This document shows, one piece after another, positions 1 through 64,000 of a DNA stretch of 64,000 bases. The notes under the pieces are model-generated. The model was not told the origin of the DNA. It saw only the letters and a list, made by a program, of their open reading frames with translations, and did no database searches. The number at the start of each line of letters is the position of its first letter. Within the stretch, counting starts at the first letter, position 1. Source of the stretch: a gamma proteobacterium symbiont of Ctena orbiculata (GTDB lineage: Bacteria > Pseudomonadota > Gammaproteobacteria > Chromatiales > Chromatiaceae); assembly GCA_003058495.1 (NCBI GenBank), contig QBVC01000034.1:1-64000 (forward strand), given 5' to 3'. The translations under genes were made by a program, and so were the position numbers.

Positions 1-67
1 ATTGATCGAGGTAGTTGATAGCAACCATGCTGTTTTGGTTGTAGTCGTAAGGAATGAATTTAGGCAT
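1..67 (-). CDS. N-terminus of a possible IS1182-like transposase (partial, runs off window)
   Basis: Reverse complement of 1-67 reads ATG CCT AAA TTC ATT CCT TAC ... = MPKFIPYDYNQNSMVAINYLDQ, resembling the N-terminus of IS1182-type transposases; truncated by window edge. Confidence 0.5.
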   Translation of the reverse strand, partial: MPKFIPYDYNQNSMVAINYLDQ

Positions 68-134
68 TAAATAACTCCCTTTCCTTTGTCTCTATTCTAT
101 CATTCCTTAGGTGAAAATAGGGGTTTTTCTACAG

Positions 135-201
135 CCTCAACGTTGCCTTCAGCGGGACTGGCGCGTTAGCGACTGTGTCCGCTGTAAGGCCTGGTTAAGT
201 G
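135..201 (-). other. attC site (cassette 5 / cassette 6 junction)
   Basis: cctcAACG...GTTAAGtg core sites with internal imperfect palindrome; GTTAAGTG (194-201) is the exact complement of CACTTAAC (617-624) at the other end of cassette 5. Confidence 0.8.
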
Positions 202-210
202 ATATTATTT

Positions 211-381
211 TCATATAAATATAACTACCGCTATTAATACTAAAGGAAAGATCCACCAATAGCGTTTTGCATATCCTGTTTGTTGGCTTTTTTGTTCTTC
301 TTCCCTTCCCAAGTAATACGACTTTATAATTAGCAGTACAAGCAATATCCCAACAATTAAAGACAAGATTAATGTTTCCAT
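211..381 (-). CDS. small membrane protein, second ORF of cassette 5
   Basis: METLILSLIVGILLVLLIIKSYYLG...YWWIFPLVLIAVVIFI, two hydrophobic segments; ATG overlaps the upstream ORF stop (TAATG). Confidence 0.6.
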   Translation of the reverse strand: METLILSLIVGILLVLLIIKSYYLGREEEQKSQQTGYAKRYWWIFPLVLIAVVIFI

Positions 382-611
382 TATCTGGACTTCCACCATT
401 GCTTAAGAAAGGAAACAAGACCAAGTCCAACAATAAAAGCTAATAAAGACAATATTTGCCATATTTGGAAAGAATTAGCCCCTGACTTTCCCAGTGTAGT
501 AACGACTTCTGGTGATCCGCTCAACATCTCAGTAAGACCAAAAATGCTGCAATAGAAGCAAGCTATAGCTCCAAGTGCTATGAATACTGAAAGTACTATC
601 TTCTGCACCAT
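381..611 (-). CDS. small membrane protein, first ORF of cassette 5
   Basis: MVQKIVLSVFIALGAIACFYCSIFGLTEML...; start chosen just inside the cassette boundary (attC 617-677). Confidence 0.6.
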   Translation of the reverse strand: MVQKIVLSVFIALGAIACFYCSIFGLTEMLSGSPEVVTTLGKSGANSFQIWQILSLLAFIVGLGLVSFLKQWWKSR

Positions 612-616
612 TTTCA

Positions 617-677
617 CACTTAACGTTCTAATCAGTCGCGCCGCTTTTTGGCGTCGACTGGATTTGGTTGTTAGGCT
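617..677 (-). other. attC site (cassette 4 / cassette 5 junction)
   Basis: CACTTAACGttc...gcgccgctttttggcgtc...GTTAGGCT; overlaps the 3' end of the cassette 4 ORF. Confidence 0.85.
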
Positions 678-1194
678 TTTCAGCAGTGTTAAACTTGCTG
701 GCAACTTCTTCGTACAGTTGTGATTGACCGACAGATACTCCCAGAACGAATGCTGCTAATAGGAAGCCGACAGTCTTAGCCCATAATGAAAATGGTGCAT
801 GTGTATATAGCCAAGAAAGCGTAATCTTTTGAGGCCACTCAAGCTGTTTCTTTTCTTCTGATGTGCTTTTGGCGGCTTTTGGGTCACCATATTTGTCATA
901 CTTATTTACTATTGTTTCCAATTCAACAATTGTGTCTTGAAGGTCTCGATTAAAGGCGTCTATATGGTCTTTTTGTGATGGGTCATATGTATATGAACCT
1001 TGTTGATAAAATAGCCTGTTTTGTATTGAGCAATTAATCTCATAGCCATTATCTTCAATGCGTTGAATTAGATCTGTAAGGTTGTGCCGCCATTTTCTAA
1101 AAGCTGGATCTTCATCGACTTTTTTGAGATCAAAAAGATTATTTGCCTCCTGTAAATAATCTCTTACTTCTGCTGCAAAGTCTTCGTATTTCAT
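628..1194 (-). CDS. integron cassette 4 protein: soluble N-terminal region with C-terminal transmembrane segment
   Basis: 188 aa ORF fills the cassette; C-terminal tail NNQIQSTPKSGATD is encoded within the attC. Confidence 0.65.
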   Translation of the reverse strand: MKYEDFAAEVRDYLQEANNLFDLKKVDEDPAFRKWRHNLTDLIQRIEDNGYEINCSIQNRLFYQQGSYTYDPSQKDHIDAFNRDLQDTIVELETIVNKYDKYGDPKAAKSTSEEKKQLEWPQKITLSWLYTHAPFSLWAKTVGFLLAAFVLGVSVGQSQLYEEVASKFNTAEKPNNQIQSTPKSGATD

Positions 1195-1213
1195 ATGACA
1201 TTATTTCCTTACA

Positions 1214-1282
1214 AGCCTAACGTTGCCTTCAGCGGAGCAGGCGCGAATGCGACTGCGTCCGATGGAAGGCCTGGTTAGGGCT
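1214..1282 (-). other. attC site (cassette 3 / cassette 4 junction)
   Basis: AGCCTAACgttgccttcagcgg...ggcctgGTTAGGGC; sequence closely related to the attC at 135-201. Confidence 0.85.
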
Positions 1283-1287
1283 GCGAA

Positions 1288-1725
1288 TTAATTAAATGTT
1301 TGCCAACTTGTAACCTTACCATTTACCGTATAAACGTATTGATTCTTTCTGTATACATGCTGAATATGCACAATATTTCCTGTTACTGATTTATTTTCTT
1401 TCAATGGCTTACCCCAGCTTACATATAAAGCACACTGACTCATACCAGCAGCAACTTTATGCTCAGCTATTAATTCTTGGTCTTGTTTGGATAGTAACCC
1501 TCTTCTGTTTACTTCTTTAAACCAAAGAGATTGATTATGTTTTACTATTTCTTTGTCTTTTTCAGATAAATATTCATTTCTAATTCTGTTTCCACCAGCC
1601 GCTTTACAAGCATATTCATCGTTGAATCTTGCTCCCCAAGTTTCGGCATCTGCTTCAGTTAATCTAGGTATCTCAGCACACCCCGATATAAAAACAACAA
1701 GAAAAACAAAAAGTCTGTAGTTCAT
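1288..1725 (-). CDS. integron cassette 3: putative lipoprotein
   Basis: MNYRLFVFLVVFISGCAEIPR..., signal peptide with lipobox-like ISGC; ORF fills the cassette. Confidence 0.65.
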   Translation of the reverse strand: MNYRLFVFLVVFISGCAEIPRLTEADAETWGARFNDEYACKAAGGNRIRNEYLSEKDKEIVKHNQSLWFKEVNRRGLLSKQDQELIAEHKVAAGMSQCALYVSWGKPLKENKSVTGNIVHIQHVYRKNQYVYTVNGKVTSWQTFN

Positions 1726-1747
1726 TGCACCTTTCCTCTACTTTTTT

Positions 1748-1797
1748 GCCCTAACGCCGCATTCAGCGGCTTGTCCGCTGAAATGACTGGTTAGTTG
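1748..1797 (-). other. short attC site (cassette 2 / cassette 3 junction)
   Basis: GCCCTAACgccgcattcagcggcttgtccgctgaaatgactgGTTAGTTgc. Confidence 0.8.
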
Positions 1798-1800
1798 CGT

Positions 1801-2208
1801 TTACGTTAAACGAGGCCATTTTTTATTTATACCCAATGTTACAATCACAATAACCAGACATACCAAACCATATGGAACCATAAACTCTAAAACAGCACCT
1901 CCCAAATACTGCATAAATTCTGGATTGCTAGATTGAACAAAGACAACCCAGAAAGCACCTACAGATAATAGAATTGCTACAACTAATTTTAGATTTGCTT
2001 TCACGACATAACTTACTAAGCATGTAATAACTGCTGTAACTAACCCAGAGTAATAGTATTGATATTGCAATGTTTGGATGTAACTTTCATCTATTGCTAC
2101 TACAGCACCCATACTACTCAGTGGACCCGTACTGAAAGCGACAACAAGACCGATGAATGCTGAAATAATAACGGCCGTGTATTTGAGTATTGTCATTCTT
2201 GTATGCAA
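1801..2208 (-). CDS. integron cassette 2: multi-pass membrane protein
   Basis: 135 aa ORF with about four hydrophobic stretches between attC sites. Confidence 0.6.
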   Translation of the reverse strand: MHTRMTILKYTAVIISAFIGLVVAFSTGPLSSMGAVVAIDESYIQTLQYQYYYSGLVTAVITCLVSYVVKANLKLVVAILLSVGAFWVVFVQSSNPEFMQYLGGAVLEFMVPYGLVCLVIVIVTLGINKKWPRLT

Positions 2209-2294
2209 CTAACGTTTCAGTAACCGGCAGCCGCAGCGCAGCGTAGGCTGTCCGAGCGAACGACAGTGAGCGGGGTTTACTGGCTTGTTAGGCG
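2207..2294 (-). other. attC site (cassette 1 / cassette 2 junction)
   Basis: gcAACTAACGtttcagtaaccggcagccgcagcgcagc...tttactggcttGTTAGGCG. Confidence 0.85.
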
Positions 2295-2299
2295 ATCTG

Positions 2300-2704
2300 C
2301 TACCCAGCACTGCGATCACCACCATTCCTTGATCGACCAGAAACATTTAATTCGGCATGTGGTTTTTTGCGCGAATACTTGCCAGTGCACCTATAAGAAC
2401 TGAGATGCGCATTTTCTGGCTGGTTGCGGATATTGGACCAATATTCTTTTTGAACATTTTTATCAATTTTAACTATTCCTGGATATAAGGTGTCATTTCC
2501 ATCTTTTCGAGGCTTTGATATCCAGTATTCGATACCTGAATTAAGTTCGAAGTAATTCGATTTGTAGCCAACTCCCTTTAGTGACTGAAACTCCAAGCCT
2601 CGGTAATAAAGTGTTTTTCCGGTCTTTGATAATTGAACACGGCAAATCCTGCCATCACCAGTCAAGCCTGCCTTGTCTTCGATATACATGATTTCGGTTC
2701 TCAT
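2300..2704 (-). CDS. integron cassette 1: conserved cassette-associated hypothetical protein
   Basis: MYIEDKAGLTGDGRICRVQLSKTGKTLYYRGLEFQSLKGVGYKSNYFELNSGIEYWISKPRKDG..., resembles a small protein family common in integron cassettes. Confidence 0.7.
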   Translation of the reverse strand: MRTEIMYIEDKAGLTGDGRICRVQLSKTGKTLYYRGLEFQSLKGVGYKSNYFELNSGIEYWISKPRKDGNDTLYPGIVKIDKNVQKEYWSNIRNQPENAHLSSYRCTGKYSRKKPHAELNVSGRSRNGGDRSAG

Positions 2705-2710
2705 TATTTA

Positions 2711-2800
2711 CGCCTAACATTACATTAGACAGAATCTTTACTATTACCAATAGTACGGACGCGGCCTATTGTGCTATTGGAAGATTCGGCATAGCATAAT
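2711..2800. other. attI-like recombination region
   Basis: CGCCTAAC (2711-2718), exact complement of GTTAGGCG (2287-2294), at the attI/cassette 1 junction between intI and the first cassette; right edge approximate. Confidence 0.6.
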
Positions 2801-2857
2801 GACTGAAATTGACTGTTTTCGGGCAGGATGCCCAAGCTAGTAACAAGGAGAGTTTTT

Positions 2858-4261
2858 ATGAAAGATGCTTCTGCCATCGTCCATGACCCCACTGCCCGTT
2901 TTTTTGATAACTACCTGAAATGTCTCATTAGCGCTTCCATACCTGAGAAGCAACGCCGCTGGTATGTTAAACGCCTAGAGGATTTCATTAAGGCGCAAAA
3001 TGGCCACAAAATCAAGGCGCTTTCAGTCCTGAATATCCATAACTACTTGGAAATGATAGGCCGCCAAAAACAGCTCTCAGGCTGGCAATTCCACCAATGC
3101 ATCGATGCTATACGGATTCTCTACTGCGATCTGTTGCAGACACCACAGTGTCAGGAAGTCGATTGGCACTATTGGTTTGATTCCGCAAAACAGCTTGAGA
3201 TAGATCATCCAACGACCGCACGTCAGCTCACACCCGAGCAATTATCCTACATCAAAGAACGCAAGGGTGACGGCCCTCTCAATCAGGTGCGAAAGGACCA
3301 CCACTCATTACTGGTTCGTTTTACCCAAGAGATTCGACGGCGAGGCTATGCCTACCGTACAGAACAAATTTATGAACAATGGGTCGGACGTTTCATTCTG
3401 TTTTGCAAGAATCAACCTCCATCTGAAGTGGGGGCTCGCGAGGTAAAACGCTTCCTCGATCACTTGGCCATCCGGCGTCGGGTCAGTGCAAGCACGCAAA
3501 ATCAGGCGCTCAATGCCTTGGTTTTTCTTTATAAACAGGTACTTGAACGCGAACTGGGTGAGTTGGAAGCCTTTACGCGAGCCAAACGGCCGCAAAATCT
3601 GCCTGTCGTTCTCAGTCGTAGTGAAGCAACCGCCCTACTCAACCAACTGACGGGTATTCACAAATTGGTTGTCTCTCTACTCTATGGAACAGGTATGCGT
3701 CTGCTCGAGGGGCTAAGGCTCCGGGTGCAGGATCTCGATTTCGCCTACGGGCGCATCCATATCCATCAGGCCAAAGGCAAGAAGGATCGGTACGTTCCGC
3801 TGCCTAAGACATTGGTTGCCGAGCTGCAACATCAAATCCGTGAGGTCGAGCGGTTGCATACTGAAGATTTGGCTACTGGTCACGGAGAAGTCGTCTTGCC
3901 CGGTGCATTGGCCCGTAAATACCCAAATGCGGGCAGAGAGCTCAAGTGGCAGTTCCTCTTTCCTTCCGGTCGTCTCTCCGTCGATCCCTATGGCGGGGAA
4001 ATTCGCCGCCATCACTTGCATGAAACTGCGATCCAGAAGGCGGTGAAGCGGGCGGCGGCTGCCGCTCAGATCAATAAACGGGTGGGGTGTCATACCCTGC
4101 GGCATAGCTTTGCCACCCATCTGTTGGAGGCCAATTACGACATCCGTACCGTGCAGGCCTTGCTGGGCCATGCCAATGTGTCGACCACGATGATCTACAC
4201 GCATGTGCTCAATCAGCCCGGTGTCGGCGTTCTCAGTCCCCTGGATCAACCCGTTTCATAG
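2858..4261 (+). CDS. intI: integron integrase (IntI family tyrosine recombinase) with N-terminal extension
   Basis: LLYGTGMRLLEGLRLRVQDLDF, IntI-type insertion KYPNAGRELKWQFLFPS...RRHHLHETAIQKAVKRA, catalytic HTLRHSFATHLLE and LLGHANVSTTMIYTHV; RBS AAGGAGAG before ATG 2858. Confidence 0.92.
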   Translation: MKDASAIVHDPTARFFDNYLKCLISASIPEKQRRWYVKRLEDFIKAQNGHKIKALSVLNIHNYLEMIGRQKQLSGWQFHQCIDAIRILYCDLLQTPQCQEVDWHYWFDSAKQLEIDHPTTARQLTPEQLSYIKERKGDGPLNQVRKDHHSLLVRFTQEIRRRGYAYRTEQIYEQWVGRFILFCKNQPPSEVGAREVKRFLDHLAIRRRVSASTQNQALNALVFLYKQVLERELGELEAFTRAKRPQNLPVVLSRSEATALLNQLTGIHKLVVSLLYGTGMRLLEGLRLRVQDLDFAYGRIHIHQAKGKKDRYVPLPKTLVAELQHQIREVERLHTEDLATGHGEVVLPGALARKYPNAGRELKWQFLFPSGRLSVDPYGGEIRRHHLHETAIQKAVKRAAAAAQINKRVGCHTLRHSFATHLLEANYDIRTVQALLGHANVSTTMIYTHVLNQPGVGVLSPLDQPVS

Positions 4262-4272
4262 AAATTTAAACC

Positions 4273-4476
4273 ATGAAGCACCATGCGATGGAAACATCCC
4301 ACGTTTGCCTTATCCTATCGGGGAATATCGGTAACCCGGATGCCGCACAGCGCATGGATGCGGGCGAGGCCGAGCTGTCACGGCTGATCGAGGCGGCCGA
4401 TTCGGTGTGTGATCAACGTGGTCAAAAACTCGAGCTGGTGGTTTTTGATAAAGAAGTCGGGAATGGCAAGCCATAG
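4273..4476 (+). CDS. small hypothetical protein
   Basis: 67 aa ORF immediately downstream of intI; no family recognised. Confidence 0.3.
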   Translation: MKHHAMETSHVCLILSGNIGNPDAAQRMDAGEAELSRLIEAADSVCDQRGQKLELVVFDKEVGNGKP

Positions 4477-4483
4477 ATCTGAA

Positions 4484-4559
4484 TGGTGGCCAGGGACAGA
4501 ATCGAACTGCCGACACGGGGATTTTCAGTCCCCTGCTCTACCGACTGAGCTACCTGGCC
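4484..4559 (-). tRNA. tRNA-Phe (GAA)
   Basis: GGCCAGGTAGCTCAGTCGGTAGAGCAGGGGACTGAAAATCCCCGTGTCGGCAGTTCGATTCTGTCCCTGGCCACCA on minus strand. Confidence 0.97.
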
Positions 4560-4624
4560 TTTGAGAGGAGGGCGTATTAAACCGGGGTTACCAGATGGAG
4601 TCAAGTCTGCGCCCCCGTTGGAGC

Positions 4625-4891
4625 TTACTGGGGGCGGTAGTCGGGGGGCGGTTGCGCGCCCTCGCCGAAGAAGAACTGCTCCATCTGTTCCTCGAGAAAC
4701 TTGCGCGCCTGGGGGTCGACCGGGCTGAGACGGTGTTCGTTGATCAGCATGGTCTGAAAACGCAGCCACTCCTGCCAGGCCTCCTTGGAGACGTTGTCGA
4801 AGATGCGCCGTCCCAGTTCGCCGGGGTAGGTCGGGCGCTCCAGCCCTTCGGCCTCGCGATTCAGTTTGACGCATTGCACGGTACGGCTCAT
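4625..4891 (-). CDS. yggX: Fe(2+)-trafficking / oxidative damage protection protein YggX
   Basis: [57 protein letters not shown]. Confidence 0.95.
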
Positions 4892-6024
4892 GGGGCCACT
4901 CCTTCGGATTGCTGTTCGTTGTTGAGCTGTCGGATCTCGCTGAGGATGCGGCTCACCGGGGCGGCCAGTCCGAGATCATCGGGTCGTGACAGGTTATACC
5001 AGACCCTTGCGCCCCTATCCATGAGGCCATTTACAGGGTTTTTCATTGCCATCACCACCGGGGTGATGTCGAGGTGAAAATGGGAGAAGCTGTGGCGTCT
5101 TGGAAGCAGGCGGGCCCGCTCCTCCGCCTCGTAACCCAGCACTTCCCGGCACCAGCTCTCAAGAGACTGATCCTGTGGTGACTCGGGCAGGCTCCAGAGA
5201 CCGCCCCAGACACCGCTGGGGGGGCGCTGCTCGAGCAGGATGGCGTCGCTGCCGTCGCTGAGGATCACCATCCGGGTGGCGCGCACCGGCAGCGCCTTTT
5301 TCGGCTTGGGTGCGGGATAGCGTGAGGGATCGCCCTCGGCCAGGGCCTGGCAGCTTGCCGTTAACGGGCAGGCCTCGCAGGCCGGTCTCCCCCGCAGGCA
5401 GCGGGTGGCGCCCAGGTCCATCATCGCCTGGTTGTATTCCGCGGTGCGCGCATGGGGGGTCAGGGTTTCGCTCAGCCGCCACAGCCGTTGCTGCACCTCA
5501 GAGCGGCCGGGCCAGCCGGGAACGGCGAAGTGGCGCGCCAGGACCCGCTTTACATTGCCGTCGAGGATCGGGGCATATCCGCCGAAGGCGAGGGAGCGGA
5601 TCGCCCCCGCGGTGGAGCGGCCGATGCCGGGCAGGGTCTGCAGCGTCTCGATATCCGCCGGCACCCTACCCTGGTGCTGCGCCATGATCTCTCTCGCCGC
5701 CCGGTGGAGGTTCCTCGCCCGGGCGTAGTAGCCCAGCCCGGACCAGTGGTGCAGCACCCGGTCCCGTTCGGCCGCGGCCAGGGCGGCGACATCGGGGAAG
5801 GCCGCCATGAAGCGCCGGAAGTAGCCGATCACGGTGTTCACCCGGGTCTGCTGCAGCATGATTTCGGAGACCCAGACCCGGTAGGGATCGCGGGGACGCT
5901 GCCAGGGGAGATCCTTGCGGCCATGGTCATCGAACCAGGCCAGCACCCGCCGTGCGAACGCCTCGGCACACTCGGGAGGGACTGGGGATCCTGCCCGGTT
6001 CGTCGTCTTCGCCGCGGCCATCAA
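4888..6024 (-). CDS. mutY: A/G-specific adenine glycosylase
   Basis: [30 protein letters not shown], Hh[26 protein letters not shown] Fe-S cluster motif. Confidence 0.96.
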
Positions 6025-8156
6025 AAGAGATTTTTCAGCTTGTCCTTGAGCTTGTCCTTGACCTCCTCGGGCACCTTCTCCTCCAGCTTCTCGCCGATCT
6101 TCTCGTCCACCTTGTCGTCGAACTTCTTCTTCAGCTTCGCCTTCTGCTGCTCCTCCAGGATCTTCCCCAGCTCGATGGAGAAATCGGGGTTGTTCCAGTT
6201 GCCCTTGATCCTTACCGGAATCGGTACGCCGACCAGCTCCTCCAGCGCCTCCCCGCCCTGCCCCGCCGGGGTGTTGACGATCACCGGGCGAACGGAGTAT
6301 TTCAGGCGCTCCTCCAAGAGGTAGGCCTTGCCGCTCCCCTCCAGGCGAAGGTAGGGGGACTTGGCGAGCAGGCTCTGATTGTTCACCACCCCGTTGACGA
6401 TTGTGGCGCGGCCGTTGAGTTCCGAAAAGTCGGTCTGTTCCGGCTCGTTCAGCACCAGGGTGCCCTCGCCCTTCAGGCGGGCCTTGGTGTCCCGGATCAT
6501 CTTCGCCAGGTTGAACCCCTTCACCGCGCCATCGCGGAAATCGAAGGCGAGCTGGCCGTTGAGGCCGCGCTTCAGCTGTTTGACGGTATTGCCCCGGCTG
6601 CTCAGCTGCATATCGAGATCGCCGCTGCCGAGCAGGGTATCCTTGCCGGTCAGGTCCATCAGCAGGGGACCGGAGAGTATCCTCGACACCTTCTGGTTGA
6701 GCTTCACCGCCGGCCGCTCGCCGGTGACATCGAGCTGCACATCGCCCTTCATCAGGCCGTCGTAGAAGCGGCCGACCTCATGGTCGAGATTCAGCTTGCC
6801 GTCGCGGCCGCGCACCTTCAGCAGGATCGCCTCGGCACGTACGCCGTTGACGATAATGTTGTCGATCCGCAGGGTCCCGTCCACGCGCAGCTGGCGCAGC
6901 AGCTCGTTGGGAAACAGGGGCTCGTCCTCTCCGCCCCCCTTTGCCGGCCTCCTCGGCGCCTTTCCGGGTTCCGCCGCCGGCGGCAGGTAGCGATCCAGAT
7001 TGATGCTGTTGAGGTCGAGATTGAAGAGATAGGCGGGGGAGGCGAAATCCACCAGCTCGAACTCGCCCTTGAGCTTGGTCTGATCCAGCTCCAGCAACAG
7101 GTTTTTCATCACCAGCTGATCGCTGGAGGCGGTGAAATCCAAGGTCAGATAGAAGGATTGCAGCACCTCTTCGTCAGCCGTTTCCGGCAGCGGCAGGCCG
7201 AACTGCTTCATCCACTCACGCAGGTTGAATTCAGCCAGTTTCAAATCGCCCTTGAAGGAGGGATCGGTCTGTATATTCTCTCCCTGCACCTGGCCGCTGA
7301 GTTTGAGTTTGCCGGATGAGAGCACCAGATCGTGCAGATCCAGGGTGTTGCTCGACAGGTTGACCTGCAGATTGCCCTCCAGCAGCCCCTCAATCCCCTC
7401 TTCCGGCATGCCCTCGCCGGTGAGATTCACCGCCAGCTGCACATCCTGCATGCTGTACAGCTGCTTATCCGGGTTCACCAGCATCTGGGATGTCAGCTTG
7501 ACATTGCCCTTCATCATCGGTTTTCGGCTGGCCAGATCCATACCGAAACTCAACTCGACTTCGCGGCCGGGGGCCAACTCTCCGGTCTGCAGGTAGATGT
7601 TTTCCACCTGGAAGCGTTCTCCCGTGGATTGGTCATCCCACACCAGGTTGGCCTCCTTGATGTCCAAGCCGCCGATGGTAATGGCAGGCAGTGCCGCTCC
7701 GCCCTGGGTCTGGGGCTCTTGTGCTTCCGCGGTCTGATCCGCTTCGGCCTTCCCCAGCATGTCGTCCCAATTGGTGGTGCCGTTCTTCGATTTTGCGAGA
7801 TTGAGCTTCAGGCCTTCGATGCGCACGGTATCGACTTCCAACAGCTGTTTGAACAGCAGCGGCACCAGATTCACCCCCACCTCGGCATGCTTCACCGCGG
7901 CAAAATCACTGGCCTCGAAGCCCTCGGCATTGCTCAGGGTCAGGCCGTTGAGCTCCAACGCGAGCCTGGGAAAGACGGAGAGCCCGATATCGCCCTCGAT
8001 GGCGAGGTCTCGCCCGGTCGCCTTTTTCACCTCGGCCACGATCCGCTCTTTATGGTCGTTGGGGTCGACAAACAGGGGAATGAGGATGATCGCCGCAATC
8101 ACCAGCAGCAGGATCATTCCTATCAGCCACCCAAGCACTTTCAGTGTCTTGCCCAT
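6021..8156 (-). CDS. AsmA family protein
   Basis: N-terminal TM plus AsmA-type repeats; MGKTLKVLGWLIGMILLLVIAAIILIPLFVDPNDHK. Confidence 0.9.
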   Translation of the reverse strand: MGKTLKVLGWLIGMILLLVIAAIILIPLFVDPNDHKERIVAEVKKATGRDLAIEGDIGLSVFPRLALELNGLTLSNAEGFEASDFAAVKHAEVGVNLVPLLFKQLLEVDTVRIEGLKLNLAKSKNGTTNWDDMLGKAEADQTAEAQEPQTQGGAALPAITIGGLDIKEANLVWDDQSTGERFQVENIYLQTGELAPGREVELSFGMDLASRKPMMKGNVKLTSQMLVNPDKQLYSMQDVQLAVNLTGEGMPEEGIEGLLEGNLQVNLSSNTLDLHDLVLSSGKLKLSGQVQGENIQTDPSFKGDLKLAEFNLREWMKQFGLPLPETADEEVLQSFYLTLDFTASSDQLVMKNLLLELDQTKLKGEFELVDFASPAYLFNLDLNSINLDRYLPPAAEPGKAPRRPAKGGGEDEPLFPNELLRQLRVDGTLRIDNIIVNGVRAEAILLKVRGRDGKLNLDHEVGRFYDGLMKGDVQLDVTGERPAVKLNQKVSRILSGPLLMDLTGKDTLLGSGDLDMQLSSRGNTVKQLKRGLNGQLAFDFRDGAVKGFNLAKMIRDTKARLKGEGTLVLNEPEQTDFSELNGRATIVNGVVNNQSLLAKSPYLRLEGSGKAYLLEERLKYSVRPVIVNTPAGQGGEALEELVGVPIPVRIKGNWNNPDFSIELGKILEEQQKAKLKKKFDDKVDEKIGEKLEEKVPEEVKDKLKDKLKNLF

Positions 8157-8166
8157 GATTTACTCC

Positions 8167-8505
8167 TTATTCGTTATCGTTCGGATTTGGGCTTCCACAA
8201 TTCCAGCATATTTCGAATCCCGGTTCGATACGCTCGCCGCAGACCCCGCAGCGCCAGGCCGTACCACTGACCGGGGGGCGATCGAAAAACCGTTCGATGA
8301 GCCGTTTTGCCCGCTCCAGATCATTTTCGTCGAGCACCCAGAGGGTGGGAAAGATGTCCGCCGGCAACTCCCCCACCGCGCCGCTCAGGTGATCACCGAT
8401 GATCACCGTCTCCACGCCCTCCCGATCCAGGTAATCCTTGACCACCTGGGCTTCCACTCGGTCCGCCGCCTGATAGAGCTCTCGCATAGAAATCTGCCGT
8501 CTCAA
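8167..8505 (-). CDS. DUF2007-type protein with C-terminal zinc-ribbon-like CxxC motifs
   Basis: ELYQAADRVEAQVVKDYLDREGVETVIIGDHLSGAVGELP...; CGVC...CWNCG. Confidence 0.75.
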   Translation of the reverse strand: MRRQISMRELYQAADRVEAQVVKDYLDREGVETVIIGDHLSGAVGELPADIFPTLWVLDENDLERAKRLIERFFDRPPVSGTAWRCGVCGERIEPGFEICWNCGSPNPNDNE

Positions 8506-8557
8506 TGAAATACTAAGACATAGCCACCACTAAATTCACGCCCCGTTCGTAAATTTT

Positions 8558-8947
8558 TTATTCATCGGGCGTCCTGCCCGTGGTTTTCCACTCACCATCC
8601 TCCATCTGGCAAAAGCGATAGCTGCCCCCTCCACGGTAGCCGCCCGCACTGTGCTGGATGTAGAGATCCCGGCAGCGCTTGCCCGCCACCTCCAGGCTAT
8701 TGAGCACCCTGTAGGCGCCCCGGTGGCGGTTGGCCTCATTGTGCCAGGCGAACACCTCGCCCGCCTTGCCCTGCCGCAGCGCCTTGCCGGCACTCGTCTT
8801 GGCCATCGCCCAATCCGCTTCGGTGAAATACTTGGCCGGCATAAAATCCAACAGGTGCAGGCCCAGGGCATGGCTCTTCAGGGTTACCGCCAGGGTAAGC
8901 AGCGCCAGCAGCATCAGCCCAGTCACTCTCTTCATGTTATTCCTCAC
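8558..8947 (-). CDS. exported surface-antigen-like protein
   Basis: signal peptide; GKAGEVFAWHNEANRHRGAYRVLNSLEVAGKRCRDLYIQ...YRFCQMEDGEWK. Confidence 0.6.
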   Translation of the reverse strand: MRNNMKRVTGLMLLALLTLAVTLKSHALGLHLLDFMPAKYFTEADWAMAKTSAGKALRQGKAGEVFAWHNEANRHRGAYRVLNSLEVAGKRCRDLYIQHSAGGYRGGGSYRFCQMEDGEWKTTGRTPDE

Positions 8948-9113
8948 TCGATACGAGCCACATTTCTACCATACATGGGCGCTGCCGCGCCTTATCCCCA
9001 CATTTTGAAGGTTTGTGCCGGTGCAACCTCCAGTAGACTACACTAACAGCGGTAGACTTTCCCTGCATAAGCAGACCATTGTTTGGTTCACTTAGTTTAA
9101 AAAGGATTCAATT

Positions 9114-9371
9114 GTGTTGAAGCAGTTGACAGTGCTCTCACTCCTGCTGCTCGGTGCTGTCGCCGAGACGATGGCGGAGAAGGGCGACTCGATCATGTTT
9201 GCGCCCAAGGAGCACCCTTTCACCCAAGCCCCGCAGGCAGAGGAGGAGCAGGCGGAGCGTTGCGCCCGACTGGCAACAGAGATCGAGGCGCTGAAGGGCA
9301 AGCCGCAGCGCCGGCATGCCGCCCTGGAACGCTATCGTTTAAGCTGCACCGACCAGGATCGATTGGAGTGA
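9114..9371 (+). CDS. small exported hypothetical protein
   Basis: signal-peptide-like N-terminus MLKQLTVLSLLLLGAVAETMA. Confidence 0.5.
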   Translation: MLKQLTVLSLLLLGAVAETMAEKGDSIMFAPKEHPFTQAPQAEEEQAERCARLATEIEALKGKPQRRHAALERYRLSCTDQDRLE

Positions 9372-9373
9372 AC

Positions 9374-9447
9374 TGGAGCGGGTAACGGGAGTCGAACCCG
9401 TCTCTCTGGCTTGGGAAGCCAGGGTAATACCGATATACGATACCCGC
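9374..9447 (-). tRNA. tRNA-Gly (CCC)
   Basis: GCGGGTATCGTATATCGGTATTACCCTGGCTTCCCAAGCCAGAGAGACGGGTTCGACTCCCGTTACCCGCTCCA; anticodon loop TTCCCAA. Confidence 0.95.
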
Positions 9448-9531
9448 CTGACCACAAGTCTACATCGCCATCAATATCCTGTCATGCCGGCCCGGCTGGC
9501 GATGACGGCCCCGTGGCAGGGACCGGCAAGG

Positions 9532-11349
9532 CTACACCAGACCATCGCCGTAGAGTGACTCGACCTGGCCGCCGCAATGCTGCAACACCTTTTGGCGCTT
9601 AATTTTCATGGTCGGCGTCATCAAGCCGTTGTCGATGGTCCAGGGCTCTAACAGCAGCGCCACCCGGCGGATCTTGGCATAGCCGGGAAAATCCCGTAAT
9701 GCCATGCGGATGCGCTTCAACACCACGTTGTGCAGACGTTCGTCCCCAAGGCTGGCTGGCAGCGACGGATCGAGTTCATACTCCTCGGCGAAGCCGTTCC
9801 ACAGGTCGGGATTGAGCACCACCAATGCCCCCAGGTAGGGTTTGCCCTCACCCACCACCATCACCTGCTCGATCAGGGGATCGAGGGCGATCGCCATCTC
9901 CATGTCCGAGGGCGGGATCTTCTCGCCGTTTGACAGCACCAGGATATCCTTGATGCGGCCGGTGATGTAGATATGGCCATCGCCGTCGATGCGCGCCTGG
10001 TCTCCGGTGTGGAGCCAGCCCTGGGGATCGATCATCTCGGCGGTCGCCGCATGGTTGTTCCAGTAGCCGAGCATCATCCCCGGCGTCTTCACCAGGAGTT
10101 CGCTGTCGTCACCGATCTTCACCGTGACGCCGCGCAAGGGCACGCCGACGCTCTCCGGCTTGATGTTGTGCATCGGATTGACGCTGATCACCGGACTGGT
10201 CTCGGTGAGGCCGTAGCCCTGCAGCATCGGCAGACCCAGTCCGAGAAAGACCCGGGCGATCTCCGGCGAGATCGCCGCCCCGCCGCTGACCGCGACCCGC
10301 AGGCGTCCGCCCAGCTTGTCGAGAATCTTCCCCGAGACCAGCTTGCGCAGCAGGGGGTGCAGCAGCAGGCCGGGAAACCAGGCCCGACGCCCCATGCGAT
10401 ATTCGAACTCCTTGAATCCGATCTTCAGCGCCATGTTGAAGAGCAGGCGCGCCAACGGCGTCTTGTTCTGCAGCTGGTCCTGCACCCGGGCATAGACCCG
10501 CTCGAAGATCCGCGGCACCGCAATGATCGCGGTGGGCCGGATATGCTGCAGATCCTCCGCCAACTGGGGAATGGAACGGGCGAAGGAGACGCTGGCGCCG
10601 GCCATCATCGGCAGATAGTAGCCTCCTGTCCGCTCCAGGGTGTGGGAGAGGGGCAGGAAGGAGAGAAAGCTGTCCTGCTGATAGCAGTCCACCACGGTCA
10701 GTGAACCGTGGGCGATGGCGAGCATGTTGTAGTGGCTCAGCATCACCCCTTTCGGGCGGCCGGTGGTGCCGGACGTATAGACAATGGAGGCCAGGTTCTC
10801 GGGATCGGCATACCGCCTTTTCAGCGCTTCACCCCGGGGAGGCAGCCAGTGCTTTGCCTCGCGCACCAGCTCGTCCTCCACCGACTGCGGCTGGCGATCG
10901 GTCTCCAGCACCACCACCCGCTGCAGCTGCGGCAGCTCCTCCACCGAATCGGCCATCCGGTTCCAGCGGCCGCTGTCCTGCACCAGCAGCAGTTTGACCG
11001 CCGCGTCCCGCAGGATGTAGGCGATGGCGTCCGCGCGGTCATCGGTATAGAGGGGAACAACCACCAATCCCAGGGAGAGGGCGGCCTGGTCGAACATCAC
11101 CCATTCGGGGCTGTTGCGCAGCAGTATGGCGACCCGGTCTCCCTCCTCCAGGTCCTCAGCCAAGAGCGCCTGGCGCCAGCGCGTCACCTGCCGCTCCATG
11201 TCGCCCCAGGTGAGCTCGTACCACTGCTTGTTGTACCGGTGGTAGTGTCGATAGGCCACCGTATCCGGGGTTCGGCGCGCACGCTGCAGAAACAGTCCAT
11301 CCAGGGTTCCGGCCTGTTCCGGGGATATCAGGTCTTCACTCCACTTCAC
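9532..11349 (-). CDS. AMP-dependent long-chain acyl-CoA synthetase
   Basis: IVYTSGTTGRPKGVMLSHYN, GYGLTETSPVISVNP. Confidence 0.93.
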   Translation of the reverse strand: MKWSEDLISPEQAGTLDGLFLQRARRTPDTVAYRHYHRYNKQWYELTWGDMERQVTRWRQALLAEDLEEGDRVAILLRNSPEWVMFDQAALSLGLVVVPLYTDDRADAIAYILRDAAVKLLLVQDSGRWNRMADSVEELPQLQRVVVLETDRQPQSVEDELVREAKHWLPPRGEALKRRYADPENLASIVYTSGTTGRPKGVMLSHYNMLAIAHGSLTVVDCYQQDSFLSFLPLSHTLERTGGYYLPMMAGASVSFARSIPQLAEDLQHIRPTAIIAVPRIFERVYARVQDQLQNKTPLARLLFNMALKIGFKEFEYRMGRRAWFPGLLLHPLLRKLVSGKILDKLGGRLRVAVSGGAAISPEIARVFLGLGLPMLQGYGLTETSPVISVNPMHNIKPESVGVPLRGVTVKIGDDSELLVKTPGMMLGYWNNHAATAEMIDPQGWLHTGDQARIDGDGHIYITGRIKDILVLSNGEKIPPSDMEMAIALDPLIEQVMVVGEGKPYLGALVVLNPDLWNGFAEEYELDPSLPASLGDERLHNVVLKRIRMALRDFPGYAKIRRVALLLEPWTIDNGLMTPTMKIKRQKVLQHCGGQVESLYGDGLV

Positions 11350-11632
11350 GTATCAACTCCAGTCATGGCGCAACCGCCCCAAGGGCGTTGCTCGGGCCTT
11401 TTATCATTATATTTTCGCTGTCCTGAAGCGACGGATAACCGCCTTGTTGCTGTTGCGGCATCGGCGAAATGATTGCCTTCGCCTCCGCTCCCTGGACGCC
11501 GCCGAGAACCGTAGCGGACGATCTCCATCCCCTTGGCGCAGTTGCGAGAGAGGCGTCGCTCTACTCACACGTACTTTGTTGTCTCAAGATGAGGTAAAAT
11601 TCCGTTTTGCCCCCACTAGAGATCGGATAGAT

Positions 11633-11833
11633 ATGCAGATTTACTTAAACGGCGAGGAAAAGCAAATTCCCGACGCATCGAACATGGCAAGGCTGATCGA
11701 ACTGCTCGATCTCGGCGGCCAACGTATTGCCGTTGAGGTCAACGAAGAGTTGGTGCCCCGCAGCACCTTCGATCAGCATCAGCTCCACGAGCAGGATCGT
11801 ATCGAGATCATCCAGGCCGTCGGGGGGGGTTGA
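11633..11833 (+). CDS. thiS: sulfur carrier protein ThiS
   Basis: 66 aa ubiquitin-like protein [15 protein letters not shown]... ending in GGG, directly upstream of thiG. Confidence 0.93.
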
Positions 11834-11889
11834 ACAAACCCCGCGCCATCCCTCTTCACCGAATCAACCTTCAACCCAACAAAATACCG

Positions 11890-12684
11890 ATGCCAAACGA
11901 TAACCAACATGACAGCTTCAGTGTCGCCGGACGCCGTTTCAACTCCCGCCTGCTGGTCGGTACCGGAAAGTACAAGGATATGCAGGAGACCCGCGATGCC
12001 ATCGACGCCAGCGGTGCCGAGATCGTCACCATCGCGGTGCGCCGCACCAATATGGGCCAGGAGAAGGATCAACCCAATATCCTCTCCGTCCTCCCCCCCG
12101 ACGAGTTCACCTATCTGCCCAACACCGCCGGCTGCTACGATGCCAAGACCGCGGTGCGCACCTGCCGTCTCGCCCGGGAACTGCTGGATGGGCACAACCT
12201 GGTCAAGCTGGAGGTGCTGGGCGACGAGAAGACCCTCTTCCCCGATGTGGTCCAGACCCTGTCGGCGGCGGAAGAGCTGATCAGGGACGGTTTCGATGTG
12301 ATGGTCTACACCAACGACGACCCGATCATGGCGAAGCGCCTCGAGGAGCTGGGTTGTGTCGCGGTGATGCCCCTGGCGGCGCCGATCGGCTCGGGCCTGG
12401 GAATCCGCAACCGGCTCAATATCCTCACCATCGTGGAGAACGCCAAGGTCCCTGTGCTGGTGGATGCCGGCGTGGGCACCGCCTCCGATGCCGCCGTGGC
12501 CATGGAGCTGGGCTGCGACGGGGTGCTGATGAACACCGCCATCGCCGCGGCGGAGAAACCGGTGCTGATGGCTTCGGCGATGAAAAAGGCGATTCAGGCG
12601 GGTCGCGAGGCCTACCTGGCCGGTAGGATGCCGGCGAAGCGATTCGCCTCCGCCTCGTCGCCCCTAGATGGACTCTTTTTCTGA
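11890..12684 (+). CDS. thiG: thiazole synthase
   Basis: [51 protein letters not shown]. Confidence 0.96.
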
Positions 12685-12717
12685 TCCCCACGGACCTCCA
12701 TCGGCAATAATCCGGCC

Positions 12718-13407
12718 ATGCCCGCTGAATCCCCGCATCGTCCCATTCGCAGCTATGTCCTGAGACAGGGGCGGATGACGGAGGGCCAGCAACGGGCATT
12801 CGAGGCGCTGTGGCCCCATTACGGGATAACCCTGGACCAGGGCCCGCTCCCATTGGCGTCCCACTTCGGCAGGCAGGCGCCGGTCACCCTGGAGATCGGC
12901 TTCGGCAATGGCGAGGCGCTGGCCCAACTGGCTGCACGCCATTCCGAACAGGACTTCCTCGGGGTCGAGGTGCACAGCCCGGGGGTGGGGCATCTGATGC
13001 TCACCCTGGCCGCGCAGGATTCTCAGAATGTACGCATCCTGCAGAGCGACGCCATGGAGCTGCTGCGCCACCATCTGCCCGAGGCCTCACTGCAACGGGT
13101 TCTGCTCTATTTTCCCGATCCCTGGCATAAACGGCGCCACCACAAACGCCGCATCGTGAACCAGGAGTTCACCGATCTGATTCATCGGGCACTCAAACCC
13201 GGGGGTGTGATCCACATGGCCACCGATTGGGAAGACTATGCGCGCCAGATGATGACCCTGTTCAGCCAGCATAGCGGCTTTCGCAACCAGGCCGGTAAAG
13301 GAACCTTCTCCCCGCGCCCCGAGACAAGACCGATGACCAGGTTCGAGCAGCGGGGTGAACGTCTTGGACATGGGGTATGGGATCTACTCTTCGAGCGTCT
13401 GGGCTGA
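12718..13407 (+). CDS. trmB: tRNA (guanine-N7-)-methyltransferase
   Basis: LEIGFGNGEALAQLA, YFPDPWHKRRHHKRRIV. Confidence 0.95.
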   Translation: MPAESPHRPIRSYVLRQGRMTEGQQRAFEALWPHYGITLDQGPLPLASHFGRQAPVTLEIGFGNGEALAQLAARHSEQDFLGVEVHSPGVGHLMLTLAAQDSQNVRILQSDAMELLRHHLPEASLQRVLLYFPDPWHKRRHHKRRIVNQEFTDLIHRALKPGGVIHMATDWEDYARQMMTLFSQHSGFRNQAGKGTFSPRPETRPMTRFEQRGERLGHGVWDLLFERLG

Positions 13408-14003
13408 TGGGCAGCCTGACCCTGAAACAGTTCGGATCACCCCTGCTCGAACCGATTGACCTGCGGATTTCTGCCGGCGAGTGCATTACCCTGAGCGGCC
13501 CTTCCGGCAGCGGCAAGTCGCGGCTGCTGAGGGCGTTGGCCGATCTCGATCCCCATCAGGGGGAAGCCTGGCTCGATGACCGGGAGATGAACGCGTTCAG
13601 CGCCCCGGCATGGCGCCGAGCGGTGGGACTGCTCCCCGCGGAGAGCGCCTGGTGGAGAGAGCGGGTCGGCGACCATTTCCCCCGGCCCGACCCGGCATTG
13701 ATGGCCCTGCTCGATCTCTCCGCCGACGCCATGCAGTGGGAGATCAGCCGCCTCTCAAGCGGTGAACGACAGCGCCTGGCCCTGGTACGGCTGCTCTGCA
13801 ACAGGCCGGGGGTGCTGCTGCTCGACGAGCCCACCGCAAACCTGGACCAGAAAAATATCGATCGGGTCGAGGGGCTGCTGGGCGATTGGCGCAGGGACAA
13901 CGGCGCCGCTGTGCTCTGGGTGACCCACGATCCCGATCAGCAACGGCGGGTCGGTGATCGGATGTGGCGGATCGCGGATGGACGCCTGCAGGTGAAACGA
14001 TGA
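13407..14003 (+). CDS. fetA: ABC transporter ATP-binding protein (FetA/YbbL-like)
   Basis: Walker A SGPSGSGKSRLLR, LSSGERQRLALVR, adjacent FetB-like permease. Confidence 0.85.
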   Translation: MGSLTLKQFGSPLLEPIDLRISAGECITLSGPSGSGKSRLLRALADLDPHQGEAWLDDREMNAFSAPAWRRAVGLLPAESAWWRERVGDHFPRPDPALMALLDLSADAMQWEISRLSSGERQRLALVRLLCNRPGVLLLDEPTANLDQKNIDRVEGLLGDWRRDNGAAVLWVTHDPDQQRRVGDRMWRIADGRLQVKR

Positions 14004-14803
14004 CGCTGATCGAGCTGTCGACCCTTGACCTGACCCTGTCAGCGGTACTTGTGCTGGTACTGGCGATGTTGTCGTTGAGGCTCTCCCTGGGGATCGAGCG
14101 TCAACTGCTGATCGCCTCGCTGCGCACGGTGGTGCAGTTGTTCCTGCTGGGCCTGGTGTTGAAGTTCCTCTTTGTCCAGTCCCATCCCCTGCTGATCGCC
14201 CTGCTCGCGCTGTTCATGCTCTTTGTCGCGGGCTACGAGGTCCTGGCCAGGCAACAGCGCCGTTTTCGCGGCATCTGGGGCATGGGTGTCGGCACCCTGT
14301 CGATGTTCATCTCCTCCTTTACCGTCACCCTGCTGGCGCTCACCATCATCATCCAGGCCGAACCCTGGTATCACGTTCAGTACCTGATCCCCCTGCTCGG
14401 CATGCTGCTGGGCAACACCATGTCCGGGGTGGCGATCTCACTGGACCACCTGACCCATAACGCCTGGCAGCAGAGAAATCAGATCGAGGCGCGCCTGCTG
14501 CTGGGCCACAGCTGGGAAGAGGCGATTCGGGAGCTCAGGCGCAGCGCCCTGCGCAGCGGCATGATACCGATCATCAATGCCATGGCGGCCGCCGGGGTGG
14601 TCAGTCTTCCCGGTATGATGACCGGCCAGATCCTCGCCGGCGCCCCCCCGTTCGAGGCGAGCAAATACCAGATACTGATTATGCTGTTGATCGCCGCGGG
14701 CACCGGATTCGGCGCCATGGCCGCGGTATGGATCGGCTCGAAACACCTGTTCGACGACCGCGAGCGCCTGCGCCTCGACCGCCTCGGCGCGGTCAAAGAG
14801 TGA
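14000..14803 (+). CDS. fetB: ABC transporter permease (FetB/YbbM-like)
   Basis: VVQLFLLGLVLKFLF, LIPLLGMLLGNTMSGVAISLDHL, SLPGMMTGQILAGAPPFEASKYQI. Confidence 0.88.
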   Translation: MTLIELSTLDLTLSAVLVLVLAMLSLRLSLGIERQLLIASLRTVVQLFLLGLVLKFLFVQSHPLLIALLALFMLFVAGYEVLARQQRRFRGIWGMGVGTLSMFISSFTVTLLALTIIIQAEPWYHVQYLIPLLGMLLGNTMSGVAISLDHLTHNAWQQRNQIEARLLLGHSWEEAIRELRRSALRSGMIPIINAMAAAGVVSLPGMMTGQILAGAPPFEASKYQILIMLLIAAGTGFGAMAAVWIGSKHLFDDRERLRLDRLGAVKE

Positions 14804-14857
14804 ATAAGCATTCAGCCGCCATAGTACCTTGAAGAGAGCTGAGAACCTTAGAAACAT

Positions 14858-14883
14858 GTAGGGTGCGGCTTGCCGCACCCTAC
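14858..14883. repeat. palindromic intergenic repeat, 12-bp perfect stem
   Basis: GTAGGGTGCGGC tt GCCGCACCCTAC. Confidence 0.8.
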
Positions 14884-14937
14884 GTCATAAAACCGATACT
14901 CTCCAGATAAATTCCGTAAGGGAGTATATAGCGAAGC

Positions 14938-15162
14938 TCAGGCGCTTTCCCTCTCCCCGCGAATCAATTTGATCAGCAGCAGAACCACCGGCACCCCGTG
15001 CAGCAATAGGTCAAAGATATCGATGGGTCGATGCAGGGTGCCCGCCGCCAGCATCTTCAGCTTCTCCCACAGATGGGGCTCGGGAACAAAGGGGGCAAGA
15101 CCAAGCAGAATCGCGGGCAATGCGACCATCGGCAACGATACCCTGTCCAACCAGCTAAACAT
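14938..15162 (-). CDS. small two-TM membrane protein
   Basis: MFSWLDRVSLPMVALPAILLGLAPFVPEPHLWEKLKMLAAGTLHRPIDIFDLLLHGVPVVLLLIKL. Confidence 0.6.
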   Translation of the reverse strand: MFSWLDRVSLPMVALPAILLGLAPFVPEPHLWEKLKMLAAGTLHRPIDIFDLLLHGVPVVLLLIKLIRGERESA

Positions 15163-15235
15163 TTTTATTCACCCAAGGCCTGTTAGCGCCAATCCAATAG
15201 ATCAATCCGCATCTTAACAACCATGACTTTATTTA

Positions 15236-15450
15236 TCCGCAAATGAACGCGAATATTGTTTCAACATGTAGGGTGGGGCCCTGCCCCACCAAAATGACAA
15301 ATATCCGCGAATATGCATGAATCATCAAAACAATATTTCATTATGCAGGATGCGGCTCGCCCCACCCAAGATTTAGCTGATAGGTGAATGGTGGGGCGGG
15401 ACCGTGGAAACCAGAAATAACATTTGCGTTCATTCGCGTTCATTTGCGGA
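15236..15450. repeat. noncoding repeat element bounded by 19-bp perfect inverted repeats with internal GC-rich hairpins
   Basis: TCCGCAAATGAACGCGAAT (15236-15254) and its reverse complement ATTCGCGTTCATTTGCGGA (15432-15450); internal ggtggggc-cct-gccccacc. Confidence 0.7.
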
Positions 15451-15454
15451 CTTC

Positions 15455-15970
15455 TTATAATTGCCCACCACCACACTCAGGACAGAGCAGCCGATAGATC
15501 TCCGCATCGGACTCGCTGAAGCAACAGGCGATAATCTCGTCAAACCGCGCCTGCCACGCCTTCATGACACCCAGTGCGAGCTCCGCCGCCTCCCGCTTCG
15601 GGTAGCCATAGACCCCGGTGCTGATCCCCGGAAAGGCGATGCGCCGGCACCCTTTTTCCGCTGCCGTCTTAAAGCAGTTTTCGTAACAGGCGTGGAGCAA
15701 CGAGGGCTCACCCTGCTCGCCGTTATGCCACACCGGGCCAACGGTATGGATGACCCACTGCGCCGGCAGTTCAAAACCCGGCGTCATCCTAGCCTCACCG
15801 GTAGGACAGCCGCCCAGTCCTTGGCAATAGGCAAGCAGCTCCGGTCCGGCGGCCCGGTGGATGGCGCCATCCACGCCGCCTCCCCCCAACAGGGATGTAT
15901 TGGCGGCATTGACGATTGCATCCACTTCCAGCCGGGTGATGTCTGCCGTTACAATGCGTATCTGTCCCAT
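15455..15970 (-). CDS. macrodomain protein, O-acetyl-ADP-ribose deacetylase-like
   Basis: VDAIVNAANTSLLGGGGVDGAIHRAAGPELL, GISTGVYGYP. Confidence 0.93.
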   Translation of the reverse strand: MGQIRIVTADITRLEVDAIVNAANTSLLGGGGVDGAIHRAAGPELLAYCQGLGGCPTGEARMTPGFELPAQWVIHTVGPVWHNGEQGEPSLLHACYENCFKTAAEKGCRRIAFPGISTGVYGYPKREAAELALGVMKAWQARFDEIIACCFSESDAEIYRLLCPECGGGQL

Positions 15971-15983
15971 AAGTTATACCTGC

Positions 15984-16313
15984 ATGTCCTATTCAACACT
16001 CAATCTGCTGATCGTCCTGTTGGCCCTGATCTGGTTCTGGCGTGACAGTCTACGGGTTCGTGAAATCGCAATCCAGATCAGCCGCAGCGCCTGTCAAAGC
16101 CACGGGGTGCAGTTTCTCGATCAGACCGTCGCCCTGCATCGGCTGGGGGTTCGCTGGCTGCGCAGCGGTCTGAAACTGCGCCGGGTCTATGAGTTCGACT
16201 ACAGTCTTGAAGGTTCAGGCAGGCGAACCGGGTATCTGGTGATGTTGGGCAGGGAGAATGTCAGTCTTCACATCGAGCTGCCGACAAGGGAGAGAGCGCC
16301 TGATCGGCAGTGA
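15984..16313 (+). CDS. DUF3301-like protein
   Basis: N-terminal TM then REIAIQISRSACQSHGVQFLDQTVALHRLGVRWLRSGLKLRRVYEFDYS. Confidence 0.75.
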   Translation: MSYSTLNLLIVLLALIWFWRDSLRVREIAIQISRSACQSHGVQFLDQTVALHRLGVRWLRSGLKLRRVYEFDYSLEGSGRRTGYLVMLGRENVSLHIELPTRERAPDRQ

Positions 16314-16331
16314 TCGTGGCGGACCGGCGGT

Positions 16332-16730
16332 CTACTTGACCACCTTCAGCGATGGCCGTTTGCCGGGCCTGGAGGGATCGGGCTCGTCGCCGGGACCGTC
16401 ATCCAGGTTCGCCTCCTCCTCGGGAAACAGCATACCCTGGCCGTTCTCCTTGGCATAGATACCCATCACCGCCCGGGGGGGGATGAGGATCTCCTCCGCC
16501 TTACCGCCGAAACGCGCACTGAAGCTGATCAGGTCGTTGTTCAGGGTAAGACCCGAGACAGCGGCCGGGTCGACATTCAGAATAATGCGTCCATCCTCAA
16601 CGAACTGCTGCGGAACCACAACCCCTTCCAGGGTTGTATTCACCATCAGATAGGGTGTCGTGCCGTTGTCCACCAACCAGTCATAGAGTGCCCGTATCAG
16701 GTAGGGACGGTTGGATGACATTTCAGACAT
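16332..16730 (-). CDS. sspB: ClpXP specificity-enhancing factor SspB
   Basis: RPYLIRALYDWLVDNGTTPYLMVNTTLEGVVVPQQFVEDGRIILNV...; downstream of sspA. Confidence 0.93.
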   Translation of the reverse strand: MSEMSSNRPYLIRALYDWLVDNGTTPYLMVNTTLEGVVVPQQFVEDGRIILNVDPAAVSGLTLNNDLISFSARFGGKAEEILIPPRAVMGIYAKENGQGMLFPEEEANLDDGPGDEPDPSRPGKRPSLKVVK

Positions 16731-16734
16731 AGGA

Positions 16735-17358
16735 CTATCCGCGCATCTCCTGTTCGGCCTCGGAGAGGCTCTTGATAAACGACTCCTTTTCGAACAGGCG
16801 CTTGGCATAATCATGCACGCCTTTCGCGCTCGCGGGTATCTCCACGCCCAGCTCCTGGAGCCGCCACAGCAGCGGCGCAATGGCGCAATCGACAAGGGTG
16901 AACTCATCGCTCATGAAAAAGAGTTTTGCACTGAATACGGGTGAGGTCGAAATTAGGCTCTCGCGCAGCTCTTTGCGTGCCTTCGTCGCCTCCTTTCTGC
17001 CGCTGAGAATGATATCCATCTGGCTATACCAGTCATTGTCGACGCGATACATCAGCAGGCGCGAGGTTGAGCGAGAGACCGGATCCACCGGCAGCAGCGG
17101 CGGATGGGGAAAGCGCTCGTCGAGATACTCCATGATGATCCGCGACTCGTAGAGCTTCAGATCCCGGTCCACCAGGGTGGGGAGCGTACCGTAGGGATTC
17201 AGTTCCATCACCTCTTCGGGTACATTCAGCGGATCGATATCCGAGACCTCATAGGTGATGTTCTTTTCCGCCAGCACCAGCCTGACTCGATGGCAATAGG
17301 GATCTGTGGGATCCGAATAGAGGGTCATCACTGAGCGTTTATTCGCAACTGCCGCCAT
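16735..17358 (-). CDS. sspA: stringent starvation protein A (GST-like)
   Basis: KRSVMTLYSDPTDPYCHRVRLVLAEKNITYEVSDIDPLNVPEEVMELNPYGTLPTLVDRDLKLYES. Confidence 0.95.
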   Translation of the reverse strand: MAAVANKRSVMTLYSDPTDPYCHRVRLVLAEKNITYEVSDIDPLNVPEEVMELNPYGTLPTLVDRDLKLYESRIIMEYLDERFPHPPLLPVDPVSRSTSRLLMYRVDNDWYSQMDIILSGRKEATKARKELRESLISTSPVFSAKLFFMSDEFTLVDCAIAPLLWRLQELGVEIPASAKGVHDYAKRLFEKESFIKSLSEAEQEMRG

Positions 17359-17435
17359 TTATAGCCTCTCTCCTGGATATCCGCCGTGCCCGGCAAAATG
17401 GGTGCCTGGCAGGGGGCCTCAATTGTTATGACATC

Positions 17436-17475
17436 AAAAAAGGCGCACAGTATAACGCAACTGCGCGCCTTTTTG
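17436..17475. terminator. bidirectional rho-independent terminator downstream of the bc1 operon
   Basis: aaaaaaggcgcacagt...actgcgcgcctttttg. Confidence 0.75.
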
Positions 17476-17496
17476 TCAGATCTTGGCTAATTGAGA

Positions 17497-18237
17497 TCAG
17501 TGTACGTCTTTCCAGTACTCCTTCTTGAGCAGGTAGGAGAGGACGAAGAACACGGCGATGAAGAGCAATACCCAGACCCCCAGACGCTTGCGCTCCATCT
17601 GAATCGGCTCGGCGATATAGCTCATGAAGGCGGTCAGATCCCGGGCGACCTGATCATACTCAGCCGGGCTCAAGAGACCTTCCGACACCGGTTCGAAATG
17701 ATCGAACTTCTCGACATCGTTTCCGGCCGCATCTTTCTCGAGTTTGAATACCGCCTTCTGTGCGCCCTGCAGTTCCCACAACACGTGGGGCATGCCTACA
17801 TCCGGAAATACGATGTTATTGACGCCGAAGGGACGTTTCTCATCCACGTAGAAACTGCGCAGATAGGTATAGATCCAGTCCACACCCCGGGCCCGGGCAA
17901 GCACGCTGAGATCGGGCGGGGGACTGCCGAACCACTCGGTACCCTGTTCCTCGGTCATCGCGATCTTCATGGTGTCGCCGATCTTATCGGTGGTGAACAT
18001 CAAGTTTTCAATCACTTCGGTCTCAGTCAGACCCAGATCCCTGGCCATGCGGTTGTAGCGCTGAAATTGGGCCGAATGGCAGCTCAGGCAGTAGTTGACA
18101 AAGTACTTGGCGCCACGCTGCAGCGAGGCCTGATCACCGAGGTCGATATCCGCATCGTCCAGATGCGCCCCACCGCCCGCAGCCATGACCAGCATGGGCA
18201 CCGCGGCTAACAGAAATGCAACAATCAGCTTTTTCAT
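17497..18237 (-). CDS. petC: ubiquinol-cytochrome c reductase cytochrome c1
   Basis: CLSCHSAQFQRYNRMARDLG heme motif, C-terminal TM anchor. Confidence 0.95.
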   Translation of the reverse strand: MKKLIVAFLLAAVPMLVMAAGGGAHLDDADIDLGDQASLQRGAKYFVNYCLSCHSAQFQRYNRMARDLGLTETEVIENLMFTTDKIGDTMKIAMTEEQGTEWFGSPPPDLSVLARARGVDWIYTYLRSFYVDEKRPFGVNNIVFPDVGMPHVLWELQGAQKAVFKLEKDAAGNDVEKFDHFEPVSEGLLSPAEYDQVARDLTAFMSYIAEPIQMERKRLGVWVLLFIAVFFVLSYLLKKEYWKDVH

Positions 18238-19475
18238 TCGGTCACCCTCTCAGGCACGGGTTTGGTCTTATCGATCTTGCTGTAGATTGGCATTAACAGG
18301 AAGAACGCGAAATAGTAGATGGTGCCAATCTGGGCCATCAGTTTGTAGAGATCAGTGGTGGGCTTGACCCCGAGGTAACCGAGCATGATGAAGTCGAGGA
18401 CGAAGATCCAGAGGATGACCTTGTACAACATGCCTTTATACTTGATCGATTTCACCGGGCTGCGATCGAGCCAGGGCAGGAAAAACATAATCAGGATCGA
18501 AGCAAACATCGCCACCACACCGGGGAAGGCGGAACCCGCTATCGAGGGTACCGCGCGCAAAATGGCGTAAAAGGGGGTGAAGTACCAGACGGGCGCGATA
18601 TGCTCCGGGGTCTTCAGCGGATTGGCCGGTTCGAAGTTGGGGTGCTCGATGAAATAGCCTCCCATCTCCGGGGCGAAGAAGACGACCGCAGCGAAGAGAA
18701 ACAGAAAGCCCGCCACGCCGGCGATATCCTTCACCGTATAGTAGGGGTGGAAGGGGATACCGTCAGCCGGCGCGCTGTCGCTCCAGCGATTGCCCTTGGG
18801 ACCCTTCTTGATCTCGATACCGTCCGGGTTGTTGGAGCCAACCTTGTGCAGGGCGACGATATGGATGAATACCAGTGCGGCCAGGATGAAGGGCAGCAGG
18901 AAGTGCAGCGCAAAGAAACGGTTCAGGGTGGCGTCGGAGATGACATAGTCGCCGCGCACCCAGACACCCAGGTCGGGGCCGATCACCGGCACCGCGGAGA
19001 AGAGGTTGACGATAACCTGGGCGCCCCAGTAGGACATCTGACCCCAGGGGAGCAGGTAGCCGAAGAAGGCGGTGGCCATCATCGCCAGATAGATAATGAC
19101 GCCGATGATCCACAGCAGTTCCCTGGGTTTACGATATGAGCCGTACATCAGGCCGCGAAACATATGCAGGTAGATCACGACGAAGAAAGCGGAGGCCCCG
19201 GTGGAGTGCAGGTAGCGGATCAGCCAGCCCCACTCCACATCACGCATGATGTATTCAACCGAACCGAACGCCAGTTCGGCATCGGGCTTGTAACTCATCG
19301 CCAGCCAGACACCGGTGACGATCTGTATCACCAGCACCAGCAATGCCAGCGAGCCCATGAAATACCAGAAGTTGAAGTTCTTCGGAGCGTAGTACTGGGC
19401 CAGATGCTCGTTCCACACCTTGGTCATGGGATAGCGGTCGTCTATCCAGCCCATAAAATTCTTCATCATGCTCAT
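18234..19475 (-). CDS. petB: cytochrome b of the bc1 complex
   Basis: FWYFMGSLALLVLVIQIVTGVWLAMSYKPD, GYLLPWGQMSYWGAQV, PEW-like/ PVWYFTPFYAILRA. Confidence 0.97.
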   Translation of the reverse strand: MSMMKNFMGWIDDRYPMTKVWNEHLAQYYAPKNFNFWYFMGSLALLVLVIQIVTGVWLAMSYKPDAELAFGSVEYIMRDVEWGWLIRYLHSTGASAFFVVIYLHMFRGLMYGSYRKPRELLWIIGVIIYLAMMATAFFGYLLPWGQMSYWGAQVIVNLFSAVPVIGPDLGVWVRGDYVISDATLNRFFALHFLLPFILAALVFIHIVALHKVGSNNPDGIEIKKGPKGNRWSDSAPADGIPFHPYYTVKDIAGVAGFLFLFAAVVFFAPEMGGYFIEHPNFEPANPLKTPEHIAPVWYFTPFYAILRAVPSIAGSAFPGVVAMFASILIMFFLPWLDRSPVKSIKYKGMLYKVILWIFVLDFIMLGYLGVKPTTDLYKLMAQIGTIYYFAFFLLMPIYSKIDKTKPVPERVTE

Positions 19476-20071
19476 CAGGCTGCTCCTCCATCGGTACCGA
19501 TCAGGATCCTCGAATCAGATAGATACTGATAGGGGGGAATTTCTAAGTTCTTTGGTGCGGGGACGCCAGCGTAGACCCGGCCTGAGAGGTCGAATTTGGA
19601 GCCATGGCAGGGGCAGAAAAAGCCGCCTTTCCACTCCGGACCCAGATCTTCCGGTGCTATTTCGGGACGATAGGTGGGCGAGCAGCCCAGATGGGTGCAG
19701 ATGCCGATCGCGACCAGATACTTGCCTTTGATCGCGCGCTCGGGGTTCTTGCAATAGTCCGGCTGTTGTCCGGTATCGTCTGAATCGGGATCGAGCAATA
19801 TGCTCTCCAGCGAACTCAGATCCTGCAGATTCTGGTCGGTGCGATACACGATCCAGACCGGCTTGCCACGCCACTTGACGCGCATCAGCTGGCCTGGCTC
19901 AAGCTTGCCGATATCCGCCTCCACAGGGGCTCCGGCCGCCTTCGCTTTTTCGCTGGGGGCCCAGGCCGCCAGGAATGGATAGATCGCGAAACCGGTGCCA
20001 ACCGCCCCAACCGCGCTGGTCGCGAGGGTCAGGGTACGTCGTTTTTTCAAATCAACGCCATCTGCGCTCAT
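19475..20071 (-). CDS. petA: Rieske iron-sulfur subunit
   Basis: CTHLGCSPTYRPE...FFCPCHGSKFDLSGRVYAGVPAPKNL. Confidence 0.96.
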   Translation of the reverse strand: MSADGVDLKKRRTLTLATSAVGAVGTGFAIYPFLAAWAPSEKAKAAGAPVEADIGKLEPGQLMRVKWRGKPVWIVYRTDQNLQDLSSLESILLDPDSDDTGQQPDYCKNPERAIKGKYLVAIGICTHLGCSPTYRPEIAPEDLGPEWKGGFFCPCHGSKFDLSGRVYAGVPAPKNLEIPPYQYLSDSRILIGTDGGAA

Positions 20072-20267
20072 ATAGGACTCCACAGATACTAAACACGAGC
20101 TGGACAAAGGGCCTGACGGTCCATGTGCAACCCCATATTCAGGACATTAGAATATAGTTAAAAACCACAGAAACTAACCGAGCATTTTCCATCATGCCGC
20201 TATGCAGGTCAAGATGGATTGAAGCTTAAAAGGCAATTCACAGAGTGATGTTACAGGGTGGTTACGA

Positions 20268-21017
20268 TCAGACGGGATTCTCCACATCGACAAAGCGATA
20301 TTCGAGGGAAAACCTTTCAGCCAGGTGGGCGCCCAGGGCCTGTACCCCGTACCGTTCGGTTGCATGGTGTCCGGCCGCATAGTAATGGATCCCCAACTCC
20401 CTGGCGAGATGGACCGTCTGTTCCGATATCTCCCCCGAGATATAGCCATCCAGTCCCAGTTCCGCCGCCTCCTCGATGGAACCCTGGGCGGCACCGCTGC
20501 ACCAGCCGATGCGGGAGAGAGGACGGTCGTCGGGGGCGATATGGGTCGGCTCCCTTCCCAGGCGGTCGCCGATACGTCGGGCGAGGGCCTGCGGGGTCAT
20601 CGGATCGGTCAATCTCGTCTCCCAGATCAGTGACTGATCGCTGAGAGGGGCTGCGGGGATCAGGCCCAGGCGCTCGCCCAGCTGCCTGTTATTGCCGTAG
20701 TCCGCATGGGCATCCAGGGGAAGATGGTAGGCCAGCAGCGATGTCCGCTGCCTGAACAGCGCGCCGACCCTGTTTGCCTTGATGCCGCGCAACGGCTGCC
20801 CTTCACCCTTCCAGAAATAGCCGTGATGGACCAGCAGGGCATCCGCCCCCCATGCCTGGGCCGCCTCGATCAGGGACTGACAGGCGGTGACCCCCAGCAT
20901 CAGTCTCTCGACTTGCGTCGTGGCCTCCACCTGCAAGCCATTGGGACAGTAGTCGTTGAACGCGGCCACCGACAGCAGTTCATTGCAATAGGATTCGAGC
21001 GATAGAATATCAATCAT
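20268..21017 (-). CDS. Nif3-like dinuclear metal centre protein
   Basis: NDYCPNGLQVE, DALLVHHGYFWKGE, YYAAGHHATERYGVQALG. Confidence 0.93.
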   Translation of the reverse strand: MIDILSLESYCNELLSVAAFNDYCPNGLQVEATTQVERLMLGVTACQSLIEAAQAWGADALLVHHGYFWKGEGQPLRGIKANRVGALFRQRTSLLAYHLPLDAHADYGNNRQLGERLGLIPAAPLSDQSLIWETRLTDPMTPQALARRIGDRLGREPTHIAPDDRPLSRIGWCSGAAQGSIEEAAELGLDGYISGEISEQTVHLARELGIHYYAAGHHATERYGVQALGAHLAERFSLEYRFVDVENPV

Positions 21018-21066
21018 GCTATGTTTGCCAGACTTGGTATCAACAGGCCATAGGTTACTCAATTCA

Positions 21067-22224
21067 ATGCGTATGCGAAAACTACTTTCACTGCTTCTCA
21101 CCGCCTTGACTGCCGGATTGGCGGGGGCCTTCGTGGCGCTCTTCATGCTCCCGCAGCAGCCCGAGAAGGCGCCGGCGTCGAAACCGCCCCAGGTGTCGGC
21201 ACCCGCCATCGACTTGGCGCGGGCCAGTGGACCCTTCTCCTATGCACAAGCGGTAGCCAGCGCCTCCCCCTCGGTGGTCAATATCTTTACTGCCAAGATC
21301 ACCACCGAATCCCAGTCGCTGCGCTTTCGCGACCCCCTGCTTCAGCATCTCTTCGGCAACATGCTGCCGGAGAAGACCCGCCGCCGTCTCGATACCAGTC
21401 TCGGCTCCGGGGTCATCGTATCGGAGGATGGCTACCTGTTGACCAACCACCACGTCATCGAGGGCGCGGACGAGATCAAGGTGGTGCTGGCGAACGGCAG
21501 GAGCGTCAGTGTCAGCATCGTCGGCAGCGATGCGGAGTCGGATCTGGCCGTATTGAAGATCGACACGGACACCCCCCTGCAGGCGATCCATATCGACAGC
21601 TCCGGTTCGCAACAGGTGGGCGACGTGGTGCTCGCAATCGGCAATCCCTTCGGTGTCGGCCAGACCGTCACCATGGGCATCATCAGCGCCACCGGGCGCT
21701 CCCATCTGGGGATCAACACCTTCGAAAACTTCATCCAGACGGATGCGGCGATAAATCCGGGCAACTCCGGCGGCGCCCTGGTCAACGCCCGCGGCGAGCT
21801 GATCGGCATCAACACCGCCATCTTCTCCAAGACCGGCGGCTCCCACGGTATCGGATTCGCGATCCCCTTCGACCTGGCCGAGGGCATCATGCAGCAACTG
21901 ATCAGCAGCGGGCACGTGGTCAGAGGCTGGCTTGGCATCCAGGGTCAGGATGTCACGGACAAACTGGCGGAGGCCTTCAGCCTGCACAATAACGAAGGGA
22001 TCCTGGTTACCGGTGTCATGGAGGACGGCCCGGCAAGCAGCGCGGGTTTACGGCCGGGTGATGTCATCACCCGGGTCAACAACACCAGGATCGACAACTC
22101 CCAGCAACTGGTGCAGCTGATTGCCGGCCAGCCCCCCGGCACCCGCCTCACCATTGGCGGCTGGCGCGGCAACGAAGAGATTCAGCTCGAGACCATCTCC
22201 GGCGAACGCCCGGCTATTGAGTAG
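21067..22224 (+). CDS. degS: S1C trypsin-like periplasmic serine protease with one PDZ domain (DegS/AlgW-like)
   Basis: LLTNHHVIEGADEI, DLAVLKID, INPGNSGGALVNARGELIGINTAIF, single PDZ. Confidence 0.9.
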   Translation: MRMRKLLSLLLTALTAGLAGAFVALFMLPQQPEKAPASKPPQVSAPAIDLARASGPFSYAQAVASASPSVVNIFTAKITTESQSLRFRDPLLQHLFGNMLPEKTRRRLDTSLGSGVIVSEDGYLLTNHHVIEGADEIKVVLANGRSVSVSIVGSDAESDLAVLKIDTDTPLQAIHIDSSGSQQVGDVVLAIGNPFGVGQTVTMGIISATGRSHLGINTFENFIQTDAAINPGNSGGALVNARGELIGINTAIFSKTGGSHGIGFAIPFDLAEGIMQQLISSGHVVRGWLGIQGQDVTDKLAEAFSLHNNEGILVTGVMEDGPASSAGLRPGDVITRVNNTRIDNSQQLVQLIAGQPPGTRLTIGGWRGNEEIQLETISGERPAIE

Positions 22225-22323
22225 TTATCGACCGATAACGCATCCCTGATCCGCGTCCTATACTGAAGCAGAAGCCTGTCAACACGAAACCGACCAGGCC
22301 CCAGGTTCAGAGGAGCTTATGTT

Positions 22324-23397
22324 ATGAAACACGCCGAAGAGATCGAAAGGATCATCGATACCGTCGGCAAGACACTGGACGGTCAACTGTCGCCGGCGGA
22401 CAGAAGCCGCCTCCACCAGGCCTTGATAAAATCCCTGGACGAAACCCCCAAGGGGGGCTACAAGCCTCAGTACAAGCAGGTCACCATCCTGCTCTCGGAC
22501 CTGCGCGGTTTCACCTCAATTGCCGAGCGCTACCCGCCGGATACGATTATCAACATCCTGAATTTCTACTTCTCCCGGATGTGCGAGATCATTTTCAGCT
22601 TCGGCGGAAGCATCGACAAATTCATGGGCGACTCGATCATGGCCCTGTTCGGCCTCACCGAGCAGAGGGATGACGACCTGGAACGGGCCATCGCCTGCGC
22701 GGTGGAGATGCAGCGGACGATGCTCGAAATCAATTCCGAGAACAGCAGACACGGCTATCCGCGACTCTTCATGGGCATAGGCATCAACAGCGGCGAGGTG
22801 GTGGCGGGACACCTGGGTTCGGAACTGCATCACGAGTACACGGTCATCGGGGACGAGGTCAATCTCGCCTCGCGCATCGAGGCCTACAGTCTGCGCGGCC
22901 AGATCCTGTTGAGCGAACACGCCCGCAAACTGGCCGACGCCTACATCGAGACATCCCCACCGAACCGGGTATTGGTGAAAGGCAAACAGGTCCCGGTTTC
23001 GCTCTACGAGCTGCTCTCGACCCGGCGACCCCGCCTGCTGGAGGTTCCCCGGGTCGAGTCCCGCCGCAGTCCGCGTATCGAGGTCGATTTCCCCATCGCC
23101 TTCCATCCGCTGCAGAACAAGATCGTATCGGACCAGAGCTTTTCCGGCCGCGCCGTCGACCTCAGCTACAACGGCCTGCAGGCCGACCTGCCGGTGGAAC
23201 TCGAGATCCTCTCCGATATCCGCATCACCCTCTACACCTCGATGATGAGCGAGCAAAGCAGCCATATCTACGCCAAGATCCTCGACTGCGAAAAGAACGA
23301 AGACTCCTGGTTGAGCCGCATGGAGTTTACCGGCATCGACGAGACAGGACAGGCGGCGATCAAGAACTACATCGACCAGGCCATCGGCCGGCACTGA
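22324..23397 (+). CDS. class III nucleotide cyclase with C-terminal PilZ domain
   Basis: ILLSDLRGFTSIAERYPP, DKFMGDSIMALFG, HHEYTVIGDEVNLASRIE; PilZ RRSPR + DLSYNG. Confidence 0.92.
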   Translation: MKHAEEIERIIDTVGKTLDGQLSPADRSRLHQALIKSLDETPKGGYKPQYKQVTILLSDLRGFTSIAERYPPDTIINILNFYFSRMCEIIFSFGGSIDKFMGDSIMALFGLTEQRDDDLERAIACAVEMQRTMLEINSENSRHGYPRLFMGIGINSGEVVAGHLGSELHHEYTVIGDEVNLASRIEAYSLRGQILLSEHARKLADAYIETSPPNRVLVKGKQVPVSLYELLSTRRPRLLEVPRVESRRSPRIEVDFPIAFHPLQNKIVSDQSFSGRAVDLSYNGLQADLPVELEILSDIRITLYTSMMSEQSSHIYAKILDCEKNEDSWLSRMEFTGIDETGQAAIKNYIDQAIGRH

Positions 23398-23589
23398 GCG
23401 GAAGCGGTGGCCCGGGGACGCATCACCGCCCCGGGTAACTTGGGCAGATCAGGATAATTTATTTAAAAACTCCCGTTTTCATCCAGATTTCGTTATCATT
23501 TTTCGTCTTTTTCTATTCCCGGGCCTGTTAGGGCCTGTTAACACTAATCCAATCGGCCCCAATGCCCAACAAAATCGCTCGTGCAGTGA

Positions 23590-24861
<1,272 letters not shown>

Positions 24862-24983
24862 GAGCTGCCAGCGTTCAGCCGCCGGCCAGACCCTGGTATC
24901 CAGCTAACTACCGATTGCTGGCCGCTGGCCGCCAGTTCATATATCCTTCCAGCTCCAAATCCGGGCGAAATGCAAACCGAGCC

Positions 24984-25631
24984 ATGAAATTCGACCTACC
25001 CATTACCATCGCGCTGTCCAAGGGACGCATCTTCAATCAGAGCCTGCCGCTGCTGGCCCATGCCGGCATCGAGCCCACTGACGATCCCGACAGCAGCCGC
25101 AAGCTGATCCTCGACACCAACCACGAGCAGGTGAAGCTGGTCATCATCCGCGCCACGGATGTCCCCACCTACGTGGAATATGGCGCCGCCGACCTGGGCA
25201 TCGCCGGCAAGGATGTGTTGATGGAACACGGGGGTGAAGGCCTCTATGAACCGCTGGATCTGAAGATCGCGCAGTGCCGCATGATGACGGCAGGCTACCC
25301 CGATGTTGCGCAAAACAACGGCCGCCTGCGGGTCGCCACCAAGTATGTTAAGAGCGCGCAGCGCTTTTTCGCCAGCAAGGGTGAACAGGTCGAGATCATC
25401 AAGCTCTACGGCTCCATGGAACTGGCCCCCATCGTCGGCCTCTCCGATCTCATCGTCGACCTGGTGGAGAGCGGCAACACCCTGAAGGCCAACGGACTGG
25501 TGCCCCTGGAGCACATCGCCGACATCAGCTCCAGGTTGGTGGTCAACAAGGCCTCCTGGAAGATGAAACACGGCCCGGTGATGGCGCTGATCGACGCCTT
25601 TCGCGAGGCGGTCTCCCAAGCCGCAACCTGA
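24984..25631 (+). CDS. hisG: ATP phosphoribosyltransferase, short form
   Basis: [34 protein letters not shown]. Confidence 0.97.
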
Positions 25632-25654
25632 ACAGAACCGCGAGTGATGCCAGC

Positions 25655-26965
25655 ATGAGCGAAATACGCAAACTATCGACCAACGACCCTGACTTCAGGC
25701 AACAGCTCGATGCGCTGCTTGCCTGGGAATCGGTCTCCGACGCCGGGGTCAACGATACGGTCAACCAGATCATAGGGGCGATCCGCAGCGAGGGTGACAC
25801 TGCCCTGATGGAGTTCACCAGCCGTTTCGATCGCTGGCAGGCGACAGACGCCGGTGATCTGGAGATTCCCCTGCAGCGCCTGCAACAGGCCTGGGAGAAC
25901 ATCCCTGCGGCACAGCGTGAGGCGCTGGAGCGCTCCGCCAACCGCATCCAGGCCTATGCCGAGCATCAGATCATGGACTCCTGGTCCTATGTGGAACCCG
26001 ACGGCACCCTGCTGGGGCAGCAGGTAACCCCGCTGGACCGGGTCGGCCTCTATGTGCCCGGCGGCAAGGCCGCCTACCCCTCGTCGGTATTGATGAACGC
26101 CATCCCCGCCAAGGTCGCCGGTGTCGCCGAGCTGATCATGGTAGTGCCGACCCCGGGGGGCGAACTCAACGAGCTGGTGCTGGCCGCCGCCCAGGTCTCC
26201 GGCGTCGACCGGGTATTCGCCATCGGCGGCGCCCAGGCGGTGGCGGCGCTGGCCTACGGCACCCGGAGCATCCCCCCGGTGGACAAGATCGTCGGTCCCG
26301 GCAACATCTACGTCGCCACCGCCAAGCGCGCGGTCTTCGGCCAGGTCGGCATCGACATGGTGGCGGGGCCCTCGGAGATCCTGGTTATCTGCGACGGCGA
26401 GACCGATCCCGACTGGATCGCCATGGATCTCTTCTCCCAGGCGGAGCACGATGAGGACGCCCAGTCGATCCTGCTCTGCCCGGATGCCGCCTACCTGCAG
26501 CGGGTGAGCGACAGCATCGACAGGCTGCTGCCGACCATGGAGCGCCGGGAGATCATCGCCACCGCCCTGCGCGTCCGGGGAGCGCTGATCCATGTCCGGA
26601 ATATGGACGAGGCGGTGGAGGTCGCCAACCGGATCGCGCCGGAGCATCTCGAACTCTCGGTGGCCGATCCCCAGGCCCTGGCCGAGGAGATCCGCCACGC
26701 GGGGGCGATCTTCATGGGCAGGTACACCGCGGAGGCGATGGGCGACTATTGCGCGGGCCCGAACCATGTGCTGCCGACCTCGCGCACCGCCCGCTTCTCC
26801 TCCCCCCTGGGGGTGTATGATTTCCAGAAGCGCTCCAGCCTGATCATGGCCTCGGCGGAGGGCGCCGACAGTCTGGCCAGGACCTCGTCCGTGATGGCCA
26901 GGGGAGAGGGGCTCACCGCCCATGCCCGATCGGCGGAGTATCGATTCAAACCGAGTGGAGACTAG
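25655..26965 (+). CDS. hisD: histidinol dehydrogenase
   Basis: [47 protein letters not shown]. Confidence 0.98.
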
Positions 26966-27035
26966 CCGGGGGCGAGCCTTGCCGGCGCCCCCTGCCGTAG
27001 AAAGGATAACAGGTACAAATCAGGAGCTACCCACA

Positions 27036-28100
27036 ATGAGCCGCTACTGGAGTCCCATTGTCAATCAGCTCTCGCCCTATGTCCCCGGGGAACAGCCGCG
27101 CCTCGACAACCTGACCAAACTCAACACCAACGAAAACCCCTATGGCCCCTCGCCACGGGTGATCGAGGCTATCAACCGGGTCGTTGACGAAGGGCTGCGG
27201 CTCTATCCCGATCCCACATCCATGACCCTGCGGCAAACGGTGGCCGACTACTACGGCCTCTCCGCGCCGCAGGTCTTTGTCGGCAACGGCTCCGACGAGG
27301 TGCTCGCCCACGCCTTCTTCGCCTTCTTCCAGCAGTCCAGACCGCTGCTCTTCCCCGACATCACCTACAGCTTCTATCCGGTCTACTGTCGGCTCTACGG
27401 CATCGACTTCGAGACGATTCCCCTCGATGATGGATTCAATATCGATCTTGAACCCTACCTCCGAGCCAACGGCGGTATCATCTTCCCCAATCCGAACGCG
27501 CCCACCGGCTGTCTCCTCTCCCTGGAGCGAATCGAGTGGCTGCTGCAACGCAACCGGGATTCGCTGGTGGTGATCGACGAGGCCTATATCGATTTCGGCG
27601 GTGACAGCGCGGTGACCCTGGTGGATCGCTATCCCAATCTGCTGGTGACCCAGACACTCTCAAAGTCCCGCGCCCTGGCCGGCCTGAGAATCGGTCTCGC
27701 CATGGGCAGCGAGGCGCTGATCGAGGGTCTGGTGCGGGTCAAGGACAGCTTCAACTCCTATCCGATCGATCGCATCGCCGCGGTCGCCGCAACGGCCTCC
27801 TTCGCAGACGAGGACTATTTCAGCAAGGTATGCAGCCGGATCATCGAGTCCAGGGATCAGCTCAGCCTGGCACTCAAGCGTCTTGGATTCGAGGTGCTCC
27901 CTTCCGCCGCCAATTTCCTCTTCGCCCACCACCCCCGCCAGGATGCCGCGGAAATCGCCGCAAAGCTGCGCGAGCAAGGCGTCATCGTTCGCCACTTTCA
28001 GCAGCCGAGAATCGACGGCTATCTGCGCATTACCGTCGGTACCTCGCAGCAGAATGGACGTTTGATCGAGGTACTCGAGACGCTTCGCCTGGCTACCTGA
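27036..28100 (+). CDS. hisC: histidinol-phosphate aminotransferase
   Basis: [48 protein letters not shown]. Confidence 0.97.
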
Positions 28101-28209
28101 GCAGGCAGGATCTGCAAACCAGCCAGCCTGGAGATAGCAATCGACTTCCGGCCAGCGCAAGGTGACCTATACTCTGTTCTCGATAACAAACAAAAGGGAA
28201 CCGGGCATT

Positions 28210-28752
28210 ATGGGTGAATGGGTCAATAAATCCGGGTATGAGATACTGATGCAGAACCGGGATCCCCGCGGCGGCTACGCCTGCGGCATGGCCTGCGCTG
28301 CGATGGTGGTCAACCGCAAGGGGCATGGCAAGCCGACGATCGCTTCCATGAGCGGACTTTCGCAAGAGTTCGGCGGTGCCTACAAGCGAGGCACGGCCTT
28401 CCGCGCGGGTGCGGTACAGGTGCTGCCGAGCGCCAAGGTGAGCGCTGGCGGAACCGCGGCGACCAATCTGGTCAAAACGCTCAAGTCCATGGGCATCCAG
28501 GCCAGAATCCGGGCGGGATTCGGCCCGCCCTTTCCCGCCTTCAGCAGCCGCAATCCGGTGATCGCGAATGTCCGCGTGGGCGGCAGGTATGACCACTTCG
28601 TGCTGTTGAACAGCTGCGACCCTAAGGCGCCGAAGGGACTGATCATCTGCGATCCGGAGACGGGCCTGTTGAGTGCCAGCCCCAGTGCGACCCATTTCAT
28701 GAGCGGCGCCAACGACTGCACCTATTACAGGAACTGGTTCATCGTCACCTGA
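28210..28752 (+). CDS. predicted papain-like/C39-like cysteine peptidase fold protein
   Basis: GGYACGMACAAMVVNRKG (candidate Cys), YDHFVLLNSCDP (candidate His), ICDPETG (candidate Asp). Confidence 0.5.
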   Translation: MGEWVNKSGYEILMQNRDPRGGYACGMACAAMVVNRKGHGKPTIASMSGLSQEFGGAYKRGTAFRAGAVQVLPSAKVSAGGTAATNLVKTLKSMGIQARIRAGFGPPFPAFSSRNPVIANVRVGGRYDHFVLLNSCDPKAPKGLIICDPETGLLSASPSATHFMSGANDCTYYRNWFIVT

Positions 28753-28796
28753 AACAGGGTGAGCCACCTCCACTGCACGACCGCCGGACCGGGGGC

Positions 28797-29411
28797 ATGA
28801 AGATCAGCAAGGGGGTTTTCGACGAGGCCAGGCCCAGCGCCTATGCCTCCATGCAGACGGGCCCGTTGCTGATCCTGCTGGCGGCGCTCCTCCCCGCCGC
28901 GGCATGGGCGCAGTGCCAACAGGGCCCCGAAACCAGGCTCTTCTTCGACAGCATCAGCGGCGCCTGGCAGGGGGAGGCGGTGACCACCCCGGTCGGAACG
29001 CTGCCTTACGACATCGACTTCAAGCAACGGGGACCCTTTCGGATTTACGGGGAGGCCGATCCCGGCGCGGCGATTCATCATTGGGATTTTTACTGCGAGA
29101 GCGGGGAGCTGCGGCTGCGTTTCCTCTCCACATTCGGCGGCAACCGCGATCCCCTTCTGCTCGAGTCGATCGGGATCACAACCGAAGAGATCCATTTCAA
29201 GGCACGAGAGCCCGATTTTCTGGAAGTGAAGGTCCGCTTTGGGGATAGGTTCAGCGTCTTCGAGGTCCTGCACCACGGCGAGCGCCATGTCCTGATCGAG
29301 CTGACGCGCAGCAGGCCGAATCAGACCGGGCCCGCCAGGATCAAACCTCCGCCAGCAAGCGATCGATCATCGACGACGCCTGGCCAAGGTAGCCGCCGCC
29401 GAACAGATTGA
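28797..29411 (+). CDS. exported hypothetical protein
   Basis: internal hydrophobic signal-like segment GPLLILLAALLPAAAWAQC, no family recognised. Confidence 0.5.
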   Translation: MKISKGVFDEARPSAYASMQTGPLLILLAALLPAAAWAQCQQGPETRLFFDSISGAWQGEAVTTPVGTLPYDIDFKQRGPFRIYGEADPGAAIHHWDFYCESGELRLRFLSTFGGNRDPLLLESIGITTEEIHFKAREPDFLEVKVRFGDRFSVFEVLHHGERHVLIELTRSRPNQTGPARIKPPPASDRSSTTPGQGSRRRTD

Positions 29412-30219
29412 GGTGGTTGAGGATGTGGTAGAGGTTATAGAGGATCTTGCGCGTCGAGTAACCGGGGGCAAGGGGCCAACTCTCCCGGTAGGCATCGTAG
29501 AAGCGGTTGCCGAATCCACCGAAGAGCTCGGTCATCGCCAGGTCCGCCTCCCGGTCTCCGTAGTAGACCGCCGGATCGAAGATCACCGGATCGCCGTCGT
29601 TCGCATAGGCCAGGTTTCCCCCCCATAGGTCGCCATGCAGCAGCGAGGGTTCCGGCTGATGATCGATCAGCAGCTGTAGGTGCTCCATCAGCCGCTCTCC
29701 CCTGCGCTGAAGGGTGCCGCCATAGCCCTTCCTCTCGGCCAGGCGCAGTTGAAACCCGAGCCGCCGCTCACGCCAGAAGTCGACCCAGTCGTCGCTGGTC
29801 TGATTCTGCTGCGGCGTCGAGCCGATGGTATTGTCGCGAAACCAGCCGAAGCGGGACTGGCTCCGGCGGTGCATCTCGGCCAGTTGGCGTCCCGCCAGTT
29901 CACTGCCGCCGCGGCCGCCCTGGCCCATGTCGATATACTCCATCACCAGGTAGGATTGGCCATCGCCCAGGCCGCAACCAAGGGGTTCAGGCACCCTGAT
30001 GGTACGGGTATCGGCCAGCTCCCGGAGACCGTCCGCCTCCGCCTCGAACATCTCGAGCAGGGAGGCCGTATTCAGTTTCACAAAATAGGTGCGCTCGCCA
30101 TCGGTCAGGCGCACCCCGGTGTTGATGCAGCCTCCGCCCACATGCCTCGGTTCAAGGGGATTGAAGGGCCTGCCCGTTGCCTGCCCGATGTGCTCTGAGA
30201 TGATCTGCCACTGGGTCAC
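29341..30219 (-). CDS. fructosamine kinase family protein
   Basis: VGGGCINTGVRLTDGERTYFVKLN, SLLHGDLWGGNLAYANDGDPVIFDPAVYYGDREADLAMTELFGGF; probable GTG start. Confidence 0.93.
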   Translation of the reverse strand: MTQWQIISEHIGQATGRPFNPLEPRHVGGGCINTGVRLTDGERTYFVKLNTASLLEMFEAEADGLRELADTRTIRVPEPLGCGLGDGQSYLVMEYIDMGQGGRGGSELAGRQLAEMHRRSQSRFGWFRDNTIGSTPQQNQTSDDWVDFWRERRLGFQLRLAERKGYGGTLQRRGERLMEHLQLLIDHQPEPSLLHGDLWGGNLAYANDGDPVIFDPAVYYGDREADLAMTELFGGFGNRFYDAYRESWPLAPGYSTRKILYNLYHILNHLNLFGGGYLGQASSMIDRLLAEV

Positions 30220-30650
30220 GATAGTCTCCTCCCTCAGCCACCCTTGTAACACCAAAGGATGCTTTTCTCCACACCTGGTTCAAGGCATGGAAATCCGGAC
30301 GGTTTGCTCTCGTTTTGGAAGGATTACGCGATCAAATCGGGACCCCCCGACACAGCACAGAGTGGGCTGTGTCTCTTTGGCGCCACGGCCTCTTGCGTTG
30401 CCGGATTCCCCCTTCAAGGGTTGTTGCGTAAGCGGTTACTGACGCGCAAAGCCGCTTTTTATGCACACTCGCTCTCTTGTTGCAACACAGCATCGGCGTC
30501 GCCGAACAGATAACTCCATTAGAAGACTCTGATTTACTATAACCGACTGTAACCACAGACATTAATCAAAATGGCGAAAAACTATACAAATTAATGGGAA
30601 TCCAGCAGAGACAAGGCCTTTGGCTTAATATTCAAAAATTACACACAAAG

Positions 30651-30673
30651 TTATCCACAGATGTTGTGGAAAA
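30651..30673. promoter_or_regulatory. pair of DnaA boxes upstream of priA
   Basis: TTATCCACA (30651-30659, +) and TTTTCCACA (30665-30673, -), both matching TTWTNCACA. Confidence 0.55.
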
Positions 30674-30748
30674 ATTTTCACCTCGGTTGCTGACAGCTCC
30701 GGCGTGAAAATCTCACCTCCGGCTTGCCCCCATGATACAGTCACCGGC

Positions 30749-32953
30749 ATGGTTTCGGACCCCATCTTGCAAATCGCCCTGCCCGGCCCCCTGAGGCGTC
30801 TGTACGACTATCTTCCGCCCAAGGAGTCAGCCCGGGCCCCAGTCGTTGGCTGTCGCTACCAGATCCCGTTTGGCCGCAGCAGCCGTACCGGGATGCTGGT
30901 CGCGGTGAAGGCCGAAAGCGAGATTGAACCGGAGCGGCTCAAACGGGCCTTGAGGCAGATCGATCCCCAACCGCTCCTTGGCGCCGCCGATCTGCGCCTG
31001 CTGCATTGGGCCGCGGACTACTACCAACACCCCCTGGGTGACGTCATCTTCAGCGCCCTGCCGATCACACTGCGCAGGGAGCGAAGCCCTGCCGGCGCCA
31101 GAGAGCAGGGACTTCGCCTGACTGCCGCCGGGGCCGCGGTGGAAGCGGAATCGCTGCGGCGCGCGCCAAAGCAGCTCGCACTCCTGAACGCCCTCGCACA
31201 GACGCCCCAGGGCATGGAGCGCTCGACCCTGATGTCGCGCCACCGGATCTCCCAGGGCGTGATCCGGTCGCTGCTGGACAAGGGGTGGATCGAGAGCTGC
31301 CCTATCCGGGAGCCGGTTCAACCACCCGCCAGACCGGCCAAACCCGACCTCAATCCCGAACAGCGCGAAGCGGTCGATCGGGTGCGCCGCCAGCTGGGAA
31401 GCTTCAGACCCTTTCTGCTCCACGGCGTGACCGGCAGCGGCAAGACCGAGGTCTACCTGCGCCTGATCGAGACGGTTGTGGCGAACCATCAACAGGCGCT
31501 GCTGCTGGTGCCGGAGATAGGCCTGACACCCCAACTCCTGCAACGCTTCAGAAGGCGCATGGGAGAGGGCGTGGCGGTGCTCCACTCAGGCCTCTCCGAC
31601 GGTGAGCGGGAACGGGTTTGGCAGGCGCTGCGACAGGCACAGCGGCCGATCCTGATCGGCACCCGTTCCGCTGTGTTCACACCCATGCCGAGACTGGGCC
31701 TGATCATTGTCGACGAGGAGCATGACCTCTCCTATAAACAGCAGGAGGGATTTCGCTACTCGGCCAGAGACCTGGCGCTGGTTCGTGGTCAGCAGCGCGG
31801 CTGTCCGGTCGTGCTTGGCTCCGCCACGCCCTCCCTCGAGTCACTGAGAAATTCGGCCGAGGCGCGCTATACCCGTCTCAACCTGACGCAGCGGGTCGGC
31901 AGCGCCCAAATGCCGCCGCTGATGCTGCTGGATATACGCAGCGTGCATCTCGACGGCGGTCTCTCACCCGCCCTGATCAAACAGCTGCGCCAGACCCTCG
32001 AGGCAGGGGAGCAGGCCCTGCTGTTTCTCAACCGGCGCGGCTATGCACCCCTGTTGACCTGTCACGCCTGCGGCTGGCTGACCGACTGCCCCCGCTGCGA
32101 TGCACGCATGACCCACCATCGCCAATCGCGGCTGCTCTGGTGCCACCACTGCGGCCATCAGCGCCGGGAGCCCGACCACTGCCCGAGTTGCGGCAGCCCC
32201 GACCTGCGCCCCATCGGCCAGGGTACCGAGCGGGTGGAGGAGAGCCTGCAGCGCCTCTTCCCCGACACCCCCCTGGCGCGCATCGACCGCGACTCCACCA
32301 GCCGCAAGGGCAGCCTCGAGGCACTGCTGTCGCGGATCAGGGCGGGAGACTACCCGCTTCTGCTCGGCACCCAGATGCTGGCCAAGGGCCACCATTTCCC
32401 CGATGTCACCCTGGTCGCCATCCTGGATGTGGATCAGGGCCTCTTCGGCGCCGATTTCCGCGCCTCTGAACGCATGGCGCAACTGGTTCTGCAGGTCTCC
32501 GGCCGGGCAGGCAGGGCGGGGCGTCCCGGCAGGGTGTTGATCCAGACCCGCCATCCGGACCATCCCCTGCTGCAGCTGCTGACGACAAAGGGTTACGACA
32601 CCTTTGCCAGCGAGGCCCTGGAGGAGAGGAGAGCGGCGGCCTTCCCGCCCTTCTCCCACCAGGTGCTGCTGCGCGCCGAGTCGACCAAGGCCACGGATCC
32701 GGAGCGTTTTCTGGAGCAAGCGGTCAGACTGGGCCGGGAACTCAACGGCAGCGCCTCACTTGAGTTCTGGGGACCGGTACCTGCGCCGATGGCGCGCAAA
32801 GCGGGAAAGACCAGGGCCCATCTGCTGATTCAGTCGGCGCAGCGCCAACCCTTGCACCAGTGGCTGATGGAGTGGGTTACGGGACTTACCCTATTACCCG
32901 ATTCGCGCCGGGTTCGATGGTCTGTCGACGTGGATCCGCAGGAGCTGCTCTAG
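30749..32953 (+). CDS. priA: primosomal protein N' (PriA helicase)
   Basis: LLHGVTGSGKTEVYLRLIE, DEEHDLSYKQQEG, zinc-binding CHACGWLTDCPRCDARMTHH...CHHCG...CPSCGS. Confidence 0.97.
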   Translation: MVSDPILQIALPGPLRRLYDYLPPKESARAPVVGCRYQIPFGRSSRTGMLVAVKAESEIEPERLKRALRQIDPQPLLGAADLRLLHWAADYYQHPLGDVIFSALPITLRRERSPAGAREQGLRLTAAGAAVEAESLRRAPKQLALLNALAQTPQGMERSTLMSRHRISQGVIRSLLDKGWIESCPIREPVQPPARPAKPDLNPEQREAVDRVRRQLGSFRPFLLHGVTGSGKTEVYLRLIETVVANHQQALLLVPEIGLTPQLLQRFRRRMGEGVAVLHSGLSDGERERVWQALRQAQRPILIGTRSAVFTPMPRLGLIIVDEEHDLSYKQQEGFRYSARDLALVRGQQRGCPVVLGSATPSLESLRNSAEARYTRLNLTQRVGSAQMPPLMLLDIRSVHLDGGLSPALIKQLRQTLEAGEQALLFLNRRGYAPLLTCHACGWLTDCPRCDARMTHHRQSRLLWCHHCGHQRREPDHCPSCGSPDLRPIGQGTERVEESLQRLFPDTPLARIDRDSTSRKGSLEALLSRIRAGDYPLLLGTQMLAKGHHFPDVTLVAILDVDQGLFGADFRASERMAQLVLQVSGRAGRAGRPGRVLIQTRHPDHPLLQLLTTKGYDTFASEALEERRAAAFPPFSHQVLLRAESTKATDPERFLEQAVRLGRELNGSASLEFWGPVPAPMARKAGKTRAHLLIQSAQRQPLHQWLMEWVTGLTLLPDSRRVRWSVDVDPQELL

Positions 32954-32999
32954 TCGCCGACGACCGGCGTCAACCCAGTCACAATACTCTTCACACCAT

Positions 33000-34439
33000 T
33001 CAATTCGCACTACCCGAACCGTTTAAAATGGTATTCAGATCCTCTTGGGACATATCAAAGAGTCCGCCCTCCTCCCGGTCGTAATCACTGTCCGCGTCGC
33101 CCATGAAGAGAATCCAGACCGCTCCGCTGTCCCTGTCGCCGTCATCGTCCAGGCAGGCGCCGACCGCGATGTCGCCGATGCCGTCGCCGTCCAGGTCCCC
33201 GAGGTGCGCCAGGGCACTGCCGAAGTGATCGCCACTATCCAGATCGCCGCGAAAATTACCCTTGGTATCGGAGAGCCTCGTGGAGGAGATGACCTCGCCG
33301 TTGATCTCCATGAAGAGGATCCACACGGCGCCCCGGTCGGCACCGCCGTCGTCACTCAGTTTGGCCCCCACGGCCAGGTCGGTGATACCGTCGTCATTGA
33401 TATCACCGAGATTGGACACCGCATTGCCGAACTGATCATTGTCGCCCAGCGATCCCTCGAACCCGCCACGGGTCTGGGTGATGCGCCTCATCGAATCCAC
33501 ACTGCCGTCATCATTCAGAAACAGGATCCACAGACCGCCGCGATCGCTGCCGCCGTCATCGTCGCCACTCACGCCGACGGCGAGATCGACGACACCGTCA
33601 TCGTCGAGATCCCCGATCTCCGTCAGTGCGCTGCCGAAATGGTCTTCATCTCCCGGATCGCGATCGAGGCCGCCCCGGTCGGAGGATATCTTCTGTACCG
33701 AGTCGACCGTGCCGTCGCTGTCCATGAAGAGAATCCAGACCGCACCCCGGTCGGTGCCGCCATCATCATCATTGGGCGCAGCGACAGCCAGATCCTCGAC
33801 CCCATCCCCGTTGAGATCGCCGATCGCGGCCAGCGCATGGCCAAACCGGTCGTTGTCGTCCAGGTCCCCCGGGAAATCGCCGGCGTCGTCCGAGATCTTC
33901 TGTTCCGACTCCACCCCGCCCTCGCCGTTGAGGAACAGAATCCACACCGCACCCTTGTCGCTGCCACCGTCGTCATCCAGCGGCGCGCCCACGGCTATAT
34001 CCAGGAAACCGTCGTTGTTGAGATCGCCGAGGGGGGCGATGGCGCTGCCGAACCGATCCTCGTCATCCAGCGCGCCGTCGAATCCACCTGCATCGGCGGA
34101 GATCTTCTGCTCGCTATCCACCTCGCCGTCGCTGTCCATGAAGAGCACCCACACAGCACCCCGGTTCTCTCCGCTGTCGTCATCGAAGGGGGCACCCACG
34201 GCGAGGTCGGTCACGCCATCACCTTCCAGATCTCCGATCCTGGCGATGGCGCTGCCGAACTGGTCTCCCGCATCCAGGTCGCCGTCAAGATTACCGCTGC
34301 TCGCCGATATCTTCTGCTCGGAATCGACCTCCGTGGAATAGGAGATCGAACATCCCGAGGCGAGCAGCATCGACCCCAGCAGCAATGCTGAGAGGAGCGG
34401 GAAAGGCAGTCGTATCATATCCGTGTGATCCATAATCAA
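33000..34439 (-). CDS. FG-GAP repeat lipoprotein
   Basis: lipobox LASGC; six ~69-aa repeats of D(Q/R/H)FG.A...GD(L/I)..DG..DLAVG...DDDGG..(R/K)GAVWILF. Confidence 0.9.
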   Translation of the reverse strand: MIMDHTDMIRLPFPLLSALLLGSMLLASGCSISYSTEVDSEQKISASSGNLDGDLDAGDQFGSAIARIGDLEGDGVTDLAVGAPFDDDSGENRGAVWVLFMDSDGEVDSEQKISADAGGFDGALDDEDRFGSAIAPLGDLNNDGFLDIAVGAPLDDDGGSDKGAVWILFLNGEGGVESEQKISDDAGDFPGDLDDNDRFGHALAAIGDLNGDGVEDLAVAAPNDDDGGTDRGAVWILFMDSDGTVDSVQKISSDRGGLDRDPGDEDHFGSALTEIGDLDDDGVVDLAVGVSGDDDGGSDRGGLWILFLNDDGSVDSMRRITQTRGGFEGSLGDNDQFGNAVSNLGDINDDGITDLAVGAKLSDDGGADRGAVWILFMEINGEVISSTRLSDTKGNFRGDLDSGDHFGSALAHLGDLDGDGIGDIAVGACLDDDGDRDSGAVWILFMGDADSDYDREEGGLFDMSQEDLNTILNGSGSAN

Positions 34440-34691
34440 CCCTTATCCCCAGGCTATCCGTTGGCGGTTTGCATCCCAACGGCAGCAGGGGCCGGTGTGA
34501 CTGTTCCGGTATCTGTCAGGAGAGGAAGAACCTCTAGTCAAAGTATATATCTTTAAACAATACATCTAAACCAATCCATCTGCCGGGGCGAATCCATAAC
34601 AACGTTAAATTAAGAGGAACAGCCATCCCTTGTGTGTTTCAGGGATTACTATCTAAGCTTCGGTAAAGGACAACGCGGACACCATCCCCCG

Positions 34692-37169
34692 ATGAAGAAA
34701 AAAAAGTACGCCGACTACCGAACAGCTGCGGATATCGAGTCCATTCAACACTCGTTTCTCGACAATCTCTACTTTGTCCAGGCCCGGTTTCCCCAGGTGG
34801 CATCGAAGAACGACGCCTACCTGGCCCTGGCATGGAGCGTCCGCGACCGCCTGCTGAACAACTGGATAGACACCGCGAGCACCTACTACCGGCAGGCGAG
34901 CCGCAGCGTCTGCTATCTCTCCGCGGAGTATCTTCCCGGCCCCCATCTGCGGAATGCGATGCTGGCGCTGGACATCGAGCCCCAGGTGCGCCAGGCAATG
35001 GCAGGGCTCGGCTTCGATCTCGACGAGATCGCGGCGCAGGAACCGGAACCCGGTCTCGGCAACGGTGGCCTGGGCAGACTGGCCGCCTGCTACCTCGACT
35101 CCCTGGCGACCCTGCAGATACCCGCCATCGGCTACGGGATCCGCTATGAGTTCGGCATCTTCGAACAGGCGATCAGGGACGACCGCCAGGTGGAACTCGC
35201 CGACAAATGGTTGCGCGACGGCAATCCCTGGGAGGTTCCGCGGCCGGAAATCAGCTTCGAGGTCGGACTTGGCGGCACCACCGAAGCCTACACGGATGAT
35301 AACGGCCGCTACCGTGTGCGGTGGCGGCCCCAACGCCTGGTCAGGGGCGTTGCCTACGACACCCCGATCCCCGGCTATCGGGTGCCGACGGTCAATCTGT
35401 TGCGGCTCTGGAACGCCCAGGCCTGCGAGGCGTTCAACCTCGAGGCCTTCAACGTGGGTGACTACGAACGCGCGGTCGATGAGAAGATCGCCTCGGAGAC
35501 CATCAGCAAGGTGCTCTATCCCAACGATGAACCGATGCAGGGCAAACGCCTGCGCCTGGAGCAGGAGTATTTTTTCTGCTCCTGCACCATTCAGGATATT
35601 CTCCGCCTGCACCTGCAGCAGAATGACTCGCTGGATCAGCTGCCGGAGAAGTTCGCCATCCAGCTCAACGACACCCACCCGGCCATCGCGGTGGTCGAAC
35701 TGATGCGTCTCTTGATCGATGTTCACGAAATGGCATGGGACGAGGCATGGGGGCTGGTCCGCAGGAGCGTCTCCTATACCAACCACACCCTGCTCCCCGA
35801 GGCACTGGAAACCTGGCCGGTGGAGCTGTTCGGCGAGCTCTTGCCCAGGCACCTGGAAATCGTCTACGAAATCAACCACCGTTTCCTGCAGCGGGTCCGG
35901 GCCCTCTGCTACGAAGACGAGCTTCTGGCCCGTCTCTCACTTATCGACGAGCGCTTCGGCCGCAGTGTACGCATGGCCCATCTGGCCAGTGTCGCCAGTC
36001 ACCGCATCAACGGCGTGGCGAAGCTCCACAGCCGCCTGTTGCAGCAGCGCGTTCTGCAGGAGTTCCACACCCTGGATCCCGAACGCTTCACCAATGTCAC
36101 CAACGGCGTGACCCCGCGCCGCTTTCTGATTCTCGCCAACCCCGCCCTGACCGAGCTGATAAACGATACCATCGGCGACGCCTGGACCAGGGACCTGCTG
36201 CGCCTGCAGGAGCTCGAGGACTGGGCCGACAAGGCCGACTTTCGCGCCGCCTGGGGCGAGGTCAAACTGAACAACAAACGCCTGCTGGCGGAGAAGATCC
36301 GCAACAGCTCCGGCATCGAGGTCGACGCGGAGAGCCTTTTCGACTGCCAGGTCAAACGCTTTCACGAATATAAGCGCCAGCATCTCAATATCCTCCATGT
36401 CATCGGCCGCTATCTGGCGCTCAAGCGGGGCCTTGATGAGGATGCGCCGGCGCGCACATGGCTCTTCGCGGGCAAGGCCGCCCCCGGCTATCACTTCGCC
36501 AAACTGATCATCGAGCTGATCCATGCTGTCGCCAGAACGGTCAACGCCGACCGGGATGTCAATGCCAAGATGCGCATCGCCTTCCTGCCCAATTTCAACG
36601 TCAGCAACGCCGAGAGGATATACCCCGCCGCCGACCTTTCGGAGCAGATCTCAACCGCCGGGATGGAGGCCTCGGGGACAGGGAACATGAAATTCACCCT
36701 CAACGGCGCCCTCACCATCGGCACCCTGGACGGGGCCAACATAGAGATCCGGCATCGGGTGGGCAAGGAGAACTTCTTTCTCTTCGGCCTTACCGAATCG
36801 GAGGTGGCAACCCGTCGCGCCAGCAACTATTTTCCCCGCGATCGCTATCTTACGGATCCGCAGCTGCGGCAGATCATCGACGCCGTCAGGGAAGGCCGTT
36901 TCTCCCCACGGGATGAGGGAAGGTTCCACCCGCTGCTCGACATGCTGTTGAACCACGACCATTTCTACGTGCTCGAGGATTTCTCCGCCTACCGTGCAAG
37001 TCAGCAACAGGTGGATCGGACCTGGAGGGAGAGGGACAAATGGACCCGTGCATCGATTTTGAACAGCGCAAGATGCGGCTGGTTCTCCTCAGACCGGGCG
37101 ATCAAGGAGTATTGCGAACGGATCTGGCATGTCTCTCCGGTGCCGATCAGAAAGGACAGCGCCCCCTGA
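34692..37169 (+). CDS. glgP: glycogen/starch phosphorylase
   Basis: EPGLGNGGLGRLAACYLDSLATL, QLNDTHPAIAVVELMR, EASGTGNMKFTLNGALTIGTLDGANIEI. Confidence 0.98.
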   Translation: MKKKKYADYRTAADIESIQHSFLDNLYFVQARFPQVASKNDAYLALAWSVRDRLLNNWIDTASTYYRQASRSVCYLSAEYLPGPHLRNAMLALDIEPQVRQAMAGLGFDLDEIAAQEPEPGLGNGGLGRLAACYLDSLATLQIPAIGYGIRYEFGIFEQAIRDDRQVELADKWLRDGNPWEVPRPEISFEVGLGGTTEAYTDDNGRYRVRWRPQRLVRGVAYDTPIPGYRVPTVNLLRLWNAQACEAFNLEAFNVGDYERAVDEKIASETISKVLYPNDEPMQGKRLRLEQEYFFCSCTIQDILRLHLQQNDSLDQLPEKFAIQLNDTHPAIAVVELMRLLIDVHEMAWDEAWGLVRRSVSYTNHTLLPEALETWPVELFGELLPRHLEIVYEINHRFLQRVRALCYEDELLARLSLIDERFGRSVRMAHLASVASHRINGVAKLHSRLLQQRVLQEFHTLDPERFTNVTNGVTPRRFLILANPALTELINDTIGDAWTRDLLRLQELEDWADKADFRAAWGEVKLNNKRLLAEKIRNSSGIEVDAESLFDCQVKRFHEYKRQHLNILHVIGRYLALKRGLDEDAPARTWLFAGKAAPGYHFAKLIIELIHAVARTVNADRDVNAKMRIAFLPNFNVSNAERIYPAADLSEQISTAGMEASGTGNMKFTLNGALTIGTLDGANIEIRHRVGKENFFLFGLTESEVATRRASNYFPRDRYLTDPQLRQIIDAVREGRFSPRDEGRFHPLLDMLLNHDHFYVLEDFSAYRASQQQVDRTWRERDKWTRASILNSARCGWFSSDRAIKEYCERIWHVSPVPIRKDSAP

Positions 37170-37271
37170 ACATCTCCTCCGCCTGGCGTCCGTTGGCGCC
37201 AACCGGCGGGGAACGGGGGCACAGTTCGCCGACCCCGGTCATTGATTCCCTGCCGCCTTTGATCCTACTCT

Positions 37272-39017
37272 CTACAGAAGCGTCAGCCAGAAACAGATCC
37301 CGGCGGCCTGTGCCGTCTTCCCGTCGCGATACAGCTGCTCCGCGCGCGCATAGGGTTGCCAGTACTTGATGTTGGTCTCCCCCAAGGTATAGAGGGTGGA
37401 GTACCAGCCCACCTCTTCCGCCTCCACATTCAGTCGTGCGGCGGTACAGGCCCGAACCGCCCCTGGCTGTTTCAGAAAGGCGTCGAGGGTCTCCAGGTCG
37501 TGAACATAGTCTCCCAGCACCCGGATCGGCAGCAGCTGTTCGAGCTCGGATCGGGTATAGTCATCCGGGAATCCCGCGAGCGCCCTTGCCAGCTGCCAGC
37601 GCCAGTAGAGGGGGATTTTCGGATTGAGCAGCGGGTCCTCCAGCTCGAAGGGGTGCTCATCCGGGGTAACGAATACGGATGTGGTATAGACTTGAGGAAT
37701 CCCCGCCGCGCCTGGATAGGTGAGTTCCACCATGTACGCGGTATAGCCCTGCGCGGGCTCGGGCACCGAGACCCGGTAGCGGCCATCCGCATCGGCGGTG
37801 ATCACACTGCTATGCCAGGCCTGGTCGCCCACTGTCTCGAGCCTGAAATCCCTGGCCGACGGATTGCTGGCCTGCCACAACCTGGCCACCAGGGGGATCT
37901 GACTACTGCCGACTTCCAGCTCGCCACCGGCCGCCAGGCCCCACTCGAGCTCCGGCCTTTCCAGCCCATAGAGCTGCATCTGGTACCAGGCGATCAGGCC
38001 GGCCAGTAAATCCTCAAACTTGGACTCCCCCGAATGGTCCGTATTCGGAACGATCCGCTGCAGTGCCTCCGCGGGCAGTTCACCGATATAGCGCTCCGAG
38101 GCGTCGGGCAGGAAGAACTCGTCTCCGCTGGCATTGAGGATCAGGTGGGGCATGGTCAGCGCCTCCCGGTAGCTGATCGGGTCGACAATCCTACCCAGCA
38201 GTTCTCCCTCGGGGGCACGGATATTTTCCATGACACCGTTCTCTTCGTAGTCCGAAAGGGCATGGGAAAAGAAGCCGTAACTCGCGTAGTGATGTTCAAG
38301 CTGGTCCGCCATGTGCAGGATGTTGAACATCCCCGGGACAACGCCGACCACCCGATCGTCCACAGCCGCGGTCAACCAGGCGGTGGCGCCGCGTTTGGAA
38401 AATCCGGTCACGATGAATCGATCTATCACCAGTCCCAGGCTCGAAGCGATAAACTCCTGGGCCGTATCCATGGCGCGCACAGCCGCCTTGGTCATGGGCA
38501 GATAGGCGGCCCAGGTGGGGTCTCCCGTCTCCATCACCCTTCGCCAGCTGTAGGCCACCAGGGCGTCCTCGGTCAAGCCTTCGCTGAGACCGCTGAAGTG
38601 CAGTGGTTGAGACGGTACCTGCTGTACAACCACCTGGATCGCACCGGTTGCGGTTGCGATGAGGGCGAATTGCGCCACATCGTCGGGCTCCGGGGGCTGC
38701 GCCGAGGTGGAACCGCCCACGATGATCAGATTGGCCACACTCGAACTAAGCTGTTGTGGAACAATAAGCGTGACCCAATGGTTCCAGACGACCGGCGTGA
38801 CCTCGTCCGCGCTGCGCCAGGATTGGGAATTCATGTTGAGAAAGTAGACCTCGACACCGTCGACGCTGAGCTCTCCGACAAGCTGATAGCCGTAGCTGGG
38901 ATCCGGCGTCTCCACATAGCGCTGTAGGGGCGAGCCCTGATCCGCAAGCAGCGGGAATGGGAGCAGTGCGAGGAGTAGGGTGATGAGATAGCGCGATAGC
39001 GAGATAATCCGTTTCAT
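37272..39017 (-). CDS. PhoPQ-activated pathogenicity-related (PqaA-like) protein
   Basis: signal peptide; FIVTGFSKRGATAWLTAAVDDRVVGVVPGMFNIL, HLILNASGDEFFLPDASERYIGELP. Confidence 0.85.
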   Translation of the reverse strand: MKRIISLSRYLITLLLALLPFPLLADQGSPLQRYVETPDPSYGYQLVGELSVDGVEVYFLNMNSQSWRSADEVTPVVWNHWVTLIVPQQLSSSVANLIIVGGSTSAQPPEPDDVAQFALIATATGAIQVVVQQVPSQPLHFSGLSEGLTEDALVAYSWRRVMETGDPTWAAYLPMTKAAVRAMDTAQEFIASSLGLVIDRFIVTGFSKRGATAWLTAAVDDRVVGVVPGMFNILHMADQLEHHYASYGFFSHALSDYEENGVMENIRAPEGELLGRIVDPISYREALTMPHLILNASGDEFFLPDASERYIGELPAEALQRIVPNTDHSGESKFEDLLAGLIAWYQMQLYGLERPELEWGLAAGGELEVGSSQIPLVARLWQASNPSARDFRLETVGDQAWHSSVITADADGRYRVSVPEPAQGYTAYMVELTYPGAAGIPQVYTTSVFVTPDEHPFELEDPLLNPKIPLYWRWQLARALAGFPDDYTRSELEQLLPIRVLGDYVHDLETLDAFLKQPGAVRACTAARLNVEAEEVGWYSTLYTLGETNIKYWQPYARAEQLYRDGKTAQAAGICFWLTLL

Positions 39018-39174
39018 AATCATGTTCCCTATGATGTCCCAGAGTTGTCCGTTGGGTACCCGTATTGATCCCAAGTGCCGGGTCTTAAGTGATAGGATAG
39101 AACTCCCGGGTGGTTTAATCCACCAGAAGATGCCGGGCATACCCGGCCGCGACCGAACCCTGGCCGCAACGCGC

Positions 39175-39900
39175 TTATGTAAGGTCGGCGACCTCGCTGT
39201 AGATGGCGCTCAGGTTTTCGTGCCGCACATCCTTGCCGGTGATCAGGAAGATCACATGGCCGCCGATGTTCTTGGCATGGCCGCCGATGCGCTCCAGGGC
39301 CCGCAGCGCGAGCACGATATCCACCACATGGCCCACGCTGCGCGAATCTTCCATGAGAAAGGTCGAGAGGCGGCGCAGTGAACCCCTGAATTCATCGAAC
39401 AGCCGCTTCTCATGCTCGATGACATCGAGGGCGATCTTGAGGTCCACCTTGACGAAGGCCTGCAGGCTCTTGTTGAGCATGTCGTCGACGAAGGTGGCCA
39501 TGTCATAGATATCGCGCAGGATCTCGTTGCTTGGCGGCGGCTTGCCGTTGTCGTAGAAGTGGATGGTCAGATTGGCGATCTTGCGCGCCTCGTCGCCGAC
39601 CCGCTCCAGGTCGGTGATGACCTTCTGCACCGTAAGGATGTCGCGCAGATCCTTGGCCACCGGCTGACGCTTGGCGATCAGGCGGATGATCTCCTCATCG
39701 GCCCTGATATCGATCTCGTTGAGTTCCCGGTCCCGATCGATGACCAGACCCGCCTCCTTGGTATCCTCGTCCCGCAGCGTCTGCACCGCCCGACGCAGCT
39801 GGTCCAGGCCCAGCTCACCCAACTCGATGACGAACTGGTTGATGCTATCAAGTTCTTCGGTGAACGCCTTTACAGTATGTCCGCTGGTCATCTCATTCAT
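39175..39900 (-). CDS. phoU: phosphate transport regulator PhoU
   Basis: DLRDILTVQKVITDLERVGDEARKIANLTIHF; end of pst cluster. Confidence 0.95.
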   Translation of the reverse strand: MNEMTSGHTVKAFTEELDSINQFVIELGELGLDQLRRAVQTLRDEDTKEAGLVIDRDRELNEIDIRADEEIIRLIAKRQPVAKDLRDILTVQKVITDLERVGDEARKIANLTIHFYDNGKPPPSNEILRDIYDMATFVDDMLNKSLQAFVKVDLKIALDVIEHEKRLFDEFRGSLRRLSTFLMEDSRSVGHVVDIVLALRALERIGGHAKNIGGHVIFLITGKDVRHENLSAIYSEVADLT

Positions 39901-39911
39901 CTGTTTTATCC

Positions 39912-40796
39912 TTAACCGAAGCGACCGGTGATGTAATCCTCGGTCAATTTATGCCGGGGGTTGGTGAAGATCTGGTCCGTTTCACCCACCTCGATCAGCT
40001 TGCCGAGATGGAAATAGGCGGTGCGCTGGCTCACCCGCGCCGCCTGCTGCATGGAGTGGGTGACGATGGCGATAGTGTAGTTTTCCCGCAGCTCATCGAT
40101 CAACTCCTCGATCTTCGCGGTGGCGATGGGATCGAGGGCGGAACAGGGCTCATCCATCAGGATCACCTCCGGACTGACCGCGATCGCACGCGCGATACAG
40201 AGACGCTGCTGCTGGCCGCCCGAGAGGCCGGTTCCGGGTTGATCCATGCGATCCTTGACCTCCTCCCAGAGACCGGCCCGGGTGAGCGAGCTCTCGACGA
40301 TCTCGTCCAGATGCCTGGCATTGTCGCTGAGGCCATGGATGCGCGGCCCGTAGGCGATATTGTCGTAGATCGATTTCGGGAACGGATTGGGCTTCTGAAA
40401 CACCATGCCGACGCTGGCGCGCAGCGGCACCACGTCGAGGCCGTCGTCGTAGATGTCCTGGTCGTCCATCTTGATCTGACCGGTGACGCGGCAGACGTCG
40501 ATGGTGTCGTTCATGCGGTTGAGACAGCGCAGGAAGGTGGACTTGCCGCAGCCGGATGGCCCGATCATCGAGATCACCTGGTTCTTGCCGATATCGAGAT
40601 TGACGTCGAATATCGCCTGCTTCTCGCCGTAGTAGACATTGACGTTTCTACAGGTCATGCGGGGATCGTTGACATAGATCTCACCCACCGTCCCACTGCC
40701 ATGCTGTTCATATGACGCCTGCATATCGACCTCGGTTGCGGCTTCCGGATTCAGTGGTTTGGCAACCACGCCACTCTCATTGACTAACTCTTCCAT
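39912..40796 (-). CDS. pstB: phosphate ABC transporter ATP-binding protein
   Basis: [36 protein letters not shown]. Confidence 0.97.
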
Positions 40797-40817
40797 ACTT
40801 ACCTCGCTTGCGCCGCC

Positions 40818-42128
40818 TTACCAGCGCCGCTCAAATTTCTTTCTCAGCCAGACGGCCAACAGGTTCATGCTGATGAGGAAGGCCAACAGCACCATGATCG
40901 CCGCGGATGTGCGTTCCACAAAGGCGCGCTCCGGGCTGTCGGCCCAGAGGTAGATCTGCACCGGCAGCACCGCCGAGGGATCGAAGGGCCCGCCCGGGAT
41001 ATCGACGATGAAGGCCACCATGCCGATCATCAGCAGCGGTGCGGTCTCGCCCAGTGCCTGGGCCATGCCGATGATGGTGCCGGTGAGCATCCCCGGCATC
41101 GCCAGGGGCAGCACATGGTGGGTGATGGTCTGCATCGGCGAGGCACCGACCCCGAGCGCCGCCTCGCGGATCGACGGCGGCACCGACTTCAGGGCGGCGC
41201 GACTGGCGATGATGATCGTCGGCAGGGTCATCAGGGCCAGCACCAGGCCGCCCACCAGGGGCACCGAACGGGGCAGGCCGAAGAAGTTGATGAAGACCGC
41301 CAGGCCGAGCAGGCCGAAGACGATGGAGGGCACCGCCGCCAGGTTGTTGATGTTGACCTCGATGATGTCGGTCCAGCGGTTCTTGGGGGCGAACTCCTCA
41401 AGGTAGACCGCCGCGGCCACGCCTACTGGGAAAGAGATCAGGAGACAGATCATCAGGGTGAAGAAAGAGCCGTGGACCGCGCCCTTGATACCGGACAATT
41501 CGGGTTCCCGGGAGTCGCCGGCGGTGAAGAAGGTGGTGTTGAATCGCTTCTCGATGCGATCCTCCGCCTGCAGGGACTGGATCCACACCATCTGGTTGTT
41601 CTTGATACGGCGGTCGCTCTCGGGGACGTTGAGATCGATATGCCCCTTGATCAGCATATCCACATCGTCGTCAGCCGGCACCCAGACGCTCTGACGGGTG
41701 CCGATCAGGGCGGGATCCTGCATCACCATATCCCGCAGCTGGTAGCTGGCACCGGTGCTAACCAGACCGTAGAGGACCTTCTTCTCACGACGGCTGCTGA
41801 CATCGGGGAACATCTCCCGCATGGTCTTTTTCACCAGGCCGCCATAGTTAGCCTTGGAGAGCACCTCCGGATCGGTCTCCCCGACCGGCGCGATCAATTC
41901 GGGATCGAAGTTGATGTCGAGTTTCACATAGGTCTGCTGAAACGCGGTGTAGCCGTTGGCGATGATGCTGATGAAGAGAAAGGAGACGAACACCAGACCG
42001 AGGACGATCGCCCCCAGACCTATCCTCTGAAACCTTTTCTCCTGACGATAGCGGCGCACCAGGCCCTGCTGAACCCGCACCATGGTCCGGTCGTGTTGTT
42101 GCTGCAGATTGTTATTCATACTGTTCAC
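40818..42128 (-). CDS. pstA: phosphate ABC transporter permease PstA
   Basis: GVAAAVYLEEFAPKNRWTDIIEVNINNLAAVPSIVFGLLGLAVF. Confidence 0.94.
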   Translation of the reverse strand: MNSMNNNLQQQHDRTMVRVQQGLVRRYRQEKRFQRIGLGAIVLGLVFVSFLFISIIANGYTAFQQTYVKLDINFDPELIAPVGETDPEVLSKANYGGLVKKTMREMFPDVSSRREKKVLYGLVSTGASYQLRDMVMQDPALIGTRQSVWVPADDDVDMLIKGHIDLNVPESDRRIKNNQMVWIQSLQAEDRIEKRFNTTFFTAGDSREPELSGIKGAVHGSFFTLMICLLISFPVGVAAAVYLEEFAPKNRWTDIIEVNINNLAAVPSIVFGLLGLAVFINFFGLPRSVPLVGGLVLALMTLPTIIIASRAALKSVPPSIREAALGVGASPMQTITHHVLPLAMPGMLTGTIIGMAQALGETAPLLMIGMVAFIVDIPGGPFDPSAVLPVQIYLWADSPERAFVERTSAAIMVLLAFLISMNLLAVWLRKKFERRW

Positions 42129-43494
42129 GGTATTTGCGCACGATGTGCAGTGCGATCATGTTGAGGGCCAGGGTGATGGTAAAGAGCACCAGGGCGAGGG
42201 CGAAGGCCGCCAGGGTCTTGGCGCTGTCGAACTCCTGATCGCCCACCAGCAGGGTGACGATCTGGACGGTAACCGTGGTCACCGCCTCCAGGGGATTGGC
42301 GGTGAGATTGGCCGAGAGGCCGGCGGCCATGACCACGATCATGGTCTCGCCGATGGCCCGGGAAACCGCCAGCAGCACACCGCCGACGATGCCCGGCAGG
42401 GCGGCCGGGATGATCACCTGGCGGATGGTCTCGGAGCGGGTCGCGCCGAGGCCGTAGGAGCCGTCGCGCATCGCCTGGGGCACCGCGTTGATCACGTCGT
42501 CCGAAAGGGAGGAGACAAAGGGGATGATCATGATCCCCATCACCACGCCCGCGGCGAGGGCCGACTCGGAGGAGACACTCAGCCCGAGACTGGTACCCAT
42601 GTCGCGGAAAAAGGGGGCCACCGTGAGGGCCGCGAAGAAGCCGTAGACAACCGTGGGAATGCCGGCCAGGACCTCGAGGACCGGCTTGGCGAGGGCGCGG
42701 AAACGTTTGCCTGCGTACTCGGCCATGTAGATCGCCGACATCAAGCCGATGGGGACCGCCACGAACATCGCGATAAGGGTTATCAGAAAGGTACCCGCAA
42801 ACAACGGAATGGCGCCGAAGACGCCGGAGGAGCCGACCTGGTCCGCCCGGATCGCCGTCTGCGGCGACCACTCCAGGCCGAAGATGAATTCAGTGACCGG
42901 TATCTGCTGGAAGAAACGGATCGACTCGAAGAGCACCGAAAGCACGATACCGATGGTGGTAAAGATCGCCAGCGAGGAGCTGGAGACGAGGAAAAAGTTG
43001 ATCGCCTTCTCCACCCGGTTGCGGGCACGCTGATGGCGGTTGATGGAGCGTTGTGCGAACAGTCCGCCCAGGATCGCCACCGAGAGCGCGACCACGAACA
43101 GCGCCATGTCGCTGATACGCAGCAGCGAAGAGTAGTGGTCGGCGGCACCCTGCATGGTCTCGTCGACCGCCTGGGAGACGATGTCGCCCTGGGCCAGGTT
43201 GCGGATATCGTTCAATACCAGGTTGAGCCTTTCGGGGGGAAGCTCCTGAATCTCCTGGGGGAGATTGTCCACCACCATGCCCGTCACCACGGCCCCCTCG
43301 AAGGAGATCCAGAGCACGAACAGAATCAGCGCCGGAACCCCGCACCAGAGCGCGGTGTGAATGCCGTAGTAGGAGGGGAGCGAATGGAGATCCCTCACCC
43401 GGCCGCTCACCAAGTTCAGGGAGCGCTTGCGGCCCATGTAATAGGCCAGGGTCATGAAGCCCAGTAAAACGATGATCAGCGTAGACGAATGCAT
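42112..43494 (-). CDS. pstC: phosphate ABC transporter permease PstC
   Basis: PIGLMSAIYMAEYAGKRFRALAKPVLEVLAGIPTVVYGFFAAL. Confidence 0.94.
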   Translation of the reverse strand: MHSSTLIIVLLGFMTLAYYMGRKRSLNLVSGRVRDLHSLPSYYGIHTALWCGVPALILFVLWISFEGAVVTGMVVDNLPQEIQELPPERLNLVLNDIRNLAQGDIVSQAVDETMQGAADHYSSLLRISDMALFVVALSVAILGGLFAQRSINRHQRARNRVEKAINFFLVSSSSLAIFTTIGIVLSVLFESIRFFQQIPVTEFIFGLEWSPQTAIRADQVGSSGVFGAIPLFAGTFLITLIAMFVAVPIGLMSAIYMAEYAGKRFRALAKPVLEVLAGIPTVVYGFFAALTVAPFFRDMGTSLGLSVSSESALAAGVVMGIMIIPFVSSLSDDVINAVPQAMRDGSYGLGATRSETIRQVIIPAALPGIVGGVLLAVSRAIGETMIVVMAAGLSANLTANPLEAVTTVTVQIVTLLVGDQEFDSAKTLAAFALALVLFTITLALNMIALHIVRKYREQYE

Positions 43495-43506
43495 GACGAT
43501 TCCCAG

Positions 43507-43545
43507 GAAAAAAAGCGGCTGTCCCTATTCGTAGAGACAGCCGCT
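43507..43545 (-). terminator. rho-independent terminator between pstS and pstC
   Basis: minus strand AGCGGCTGTC-tctacgaataggg-GACAGCCGCT followed by TTTTTT. Confidence 0.8.
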
Positions 43546-43566
43546 CCTTCAGCTCACATAAGAGGC

Positions 43567-44610
43567 TTAGAGTTTCAGCGAGGTCTTGGAGTCGACGTCG
43601 CTCTTGAACGCCTTGCGCTCTTCCATCGGCATCGGGATCAGACCCTTGTCCGCCAGGTAGCCGTCATCGCCCCAGGCCTTGTCGCTGGTGAACTCGGCCA
43701 GGTACTCTTCGATACCCGGGATCTTGCCCATGTGCGCCTTCTTCACGTAGAAGTAGAGCGGACGGGATACCGGATAGCTGCCGTCGGCGATCAGCTCGAA
43801 GGTCGGCGCAACACCGTCGACCAGTGAGCCCTGCACCTTGTCGGAGTTCTGGTCGAGGAAGCTGTAGCCGAACACGCCCAGGGCGCCCTTGTTGGCTTCC
43901 AGTTTCTGCACGATCAGGTTGTCGTTCTCGCCGGCCTCGATGTATTTGCCGTCCTCACGCACGGTGTGGCAGACCGACTTGTACATCTTCTTGTCTTTCT
44001 TCTTCATCGCCTTGATCCAGTCGATCTTCTTGCAGCCGCCCTCCATCGCCAGCTCGGCGAAGGCGTCGCGGGTACCGGAAGTCGGAGGAGGACCGAGAAC
44101 TTCGATAGCCATATCGGGCAGATCTTTGTTCACTTCCTTCCAGGTCTGGTAGGGGTTGGGAACCAGCTTGCCGCTGGCGGGATCCTTCGGATCCGGAACC
44201 TCTTTGGCCAGGGCCAGGAAGATGTCCTTACGGGTAACGGAGAAACGGGGAGCCGCCTTGGAGTTGGCCAGGGCGATGCCGTCGTAACCGACCTTCACCT
44301 CGATGATGTCGTTGATACCGTTGCCGGCACAGCGCTCGACCTCGGACTTCTTGATCCGACGCGAGGCGTTGGTGATGTCGGGATGCTCAACGCCGACACC
44401 GGCGCAGAACAGCTTCAGACCACCGCCGGAACCGGTGGACTCGATCTTGGGGGTCTTGAACTTGGTGGTCTTACCGAACTGCTCGGCAACCACGGTGGCG
44501 AAAGGGTAGACGGTAGAGGAACCGACCACGCTGATGTAGTCCCGTGCGGAGGCCATGCCAACGAAACCGGTCAATGAAAGTGCAACCGCTGCTGATATCA
44601 GCTTTTTCAT
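43567..44610 (-). CDS. pstS: phosphate-binding protein PstS
   Basis: signal peptide; ISVVGSSTVYPFATVVAEQF, LKLFCAGVGVEHPDITNASRRI. Confidence 0.95.
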   Translation of the reverse strand: MKKLISAAVALSLTGFVGMASARDYISVVGSSTVYPFATVVAEQFGKTTKFKTPKIESTGSGGGLKLFCAGVGVEHPDITNASRRIKKSEVERCAGNGINDIIEVKVGYDGIALANSKAAPRFSVTRKDIFLALAKEVPDPKDPASGKLVPNPYQTWKEVNKDLPDMAIEVLGPPPTSGTRDAFAELAMEGGCKKIDWIKAMKKKDKKMYKSVCHTVREDGKYIEAGENDNLIVQKLEANKGALGVFGYSFLDQNSDKVQGSLVDGVAPTFELIADGSYPVSRPLYFYVKKAHMGKIPGIEEYLAEFTSDKAWGDDGYLADKGLIPMPMEERKAFKSDVDSKTSLKL

Positions 44611-44709
44611 GTTTCAATCTCTCCTTCGTAGAGAACCAGTGAACTGGCTTGATGTTGTAATCAGGCGCTAGAGAATAGGCGTTCAAGATGAATAGAAAAT
44701 GAGAGAAAT

Positions 44710-44727
44710 GTTACAGTTGTATTACAA
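44710..44727 (-). promoter_or_regulatory. Pho box upstream of pstS
   Basis: minus strand TTGTAAT-ACAA-CTGTAAC (7-4-7 direct repeat). Confidence 0.7.
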
Positions 44728-44831
44728 AATTAATTAAAGTACTTGTTGCGTACAGCCCTGCCTCTCTCCACGCCCGATTCCCGGCGAACGCCAGCGCCGC
44801 GAACCCTATTCAGATCGGGGTCTGTCTGGAT

Positions 44832-45536
44832 TCAAAACTTGTCGGAAAAGCGATAACCAGCGCCACGTACGGTCTGCAGCAACTTGTCCTTGCGGGTCGG
44901 CTCCAGGGCCTTGCGCAGACGCCGGATATGCACGTCCACCGTGCGCTCCTCTATATAGACATTGGTGCCCCAGACCTGATCCAGGAGCTGTCCCCGGGTA
45001 AAGACCCGCTCCCGATGGGACATGAAGAAATGGAGCAGCCGGAACTCGGTGGGGCCCAGGTCGACGCCCTCCCCATCCGATGTGACCCGGTGGCTCACCG
45101 GGTCGAGCACGAGACCGCCGCACTCGAGTTGATCCCCCGCCAACAGGGGTGAGACACGGCGCAGGATGGAGCGGATTCTCGCCAGCAGCTCCCTGGCGGA
45201 GAAGGGCTTGGTGACATAGTCCTCGGCACCGATGTCGAGGCCGCGAACCTTGTCGTCCTCCTCGCCCTTGGCGGTGAGCATGATGATCGGGATCCCCGCG
45301 GTTTCCCTGTCCTTCTTCAGACGGCCCGCCAGCTCCAGTCCGCTCATCCCCGGCATCATCCAATCGAGGAGGATCAGATCGGGCTTGGATTTGCGTATCT
45401 GGTTGATGGCCTGCGTCGCATCCTCGACGAAATCAGCCTGAAATCCATCCTGCTCCAGAATAAACCGCAACATCTCGCCGACGGCCGGCTCATCATCAAC
45501 AGCAAGTATTCTCGGGACTGTCATCGCTGCACCCAT
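44832..45536 (-). CDS. phoB: phosphate regulon response regulator PhoB
   Basis: receiver plus winged helix; MTVPRILAVDDEPAVGEMLRFILEQDGF, VWGTNVYIEERTVDVHIRRLRKAL; an alternative start lies at 45524. Confidence 0.92.
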   Translation of the reverse strand: MGAAMTVPRILAVDDEPAVGEMLRFILEQDGFQADFVEDATQAINQIRKSKPDLILLDWMMPGMSGLELAGRLKKDRETAGIPIIMLTAKGEEDDKVRGLDIGAEDYVTKPFSARELLARIRSILRRVSPLLAGDQLECGGLVLDPVSHRVTSDGEGVDLGPTEFRLLHFFMSHRERVFTRGQLLDQVWGTNVYIEERTVDVHIRRLRKALEPTRKDKLLQTVRGAGYRFSDKF

Positions 45537-45571
45537 AATGATTTAAGATTCAGCAATTAAACAGGAGATTT

Positions 45572-45589
45572 GTTACACAAAGATGACAA
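45572..45589 (-). promoter_or_regulatory. Pho box upstream of phoB
   Basis: minus strand TTGTCAT-CTTT-GTGTAAC (7-4-7 direct repeat), about 36 bp upstream of the phoB start. Confidence 0.65.
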
Positions 45590-45668
45590 TCCCGGACTCC
45601 ACAGGGAAATTAACCGCAAGCGATGATCATGGCAGGTGACCGGGGGGGGCGGCGAAACGGCAGCGCGC

Positions 45669-46043
45669 TCAGACCACGGCTTCAGTCGGCACAACCCCCC
45701 GGGGACCGATGCGCTGCTTGCGATTGGCCACCGCGATCACGGCGTCATAGAGTTCGACCTGAGGCCTCCAGAACATCACCCCCACGCCATCCTGCTGGGC
45801 ATGGGTGACTATCCCCGTCACCGTCCAGTGCCTGCCACCGTAAAAGAACTCCAGCTCGACCATCGACCCGGTAATCATGGTCAGGTTCTGGGTATGCAGA
45901 TAGATCCCCTGAACCGAGCAGTTCGCGGCCTCGGCGGGGAAGACCTGCTGTTTACGGTAGCGGATATAGACTTCCCCCTGCATGGGGTAGCGTTTACTGT
46001 AGCGTCTCTCGACAGACATGGCTCTTTTTTCCTCGGAATTCAT
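45669..46043 (-). CDS. single-domain PilZ protein
   Basis: RRYSKRYPMQGEVYIRYRKQQVFPAEAANCSVQGIYLHT; RxxxR and NxSxxG motifs. Confidence 0.8.
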   Translation of the reverse strand: MNSEEKRAMSVERRYSKRYPMQGEVYIRYRKQQVFPAEAANCSVQGIYLHTQNLTMITGSMVELEFFYGGRHWTVTGIVTHAQQDGVGVMFWRPQVELYDAVIAVANRKQRIGPRGVVPTEAVV

Positions 46044-46192
46044 AGATGTAATAAAGTGTAGAAAGCGGGAATGACATCCACGTGACCGCCAAATGAAGCC
46101 TTTCTGACCAAAATTAAGACAGACCCCTCCCCCGAAAGGCACGATTCCTGGTATCCTTGCCGCCCTTGAAACCTGGCAATTCGAACCACACG

Positions 46193-47953
46193 ATGAAGAA
46201 GCAGATCGAGCAGCTGGTCGCGGCGGCATTGCAGCAACTAATCCAAGATGGGGTGATTCCGCAGGGGGCGGTTGTCGCGCCCAAGATCGAGCGCACCCGG
46301 GACAGCCGGCACGGGGATTTCTCCACCAATATCGCCATGGTGCTGGCGAAGCCTGCCGGCGCCAATCCCCGGGAGCTGGCCCAGCGACTGCTCGACGCCC
46401 TACCCGCATCCGACCTGCTCGAGGGCTGTGCAATCGCCGGCCCGGGATTTATCAACTTCACCCTCGCCGCATCCGCCTATCACAGCCTGATCCCGGCCAT
46501 CCTCGACCAGGGCCAGGGCTATGGCCGCAGCGAGCTGGGCCGAGGCAAACGGATCCAGGTCGAATTCGTCTCCGCCAATCCCACCGGCCCCCTCCACGTG
46601 GGCCATGGCCGCGGCGCGGCCTACGGCTCGGTGGTGGCCGACCTCCTCGCGGCGATCGGTTTCGATGTCCATCGCGAGTACTACGTCAACGATGCCGGGC
46701 GGCAGATGGATATCCTCGCCACCTCGGTCTGGCTGCGCTATCTTGAACTCTGCGACGAGACCCTGGCCTTCCCCGCCAACGGCTACCGCGGGGACTATGT
46801 GTGGGACATCGCCGCCACCCTGCACCGGGACCACGGGGAGGCGTACAAGCATGACGCGGAGACCGTGTTCGAGGGCGTTGCCGCTGACGAACCGGACGGC
46901 GGCGACAAGGAGGCCCATATCGACGACCTCATCCTGCGCGCCAAAGAGCTGCTGGGAGACAACCGCTACCGCTTCGTCTTCGAGCTGGGCCTCAACACCA
47001 TCCTCGACGATATCCGCGACGATCTTGGGCTTTTCGGCGTTACCTATGACGAGTGGTATTCGGAACGCAGCCTCACCGAGAGCGGCGCGGTCAATCGCGC
47101 CGTCGAACGCCTGCGCAACAGCGGCCACCTCTACGAGAAGGAGGGCGCGGTCTGGTTCCGCTCCACCGACTACGGCGACGAGAAGGACCGGGTGGTGATC
47201 CGCGACAATGGGCAGACGACCTACTTCGCATCCGACATCGCCTACCACATGGACAAGCTGGAAAGGGGCTTCGACCGGGTCATCGATGTCTGGGGCGCCG
47301 ACCACCACGGCTATGTGCCGCGGGTGAAGGCGGCCCTGCAGGCACTGGGGGACGATCCAACCAAGCTCGATGTCCTGCTGGTGCAGTTCGCGATCCTCTA
47401 CCGCGGCGGTGAGAAGGTGCAGATGTCCACCCGCTCCGGCGAGTTCGTCACCCTGCGCGAGCTGCGCAAGGAGGTCGGCGCCGATGCCGCGCGCTTCTTC
47501 TATGTCATGCGCAAGTGCGAGCAGCACATGGACTTCGACCTCGATCTGGCCAAGTCCCAGTCGAATGACAACCCGGTCTACTATGTGCAGTATGCCCATG
47601 CCCGCATCTGCAGCGTATTTCAACAGGCCGCCGAGCAAGGGATCCCTGTGGAAAATGACGCAACGGCGGTGGACTACGGATTGCTCAGCGAGCCTCACGA
47701 GCAGAACCTGATCACCAGCCTGGCCAAGTATCCCGAGGCCGTCGAAGCGGCGGCGCTGCATGAGGAGCCGCACCAGTTGACCCACTACCTGCGCGAGCTC
47801 GCCAACGACTTCCACACCTACTACAACGCCCACAAGTTCCTCATCGAGGACAGCGCGCTGCGCAACGCCAGGCTGCAGCTCATCCTCGCCACCAGGCAGG
47901 TTGTGCGCAACGGTCTGAATCTGCTCGGTGTCTCGGCACCGGAGAAGATGTAA
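46193..47953 (+). CDS. argS: arginyl-tRNA synthetase
   Basis: [29 protein letters not shown]. Confidence 0.97.
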
Positions 47954-47957
47954 GCCG

Positions 47958-48542
47958 ATGGCCGACTACAAGCATCGCGCCCACAAGAAAAAGAAGCAGC
48001 GCCAGCACAGCGGCAGCTGCCTGTTCCATCTCTTTGGCGGATTGGTGACCGGCGCCTTTCTGATGGGGGTGATCTGGCTCAAACTGGGACCGGGACTCTC
48101 AACCAATAAAGTACCCGGCATTCCCACACCCAGGTCTGAGACCAGTGAACAGCAACAGAGCGAAGCCCCAAGGCCTACCTTCGAGTTCTACACCATCCTG
48201 CCTGAAATGGAAGTCGTTATCCCCGATGAGGAGATTGTGACGCCAGCCAGGGATAGTGAGGTAAAACCAGCACAACCAACCGAAACTTCCCCCAATCGTA
48301 AACAAGAGCTCTATGTGCTGCAGATGGGTTCCTTCAGGAAACACCAGGACGCGGACCGGCTGAAGGCAAAACTCGCACTGATCGGTATCGAGGCGGAGAT
48401 CCAGAAGGTCAGCATCAACAACCGGGACACCTATCATCGGGTGCGCAGCGGCCCCTATCGCACCCAATCCCAGCTGAATGCGGTAAGACGACTCGCCAGA
48501 GAAAACAATATCAACAGCCTGGTCATAAAACTAAAAAAATAG
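47958..48542 (+). CDS. SPOR-domain (FtsN-like) protein
   Basis: N-terminal TM; C-terminal YVLQMGSFRKHQDADRLKAKLALIGIEAEIQKV...YHRVRSGPYRTQSQLNAVRR. Confidence 0.9.
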   Translation: MADYKHRAHKKKKQRQHSGSCLFHLFGGLVTGAFLMGVIWLKLGPGLSTNKVPGIPTPRSETSEQQQSEAPRPTFEFYTILPEMEVVIPDEEIVTPARDSEVKPAQPTETSPNRKQELYVLQMGSFRKHQDADRLKAKLALIGIEAEIQKVSINNRDTYHRVRSGPYRTQSQLNAVRRLARENNINSLVIKLKK

Positions 48543-48697
48543 TCGGCTTGTTATCGGATATCCTGATCACATAGAAACGAGACACCGATTCCTATCCTGC
48601 GACTGTTAAGTCGTTCCCGGTTTCAACACTGATATCGCATCTCACTAAATCACTTTTGTTGTAGGTTTATTTCAAGCCAGACCAATGTTGTCGCTAA

Positions 48698-49090
48698 TTA
48701 AGCACCCGGATAAAATGCCAAGCTCAAAAAAAACAACAGCGCCCATAGCCCTATTTCTAAGGTTTCCGTAATAGGTTGAATGTGCTTTAAAGCGCCATAT
48801 ATATGCAATCCCACCATAATCGCGGAAAAGCTGATTAGAATCTGAAAAATCAGTAATTCTCCAAAACCGGTGGCTGCTGCTTGATAGATAAAATAGGCAA
48901 TCACCAGGGCAAAAGAACCAAGACACCGCCCAAAGTAGAGAACAAGATCGGTATCTTCCGGTATCGACCATCTCATCAGCCTGGCCCATGCAAGAGGGAA
49001 GAAGAAGATAGGAATAGAAAAAGCGACGGTTGTAAAAACAAAGAAGTAGAGAAGGTAGGTTTGGCTGAATTCACTCCATATTCCAATCAT
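48698..49090 (-). CDS. small multi-pass membrane protein
   Basis: 130 aa, four hydrophobic segments; divergent from the AraC-type regulator. Confidence 0.6.
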   Translation of the reverse strand: MIGIWSEFSQTYLLYFFVFTTVAFSIPIFFFPLAWARLMRWSIPEDTDLVLYFGRCLGSFALVIAYFIYQAAATGFGELLIFQILISFSAIMVGLHIYGALKHIQPITETLEIGLWALLFFLSLAFYPGA

Positions 49091-49134
49091 GATAGCCTCT
49101 CGGGTATATGAACACTTGACTTACCCTACCAGAA

Positions 49135-49926
49135 ATGGATATGAAAAATTTGTACAAACCTGCTATCAAGTGTCGAATTTACATGTGGCCATTCGAGACC
49201 CTTTACATAGGGCCAATCCATGCTCGAGGCGGGGTTATTTATGCGAGTCCCGTGTTATGCGTGAGTCTCGGAGAGGCCTTTAAATATCGCGAAGGCAATG
49301 GCCCCTGGATTGATAGCTACATTACATGCACGCCCGCAGGGATTTTTCATGAAGTTCGAACAAACCCAAGCAACATCATCGCCAAATACTGGGTGGAAGG
49401 GGAAAGCAAGCATAATTTCTGCCTGACCCAATTCTCTTCAATGTTTGAACATTCCAATTATCCAAACCAAAAATCCATTATTTCCACATTCAACAAGATC
49501 TACGAAAACTCCTGTACATCAAACGAAGTAAAGACCGCAATGGATGGTTTGTTTAATCAGCAAGATGGAACGCGTAGTAAGATTGATCAGAGAGTACTGC
49601 ATCTTTCCAGGCTTTTAAGAAACGATCCGGATTACAACTTTAGTATCGCTCACCTGGCTTCAGCGGTTGATCTATCGCCTTCCAGATTGTTGCACCTAAT
49701 CAAGCAGGATACTGGCGTTGCTTATCGGCGATTTAGAATGTGGCATCGCGTCAGATATGCGCTCTCTATATATGGTATGCAAAATTCGATCACGCATTCA
49801 TCAATTGAGGCTGGATTTAATGATTCTGCACATTTCACACGGTGTTTCAGTTCATTTTATGGTGCCACACCTTCGTCGGTTCTTAAATCATTGGAAATCT
49901 ATGAAGTAAATAGCATCAATAATTAG
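49135..49926 (+). CDS. AraC family transcriptional regulator
   Basis: C-terminal HTH YNFSIAHLASAVDLSPSRLLHLIKQDTGVAYRRFRMWHRVRYAL...SIEAGFNDSAHFTRCFSSFYGATPSSV. Confidence 0.88.
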   Translation: MDMKNLYKPAIKCRIYMWPFETLYIGPIHARGGVIYASPVLCVSLGEAFKYREGNGPWIDSYITCTPAGIFHEVRTNPSNIIAKYWVEGESKHNFCLTQFSSMFEHSNYPNQKSIISTFNKIYENSCTSNEVKTAMDGLFNQQDGTRSKIDQRVLHLSRLLRNDPDYNFSIAHLASAVDLSPSRLLHLIKQDTGVAYRRFRMWHRVRYALSIYGMQNSITHSSIEAGFNDSAHFTRCFSSFYGATPSSVLKSLEIYEVNSINN

Positions 49927-49970
49927 ATGGCAACACTTTTCATTGATCAAGGCACGGCAAGGCTCGCCTT

Positions 49971-49998
49971 GTTCGGGATCAAGCTTGTGATCCCGAAC
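49971..49998. terminator. 11-bp perfect hairpin between convergent genes
   Basis: GTTCGGGATCA-agcttg-TGATCCCGAAC. Confidence 0.55.
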
Positions 49999-50006
49999 CC
50001 GGTTTT

Positions 50007-50900
50007 CTAAAGGTCGATCATAATACGTTTATAAGCCAGCAACGTGCCGTCAGTGTTCTGCTCGATATTGAGTATATAGTCACTGTAACCGGTAGCGGGA
50101 AACACCGTGTCACTGCCACTGGCCAGTGGCGTGTCCTGAACACCCCGGTCTACATAGCTATCGTGCGTCGTGCAGATCTCCTCCGCAAAATCATCGTCAA
50201 AACAGAACTGTGAGACCACATAGTCACTGCCGCCATATTCCAGGCGAACCCGAAAGTGGATATGGATGGTGCGTCCCCTGTACCATCCTGGAAAGCAGCT
50301 CTTGAAATTGACCCGGCCACTGCTGTCGGTTGTCAGCTCGCCGCGAAACCAGGTGCTTGCCTCAGCCGCAGCGTCGCCGCCGGTACAAAAGTTGCCGGCG
50401 AAGGTCGAGACATCGTCGCTCTCCGTGGTGTCGCCTGAATAGACGCCGTCGCTGTCGCAATGCCAGACTTCAATCAGGTAGCCTTGCAAGGGATTGCAGT
50501 TGCTGTCCACGAGCTGCAGACAGAGCATCATCGGCAATCCGCTCCGTCCTGCCGAGATATCCTCCGTTTGACTGACCCCGAAATAGCAGGGGCCTTCCGT
50601 GGTCGCCTCGGTCAACGAAAGGGAGCAGACAGCCGCGCCGGCAAACAGGCTGTCATCGGGATAATCCGAGACGATCAATTCGGTGCCTCCGGAAGCCCAG
50701 GCTACGGTATCGTCCGTAGTCGAGGTATCACTAGTTTCTTCAGTGGTCGTGGTTGTTGTTTCGCTTGTACCTGTTGACTCGGTGTCTTCGGTTGCAGTTC
50801 CATCATCACATGCCACAAGTGAGAAAAACGGCAGCGCAAGCAGTGCGGATCCGGTCTGCTTCAGCATCTGCCGACGACCGACATCAGTTGTTCGTTTCAT
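50007..50900 (-). CDS. secreted intradiol ring-cleavage dioxygenase-like lipoprotein
   Basis: RRQMLKQTGSALLALPFFSLVAC; Ser/Thr-rich linker; GYLIEVWHCDSDGVYSGD...GWYRGRTIHIHFRVRL (candidate Tyr/Tyr/His/His iron ligands). Confidence 0.85.
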   Translation of the reverse strand: MKRTTDVGRRQMLKQTGSALLALPFFSLVACDDGTATEDTESTGTSETTTTTTEETSDTSTTDDTVAWASGGTELIVSDYPDDSLFAGAAVCSLSLTEATTEGPCYFGVSQTEDISAGRSGLPMMLCLQLVDSNCNPLQGYLIEVWHCDSDGVYSGDTTESDDVSTFAGNFCTGGDAAAEASTWFRGELTTDSSGRVNFKSCFPGWYRGRTIHIHFRVRLEYGGSDYVVSQFCFDDDFAEEICTTHDSYVDRGVQDTPLASGSDTVFPATGYSDYILNIEQNTDGTLLAYKRIMIDL

Positions 50901-50982
50901 TGCTTTGCCTCCTGATCAAGTGGTAACAAACTGATATAAATCAGTTTCATCGGATCAGGGAATCAGGACAACGTGGTAACGG

Positions 50983-50997
50983 GTAAAATGGTGTAAA
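50983..50997 (-). promoter_or_regulatory. CpxR-like box upstream of the dioxygenase-like gene
   Basis: + strand GTAAA-ATGGT-GTAAA. Confidence 0.65.
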
Positions 50998-51016
50998 TAA
51001 ATCTAAAGACAAAGCA

Positions 51017-52279
51017 TCAGTAAGCTGTTTCATTCAAGATTGGAAGCTCAATGGTGACAACCAGCCCCCCATCCCTGCGATTGGCCGCAGCTACTTTTCC
51101 CTTGTGCGCATCCACGACCCGGCGGGTGAGCGCCATACCAATGCCGTAGCCCTTGAACCTGTCTGCGGTCGGGCTGCGGTAGAAGGGTTCGAAGATCAGC
51201 TTGAGGTCACTCTCCGGCACCCCTTCGCCATTATCCATAATCTTCAGGATAAACCAGCGCTCTTCAGGCATTGCCTCACCAACTATCGTGATCTTTCCGC
51301 CCTCCGGGGTATGCCGAATCCCATTGCGCACGATATTTTCGATAGCGCGATGAAGAAGATCGGGATTACCCATCATTTCGGTTTTTTCCGGCAGGCTGGA
51401 AGACACGTGGCAGCGTTTCGACTCCGCCTCGAAGGCAGCATCCGCCGCTATCGTCTCGATCATCTCCTTCAGATCGATGACCTCCATATGAATCCCGGGG
51501 ATGTCGCTATCGAGGCGCGCCAGTGTCAACAGTTCGCCGACCAGCCTGTCGATTCGCCCCGATTCCCGTTCAATGCGCTCGATAAACTCACCGATACGCT
51601 CCGGCTGCTGCTGCATCAGGTCGATGGCCGCCTGCATCCTGGCCAAGGGCGATCGCAGCTCGTGCGATACGTCATGCAACAGCCGCTGCTTGCCCTCCAT
51701 CAGTCCCTGCAGGCGTTCCGCCATATTGTCAAACCCGCTGCCGAGATCAGCAAGCTCATCGTTACGCTGCACCATGGCATGGCCGACCCGGGTATCCATC
51801 CTGCCATTTGCGACAGACTCGAAGGCCTGCTGCAAAGCGCGAATCGGCCCGACGAAATAGCGGGCAAGCATCAAGGCGAACAGCAGGCTCACCAGGCTGC
51901 CGGCCACCAGCGGAGGCAGCGGTGGGGCAAAACGCCCTTCGGACCGCTTCGGTGGTGGATGTCCGATGGGTTCATCGGGTTTTCCTGGTGGGGGAAATTG
52001 CGCGGACTCCGGCGCCGGCAAATCGGACGGCGCTCCTGCAGCAAACCCGGGTGGCGGAGGGGGCCTGGCGCCCAATCCCTTCTCCGGCTGCGGCGGCCAG
52101 GGCGGCGGTTGCGGGGGAAACGGGCCCCTGTCCGCCATTTCAGGCGGGGCCTTCAAGTCAGGCTGACCAGGCCCTGATTCCAGTAACCAGATAGCCAAAC
52201 CCACGCCAATGACGGTGAAAATCTGCGCCAGCCAGAAAAACAGAAAAAACTTCCAGAAGAGCCTGCCCATGTGCGCCAA
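51017..52279 (-). CDS. sensor histidine kinase (CpxA/BaeS-like) with proline-rich periplasmic loop
   Basis: HDVSHELRSPLARMQAAIDLM, HAMP, HATPase motifs; proline-rich region between two TMs. Confidence 0.92.
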   Translation of the reverse strand: MAHMGRLFWKFFLFFWLAQIFTVIGVGLAIWLLESGPGQPDLKAPPEMADRGPFPPQPPPWPPQPEKGLGARPPPPPGFAAGAPSDLPAPESAQFPPPGKPDEPIGHPPPKRSEGRFAPPLPPLVAGSLVSLLFALMLARYFVGPIRALQQAFESVANGRMDTRVGHAMVQRNDELADLGSGFDNMAERLQGLMEGKQRLLHDVSHELRSPLARMQAAIDLMQQQPERIGEFIERIERESGRIDRLVGELLTLARLDSDIPGIHMEVIDLKEMIETIAADAAFEAESKRCHVSSSLPEKTEMMGNPDLLHRAIENIVRNGIRHTPEGGKITIVGEAMPEERWFILKIMDNGEGVPESDLKLIFEPFYRSPTADRFKGYGIGMALTRRVVDAHKGKVAAANRRDGGLVVTIELPILNETAY

Positions 52280-52291
52280 TCCCCTCGAGTA

Positions 52292-53020
52292 TTACTCGAC
52301 GACCAATTGATAGCCTTTGCGAATCACGGTCTGGATCATGGAACGACCGTCAGAAAGGGCGGGCAGTTTGCGCCGAATACTGCTGATATGGACATCGATG
52401 CTGCGTTCATACCGCCCCAATGGCCGGCCCAGGCCCTCGAGTGACAGCGTCTCCTTGCTGACGGGCGTTCCCGCGTGCCTTACCAGCAGTTCGAGCAGAT
52501 TATATTCCGAACTGGTCAGCTCCAGCGGCTTGCCCTCGCTCTCCACACGACGCTGGGTCGGCCACATCTTCAACTCGCCAACCGCAATCGGTTGGGACTG
52601 CTTTACCGATTGCGACCCACCCTGAGTACCCGATCGGTTGAGGATTGCGCGGAGCCGGGCACACAACTCACGCGGGGTACAGGGCTTGGGCACATAGTCA
52701 TCCGCACCCAGCTCCAGCCCCATGATGCGGTCGGTATCGTCACCCTTTGCCGTCAGCATCAGGATCGGCAGCTTACTCTGCGCGCGTATCATACCCAGGG
52801 CCTGGATACCGTTGACCTCGGGCATCATCACATCCAGCACTACGATATCGTGACGGCCCGAGAGTGCCGCTGAGACCCCGGTATTCCCGTCACTGGCAGT
52901 ATCGACGTTGAAACCCTCCCGGGTGAGATAGTCATTCAGCAGCTCAAGCAGTTCCCTGTCGTCATCGACCAGAAGCACCCGAGGCGATGTGTTGGTTGCG
53001 TCGTCTCTCATGGGTTTCAA
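52292..53020 (-). CDS. OmpR-family response regulator, CpxR-like
   Basis: VLLVDDDRELLELLNDYLTREGF, VLDVMMP, GRPLGRYERSIDVHISSIRRKLPAL. Confidence 0.92.
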   Translation of the reverse strand: MKPMRDDATNTSPRVLLVDDDRELLELLNDYLTREGFNVDTASDGNTGVSAALSGRHDIVVLDVMMPEVNGIQALGMIRAQSKLPILMLTAKGDDTDRIMGLELGADDYVPKPCTPRELCARLRAILNRSGTQGGSQSVKQSQPIAVGELKMWPTQRRVESEGKPLELTSSEYNLLELLVRHAGTPVSKETLSLEGLGRPLGRYERSIDVHISSIRRKLPALSDGRSMIQTVIRKGYQLVVE

Positions 53021-53052
53021 TTTTACGCAATAAGCACGGATTGGAACCAGCC

Positions 53053-53067
53053 TTTACATAGTTTTAC
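53053..53067. promoter_or_regulatory. CpxR-like box between divergent response regulator and Spy/CpxP-like gene
   Basis: TTTAC-ATAGT-TTTAC. Confidence 0.7.
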
Positions 53068-53143
53068 TTACACTGTAGCGGACTTAACAGCAACTACAGG
53101 CAAAATATTCAAGGTGATTCATCTGATCCAGGAGATCGCCGTC

Positions 53144-53650
53144 ATGCACAACCGAAAACTACCCGGTGTTTTAGCCCTCATCGCCCTTCTGCCGCTGGCG
53201 CAGCTCGTTATCGCCACGCCGATAAACTGTGCACCACAGAAGTTTGACCCTACACAACAAGCATATCACTGCTCAAGCACACAGCCCCGCGAAATGCGGG
53301 TAACCACCCGACTGCTCGAGGGCAGCGAGAGACAACCGGCAATCACCATGTCGACCACACAGCGCAATCAACTCTTTACCCTGATGCAGCAACAGGCGGA
53401 GTACAGGCGCGAGATTAAACAGGCAGCTTACAAAGCGCTGCAGGAGCTTCAGCAAATGGCCATTGAAGAGAATTTCAACCAATCACAAGCGCGCGCACAT
53501 GCTGAAAGCTATGGCAAGGCCTTGGCTGAACTGGCCCTGCTGGACATCCAATTGGCGTCCCACTTGCGAAACATACTCACACCGGCTCAGCGTAAGGCAT
53601 TGCAGGACAAGATCGACAAAGGCCGATTTTGGGACGACCCCAAACTTTGA
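53144..53650 (+). CDS. Spy/CpxP-like periplasmic protein
   Basis: signal peptide; helical; LTPAQRKAL (LTxxQ-type motif); divergent from the two-component system. Confidence 0.75.
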   Translation: MHNRKLPGVLALIALLPLAQLVIATPINCAPQKFDPTQQAYHCSSTQPREMRVTTRLLEGSERQPAITMSTTQRNQLFTLMQQQAEYRREIKQAAYKALQELQQMAIEENFNQSQARAHAESYGKALAELALLDIQLASHLRNILTPAQRKALQDKIDKGRFWDDPKL

Positions 53651-53899
53651 CGGTCAACAAATGCACCGGTATGCAATCGGCAACGGAAACAATCTGCCGC
53701 ATCCAAGACACAGACAGATCAGGCCGATGCTCAAACCCATCAACAACCACTCCGCACAGGCTTGAATCGCAACCCTATTTACAACGATCAACAACCTTAT
53801 CGAGGCGGCAAAAAATGCCGGCAATGCCTGATCGGATGGGATCCCCGAACATCCACGGCCAACGAATCAAACGAAACGGGACAATCAAACATAAAAAAC

Positions 53900-53923
53900 T
53901 TACATACCTTTACATCCTTTTAC
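53900..53923 (+). promoter_or_regulatory. triple CpxR-like half-sites upstream of the EF-hand gene
   Basis: (c)TTAC-ATACC-TTTAC-ATCCT-TTTAC, 10-bp period. Confidence 0.65.
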
Positions 53924-54030
53924 CCGAATCGCCTTTTAGACTATTAATTTTTGGCCGTTGAATTGCTTAGCATCAGATGCGTTTAGAGAAAACACGCATT
54001 GATCACAAACCTACGCAACAGGAGTCATAC

Positions 54031-54762
54031 ATGAACGGCATAAGCGGCATAGGCGGCATGAACCAGATGCAGGCCTTTCCCGGCACACGAAGACCCTACC
54101 CTGAAGAGATGGCGCAACAACTCTTCTCCAGGCTCGACGCTTCCGATCAAGGGTATATTGAGAAATCCGATCTCCTGTCCGCCTTGGAAACGGTCTCATC
54201 GGTTACTGATGCATCCGATCTGAGTAGAGACGACTCGGCCCTGGACGAACTCTTCACCCAGCTCGACAGCGATGGTGACGGCAAGGTCACGGAAGAGGAA
54301 TTTACCGATTCAATGGTGCGGATCGATCAGCAGATAAACGACCTCTTCTCCCAGATGCGCATGAATGAGGCCAAGACCGGCATGGCGCCGCCCCCACCAC
54401 CACCGCCACCTGAGGGCATGAATGACACTGAGGATCTCGGCTTTACCAAGGAGGAGCTGCAGGCTCAATTGAAAGAGATCGGCAGCAGCGACGAAAAACG
54501 ATCGACACTGATTGAAAATATCATTGCCAATTTCGAAGAGGCGGACAGCGACGGCGACGGGCGTGTCAACCTGAATGAGGCGACGGCCTTCGACCAGTCC
54601 GGCAGTGAAGCGACGGAAAGCAGCAGCACGTCGACAGCGGGCAACAACGACATGGAGCTTAGCGAGAAGGTGATGTTGCAGATCGTGCGATTGATGCAGA
54701 GCTACAACCTGGGTAGCGACGCGGAAACCGAAGCGGCATCCAGTCTCAGCGTTTCAGTCTGA
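54031..54762 (+). CDS. EF-hand domain protein
   Basis: LDSDGDGKVTEEEF and ADSDGDGRVNLNEA EF-hand loops; PPPPPPPPEG tract. Confidence 0.88.
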   Translation: MNGISGIGGMNQMQAFPGTRRPYPEEMAQQLFSRLDASDQGYIEKSDLLSALETVSSVTDASDLSRDDSALDELFTQLDSDGDGKVTEEEFTDSMVRIDQQINDLFSQMRMNEAKTGMAPPPPPPPPEGMNDTEDLGFTKEELQAQLKEIGSSDEKRSTLIENIIANFEEADSDGDGRVNLNEATAFDQSGSEATESSSTSTAGNNDMELSEKVMLQIVRLMQSYNLGSDAETEAASSLSVSV

Positions 54763-54873
54763 ATCCTTGCCGCTCAATGCCCCACCCAGCCAGGGTGGGG
54801 TCTCTCAGCCGCACAAGCCTTATCAGGACAGAGATGTCACACTGACTCAGCATCAGCGGCAATGAATAAACCA

Positions 54874-55161
54874 TCACTGCCGCTCAGGGGGAGGATAACC
54901 CCCTCCGCCCCCAGGTCCGCCATGGCCGGGAGGAGCGGAGGGCTTACTGTACCCTTTTGCCGACATACAGCTATCCATCGCCGAGTGATCAGGCCTGCCG
55001 CTACTGTCGGTATCGATCGATGCGGCACACTCCTTGAGCGCCGCCTCCAGTTCCGCCCTGTCCGGCATGGTTGTATTCGAATCCGGGGGTTCGGCAAAGG
55101 CCTGGGCGCTGGCCAGCGTCAAACCGAGGGCAATCGAGAGTTGGCGACATGCATGCAACAT
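54874..55161 (-). CDS. small exported Gly/Pro-rich protein with degenerate EF-hand-like loop
   Basis: signal peptide ...ASAQAFAEPP; DTDSSGRPDHSAMD; tail SAPPGHGGPGGGGGYPPPERQ. Confidence 0.6.
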   Translation of the reverse strand: MLHACRQLSIALGLTLASAQAFAEPPDSNTTMPDRAELEAALKECAASIDTDSSGRPDHSAMDSCMSAKGYSKPSAPPGHGGPGGGGGYPPPERQ

Positions 55162-55228
55162 TTTGGATACTCCAGGCAGAAGAACATGTCGCTGATTCTG
55201 CTTATGCCAACTCGCTGTGTCAGCCGCT

Positions 55229-55253
55229 TTTACCCGTCTTTACAAACCTTTTC
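55229..55253. promoter_or_regulatory. CpxR-like box upstream of the Gly/Pro-rich protein gene
   Basis: TTTAC-CCGTC-TTTAC-AAACC-TTTTC, 10-bp period. Confidence 0.6.
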
Positions 55254-55327
55254 CATAAGCAGCGTCTAGATGCGTCTTTCGTCTACTCATGTTTGTCTAC
55301 AGTGCGTGACAAGCAAGCCTATGATGA

Positions 55328-55549
55328 CTATCCAAGCCAGACATAAAGCTCCATTGCAGCGGGATCGCATCGATTACAACTGGTCCCGCAGTTGGCCTCG
55401 ACCTTGCGTTGTTCAACCCTGCCCTTGCGCACCCACTGCTGCAGCATCCCCCTGACCGCATCGGGTTCTGCATCCACGTGGAGCGCGATATCCGCCAGGG
55501 TCGCCTGACCCCGTTTCGAAAGATAGTCCCTGATCGCGCTCAACATCAT
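55328..55549 (-). CDS. feoC: FeoC-like transcriptional regulator
   Basis: winged-helix LSKRGQATLADIALHVDAEPDAVRGMLQQWVRKGRVEQ; cysteines CGTSCNRC; downstream of feoB. Confidence 0.85.
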   Translation of the reverse strand: MMLSAIRDYLSKRGQATLADIALHVDAEPDAVRGMLQQWVRKGRVEQRKVEANCGTSCNRCDPAAMELYVWLG

Positions 55550-55556
55550 TACCGTG

Positions 55557-57911
55557 TCACCCAGCTTCGGAGACCAGCTGCTGACTGCGCTGGGACCAGT
55601 AGCGCAACGCGCCGACGATCGCCAACAGCAGCAACGTCAGACTGATAATCCAGCCCAGGGCGCTTTGCGGATGATCGGCATAGGTGGCGGATTGATAGAA
55701 GAGACTCGCGGCGATGAAGGCGATACCGGTGGACCAGGCCACCACGAAACCGGCCCAGCGGGGACCCGCCTCGCGACGGATGGCGCCGATGGTGGCCACG
55801 CAGGGGGAGTAGAGCAGGATGAACAGCAGATAGGCGAAGGCGCCGGCCTGACCGTCGAAACGGGCGGCCATGGCGCCGAAGACGCCGACATTGACCTCTT
55901 GCGCCTCGGCGGCAGCGGCCGCGCTGCTGATATCCCCCACATCCATGGCGAGGGGATCGGTGAGCAGATCCTTCACCCCGAGGAGGTTTTCCGGCAGGGT
56001 GGCCAGGGCAGCGGAGATCGAGGGCCAGAAATCGAAGGGCTGATCCCCGGCGGAGATACCCGCCTCTTCGTTGGCGAGATGGGTATAGAGGGCGTCGAGG
56101 GTGCCCACCACCGTCTCCTTGGCCAGAATACCGGTGAAGACGCCCACCGTGGCGGGCCAGTTATCCTCATCTATGCCCATCGGAGCCAGCAGGGGGGTAA
56201 TCGCCTTGCTGATGCTGCTGAGCACCGAGTGTTCGGTATCCTCGTTACCGAAGCTGCCGTCGGTACCGATGGAATTGAGGGTGTTGATCACCAGCACCAT
56301 CAATACGATCACCTTCCCCGCCTCCTTGATAAACAGCTTGACCCGGTCCCAGGTGCGCAGCATGACGCCCCGCAGGGTGGGCATATGGTAGTGGGGCAAC
56401 TCCATCATGAATCCCGAGCTCTCACCGGACAGGAGGGTCTTTTTCATGATCAGGCCGGTAAAAATCGCGACCGTAATACCGATCAGGTAGAGGGTGAAGA
56501 CCAGATTCTGCCCGTTCGCCGGAAAGAAGGCGGCGGCAAACAGCACATAGACCGGCAGCCGGGCGCCGCAGGACATGAAGGGGTTCATCAGGATGGTGAG
56601 CTTGCGTTCCCTTTCGCTCTCCAGGGTTCGGGTGGCCATCACCGCGGGCACGTTGCAGCCGAAGCCGACGATCATCGGCACGAAGGCCTTGCCCGGCAGC
56701 CCGATGGAACGCATGAAGCGATCCATGACGAAGGCGGCCCGGGCCATATAGCCGGAGTCCTCGACCACCGAGAGAAAGAGGTAGAGGGCGGTGATGATGG
56801 GGATGAAGGTGGCGACCACCTGGATACCGCCGCCGGCGCCGTCGGCAAGGAGCACGATCAACCACTGCGGCAGACCCGCCGCTGCCAGCAGCGCGCCGAA
56901 ACCGTCGACAAAGAGCGCCCCGGCGACACCGTCGAAGAGATCGATGAACGCGCCGCCGATGTTGATCGCGAACATGAACATCAGATACATCACGAAGAGG
57001 AACACCGGGATGCCGAAGAGGCGGCTCAATACCACCTTGTCGATGTGGTCGCTGACGGTCTTCTCGACCCGTCCCTGCTGCTGGATCACATTCTGCGAGA
57101 TGGCATGGGCGTGGCCGTAGCGGGTGTCGGCGATGTGGATGTCGGGCTCTTCATCCACCCGGTCCTCGATCAGCTGCTGCCAATGGTGAACCTGCTCAAG
57201 CAGCGCTGCATCGGCGAAGCCCAGGGCAAAGCGGTCCCCCTCCAGCATTTTCAGCAGCAGCCAGCGGCGTTGTGAATGACTCTGCTCCTCGTCGTGATCG
57301 AGGAGCGGTTCCATTGCCGATATCGCCTGCTCGACCACCTCATCCTGGGCGAGGGCGAAGCCGCCGCCGACGGCGCCTGCGGCCAGGTCCTGGATTGCCG
57401 CCTTGAGCTTGGTGATGCCTTCACCGCTGACCGCGACGATGGGCACCACCGGACAGCCCAGGTCCTCGCTGAGACGCTGGATATCGATCTCCAGGCCGCG
57501 TTTGCGGGCGACGTCCATCATATTCAGCGCTACCAGCAGCGGCACCCCCATCTCGAGCATCTGCACGGAGAAGTAGAGATTGCGCTCCAGATTGGAGGCA
57601 TCGACGATATTGACGATCAGATCGGCATCTCCGGAGAGGAGATAGTCCCGGGTCACCTTTTCATCCAGGGAAGTGGCGTCCAGGGAGTAGATCCCGGGAA
57701 GATCGACCACGCTGACCTCGTCGCTGTCGATGCTGAAGCGCCCCTCCTTGCGATCCACGGTCACACCCGGCCAATTTCCCGTGCGCTGACGAATCCCGGT
57801 GAGGCTGTTGAAGAGGGCTGTCTTACCGCAGTTCGGATTGCCCGCAAGGGCGATGGTCAAGGAGTGTTCCCTCTTGGCCGCCTGCGCTGTTTGCTCCTCA
57901 TGACATGCCAC
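55557..57911 (-). CDS. feoB: ferrous iron transporter FeoB
   Basis: ALAGNPNCGKTALFNSLTG, DLPGIYSLDA, GFGCNVPAVMATRTLE. Confidence 0.97.
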   Translation of the reverse strand: MACHEEQTAQAAKREHSLTIALAGNPNCGKTALFNSLTGIRQRTGNWPGVTVDRKEGRFSIDSDEVSVVDLPGIYSLDATSLDEKVTRDYLLSGDADLIVNIVDASNLERNLYFSVQMLEMGVPLLVALNMMDVARKRGLEIDIQRLSEDLGCPVVPIVAVSGEGITKLKAAIQDLAAGAVGGGFALAQDEVVEQAISAMEPLLDHDEEQSHSQRRWLLLKMLEGDRFALGFADAALLEQVHHWQQLIEDRVDEEPDIHIADTRYGHAHAISQNVIQQQGRVEKTVSDHIDKVVLSRLFGIPVFLFVMYLMFMFAINIGGAFIDLFDGVAGALFVDGFGALLAAAGLPQWLIVLLADGAGGGIQVVATFIPIITALYLFLSVVEDSGYMARAAFVMDRFMRSIGLPGKAFVPMIVGFGCNVPAVMATRTLESERERKLTILMNPFMSCGARLPVYVLFAAAFFPANGQNLVFTLYLIGITVAIFTGLIMKKTLLSGESSGFMMELPHYHMPTLRGVMLRTWDRVKLFIKEAGKVIVLMVLVINTLNSIGTDGSFGNEDTEHSVLSSISKAITPLLAPMGIDEDNWPATVGVFTGILAKETVVGTLDALYTHLANEEAGISAGDQPFDFWPSISAALATLPENLLGVKDLLTDPLAMDVGDISSAAAAAEAQEVNVGVFGAMAARFDGQAGAFAYLLFILLYSPCVATIGAIRREAGPRWAGFVVAWSTGIAFIAASLFYQSATYADHPQSALGWIISLTLLLLAIVGALRYWSQRSQQLVSEAG

Positions 57912-57919
57912 GACGACTC

Positions 57920-58192
57920 CTAGGGCCTATTATCGCCCTGCTCCAGGGGCTGCATCATCAACTTCTCCGCGACCCCGGCGCCCAGGGCCACCCGGGCGCC
58001 CTTGTTGGCCACCACCACGCCGGCGCCGCGGCGTTGGATCAATTCGATTTCTGATCCCGTCCTCAATCCCAGACTGAGCAGTCTGTGGACCAGATGCCTG
58101 CCTCCCGAGATGCGTTTGATCCTGGCTCGACACCCGGTTGGCAATCTAGCCAATGAGATCAATTCCTCGGGGATGGCGGGGTCGAAGTCCAC
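57920..58192 (-). CDS. feoA: ferrous iron transport protein A
   Basis: 90 aa SH3-like protein upstream of feoB. Confidence 0.9.
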   Translation of the reverse strand: MDFDPAIPEELISLARLPTGCRARIKRISGGRHLVHRLLSLGLRTGSEIELIQRRGAGVVVANKGARVALGAGVAEKLMMQPLEQGDNRP

Positions 58193-58216
58193 AGTAGTAT
58201 CCAGACTTTTTAAATG

Positions 58217-58233
58217 TTAATGATTCTCATTAA
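58217..58233. promoter_or_regulatory. Fur-box-like palindrome upstream of feoA
   Basis: TTAATGA-TTC-TCATTAA. Confidence 0.65.
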
Positions 58234-58281
58234 AGCAGGCTTTAGGCCGGCATGCAATCGGTATATCACAGTATATCCAAA

Positions 58282-59010
58282 TTAACTAATATTCCGTTTG
58301 CGCAGCAGGTCGATTCGGTGCGGTTTGAGAAACGAAGCCCCCTCCGGTCCCATCCGTTTCATGAAGGCCGATCTGATCCGGCGGTAGCGCAGCTCGTCTA
58401 TCTCGAGTCTGGTGTGGGTGACATTGAGAAAGCGCGCCTCGAACGCCTCCCAGGAGTCGTAGCGACCGGGAACATTGAGAAAATACTGACCGAGCAACTC
58501 CATGTCGCCTCTCTGCGCCAGGCCCTGTATCGCCAGGAAGGCCTGCTCTCTGACTCGCTTCTCATCGTGAATCAGACTCAGCAGGGCATTGAATTCGCCC
58601 TGATAGACAGGCTCCGAAAAGTAGGCGACACCGCCCGGCTTGAGTATCCGCGCCACCTCGCTCATCGCCTGGGGCATGATCCCCCGGGGCACGTGGTGGA
58701 GGGATTTCAGCATCAGCACGATGTCCACGCTGCCGTCGGCTTCGCCGATGGCTTGCGCCCCTTCCAATCTGAAGCTGATGTTTGACGCCGGGTTTTGCTG
58801 GTTCTTCGCATGCTGGATGGCGTCGACCTCGGTGGCGATAAAACGGCTGTCGGGGTGTGCCGCCGCCAGTAGCCGGGTTGTCCCCGCGCGGCCGCAGCCA
58901 AGCTCCACAATCAGCGACCCATCCAGGTTCAGCAAACGCTCCATCAGTTCGACCTCGCTACCCGTCCGGTAGGCCGCCTGATCATCCAGAACCATTCGAT
59001 TTGCTGACAT
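58282..59010 (-). CDS. class I SAM-dependent methyltransferase
   Basis: IVELGCGRAGTTRLLAAAHPDSRFIATEVD, VDIVLMLKSLHHVP, ILKPGGVAYFSEPVY. Confidence 0.88.
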   Translation of the reverse strand: MSANRMVLDDQAAYRTGSEVELMERLLNLDGSLIVELGCGRAGTTRLLAAAHPDSRFIATEVDAIQHAKNQQNPASNISFRLEGAQAIGEADGSVDIVLMLKSLHHVPRGIMPQAMSEVARILKPGGVAYFSEPVYQGEFNALLSLIHDEKRVREQAFLAIQGLAQRGDMELLGQYFLNVPGRYDSWEAFEARFLNVTHTRLEIDELRYRRIRSAFMKRMGPEGASFLKPHRIDLLRKRNIS

Positions 59011-59140
59011 ACTTCTAGCGCTCCAGTATATTAACCGATAGTAAATAGGTGCCCCTACAGAAACGACCAGGCTCTCTACCGACGTCTGAGAACACTCTTC
59101 AGTTACCCGCACCGCAAACTACACGACAGGTATCCCGACT

Positions 59141-60874
59141 GTGCCCTTTGCAGGGATTGTTAACTGGTTCGACCGACTGCGTCTACAACTATCGCGCCAC
59201 GATGCGCTGCTGATTCTGTCCGTCCTCGGATTGATCTGCGGCTTCGTCACCGGAATCGTGATCATCCTCTTCCGCCTGCTGGTTGAATCGACCCAGTCCG
59301 CGCTGCTCCCCGGCGGCGGCGCCGAAAACTATGAAGCCCTCCACCCCCTGATGCGCTTTCTGCTGCCCATCGCCGGCGGCCTGCTGCTCGGGTTTATCTT
59401 TCTGCGTTACGCCAACGGCCTCCATGTGCTCGGCATTCCAAGGGTGATGGAGCGTCTGATCTACCACCAGGGCCATATCTCCATGCGCGGCTTTCTGCTG
59501 CAGTTTTTCGGCGCCGCCATCGCCATCATCAGCGGCCACTCCGTGGGCCGCGAGGGACCCCATGTATTTCTCGGCGCCGCCAGCGGTTCCCTGCTGGGAC
59601 AATATCTCTCCCTGCCCAACAACAGCATCCGCACCCTGCTCGGCTGCGGCACCGCCGCCGCCGTCTCCGCCTCCTTCGACACCCCCCTGGCGGGGGTGAT
59701 CTTCGCCCTGGAAGTGGTGATGATGGAGTACACCCTGGTCAGCTTCATACCCATCATGCTGGCCGCGGTCTCGGCCAACAGCCTCTCGCTGATCGTATTT
59801 GAAGGTGAACGGGTCTTCGATATCGCCATCATTCAGCTCGGCTCCCTGCACGAACTGGTCTTTATCCTGCTCCTGGGATTGGCCGCCGGCACGGCCTCGG
59901 CGGCCTATGTCAGCCTGATCCAGTTCATCTCCGACCGGACCCAGAACATGGCGTTTTGGCTGCGCAACGCGAGTGCCGGGGTGCTGATCGGCCTGATTGC
60001 CCTGGCTGTGCCCCAGATCATGGGTATCGGCTATGACACGGTCAACCAGATCCTGCTCGGGGAGCTGGGTCTCTACCTGCTGATTATCCTGGTGGTGGCC
60101 AAGATCCTGGCAACGGCGATAAGCATCGGCCTGGGCATTCCCGGCGGCACCATCGGCCCCGCCCTCTTTATCGGCGCCGCCCTCGGCGGCGTCATCGCCC
60201 CCCTGCCGGGCCTGCTGTTCGAGGGTCAGGTATCCGACCCCGGTGTCTATGCCCTGATCGGCATGGGCGCGGTGATGGGCGCCGCGCTGCAGGCGCCCCT
60301 GGCCGCGCTGACGGCGATCATCGAGCTGACCCACAACCCCGAGATCATCATGCCGGGGATGCTTGCGATCGTCATCGCCAGCCTGGTCAACAGCGAGCTG
60401 TTCGGTAAATCGTCGATGTTCCATACCCTGCTGGAGGCGACCGGCCTCAACTACCACACCGATCCGGTGATGCAATCCCTGCGCCGCATCGGCGCCGCCA
60501 GCTTCATGAATCGCAACTTCGTCCAGGTCAAACCCCTGTTGGGCCGCGACGCGGCAAGAAGGATCCTCGATCGGAATCCCGAGTGGGTGTTGATCAAGGG
60601 CGAGATGAATGAGACGGCGCTGATGCCCGCGGTGGATCTGCTGCGCATCCTGGAACAGCAGGAGGAGGATGAGACGTTCGATCTGCTCTCCCTGCCCGCC
60701 ACCCGCCTGGAGCTGGCACCGCTGCGGATGCAGGCAACCCTCCAGGAGGCCCTGGAAAAGCTCGATAACAGCCAGGCGGACGCCCTCTATATCGAGTGGT
60801 ACGACGAGGATCACTACTGGCGCATTCAAGGGATACTCACACGCCCCTTGATCGAGTCGGCCTATCACATTTAG
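59141..60874 (+). CDS. ClC-family chloride channel/transporter
   Basis: GHSVGREGPHVFLGAASGSLLGQ, GIPGGTIGPALFIGAALGG. Confidence 0.93.
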   Translation: MPFAGIVNWFDRLRLQLSRHDALLILSVLGLICGFVTGIVIILFRLLVESTQSALLPGGGAENYEALHPLMRFLLPIAGGLLLGFIFLRYANGLHVLGIPRVMERLIYHQGHISMRGFLLQFFGAAIAIISGHSVGREGPHVFLGAASGSLLGQYLSLPNNSIRTLLGCGTAAAVSASFDTPLAGVIFALEVVMMEYTLVSFIPIMLAAVSANSLSLIVFEGERVFDIAIIQLGSLHELVFILLLGLAAGTASAAYVSLIQFISDRTQNMAFWLRNASAGVLIGLIALAVPQIMGIGYDTVNQILLGELGLYLLIILVVAKILATAISIGLGIPGGTIGPALFIGAALGGVIAPLPGLLFEGQVSDPGVYALIGMGAVMGAALQAPLAALTAIIELTHNPEIIMPGMLAIVIASLVNSELFGKSSMFHTLLEATGLNYHTDPVMQSLRRIGAASFMNRNFVQVKPLLGRDAARRILDRNPEWVLIKGEMNETALMPAVDLLRILEQQEEDETFDLLSLPATRLELAPLRMQATLQEALEKLDNSQADALYIEWYDEDHYWRIQGILTRPLIESAYHI

Positions 60875-60965
60875 TGATGCCATGTTAAGAAATTTCACCG
60901 ACACCAAACGGCCAAAAGGCATAACATACCGATATTGCAACTCAGCTTTGTGACAAGGGGGCATT

Positions 60966-61880
60966 ATGAGTGAAGAAAACAACAACCCTGAAACCGTCTT
61001 CATCGACGAACAGCCAGTAAGACTCGACGAACTGTTGACTGACTATGAACGCCTCAAACAGCAGGTCACGGAGGAGCAGAAAACCGAAAAAAAGGCGGTA
61101 CGCCGATATAAGCGGGAAGAGGAGTTGAAGCCCTACCAGGCTGAGTTGATCCGCCTGCAGCAGTATCTGGAAAAGACCAGAACCCGCATGATCATCCTCT
61201 TTGAGGGGCGCGACGCCGCGGGCAAGGGCGGCACCATCCGCCGGGTCACCCGCTACATGAACGAGAAACACTACCGGGTGGTCGCCCTCGGCAAGCCAAC
61301 GGAAGAACAGAAAACCCAGTGGTTTTTCCAAAAGTATATCGCCCAATTCCCCCGCGGCGGCGAGGTGGTGCTGTTCGACCGCAGCTGGTACAACCGCGCC
61401 GTGGTGGAGCCCATCTTCGGTTTTTGCACCAAGGAAGAGTACGCCAATTTCATGGTTGGCTGCCCGGGATTCGAAAAGGACCTGGTGCGACAGGGGACGA
61501 TTCTGGTGAAGCTCTACTTCTCGGTCACCAAGGAGGAGCAGGCAAGACGCTTCGCGCGTCGCAAGACCGACGCCCTGCGGCAGTGGAAACTCTCCGAGAT
61601 CGATGTCCAGGCACAGGATCGCTGGGACGAATTCACCACGCAGAAGTACGATATGCTGAAAAACACCAATACCACCCATGCACCCTGGACCATCATTCGC
61701 TCGAATGACAAGCACCTGGCCAGATTGAACGCCATGAAGGTGATCCTCAACGCCGTGCCCTATGAGCGCCTCAATCCCGAACTCGATTTCGTACCCGATC
61801 ACGATATCGTAATCTCGGGCTCAAGGGAGCTGGAGCTGATGGAGGCGCAACGCCTGCAGCAAGGCAAGTTCGTCGGTTAA
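60966..61880 (+). CDS. ppk2: polyphosphate kinase 2
   Basis: FEGRDAAGKGGTIRRVTRYMN, VVLFDRSWYNRAVVEPIFGF. Confidence 0.95.
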   Translation: MSEENNNPETVFIDEQPVRLDELLTDYERLKQQVTEEQKTEKKAVRRYKREEELKPYQAELIRLQQYLEKTRTRMIILFEGRDAAGKGGTIRRVTRYMNEKHYRVVALGKPTEEQKTQWFFQKYIAQFPRGGEVVLFDRSWYNRAVVEPIFGFCTKEEYANFMVGCPGFEKDLVRQGTILVKLYFSVTKEEQARRFARRKTDALRQWKLSEIDVQAQDRWDEFTTQKYDMLKNTNTTHAPWTIIRSNDKHLARLNAMKVILNAVPYERLNPELDFVPDHDIVISGSRELELMEAQRLQQGKFVG

Positions 61881-61943
61881 TCAGTGCGGACACGGGCGGG
61901 AGCAGCCGCCCGTCGTCCCAGCCCCGGGGCGAGAGTCAACAGC

Positions 61944-62591
61944 ATGCCGACCACTGCCGAACTGACCCTCCTGGCCAGCGCCTGGATCCTCTATTTCCTG
62001 CTTCATTCGCTGTTGGCATCGCTCCGGGTGAAGCGCTTTTTCGCCCGCCGCCTGCCCCCCGTCATGCCCTGGTACCGGCTGCTCTTCAATCTCATCGCGG
62101 CGATCCTCCTCCTGCCCCCCCTCGCCCTGCTCTGGCTCTACCGCTCCGATCCGCTGTGGCAATGGCAGGGGGGCATGGCATGGCTGGCCTATGCGCTGAT
62201 GCTGCTCGCCCTGCTGGGGTTCATCTGGTCGATGGGCTATTACGACAGCAAGGAGTTTCTCGGCCTTGGCCAGCTGCAGCGCGGCCAGGGGGACGGGGGC
62301 GACCGGGAACAGCTGCGGATCTCACCGCTGCATCGCTTCGTGCGCCACCCCTGGTACAGCCTGGGGCTGGTGTTGATATGGACCCAGGATATGGACCCGG
62401 CAAGGCTTGTTTCGGCCTCGATCGTCACCGCCTACCTGGTGCTGGGATCCCGCCTCGAGGAGGCAAAGCTCCTGCGCTGCCATGGTGACGCCTACCGCGA
62501 CTACCGGCAGCGTGTGCCTGGTCTGATACCCAGACCCTGGCGATTTCTCAGTCCATCGGAGGTGGAGCGGATCCTGGGCAAGTACCGCTAG
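61944..62591 (+). CDS. integral membrane isoprenylcysteine/PE methyltransferase-like protein
   Basis: multi-TM; RFVRHPWYSLGLVLIW...LGSRLEEAKLLRCHGDAYRDYRQRVPGLIP. Confidence 0.75.
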   Translation: MPTTAELTLLASAWILYFLLHSLLASLRVKRFFARRLPPVMPWYRLLFNLIAAILLLPPLALLWLYRSDPLWQWQGGMAWLAYALMLLALLGFIWSMGYYDSKEFLGLGQLQRGQGDGGDREQLRISPLHRFVRHPWYSLGLVLIWTQDMDPARLVSASIVTAYLVLGSRLEEAKLLRCHGDAYRDYRQRVPGLIPRPWRFLSPSEVERILGKYR

Positions 62592-62635
62592 GCCGCCATC
62601 CCTGGCGCTGCGCGGTCGCCGCCGCGGCCCAACGG

Positions 62636-63532
62636 CTACTGGTTGGGATCCCAGAAGTTTGACGGGTCATAGGGGGCGGGAGCCGCACCATAGCCGTAGG
62701 GCCCGTAGCCATAGCCGGGTCCCTGGCCGTAGCCGGGCGCGTAGCCCGGCGCCATGCCCGGGTTGAATTCTTTCTGCTGCATGCCGCAGCCATGGCGCTC
62801 CATGGCGCACCCCTGGCCCATGCCGCCTCGATGCATCATGCCCATGTGGCGCCGGTGCATGGCGTGGCACGCCGCCCGCTCTTCGTCGCTCATTCCCTCG
62901 ATGACCTTCTGATGCTTGGCCCACTCGTCATCCATCGCCTGCTGACGCGCCACCCAGGGCGGTGTCTCCGGCATCTCGATTCCCTGCTCCTGGGCACGGG
63001 AGCGCATCTCCTGATAGCGCTGCTGACGATAGGCATCCCGCTCCTCCTGGGTCATCGACATCATCTGTTGCCGATGCTCCATGCGCTCTTCCATGCCTGG
63101 GCGCAGGGATTGCCCCGGCTGATTCAGCCAGGGGGGGCGCTCAGGCAGCATGACGCCGGCCTCTTCCGCCCTTTTCCTCAATGCCTGATACTGCTCTTCG
63201 CGGGCCTTCCAGTGGTCTCTTCTCGTGGCGTAATCCGCCCGGGCGGCCGCCGGGGTTTCACTGCCCGACCCGGTCGGGGCGCTATCGACCGCTTCAGCAG
63301 TCGCCTCCTCCGTTGCGGGCACTTCCGCCGTTTCTGTCGCCACCGCGGGACCCACGGCTACCCCCGTCTGTGCTTCCTCCCCGGTGGTTGCCACGGCATC
63401 CTGCTGGTTTGTCATCTCCTCCGAAGCCTCAGCCTGCATCTCGGTCGAGCCCTCTGTCTCTTCCGCCGATAGCGGGAGACTGAGCGGTAATACCAAGACG
63501 AAGGTCAGGGTGAGCGCCGTATAGTTGGTCAT
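62636..63532 (-). CDS. exported low-complexity hypothetical protein
   Basis: signal peptide; Glu/Ala-rich then Gln/Met-rich helical region; Gly/Tyr/Pro-rich C-terminus. Confidence 0.6.
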   Translation of the reverse strand: MTNYTALTLTFVLVLPLSLPLSAEETEGSTEMQAEASEEMTNQQDAVATTGEEAQTGVAVGPAVATETAEVPATEEATAEAVDSAPTGSGSETPAAARADYATRRDHWKAREEQYQALRKRAEEAGVMLPERPPWLNQPGQSLRPGMEERMEHRQQMMSMTQEERDAYRQQRYQEMRSRAQEQGIEMPETPPWVARQQAMDDEWAKHQKVIEGMSDEERAACHAMHRRHMGMMHRGGMGQGCAMERHGCGMQQKEFNPGMAPGYAPGYGQGPGYGYGPYGYGAAPAPYDPSNFWDPNQ

Positions 63533-63611
63533 AGCTAGATATCCTCCACTGGTCCTGACAGACACTGATTTTTTGTTTTAACGAGATGGTCGACCCTAAT
63601 CCTGATCAGGT

Positions 63612-64000
63612 CTACTCTGCAGCTGCGGGCTGCCCCTGTTCACTATTCTTGTTCTTCGCCTTGAGGGATGCAACCTTCTGTGCCAATTCCGCCAGTAATC
63701 CCTCCATCCCCTTGCTCTTCACCAGGTTGCGGAACGAGGTGCGGTAGTTGCTCACCAGGCTGACCCCGTCAACGGTGACATCATAGGCATACCAGTCGTC
63801 CTTGCGAAAGCGCATCTTGTAGCTGACCGCCAGCTCCTTGTTTGCCGCCACGATGTAGGTCTGCACATTCGCCAGTTTGCCCTTGGTCCGCTCCCGGCCC
63901 ATGCGCACGGTCTGGTCGGCATAGCTGTCGATGGCGGAGAAGTAGGTCTGCTCCAACAGCTCCCTGAAGAGGGTGATGAACTGCTCCCGCTGGGGCTTGG
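63612..64000 (-). CDS. mlaC: MlaC-like phospholipid-binding protein (partial; 5' end off window)
   Basis: REQFITLFRELLEQTYFSAIDSYADQTVRMGRER...WYAYDVTVDGVSLVSNYRTSFRNLV. Confidence 0.88.
   Translation of the reverse strand, partial: KPQREQFITLFRELLEQTYFSAIDSYADQTVRMGRERTKGKLANVQTYIVAANKELAVSYKMRFRKDDWYAYDVTVDGVSLVSNYRTSFRNLVKSKGMEGLLAELAQKVASLKAKNKNSEQGQPAAAE

What the first reader, a model, noticed from the sequence alone, without database searches (positions are those of the whole stretch)
135..2800. Mobile integron with five complete cassettes whose boundaries are exactly complementary
Each cassette's two ends carry matching core sites: cassette 1 CGCCTAAC/GTTAGGCG, cassette 2 GCAACTAAC/GTTAGTTGC, cassette 3 GCCCTAAC/GTTAGGGC, cassette 4 AGCCTAAC/GTTAGGCT, cassette 5 CACTTAAC/GTTAAGTG. 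This is the signature of IntI-mediated insertion of circular cassettes. All cassette ORFs run on the minus strand away from intI, as expected, and have a visibly lower GC content than the chromosome to the right.
Basis: partly seen in the sequence, partly recalled or inferred. Interest (0 to 1): 0.75.

Follow-up and report, generated by a model that had tools for sequence, protein, structure and literature searches.

The report
Chromosomal integron invaded by attC-targeting insertion sequence
The window starts in an ordinary bacterial gene-capturing device (an integron) holding five complete gene cassettes, and it stops there because a jumping gene of the IS1182 family has landed exactly in a cassette recombination site, a habit that close relatives of this jumping gene show in many bacterial groups and that I found no report of.

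Summary
Five cassettes (window 141-2717) have core sites identical over 8-9 nt at both ends. A covariance model trained without window sequence finds all five attC sites and nothing else below E 0.5 in 64 kb. IntI is real (TIGR02249, 459.6 bits) and carries a second core-binding domain at its N-terminus.

"Mobile integron" is wrong. intI and its flank (tRNA-Phe, yggX, mutY) are syntenic in related species, and homology stops exactly at the attI core, with different cassettes in each. This is a small sedentary chromosomal integron of Candidatus Thiodiazotropha. Cassette mobility is real: an 80%-identical copy of cassette 5 lies core-to-core in another species' array.

The sixth boundary (GTTGAGGC, 134-141) is not a cassette. 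It is the end of an IS1182-family element inserted in the attC core, where the contig breaks. Of 70 related insertions with a readable left end, 68 have GTT there; 62 of 65 readable pairs are GTT/GTT; 106 of 107 attC model hits lie on the transposase strand. Remote IS1182 members lack this. I found no published description (ISfinder and subscription journals not searched). The integron is ordinary; the IS1182-attC group is the noteworthy part.

The parts
2828..4261 (+). intI, integron integrase, 477 aa: second SAM-like core-binding domain (about 20-105), normal core-binding domain (160-245), catalytic domain (267-461)
   Evidence: TIGR02249 459.6 bits, cut-off 265; PF13495 and PF00589; solved IntI4 2a3v aligned to 166-473, E 7.8e-90; helix pattern 21-103 repeats 159-238 in the model
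2711..2790 (-). attI region; core GTTAGGCG at 2718-2711
   Evidence: Conserved in three related species up to GTTA, unrelated sequence beyond
2213..2717 (-). cassette 1 (505 bp), ORF 2300-2704, 134 aa, no family
2205..2294 (-). attC1
   Evidence: R1 19.8 bits E 0.0045; bottom-strand fold -31.3 kcal/mol
1755..2212 (-). cassette 2 (458 bp), ORF 1801-2208, 135 aa, four hydrophobic segments
1748..1798 (-). attC2, family shared with several species of the genus
   Evidence: R1 29.6 bits; 98-100% copies of about 43 bp elsewhere in the genus
1221..1754 (-). cassette 3 (534 bp), ORF 1288-1725, 145 aa, signal-like N-terminus ending GC (possible lipoprotein)
1214..1281 (-). attC3, of a family common in the genus
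   Evidence: R1 39.0 bits E 1.1e-8; 85-95% copies in many species of the genus
624..1220 (-). cassette 4 (597 bp), ORF 628-1194, 188 aa
617..677 (-). attC4
   Evidence: R1 30.9 bits
141..623 (-). cassette 5 (483 bp), two small hydrophobic ORFs (381-611, 76 aa; 211-399, 62 aa)
   Evidence: 80%-identical whole-cassette copy, core to core, in G011:C2
134..201 (-). attC5, interrupted after its core GTT by the IS
   Evidence: R1 24.3 bits E 2e-4; intact counterpart followed by GTTAGAG in G011
139..141 (-). GTT, left copy of the presumed 3-bp target duplication in the attC core
   Evidence: GTT on both sides in 62 of 65 readable related insertions
1..138 (-). left end of an IS1182-family element: inverted repeat GAGGCTGTAGAAAAACCCC and first codons of the transposase (66-1); cut by the contig end
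   Evidence: Same 141 bp start contig C2; full homologue in L077 is NF033551 IS1182, 296 bits
4484..4559 (-). tRNA-Phe(GAA), conserved chromosomal flank
   Evidence: flank synteny
4625..6024 (-). yggX-type gene (oxidative damage protection protein) and mutY, conserved chromosomal flank
   Evidence: NF003817 and TIGR01084 above cut-off; homology to G016 and G001

Best explanation
This is a small sedentary chromosomal integron. IntI recombines folded single-stranded attC hairpins of circular cassettes with the attI beside it, cutting at G|TT, so each captured cassette enters next to intI and carries its own core at both ends. The platform has stayed at one chromosomal locus through divergence of several species while the cassettes turned over. 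After the fifth cassette, an IS1182-family element has transposed into the core GTT of attC5, making a 3-bp GTT duplication, with its transposase pointing the same way as the cassettes. The same element sits in both intact integrons of this genome and ends both contigs. Its transposase clade targets integron attC sites generally, probably by recognising the hairpin plus the GTT core. Shown: IntI identity, five attCs, attI break, inter-species cassette copy, IS at attC cores in many bacterial groups. Inferred: IntI activity, DDE transposition as the insertion route, hairpin recognition.
For: IntI. attC by an independent model. Synteny and attI break. Cassette 5 copied core to core in another species. 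Distal side: contig C20 ends with the IS right end, then two cassettes with attC, then mazG, and the closed genome G016 has intI ortholog, array and mazG in one locus, so the whole array is most simply C22 five cassettes, IS, C20 two cassettes. IS-attC association: GTT/GTT 62 of 65; 106 of 107 attC hits on the transposase strand; hits ending within 2 nt of the IS junction in 31 loci, 23 of them with E below 0.1; remote IS1182 controls with no attC and other ends.
Against: No activity assay. The IS copy of the window is cut by the contig end, so whether its transposase is intact is unknown. Two related insertions are not at GTT (L138 ATT/ATT with no attC; L185 AAC/AAC, which reads as the opposite orientation). 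The attC model misses nearly half of the IS junctions, although most of those flanks look like attC by eye. That C22 rather than C2 joins C20 rests on synteny with a relative, not on reads.
Confidence: 0.9

Rival explanations
1. It is a mobile integron on a transposon, plasmid or genomic island, recently acquired as a whole.
For: Cassettes are AT-rich against the chromosome, and intI genes are found near contig ends.
Against: intI and flanking housekeeping genes are syntenic in G006 (99% intI identity), G016 (92%) and G001 (85%); tRNA-Phe, yggX and mutY on one side, mazG on the other. No transposition module is adjacent. Contig ends are explained by the IS repeat.
Confidence: 0.04
2. The IS is inserted by IntI, not by its transposase: a circular IS with GTT between its ends recombines at the attC core as if it were a cassette.
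For: Junctions fall at the IntI cut G|TT and orientation is constant. A circle joined by GTT would give GTT on both sides.
Against: The IS has no attC of its own. AAC/AAC and ATT/ATT insertions exist. Ends are flush inverted repeats typical of a DDE element with target duplication.
Confidence: 0.15
3. The IS clade only likes the trinucleotide GTT in AT-rich DNA and lands in integrons because they tolerate insertions.
For: GTT is nearly constant and cassette arrays are non-essential.
Against: Insertions fall at the single R' core GTT of attC and not at the many other GTTs of cassettes, with constant orientation; the bases after the right-hand GTT follow the attC core consensus (A at position 4 in 54 of 64). 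attC model hits end exactly at the junction.
Confidence: 0.07

Closest known systems
Sedentary chromosomal integrons (Vibrio, Xanthomonas; e.g. PMC12444791)
   Same: Conserved chromosomal locus, variable array of ORFs mostly of unknown function, attC families shared within the genus
   Different: Small array (five cassettes plus probably two), attCs of several types, IntI with an extra N-terminal core-binding domain
IntI4 of Vibrio cholerae (PDB 2a3v)
   Same: Catalytic and core-binding domains, including the IntI-specific insertion
   Different: About 160 extra N-terminal residues forming a second SAM-like domain; a match to this extension occurs in 20 of 148 other sampled gammaproteobacterial genomes
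IS1111-attC group (Tetu and Holmes 2008; Post and Hall 2009, cited in PMC11187229)
   Same: Insertion sequences that insert site-specifically in attC sites
   Different: IS1111 has a DEDD transposase guided by a seekRNA (PMC11187229); here a DDE transposase of IS1182 with terminal inverted repeats and GTT on both sides
IS1272, IS1182 family (PMC5678879)
   Same: Same transposase family; reported to target inverted-repeat (stem-loop) DNA
   Different: IS1272 replaces the stem-loop and makes no target duplication; here the attC is kept and GTT appears duplicated
Group IIC-attC introns (background in PMC7923331)
   Same: Another mobile element associated with attC
   Different: Retroelement; one intron reverse transcriptase ORF lies next to the IS in a relative (L077)

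Membership tests
Integron | IntI tyrosine recombinase with IntI-specific region | tested here: met
   TIGR02249 459.6 bits over cut-off 265; patch GHGEVVLPGALARKYPNA at 351 and catalytic motifs present
Integron | attI next to intI | tested here: met
   Homology to three related species ends at core GTTA
Integron | Cassettes with attC sites, inverted core pairs and foldable bottom strand | tested here: met
Integron | IntI-catalysed attI x attC recombination | not testable with these tools
   Natural proxy only: cassette 5 copy in another array
Mobile integron (classes 1-5 type) | Association with a transposon, plasmid or ICE | tested here: not met
   Syntenic housekeeping flanks in relatives
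Sedentary chromosomal integron | Same chromosomal locus in related species with variable array | tested here: met
   G006, G016, G001
Sedentary chromosomal integron | Large array with homogeneous attCs | tested here: inconclusive
   Array is short and cut by the assembly; attC3 and attC5 are alike, the others differ
IS1182 family | DDE transposase matching the family model | tested here: met
   Complete relatives: NF033551 296 and 295 bits, cut-off 270. The window copy shows only its first codons
IS1182 family | Terminal inverted repeats | tested here: met
   GAGG(C/A)TGTAGAAAAACC-type sequence at both ends of relatives
IS1111-attC group | IS1111/IS110-type DEDD transposase | tested here: not met
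   Transposase is DDE_Tnp_1_6 / IS1182

The most novel reading that the evidence does not exclude
A large clade of IS1182-family insertion sequences, spread over Gammaproteobacteria, deltaproteobacterial lineages and MAGs of several other phyla, is specialised for integron attC core sites. It would be a second, DDE-type IS lineage that evolved attC targeting independently of IS1111, perhaps from a family habit of recognising stem-loops, and it shapes chromosomal integrons by interrupting attC sites.
Probability: 0.7. Interest if true: 0.6.

Novelty: new variant of a known kind. Interest (0 to 1): 0.5.

Why it matters
The integron itself is one more chromosomal integron, in the symbiont genus Candidatus Thiodiazotropha. 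The IS is more interesting: attC sites are recognised by structure, and a DDE transposase that homes to them would be a new case of target choice by folded DNA, directly testable in E. coli. Such elements would interrupt the attC they hit, provide homology between arrays, and break assemblies at arrays, so integron surveys may be missing the cassettes behind them. The tandem core-binding IntI, found in roughly one in seven sampled gammaproteobacterial genomes, is a second open question.

Tried and rejected
Rfam search: only two tRNAs at the gathering threshold, no attC match. A simple core-plus-stem score separated IS junctions from background poorly (71% against 22% at score 9), so I dropped it for covariance models. 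L087 was first taken as a control IS but has a GTT left end and groups with the attC-targeting set in the tree; the other 12 controls group together. PDLC05005 hit of cassette 4 (E 0.0024) and other weak family hits of cassette ORFs are not credible. Promoter scan near attI no better than shuffles. No LexA-type CTG-N10-CAG box at 2601-2900. Literature: no paper found that describes IS1182 elements in attC; Tetu and Holmes 2008 itself is not held.

Full report
Observation. The five cassettes are as described. Cassette starts and R'' sites are identical over 8-9 nt and then diverge. All ORFs are on the minus strand away from intI. GC is 38-44% in cassettes and 60% in the chromosome. Bottom strands fold into attC-type hairpins. 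A covariance model (R1) trained on class 1 plasmid attCs and attCs of other species, with no window sequence, finds the five sites at E 1e-8 to 0.0045 and nothing else below E 0.5 in 64 kb.

Integrase. The 477-aa protein is an IntI; the closest solved structure is IntI4, 2a3v. Residues 1-160 are extra. They match the SAM-like core-binding domain weakly (PF13495, E 3.6e-4, and 3.1e-5 for the second IntI of the genome). In the predicted structure helices 21-35, 40-56, 67-78, 85-103 repeat the pattern 159-171, 176-192, 203-216, 221-238, with good local confidence (overall pTM only 0.47, so domain placement is not reliable). A match to this extension occurs in 20 of 148 other gammaproteobacterial genomes sampled.

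Locus. The genus is Candidatus Thiodiazotropha: genus member G005 contig C2 and record JAHXIQ010000002.1 have the same length, 847,738, and carry the same IS. intI plus the right flank is homologous in G006, G016 and G001, and homology ends at window 2714-2715 in G016 and G006, the attI core; beyond it each species has different cassettes. So the platform is resident and the cassettes vary. In G016, intI carries an in-frame TAA at codon 57.

Cassette transfer. Cassette 5 has an 80%-identical copy in G011, in an array of several attCs about 7 kb from a different intI (46% identical). The alignment runs from one core to the other and both outsides are unrelated. attC3-type sites are 85-95% identical in many species of the genus.

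The sixth boundary. The first 141 bp of C22 and of C2, which starts with the second intact integron of this genome, are identical. On the minus strand they begin at the attC core and read GTT|GAGGCTGTAGAAAAACCCC, then the start of a protein MPKFIPYDYNQNSMV. Relatives in G004 and G016 show an IS1182-family transposase with inverted repeats. On the far side of the IS, GTT plus the next cassette follows. In the own genome the right end of the IS ends contig C20, followed by two cassettes with attCs and mazG. G016 has intI ortholog, array and mazG together, so the C22 array most simply continues into C20. This inference is from synteny.

A clade of attC-targeting IS1182 elements. I searched 85,488 species genomes for relatives of the transposase without regard to context. 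Of 70 loci whose left IS end could be read, 68 have GTT there; 62 of 65 with both ends readable have GTT on both sides; exceptions are ATT/ATT in L138, AAC/AAC in L185 and an unreliable right end in L167. With model R2, trained on attCs not at IS junctions, 60 loci give 107 attC hits, 106 on the transposase strand; 31 loci have a hit ending within 2 nt of the junction, 23 of them with E below 0.1 (junctions counted by hand from the table). Hosts include Rheinheimera, Arsukibacterium, Alishewanella, Zhongshania, Billgrantia, Hydrogenophaga, Desulfospira, and MAGs named Nitrospirota and Lentisphaerae. Ten plasmid IS1182 elements and two more relatives at 25-29% identity have no attC nearby; the ten plasmid elements, whose ends were searched for, show no GTT pair and mostly a TGTGTGAAAAC-type repeat. 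They group apart in the tree. Copies are not all independent: Desulfospira and Zhongshania contribute several each.

Mechanism. For the integron, standard IntI chemistry is inferred from anatomy plus natural transfer. For the IS, DDE transposition with a 3-bp GTT duplication is the simplest reading. Constant orientation means that the target is asymmetric, as attC is. IS1272 of the same family is reported to target stem-loops (PMC5678879), so hairpin recognition is plausible but not shown. IntI-mediated insertion of an IS circle is the main rival.

Known or new. Chromosomal integrons are known. attC-targeting IS are known for IS1111, the only such IS group named in the literature I could read (PMC11187229, PMC11089894, PMC12444791). 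I found no paper on IS1182 elements in attC, but ISfinder and most subscription journals were not available.

Noticed in passing
L005 (G000:C2:1-8000), intI 2034-3416 +: Second intact integron of the genome: IntI 460 aa with the same N-terminal extension, two cassettes (333 aa and 185 aa ORFs, no Pfam family), then the same IS in the attC core.
   Followed up: partly
L017 (G000:C9) 9140-12000: Third, broken integron: intI truncated after about 299 residues by a deletion and frame change, followed by cassettes with TPR-like, glyoxalase-like and SnoaL-like ORFs and two attC hits.
   Followed up: partly
L086/L238 (G000:C43 about 77500-79270): A different IS1182 copy (44% identical transposase, broken by a stop) also sits in an attC, with GTT on both sides, and no intI was found on this contig.
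   Followed up: partly
L077 (G004:C1) 4195-6017: A group II intron-type reverse transcriptase ORF (417 aa) directly beside the IS1182 element inside an integron array, so two attC-associated mobile elements may be stacked.
   Followed up: no
L053 (G016:C1) 6380-7810: The ortholog of the window's intI in a closed genome has a premature TAA at codon 57; G007 has a frame-broken one. IntI decay seems recurrent in the genus.
   Followed up: partly
class-wide: IntI proteins with a tandem core-binding domain: the extension matches in 20 of 148 other sampled gammaproteobacterial genomes; function of the extra domain unknown and no paper found.
   Followed up: partly
L138 (KSB1 MAG) 899-2721: Close relative of the attC-targeting transposase (68% identity) flanked by ATT/ATT with no attC hit: what it targets where there is no integron is open.
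   Followed up: no
L237 (G000:C20) 7305-7904: Cassette behind the IS encodes a flavodoxin-like protein (PF12724, E 3e-22), one of the few array ORFs with a recognisable family.
   Followed up: no

Follow-up and report, generated by a model that had tools for sequence, protein, structure and literature searches.

The window, a stretch of 64,000 nucleotides, carries near its start an integron: an integron integrase gene (intI) that adjoins an attI site and an array of attC cassettes, in the divergent layout of gene, attI and cassettes familiar from known integrons (Table 1). The source genome is close to Candidatus Thiodiazotropha, a group of symbionts of lucinid clams, and a protein 99% identical to the intI product is found on a Ctena orbiculata symbiont contig.

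Table 1. Features of the integron in the window
Feature	Position	Strand	Basis or remark
attC, cassette 5	132..199	-	array leaves the contig at position 1
attC, cassette 4 (ORF 628-1194, -)	616..677	-	
attC, cassette 3 (ORF 1288-1725, -)	1212..1283	-	
attC, cassette 2 (ORF 1801-2208, -)	1748..1797	-	
attC, cassette 1 (ORF 2300-2704, -)	2204..2296	-	
attI R box, GCCTAAC as read on +	2712..2718	+	homology with sister loci L039 and L040 stops here
attI L box TAGACAGAATC	2726..2736	+	7 nt from R box
Palindrome ACTATTACCAATAGT, attI/intI spacer	2740..2754		kept in L039 and L040
Inverted L-type site (..GGCCTA)	2765..2768	-	ends 43 bp from L box start
Shine-Dalgarno AAGGAG	2845..2850	+	7 nt 5' of the ATG at 2858; sequence
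intI, long form, 467 aa	2858..4261	+	ORF; R281, K306, H412, R415, H438, Y447 all present
Extra core-binding (SAM-like) domain CB1, residues ~11-108	2888..3181	+	AF2 model, Foldseek, hhalign, dN/dS
Linker CB1-CB2, probably flexible	3182..3307	+	low model confidence, residues ~111-140, pLDDT ~60
Canonical core-binding domain CB2 (PF13495)	3308..3562	+	E=1.7e-34, whole protein
Tyrosine recombinase catalytic domain (PF00589) and IntI-specific insertion region	3626..4210	+	Pfam, PDB alignment

Read from the ATG at 2858 to the stop ending at 4261, intI encodes 467 aa. Another in-frame ATG, at 2828, would give a protein of 477 aa; it is without a properly spaced Shine-Dalgarno sequence, whereas the start at 2858 has a good one. 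That the product is an IntI is clear from several features. It scores 459.6 bits with TIGR02249 against a curated cut-off of 265 (residues 162-474 of the 477-aa form), the best PDB sequence match of its C-terminal 310 residues is IntI4 (2a3v), the alignment to 2a3v runs through the IntI-specific insertion of the catalytic domain without a large gap, and all catalytic residues of the class (R, K, H, R, H/W, Y) are kept. The protein thus has the core-binding domain (CB2), catalytic domain, catalytic residues and IntI-specific region of VchIntIA/IntI4 and IntI1, and it is 49-50% identical to 2a3v in structural alignment. Unlike IntI4 and IntI1, it adds a core-binding domain of ~110 residues and a linker at the N-terminus.

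The cassette ORFs are on the minus strand and point away from intI; none of the five tested (window 1-2704, minus strand) had a Pfam match at E <= 0.01. Each of the five attC sites folds into a hairpin, and in four of them the bottom strand is the more stable one; their lengths are ordinary (50-93 nt), no difference being evident in these five sites. The attC sites of cassettes 5 and 3 (compared over 130-197 and 1210-1277) are 81% identical.

The N-terminal extension

Does the extension contain a domain of its own? Against Pfam, the extension of the window protein matches PF13495 (Phage_int_SAM_4) only below threshold (E=3.8e-4), so the fold assignment rests on homologues, profiles and a model; a PDB sequence search with the residues before ~150 alone gave nothing useful. 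Among 13 aligned homologous extensions, 12 match PF13495, the best at 1.4e-7. A profile of the extensions aligned by hhalign with a profile of the canonical core-binding domain of the same proteins over 81 columns (E=1.7e-6, probability 90), and short IntI of the ordinary kind are also matched by the CB1 profile in their core-binding domain, at E-values down to 4.7e-8. The AlphaFold2 model of the extension alone has a mean pLDDT of 78.8, mostly 80-94 in the core, and four main helices. When this model was compared with 350,542 PDB chains using Foldseek, the first match was the core-binding domain of IntI4 (2a3v; rmsd 2.4 over 84 columns, probability 1.00, with an E-value that is weak although the best, 0.055), followed by XerA and Cre, and the 27 best matches were all tyrosine recombinases. 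In the full-length model CB1 and CB2 are joined by a low-confidence segment. Profiles, homologues and model thus agree in placing two consecutive SAM-like core-binding domains ahead of the catalytic domain, and residues ~1-108 are a genuine second core-binding domain.

In close pairs (those with saturated dS were left out) dN/dS was 0.08-0.32 in the extension, compared with 0.05-0.14 in CB2 and 0.03-0.12 in the catalytic domain; to judge from these ratios, CB1 is under purifying selection. Its mean net charge is +3.1, versus +1.7 for CB2.

The sequence-only reading had described an integrase of about 468 aa with an extra N-terminal part, and had tentatively taken that part for a second SAM-like core-binding domain forming tandem clamps. 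The first statement is confirmed (467 aa, TIGR02249) and the second is supported by the Foldseek ranking and the hhalign result (E=1.7e-6). Structure prediction of the N-terminal region, which it had proposed as a check, gave the IntI4 core-binding domain as the first PDB match, and the lack of a core-binding fold, which it had named as fatal to the idea, is not what the modelled region displays.

Lambda Int and Tn916 Int also have an added N-terminal domain, and their accessory sites beside the core provide a working analogy. Arm-binding domains of this type, however, have a fold other than that of core-binding domains, and the added domain here best matches the core-binding domains of IntI4, XerA and Cre. 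In RitA ('recombinase in trio') Smyshlyaev et al. 2021 (PMC8138268) described two sequential core-binding domains, an arrangement that they reported no other tyrosine recombinase to have. IntI and RitA are of different tyrosine recombinase subgroups, and the intI of the window is flanked by cassettes, a tRNA-Phe gene and a MutY-like gene, with no adjacent recombinase seen. Long-form IntI, which like RitA has two sequential core-binding domains, contradicts the published claim that tandem core-binding domains occur only in RitA (PMC8138268).

Long-form integrases and their attI sites

Among 99 genomes sampled from the order the extension profile matches in 61, and among 369 of the class in 63, across dozens of families, although the true number of long-form genomes in the latter sample is below 63 since the weakest class matches (about 1e-4 to 1e-3) are mostly the core-binding domain of ordinary-length IntI and were not counted as extensions. 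Because it recurs across the order and the class, the extension is neither a chance occurrence nor an assembly artefact; the long-form branch of IntI is widespread and little noticed. The source genome itself has a second intact long IntI of 460 aa (contig C2), whose attI has strong repeats at 25-26 bp, and a truncated one of 299 aa (contig C9). An intI fragment also stands at the start of contig C19. Among plasmids, the extension used alone as the query gave a single long form, carried by pTs485 of Candidatus Thiodictyon syntrophicum; the full-length protein matched at least 5000 records.

In a tree of the CB2 and catalytic regions, from which the extension was left out and seven long-branched or outgroup rows were removed, 51 long and 58 ordinary IntI fall on opposite sides of one branch (SH-aLRT 100), IntI1 grouping with the short forms. 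The phylogeny of long forms that the sequence-only reading had suggested thus separates them by a single branch. When XerC and XerD were used for rooting, the root fell among the long forms, on very long branches; such a root is unreliable, and the tree therefore gives no direction, gain or loss, for the extension. A partial precedent comes from Nemergut et al. 2008 (PMC2426708), who described Deltaproteobacterial IntI ('clade 15') lengthened by ~120 aa in one fusion event common to the clade and raised the question whether these proteins are functional. Their passages on the clade neither identify the added domain nor examine attI; clade 15 is comparable to the long form in the described length and fusion.

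Three further integrases are long by open frame, with an extra stretch that lacks a core-binding domain as judged by Pfam (L108 and L115) or by eye (L153); L115, which the first tree put among the long forms on a very long branch, was omitted from later trees. Another class of the phylum has IntI with a different N-terminal extension (L114 and L116 to L119). In L116 the N-terminal part matches PF13495 at 6.2e-8; in the others it is SAM-like by eye. L116 and its kin fall inside the short side of the first tree, and the tandem core-binding domains of this group probably arose independently of the long-form lineage. The 25-26 bp repeat described below was not found in the attI sites of this small sample.

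The attI sites of long-form loci differ systematically from those of short-form loci, in a 7-nt spacer and in a second integrase-box-like site at 25-26 bp. With the strict motif YAAC-N-TAGRC (spacers of 3 to 11 nt scanned), the spacer is 7 nt in all 17 matching long loci, whereas of the short loci 12 have 6 nt and one each has 7, 10 and 11 nt (6 versus 7 nt, Fisher p 1.5e-7; this and the other Fisher p-values treat as independent loci that are kin). When nothing was anchored, the best lag between repeats in the region 5' of intI was 24-27 bp in 20/31 long but 6/31 short representatives of below 70% identity (3 expected; p 0.0007), and in 13/24 long ones when the Sedimenticola clade is removed (p 0.01). 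Anchoring on the L box, which could be done in 37 of 49 long loci, locates a second L-type site at +25/26 in 21/37 long loci (1.5 expected from shuffles) and 0/22 short, and an inverted site ending 42-44 bp from the L box in 15/37 long (1.1 expected) and 1/22 short. Ten of the 37 anchored long loci have neither.

Since the +25/26 feature was defined after the first loci had been viewed, it was fixed and then tested on new loci, 18 long and 21 short, of which 10 and 7, respectively, could be anchored. The direct site recurred in 8/10 long loci (0.39 expected) and 0/7 short and the inverted site in 4/10 long (0.29 expected) and 0/7 short; the spacer was 7 nt in 10/10 strict long-form matches. 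Several of the new long loci are closely related to loci of the first set; of the six anchored ones below 80% identity to that set, four have the direct site. The letters of the repeat vary by sublineage (TAGACAGAATC or TTATGCCGCCGGC) while the spacing is constant, which argues for a constraint on spacing. Long and short attI cannot be told apart by inverted repeats alone (z > 2 in 39% and 40%), and the claim is accordingly limited to repeats in fixed register.

Accessory repeats as such are not unique to long forms. The attI1 site of class 1 integrons resembles the long-form sites in having a 7-nt core spacer and accessory direct repeats beside the core; unlike them, its repeats are 19 bp apart and its cognate IntI1 is a short form. 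In a short-form Kovacikia locus the L-box motif is repeated about 49 bp on. It is the 7-nt spacer together with a further site at 25-26 bp that distinguishes the long-form attI from known IntI systems, and these differences are new here: in the open-access literature, where absence is no proof, we found neither the added IntI domain nor its attI described before.

The attI of the window (2712-2768 as a whole) has the 7-nt spacer, the L box, the palindrome and the inverted site at 43 bp, whereas a clear direct repeat is lacking and only a weak one is present. Homology between the window and its two sister loci breaks at the R box because different cassettes follow, as would be expected of an insertion site in use. 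In L040 a 43-bp near-perfect palindrome adjoins the crossover; L041 has a palindrome there too, with changed letters.

Role of the added domain

We favor the reading, at a probability of roughly 0.55, that CB1 works at attI as the accessory DNA clamp of a tandem-clamp integrase. It draws on what was computed (the domain, its predicted fold and conservation, the single-branch split and the matching attI architecture), from which we infer that CB1 binds DNA at attI and affects recombination. The order of the protein is CB1, low-confidence linker, CB2 and catalytic domain, and in the window it serves an array in which five or more cassettes are inserted at attI. Recombination of attI x attC and of attC x attC would proceed as usual through CB2 and the catalytic domain, and CB1 might grip a further integrase-type site, 25-26 bp (one spacing) past the L box, or might extend the footprint of a protomer so that neighboring protomers sit 25-26 bp apart. 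Either arrangement would stabilize the attI complex and favor insertion at attI, the part played by DR1/DR2 for IntI1 and by arm sites for phage integrases. DR1 and DR2 of attI1 favor attI1 x attC recombination and are absent from the V. cholerae attI (PMC8946536); an effect on insertion at attI is thus what would be expected of an extra clamp. Since a single evolutionary event separates long from short forms, the association of CB1 with the attI architecture amounts to a correlation over effectively one event. The sequence-only reading had also suggested that recognition of attI and attC, or synapsis, could be altered. Its attI part gains indirect support from the systematic differences of long-form attI sites; its attC part does not, no difference being evident in this array.

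Is the extension needed at all? Translation from an internal start would yield an IntI of normal length, and the extension might equally be a decaying fusion; there is an in-frame GTG at 3287, and many related loci are broken copies. Yet the start at 2858 has a good Shine-Dalgarno sequence, dN/dS of the extension is 0.08-0.32 in close pairs and the extension is intact in dozens of families, so that we regard dispensability as very improbable. An internal start, the other finding that the sequence-only reading had held fatal, is disfavored on the same grounds of Shine-Dalgarno sequence and purifying selection. The strongest of the alternatives, although still unlikely, has the extra attI repeats bound by whole additional protomers through CB2 and the catalytic domain, with CB1 making protein-protein contacts in a tetramer or higher complex. 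It would account for the accessory direct repeats of attI1, whose IntI1 is without CB1, and for the resemblance of the distal repeats to the L box (TAGRC). It leaves unexplained why the 25-26 bp spacing is limited to long forms in our sample (0/22 and 0/7 in short loci), and CB1 retains a core-binding fold and a basic net charge, which fits contacts between proteins less well.

There is less to be said for a role of CB1 mainly in widening or shifting the recognition of attC hairpins, or in attC x attC synapsis, the attI differences being lineage history. With a single deep split between long and short forms, such differences could indeed be inherited without a functional tie to CB1; the attC sites of the window array are ordinary, however, and the attI repeats kept their spacing while their letters diverged, and we consider this role improbable. 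We are slightly more doubtful still of a reading in which these conserved repeats, lying between attI and intI, serve as a transcriptional operator of intI or of the cassette promoter and have nothing to do with recombination. They do sit in the intergenic region between intI and the cassettes, where integron promoters are expected. Against an operator, they stand at a set distance from the L box, in register with the attI core, and have the L-box motif in common; short-form integrons, which need promoters too, are without this register.

IntI may, as we tentatively propose, comprise two deep lineages, one of which has tandem clamps, evolved together with a two-site attI and is a class in which insertion would be controlled in the manner of arm sites by an extra core-binding domain, with no arm-binding domain involved; a similar tandem may have arisen independently, as in L116. 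The extra clamp and the matching attI repeat together suggest that these enzymes dock differently on DNA. Current mechanistic models of integrons were built mainly on short forms such as IntI1 and VchIntIA; with a lineage in dozens of families of Gammaproteobacteria that has a second clamp and a different attI, they miss a sizeable share of chromosomal integrons. The long forms are also a testable natural experiment on the role of accessory attI sites.

Surroundings of the integron

Directly 3' of intI is a small ORF of 67 aa (4273-4476) with no Pfam match; a 69-aa hypothetical protein is annotated at the matching place beside the long intI of pTs485. A tRNA-Phe gene follows at 4484-4559, ~220 bp downstream of intI, with a gene that is MutY-like by eye beyond it. 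DNA like that of the window at ~4480-4584 occurs in L040, L028, L031/L049 and L032, in several cases just 3' of a long intI, and the loci that share this similarity include members of a different long-form sublineage. The side of tRNA-Phe may, on these sequence similarities, be a conserved location for the integron.
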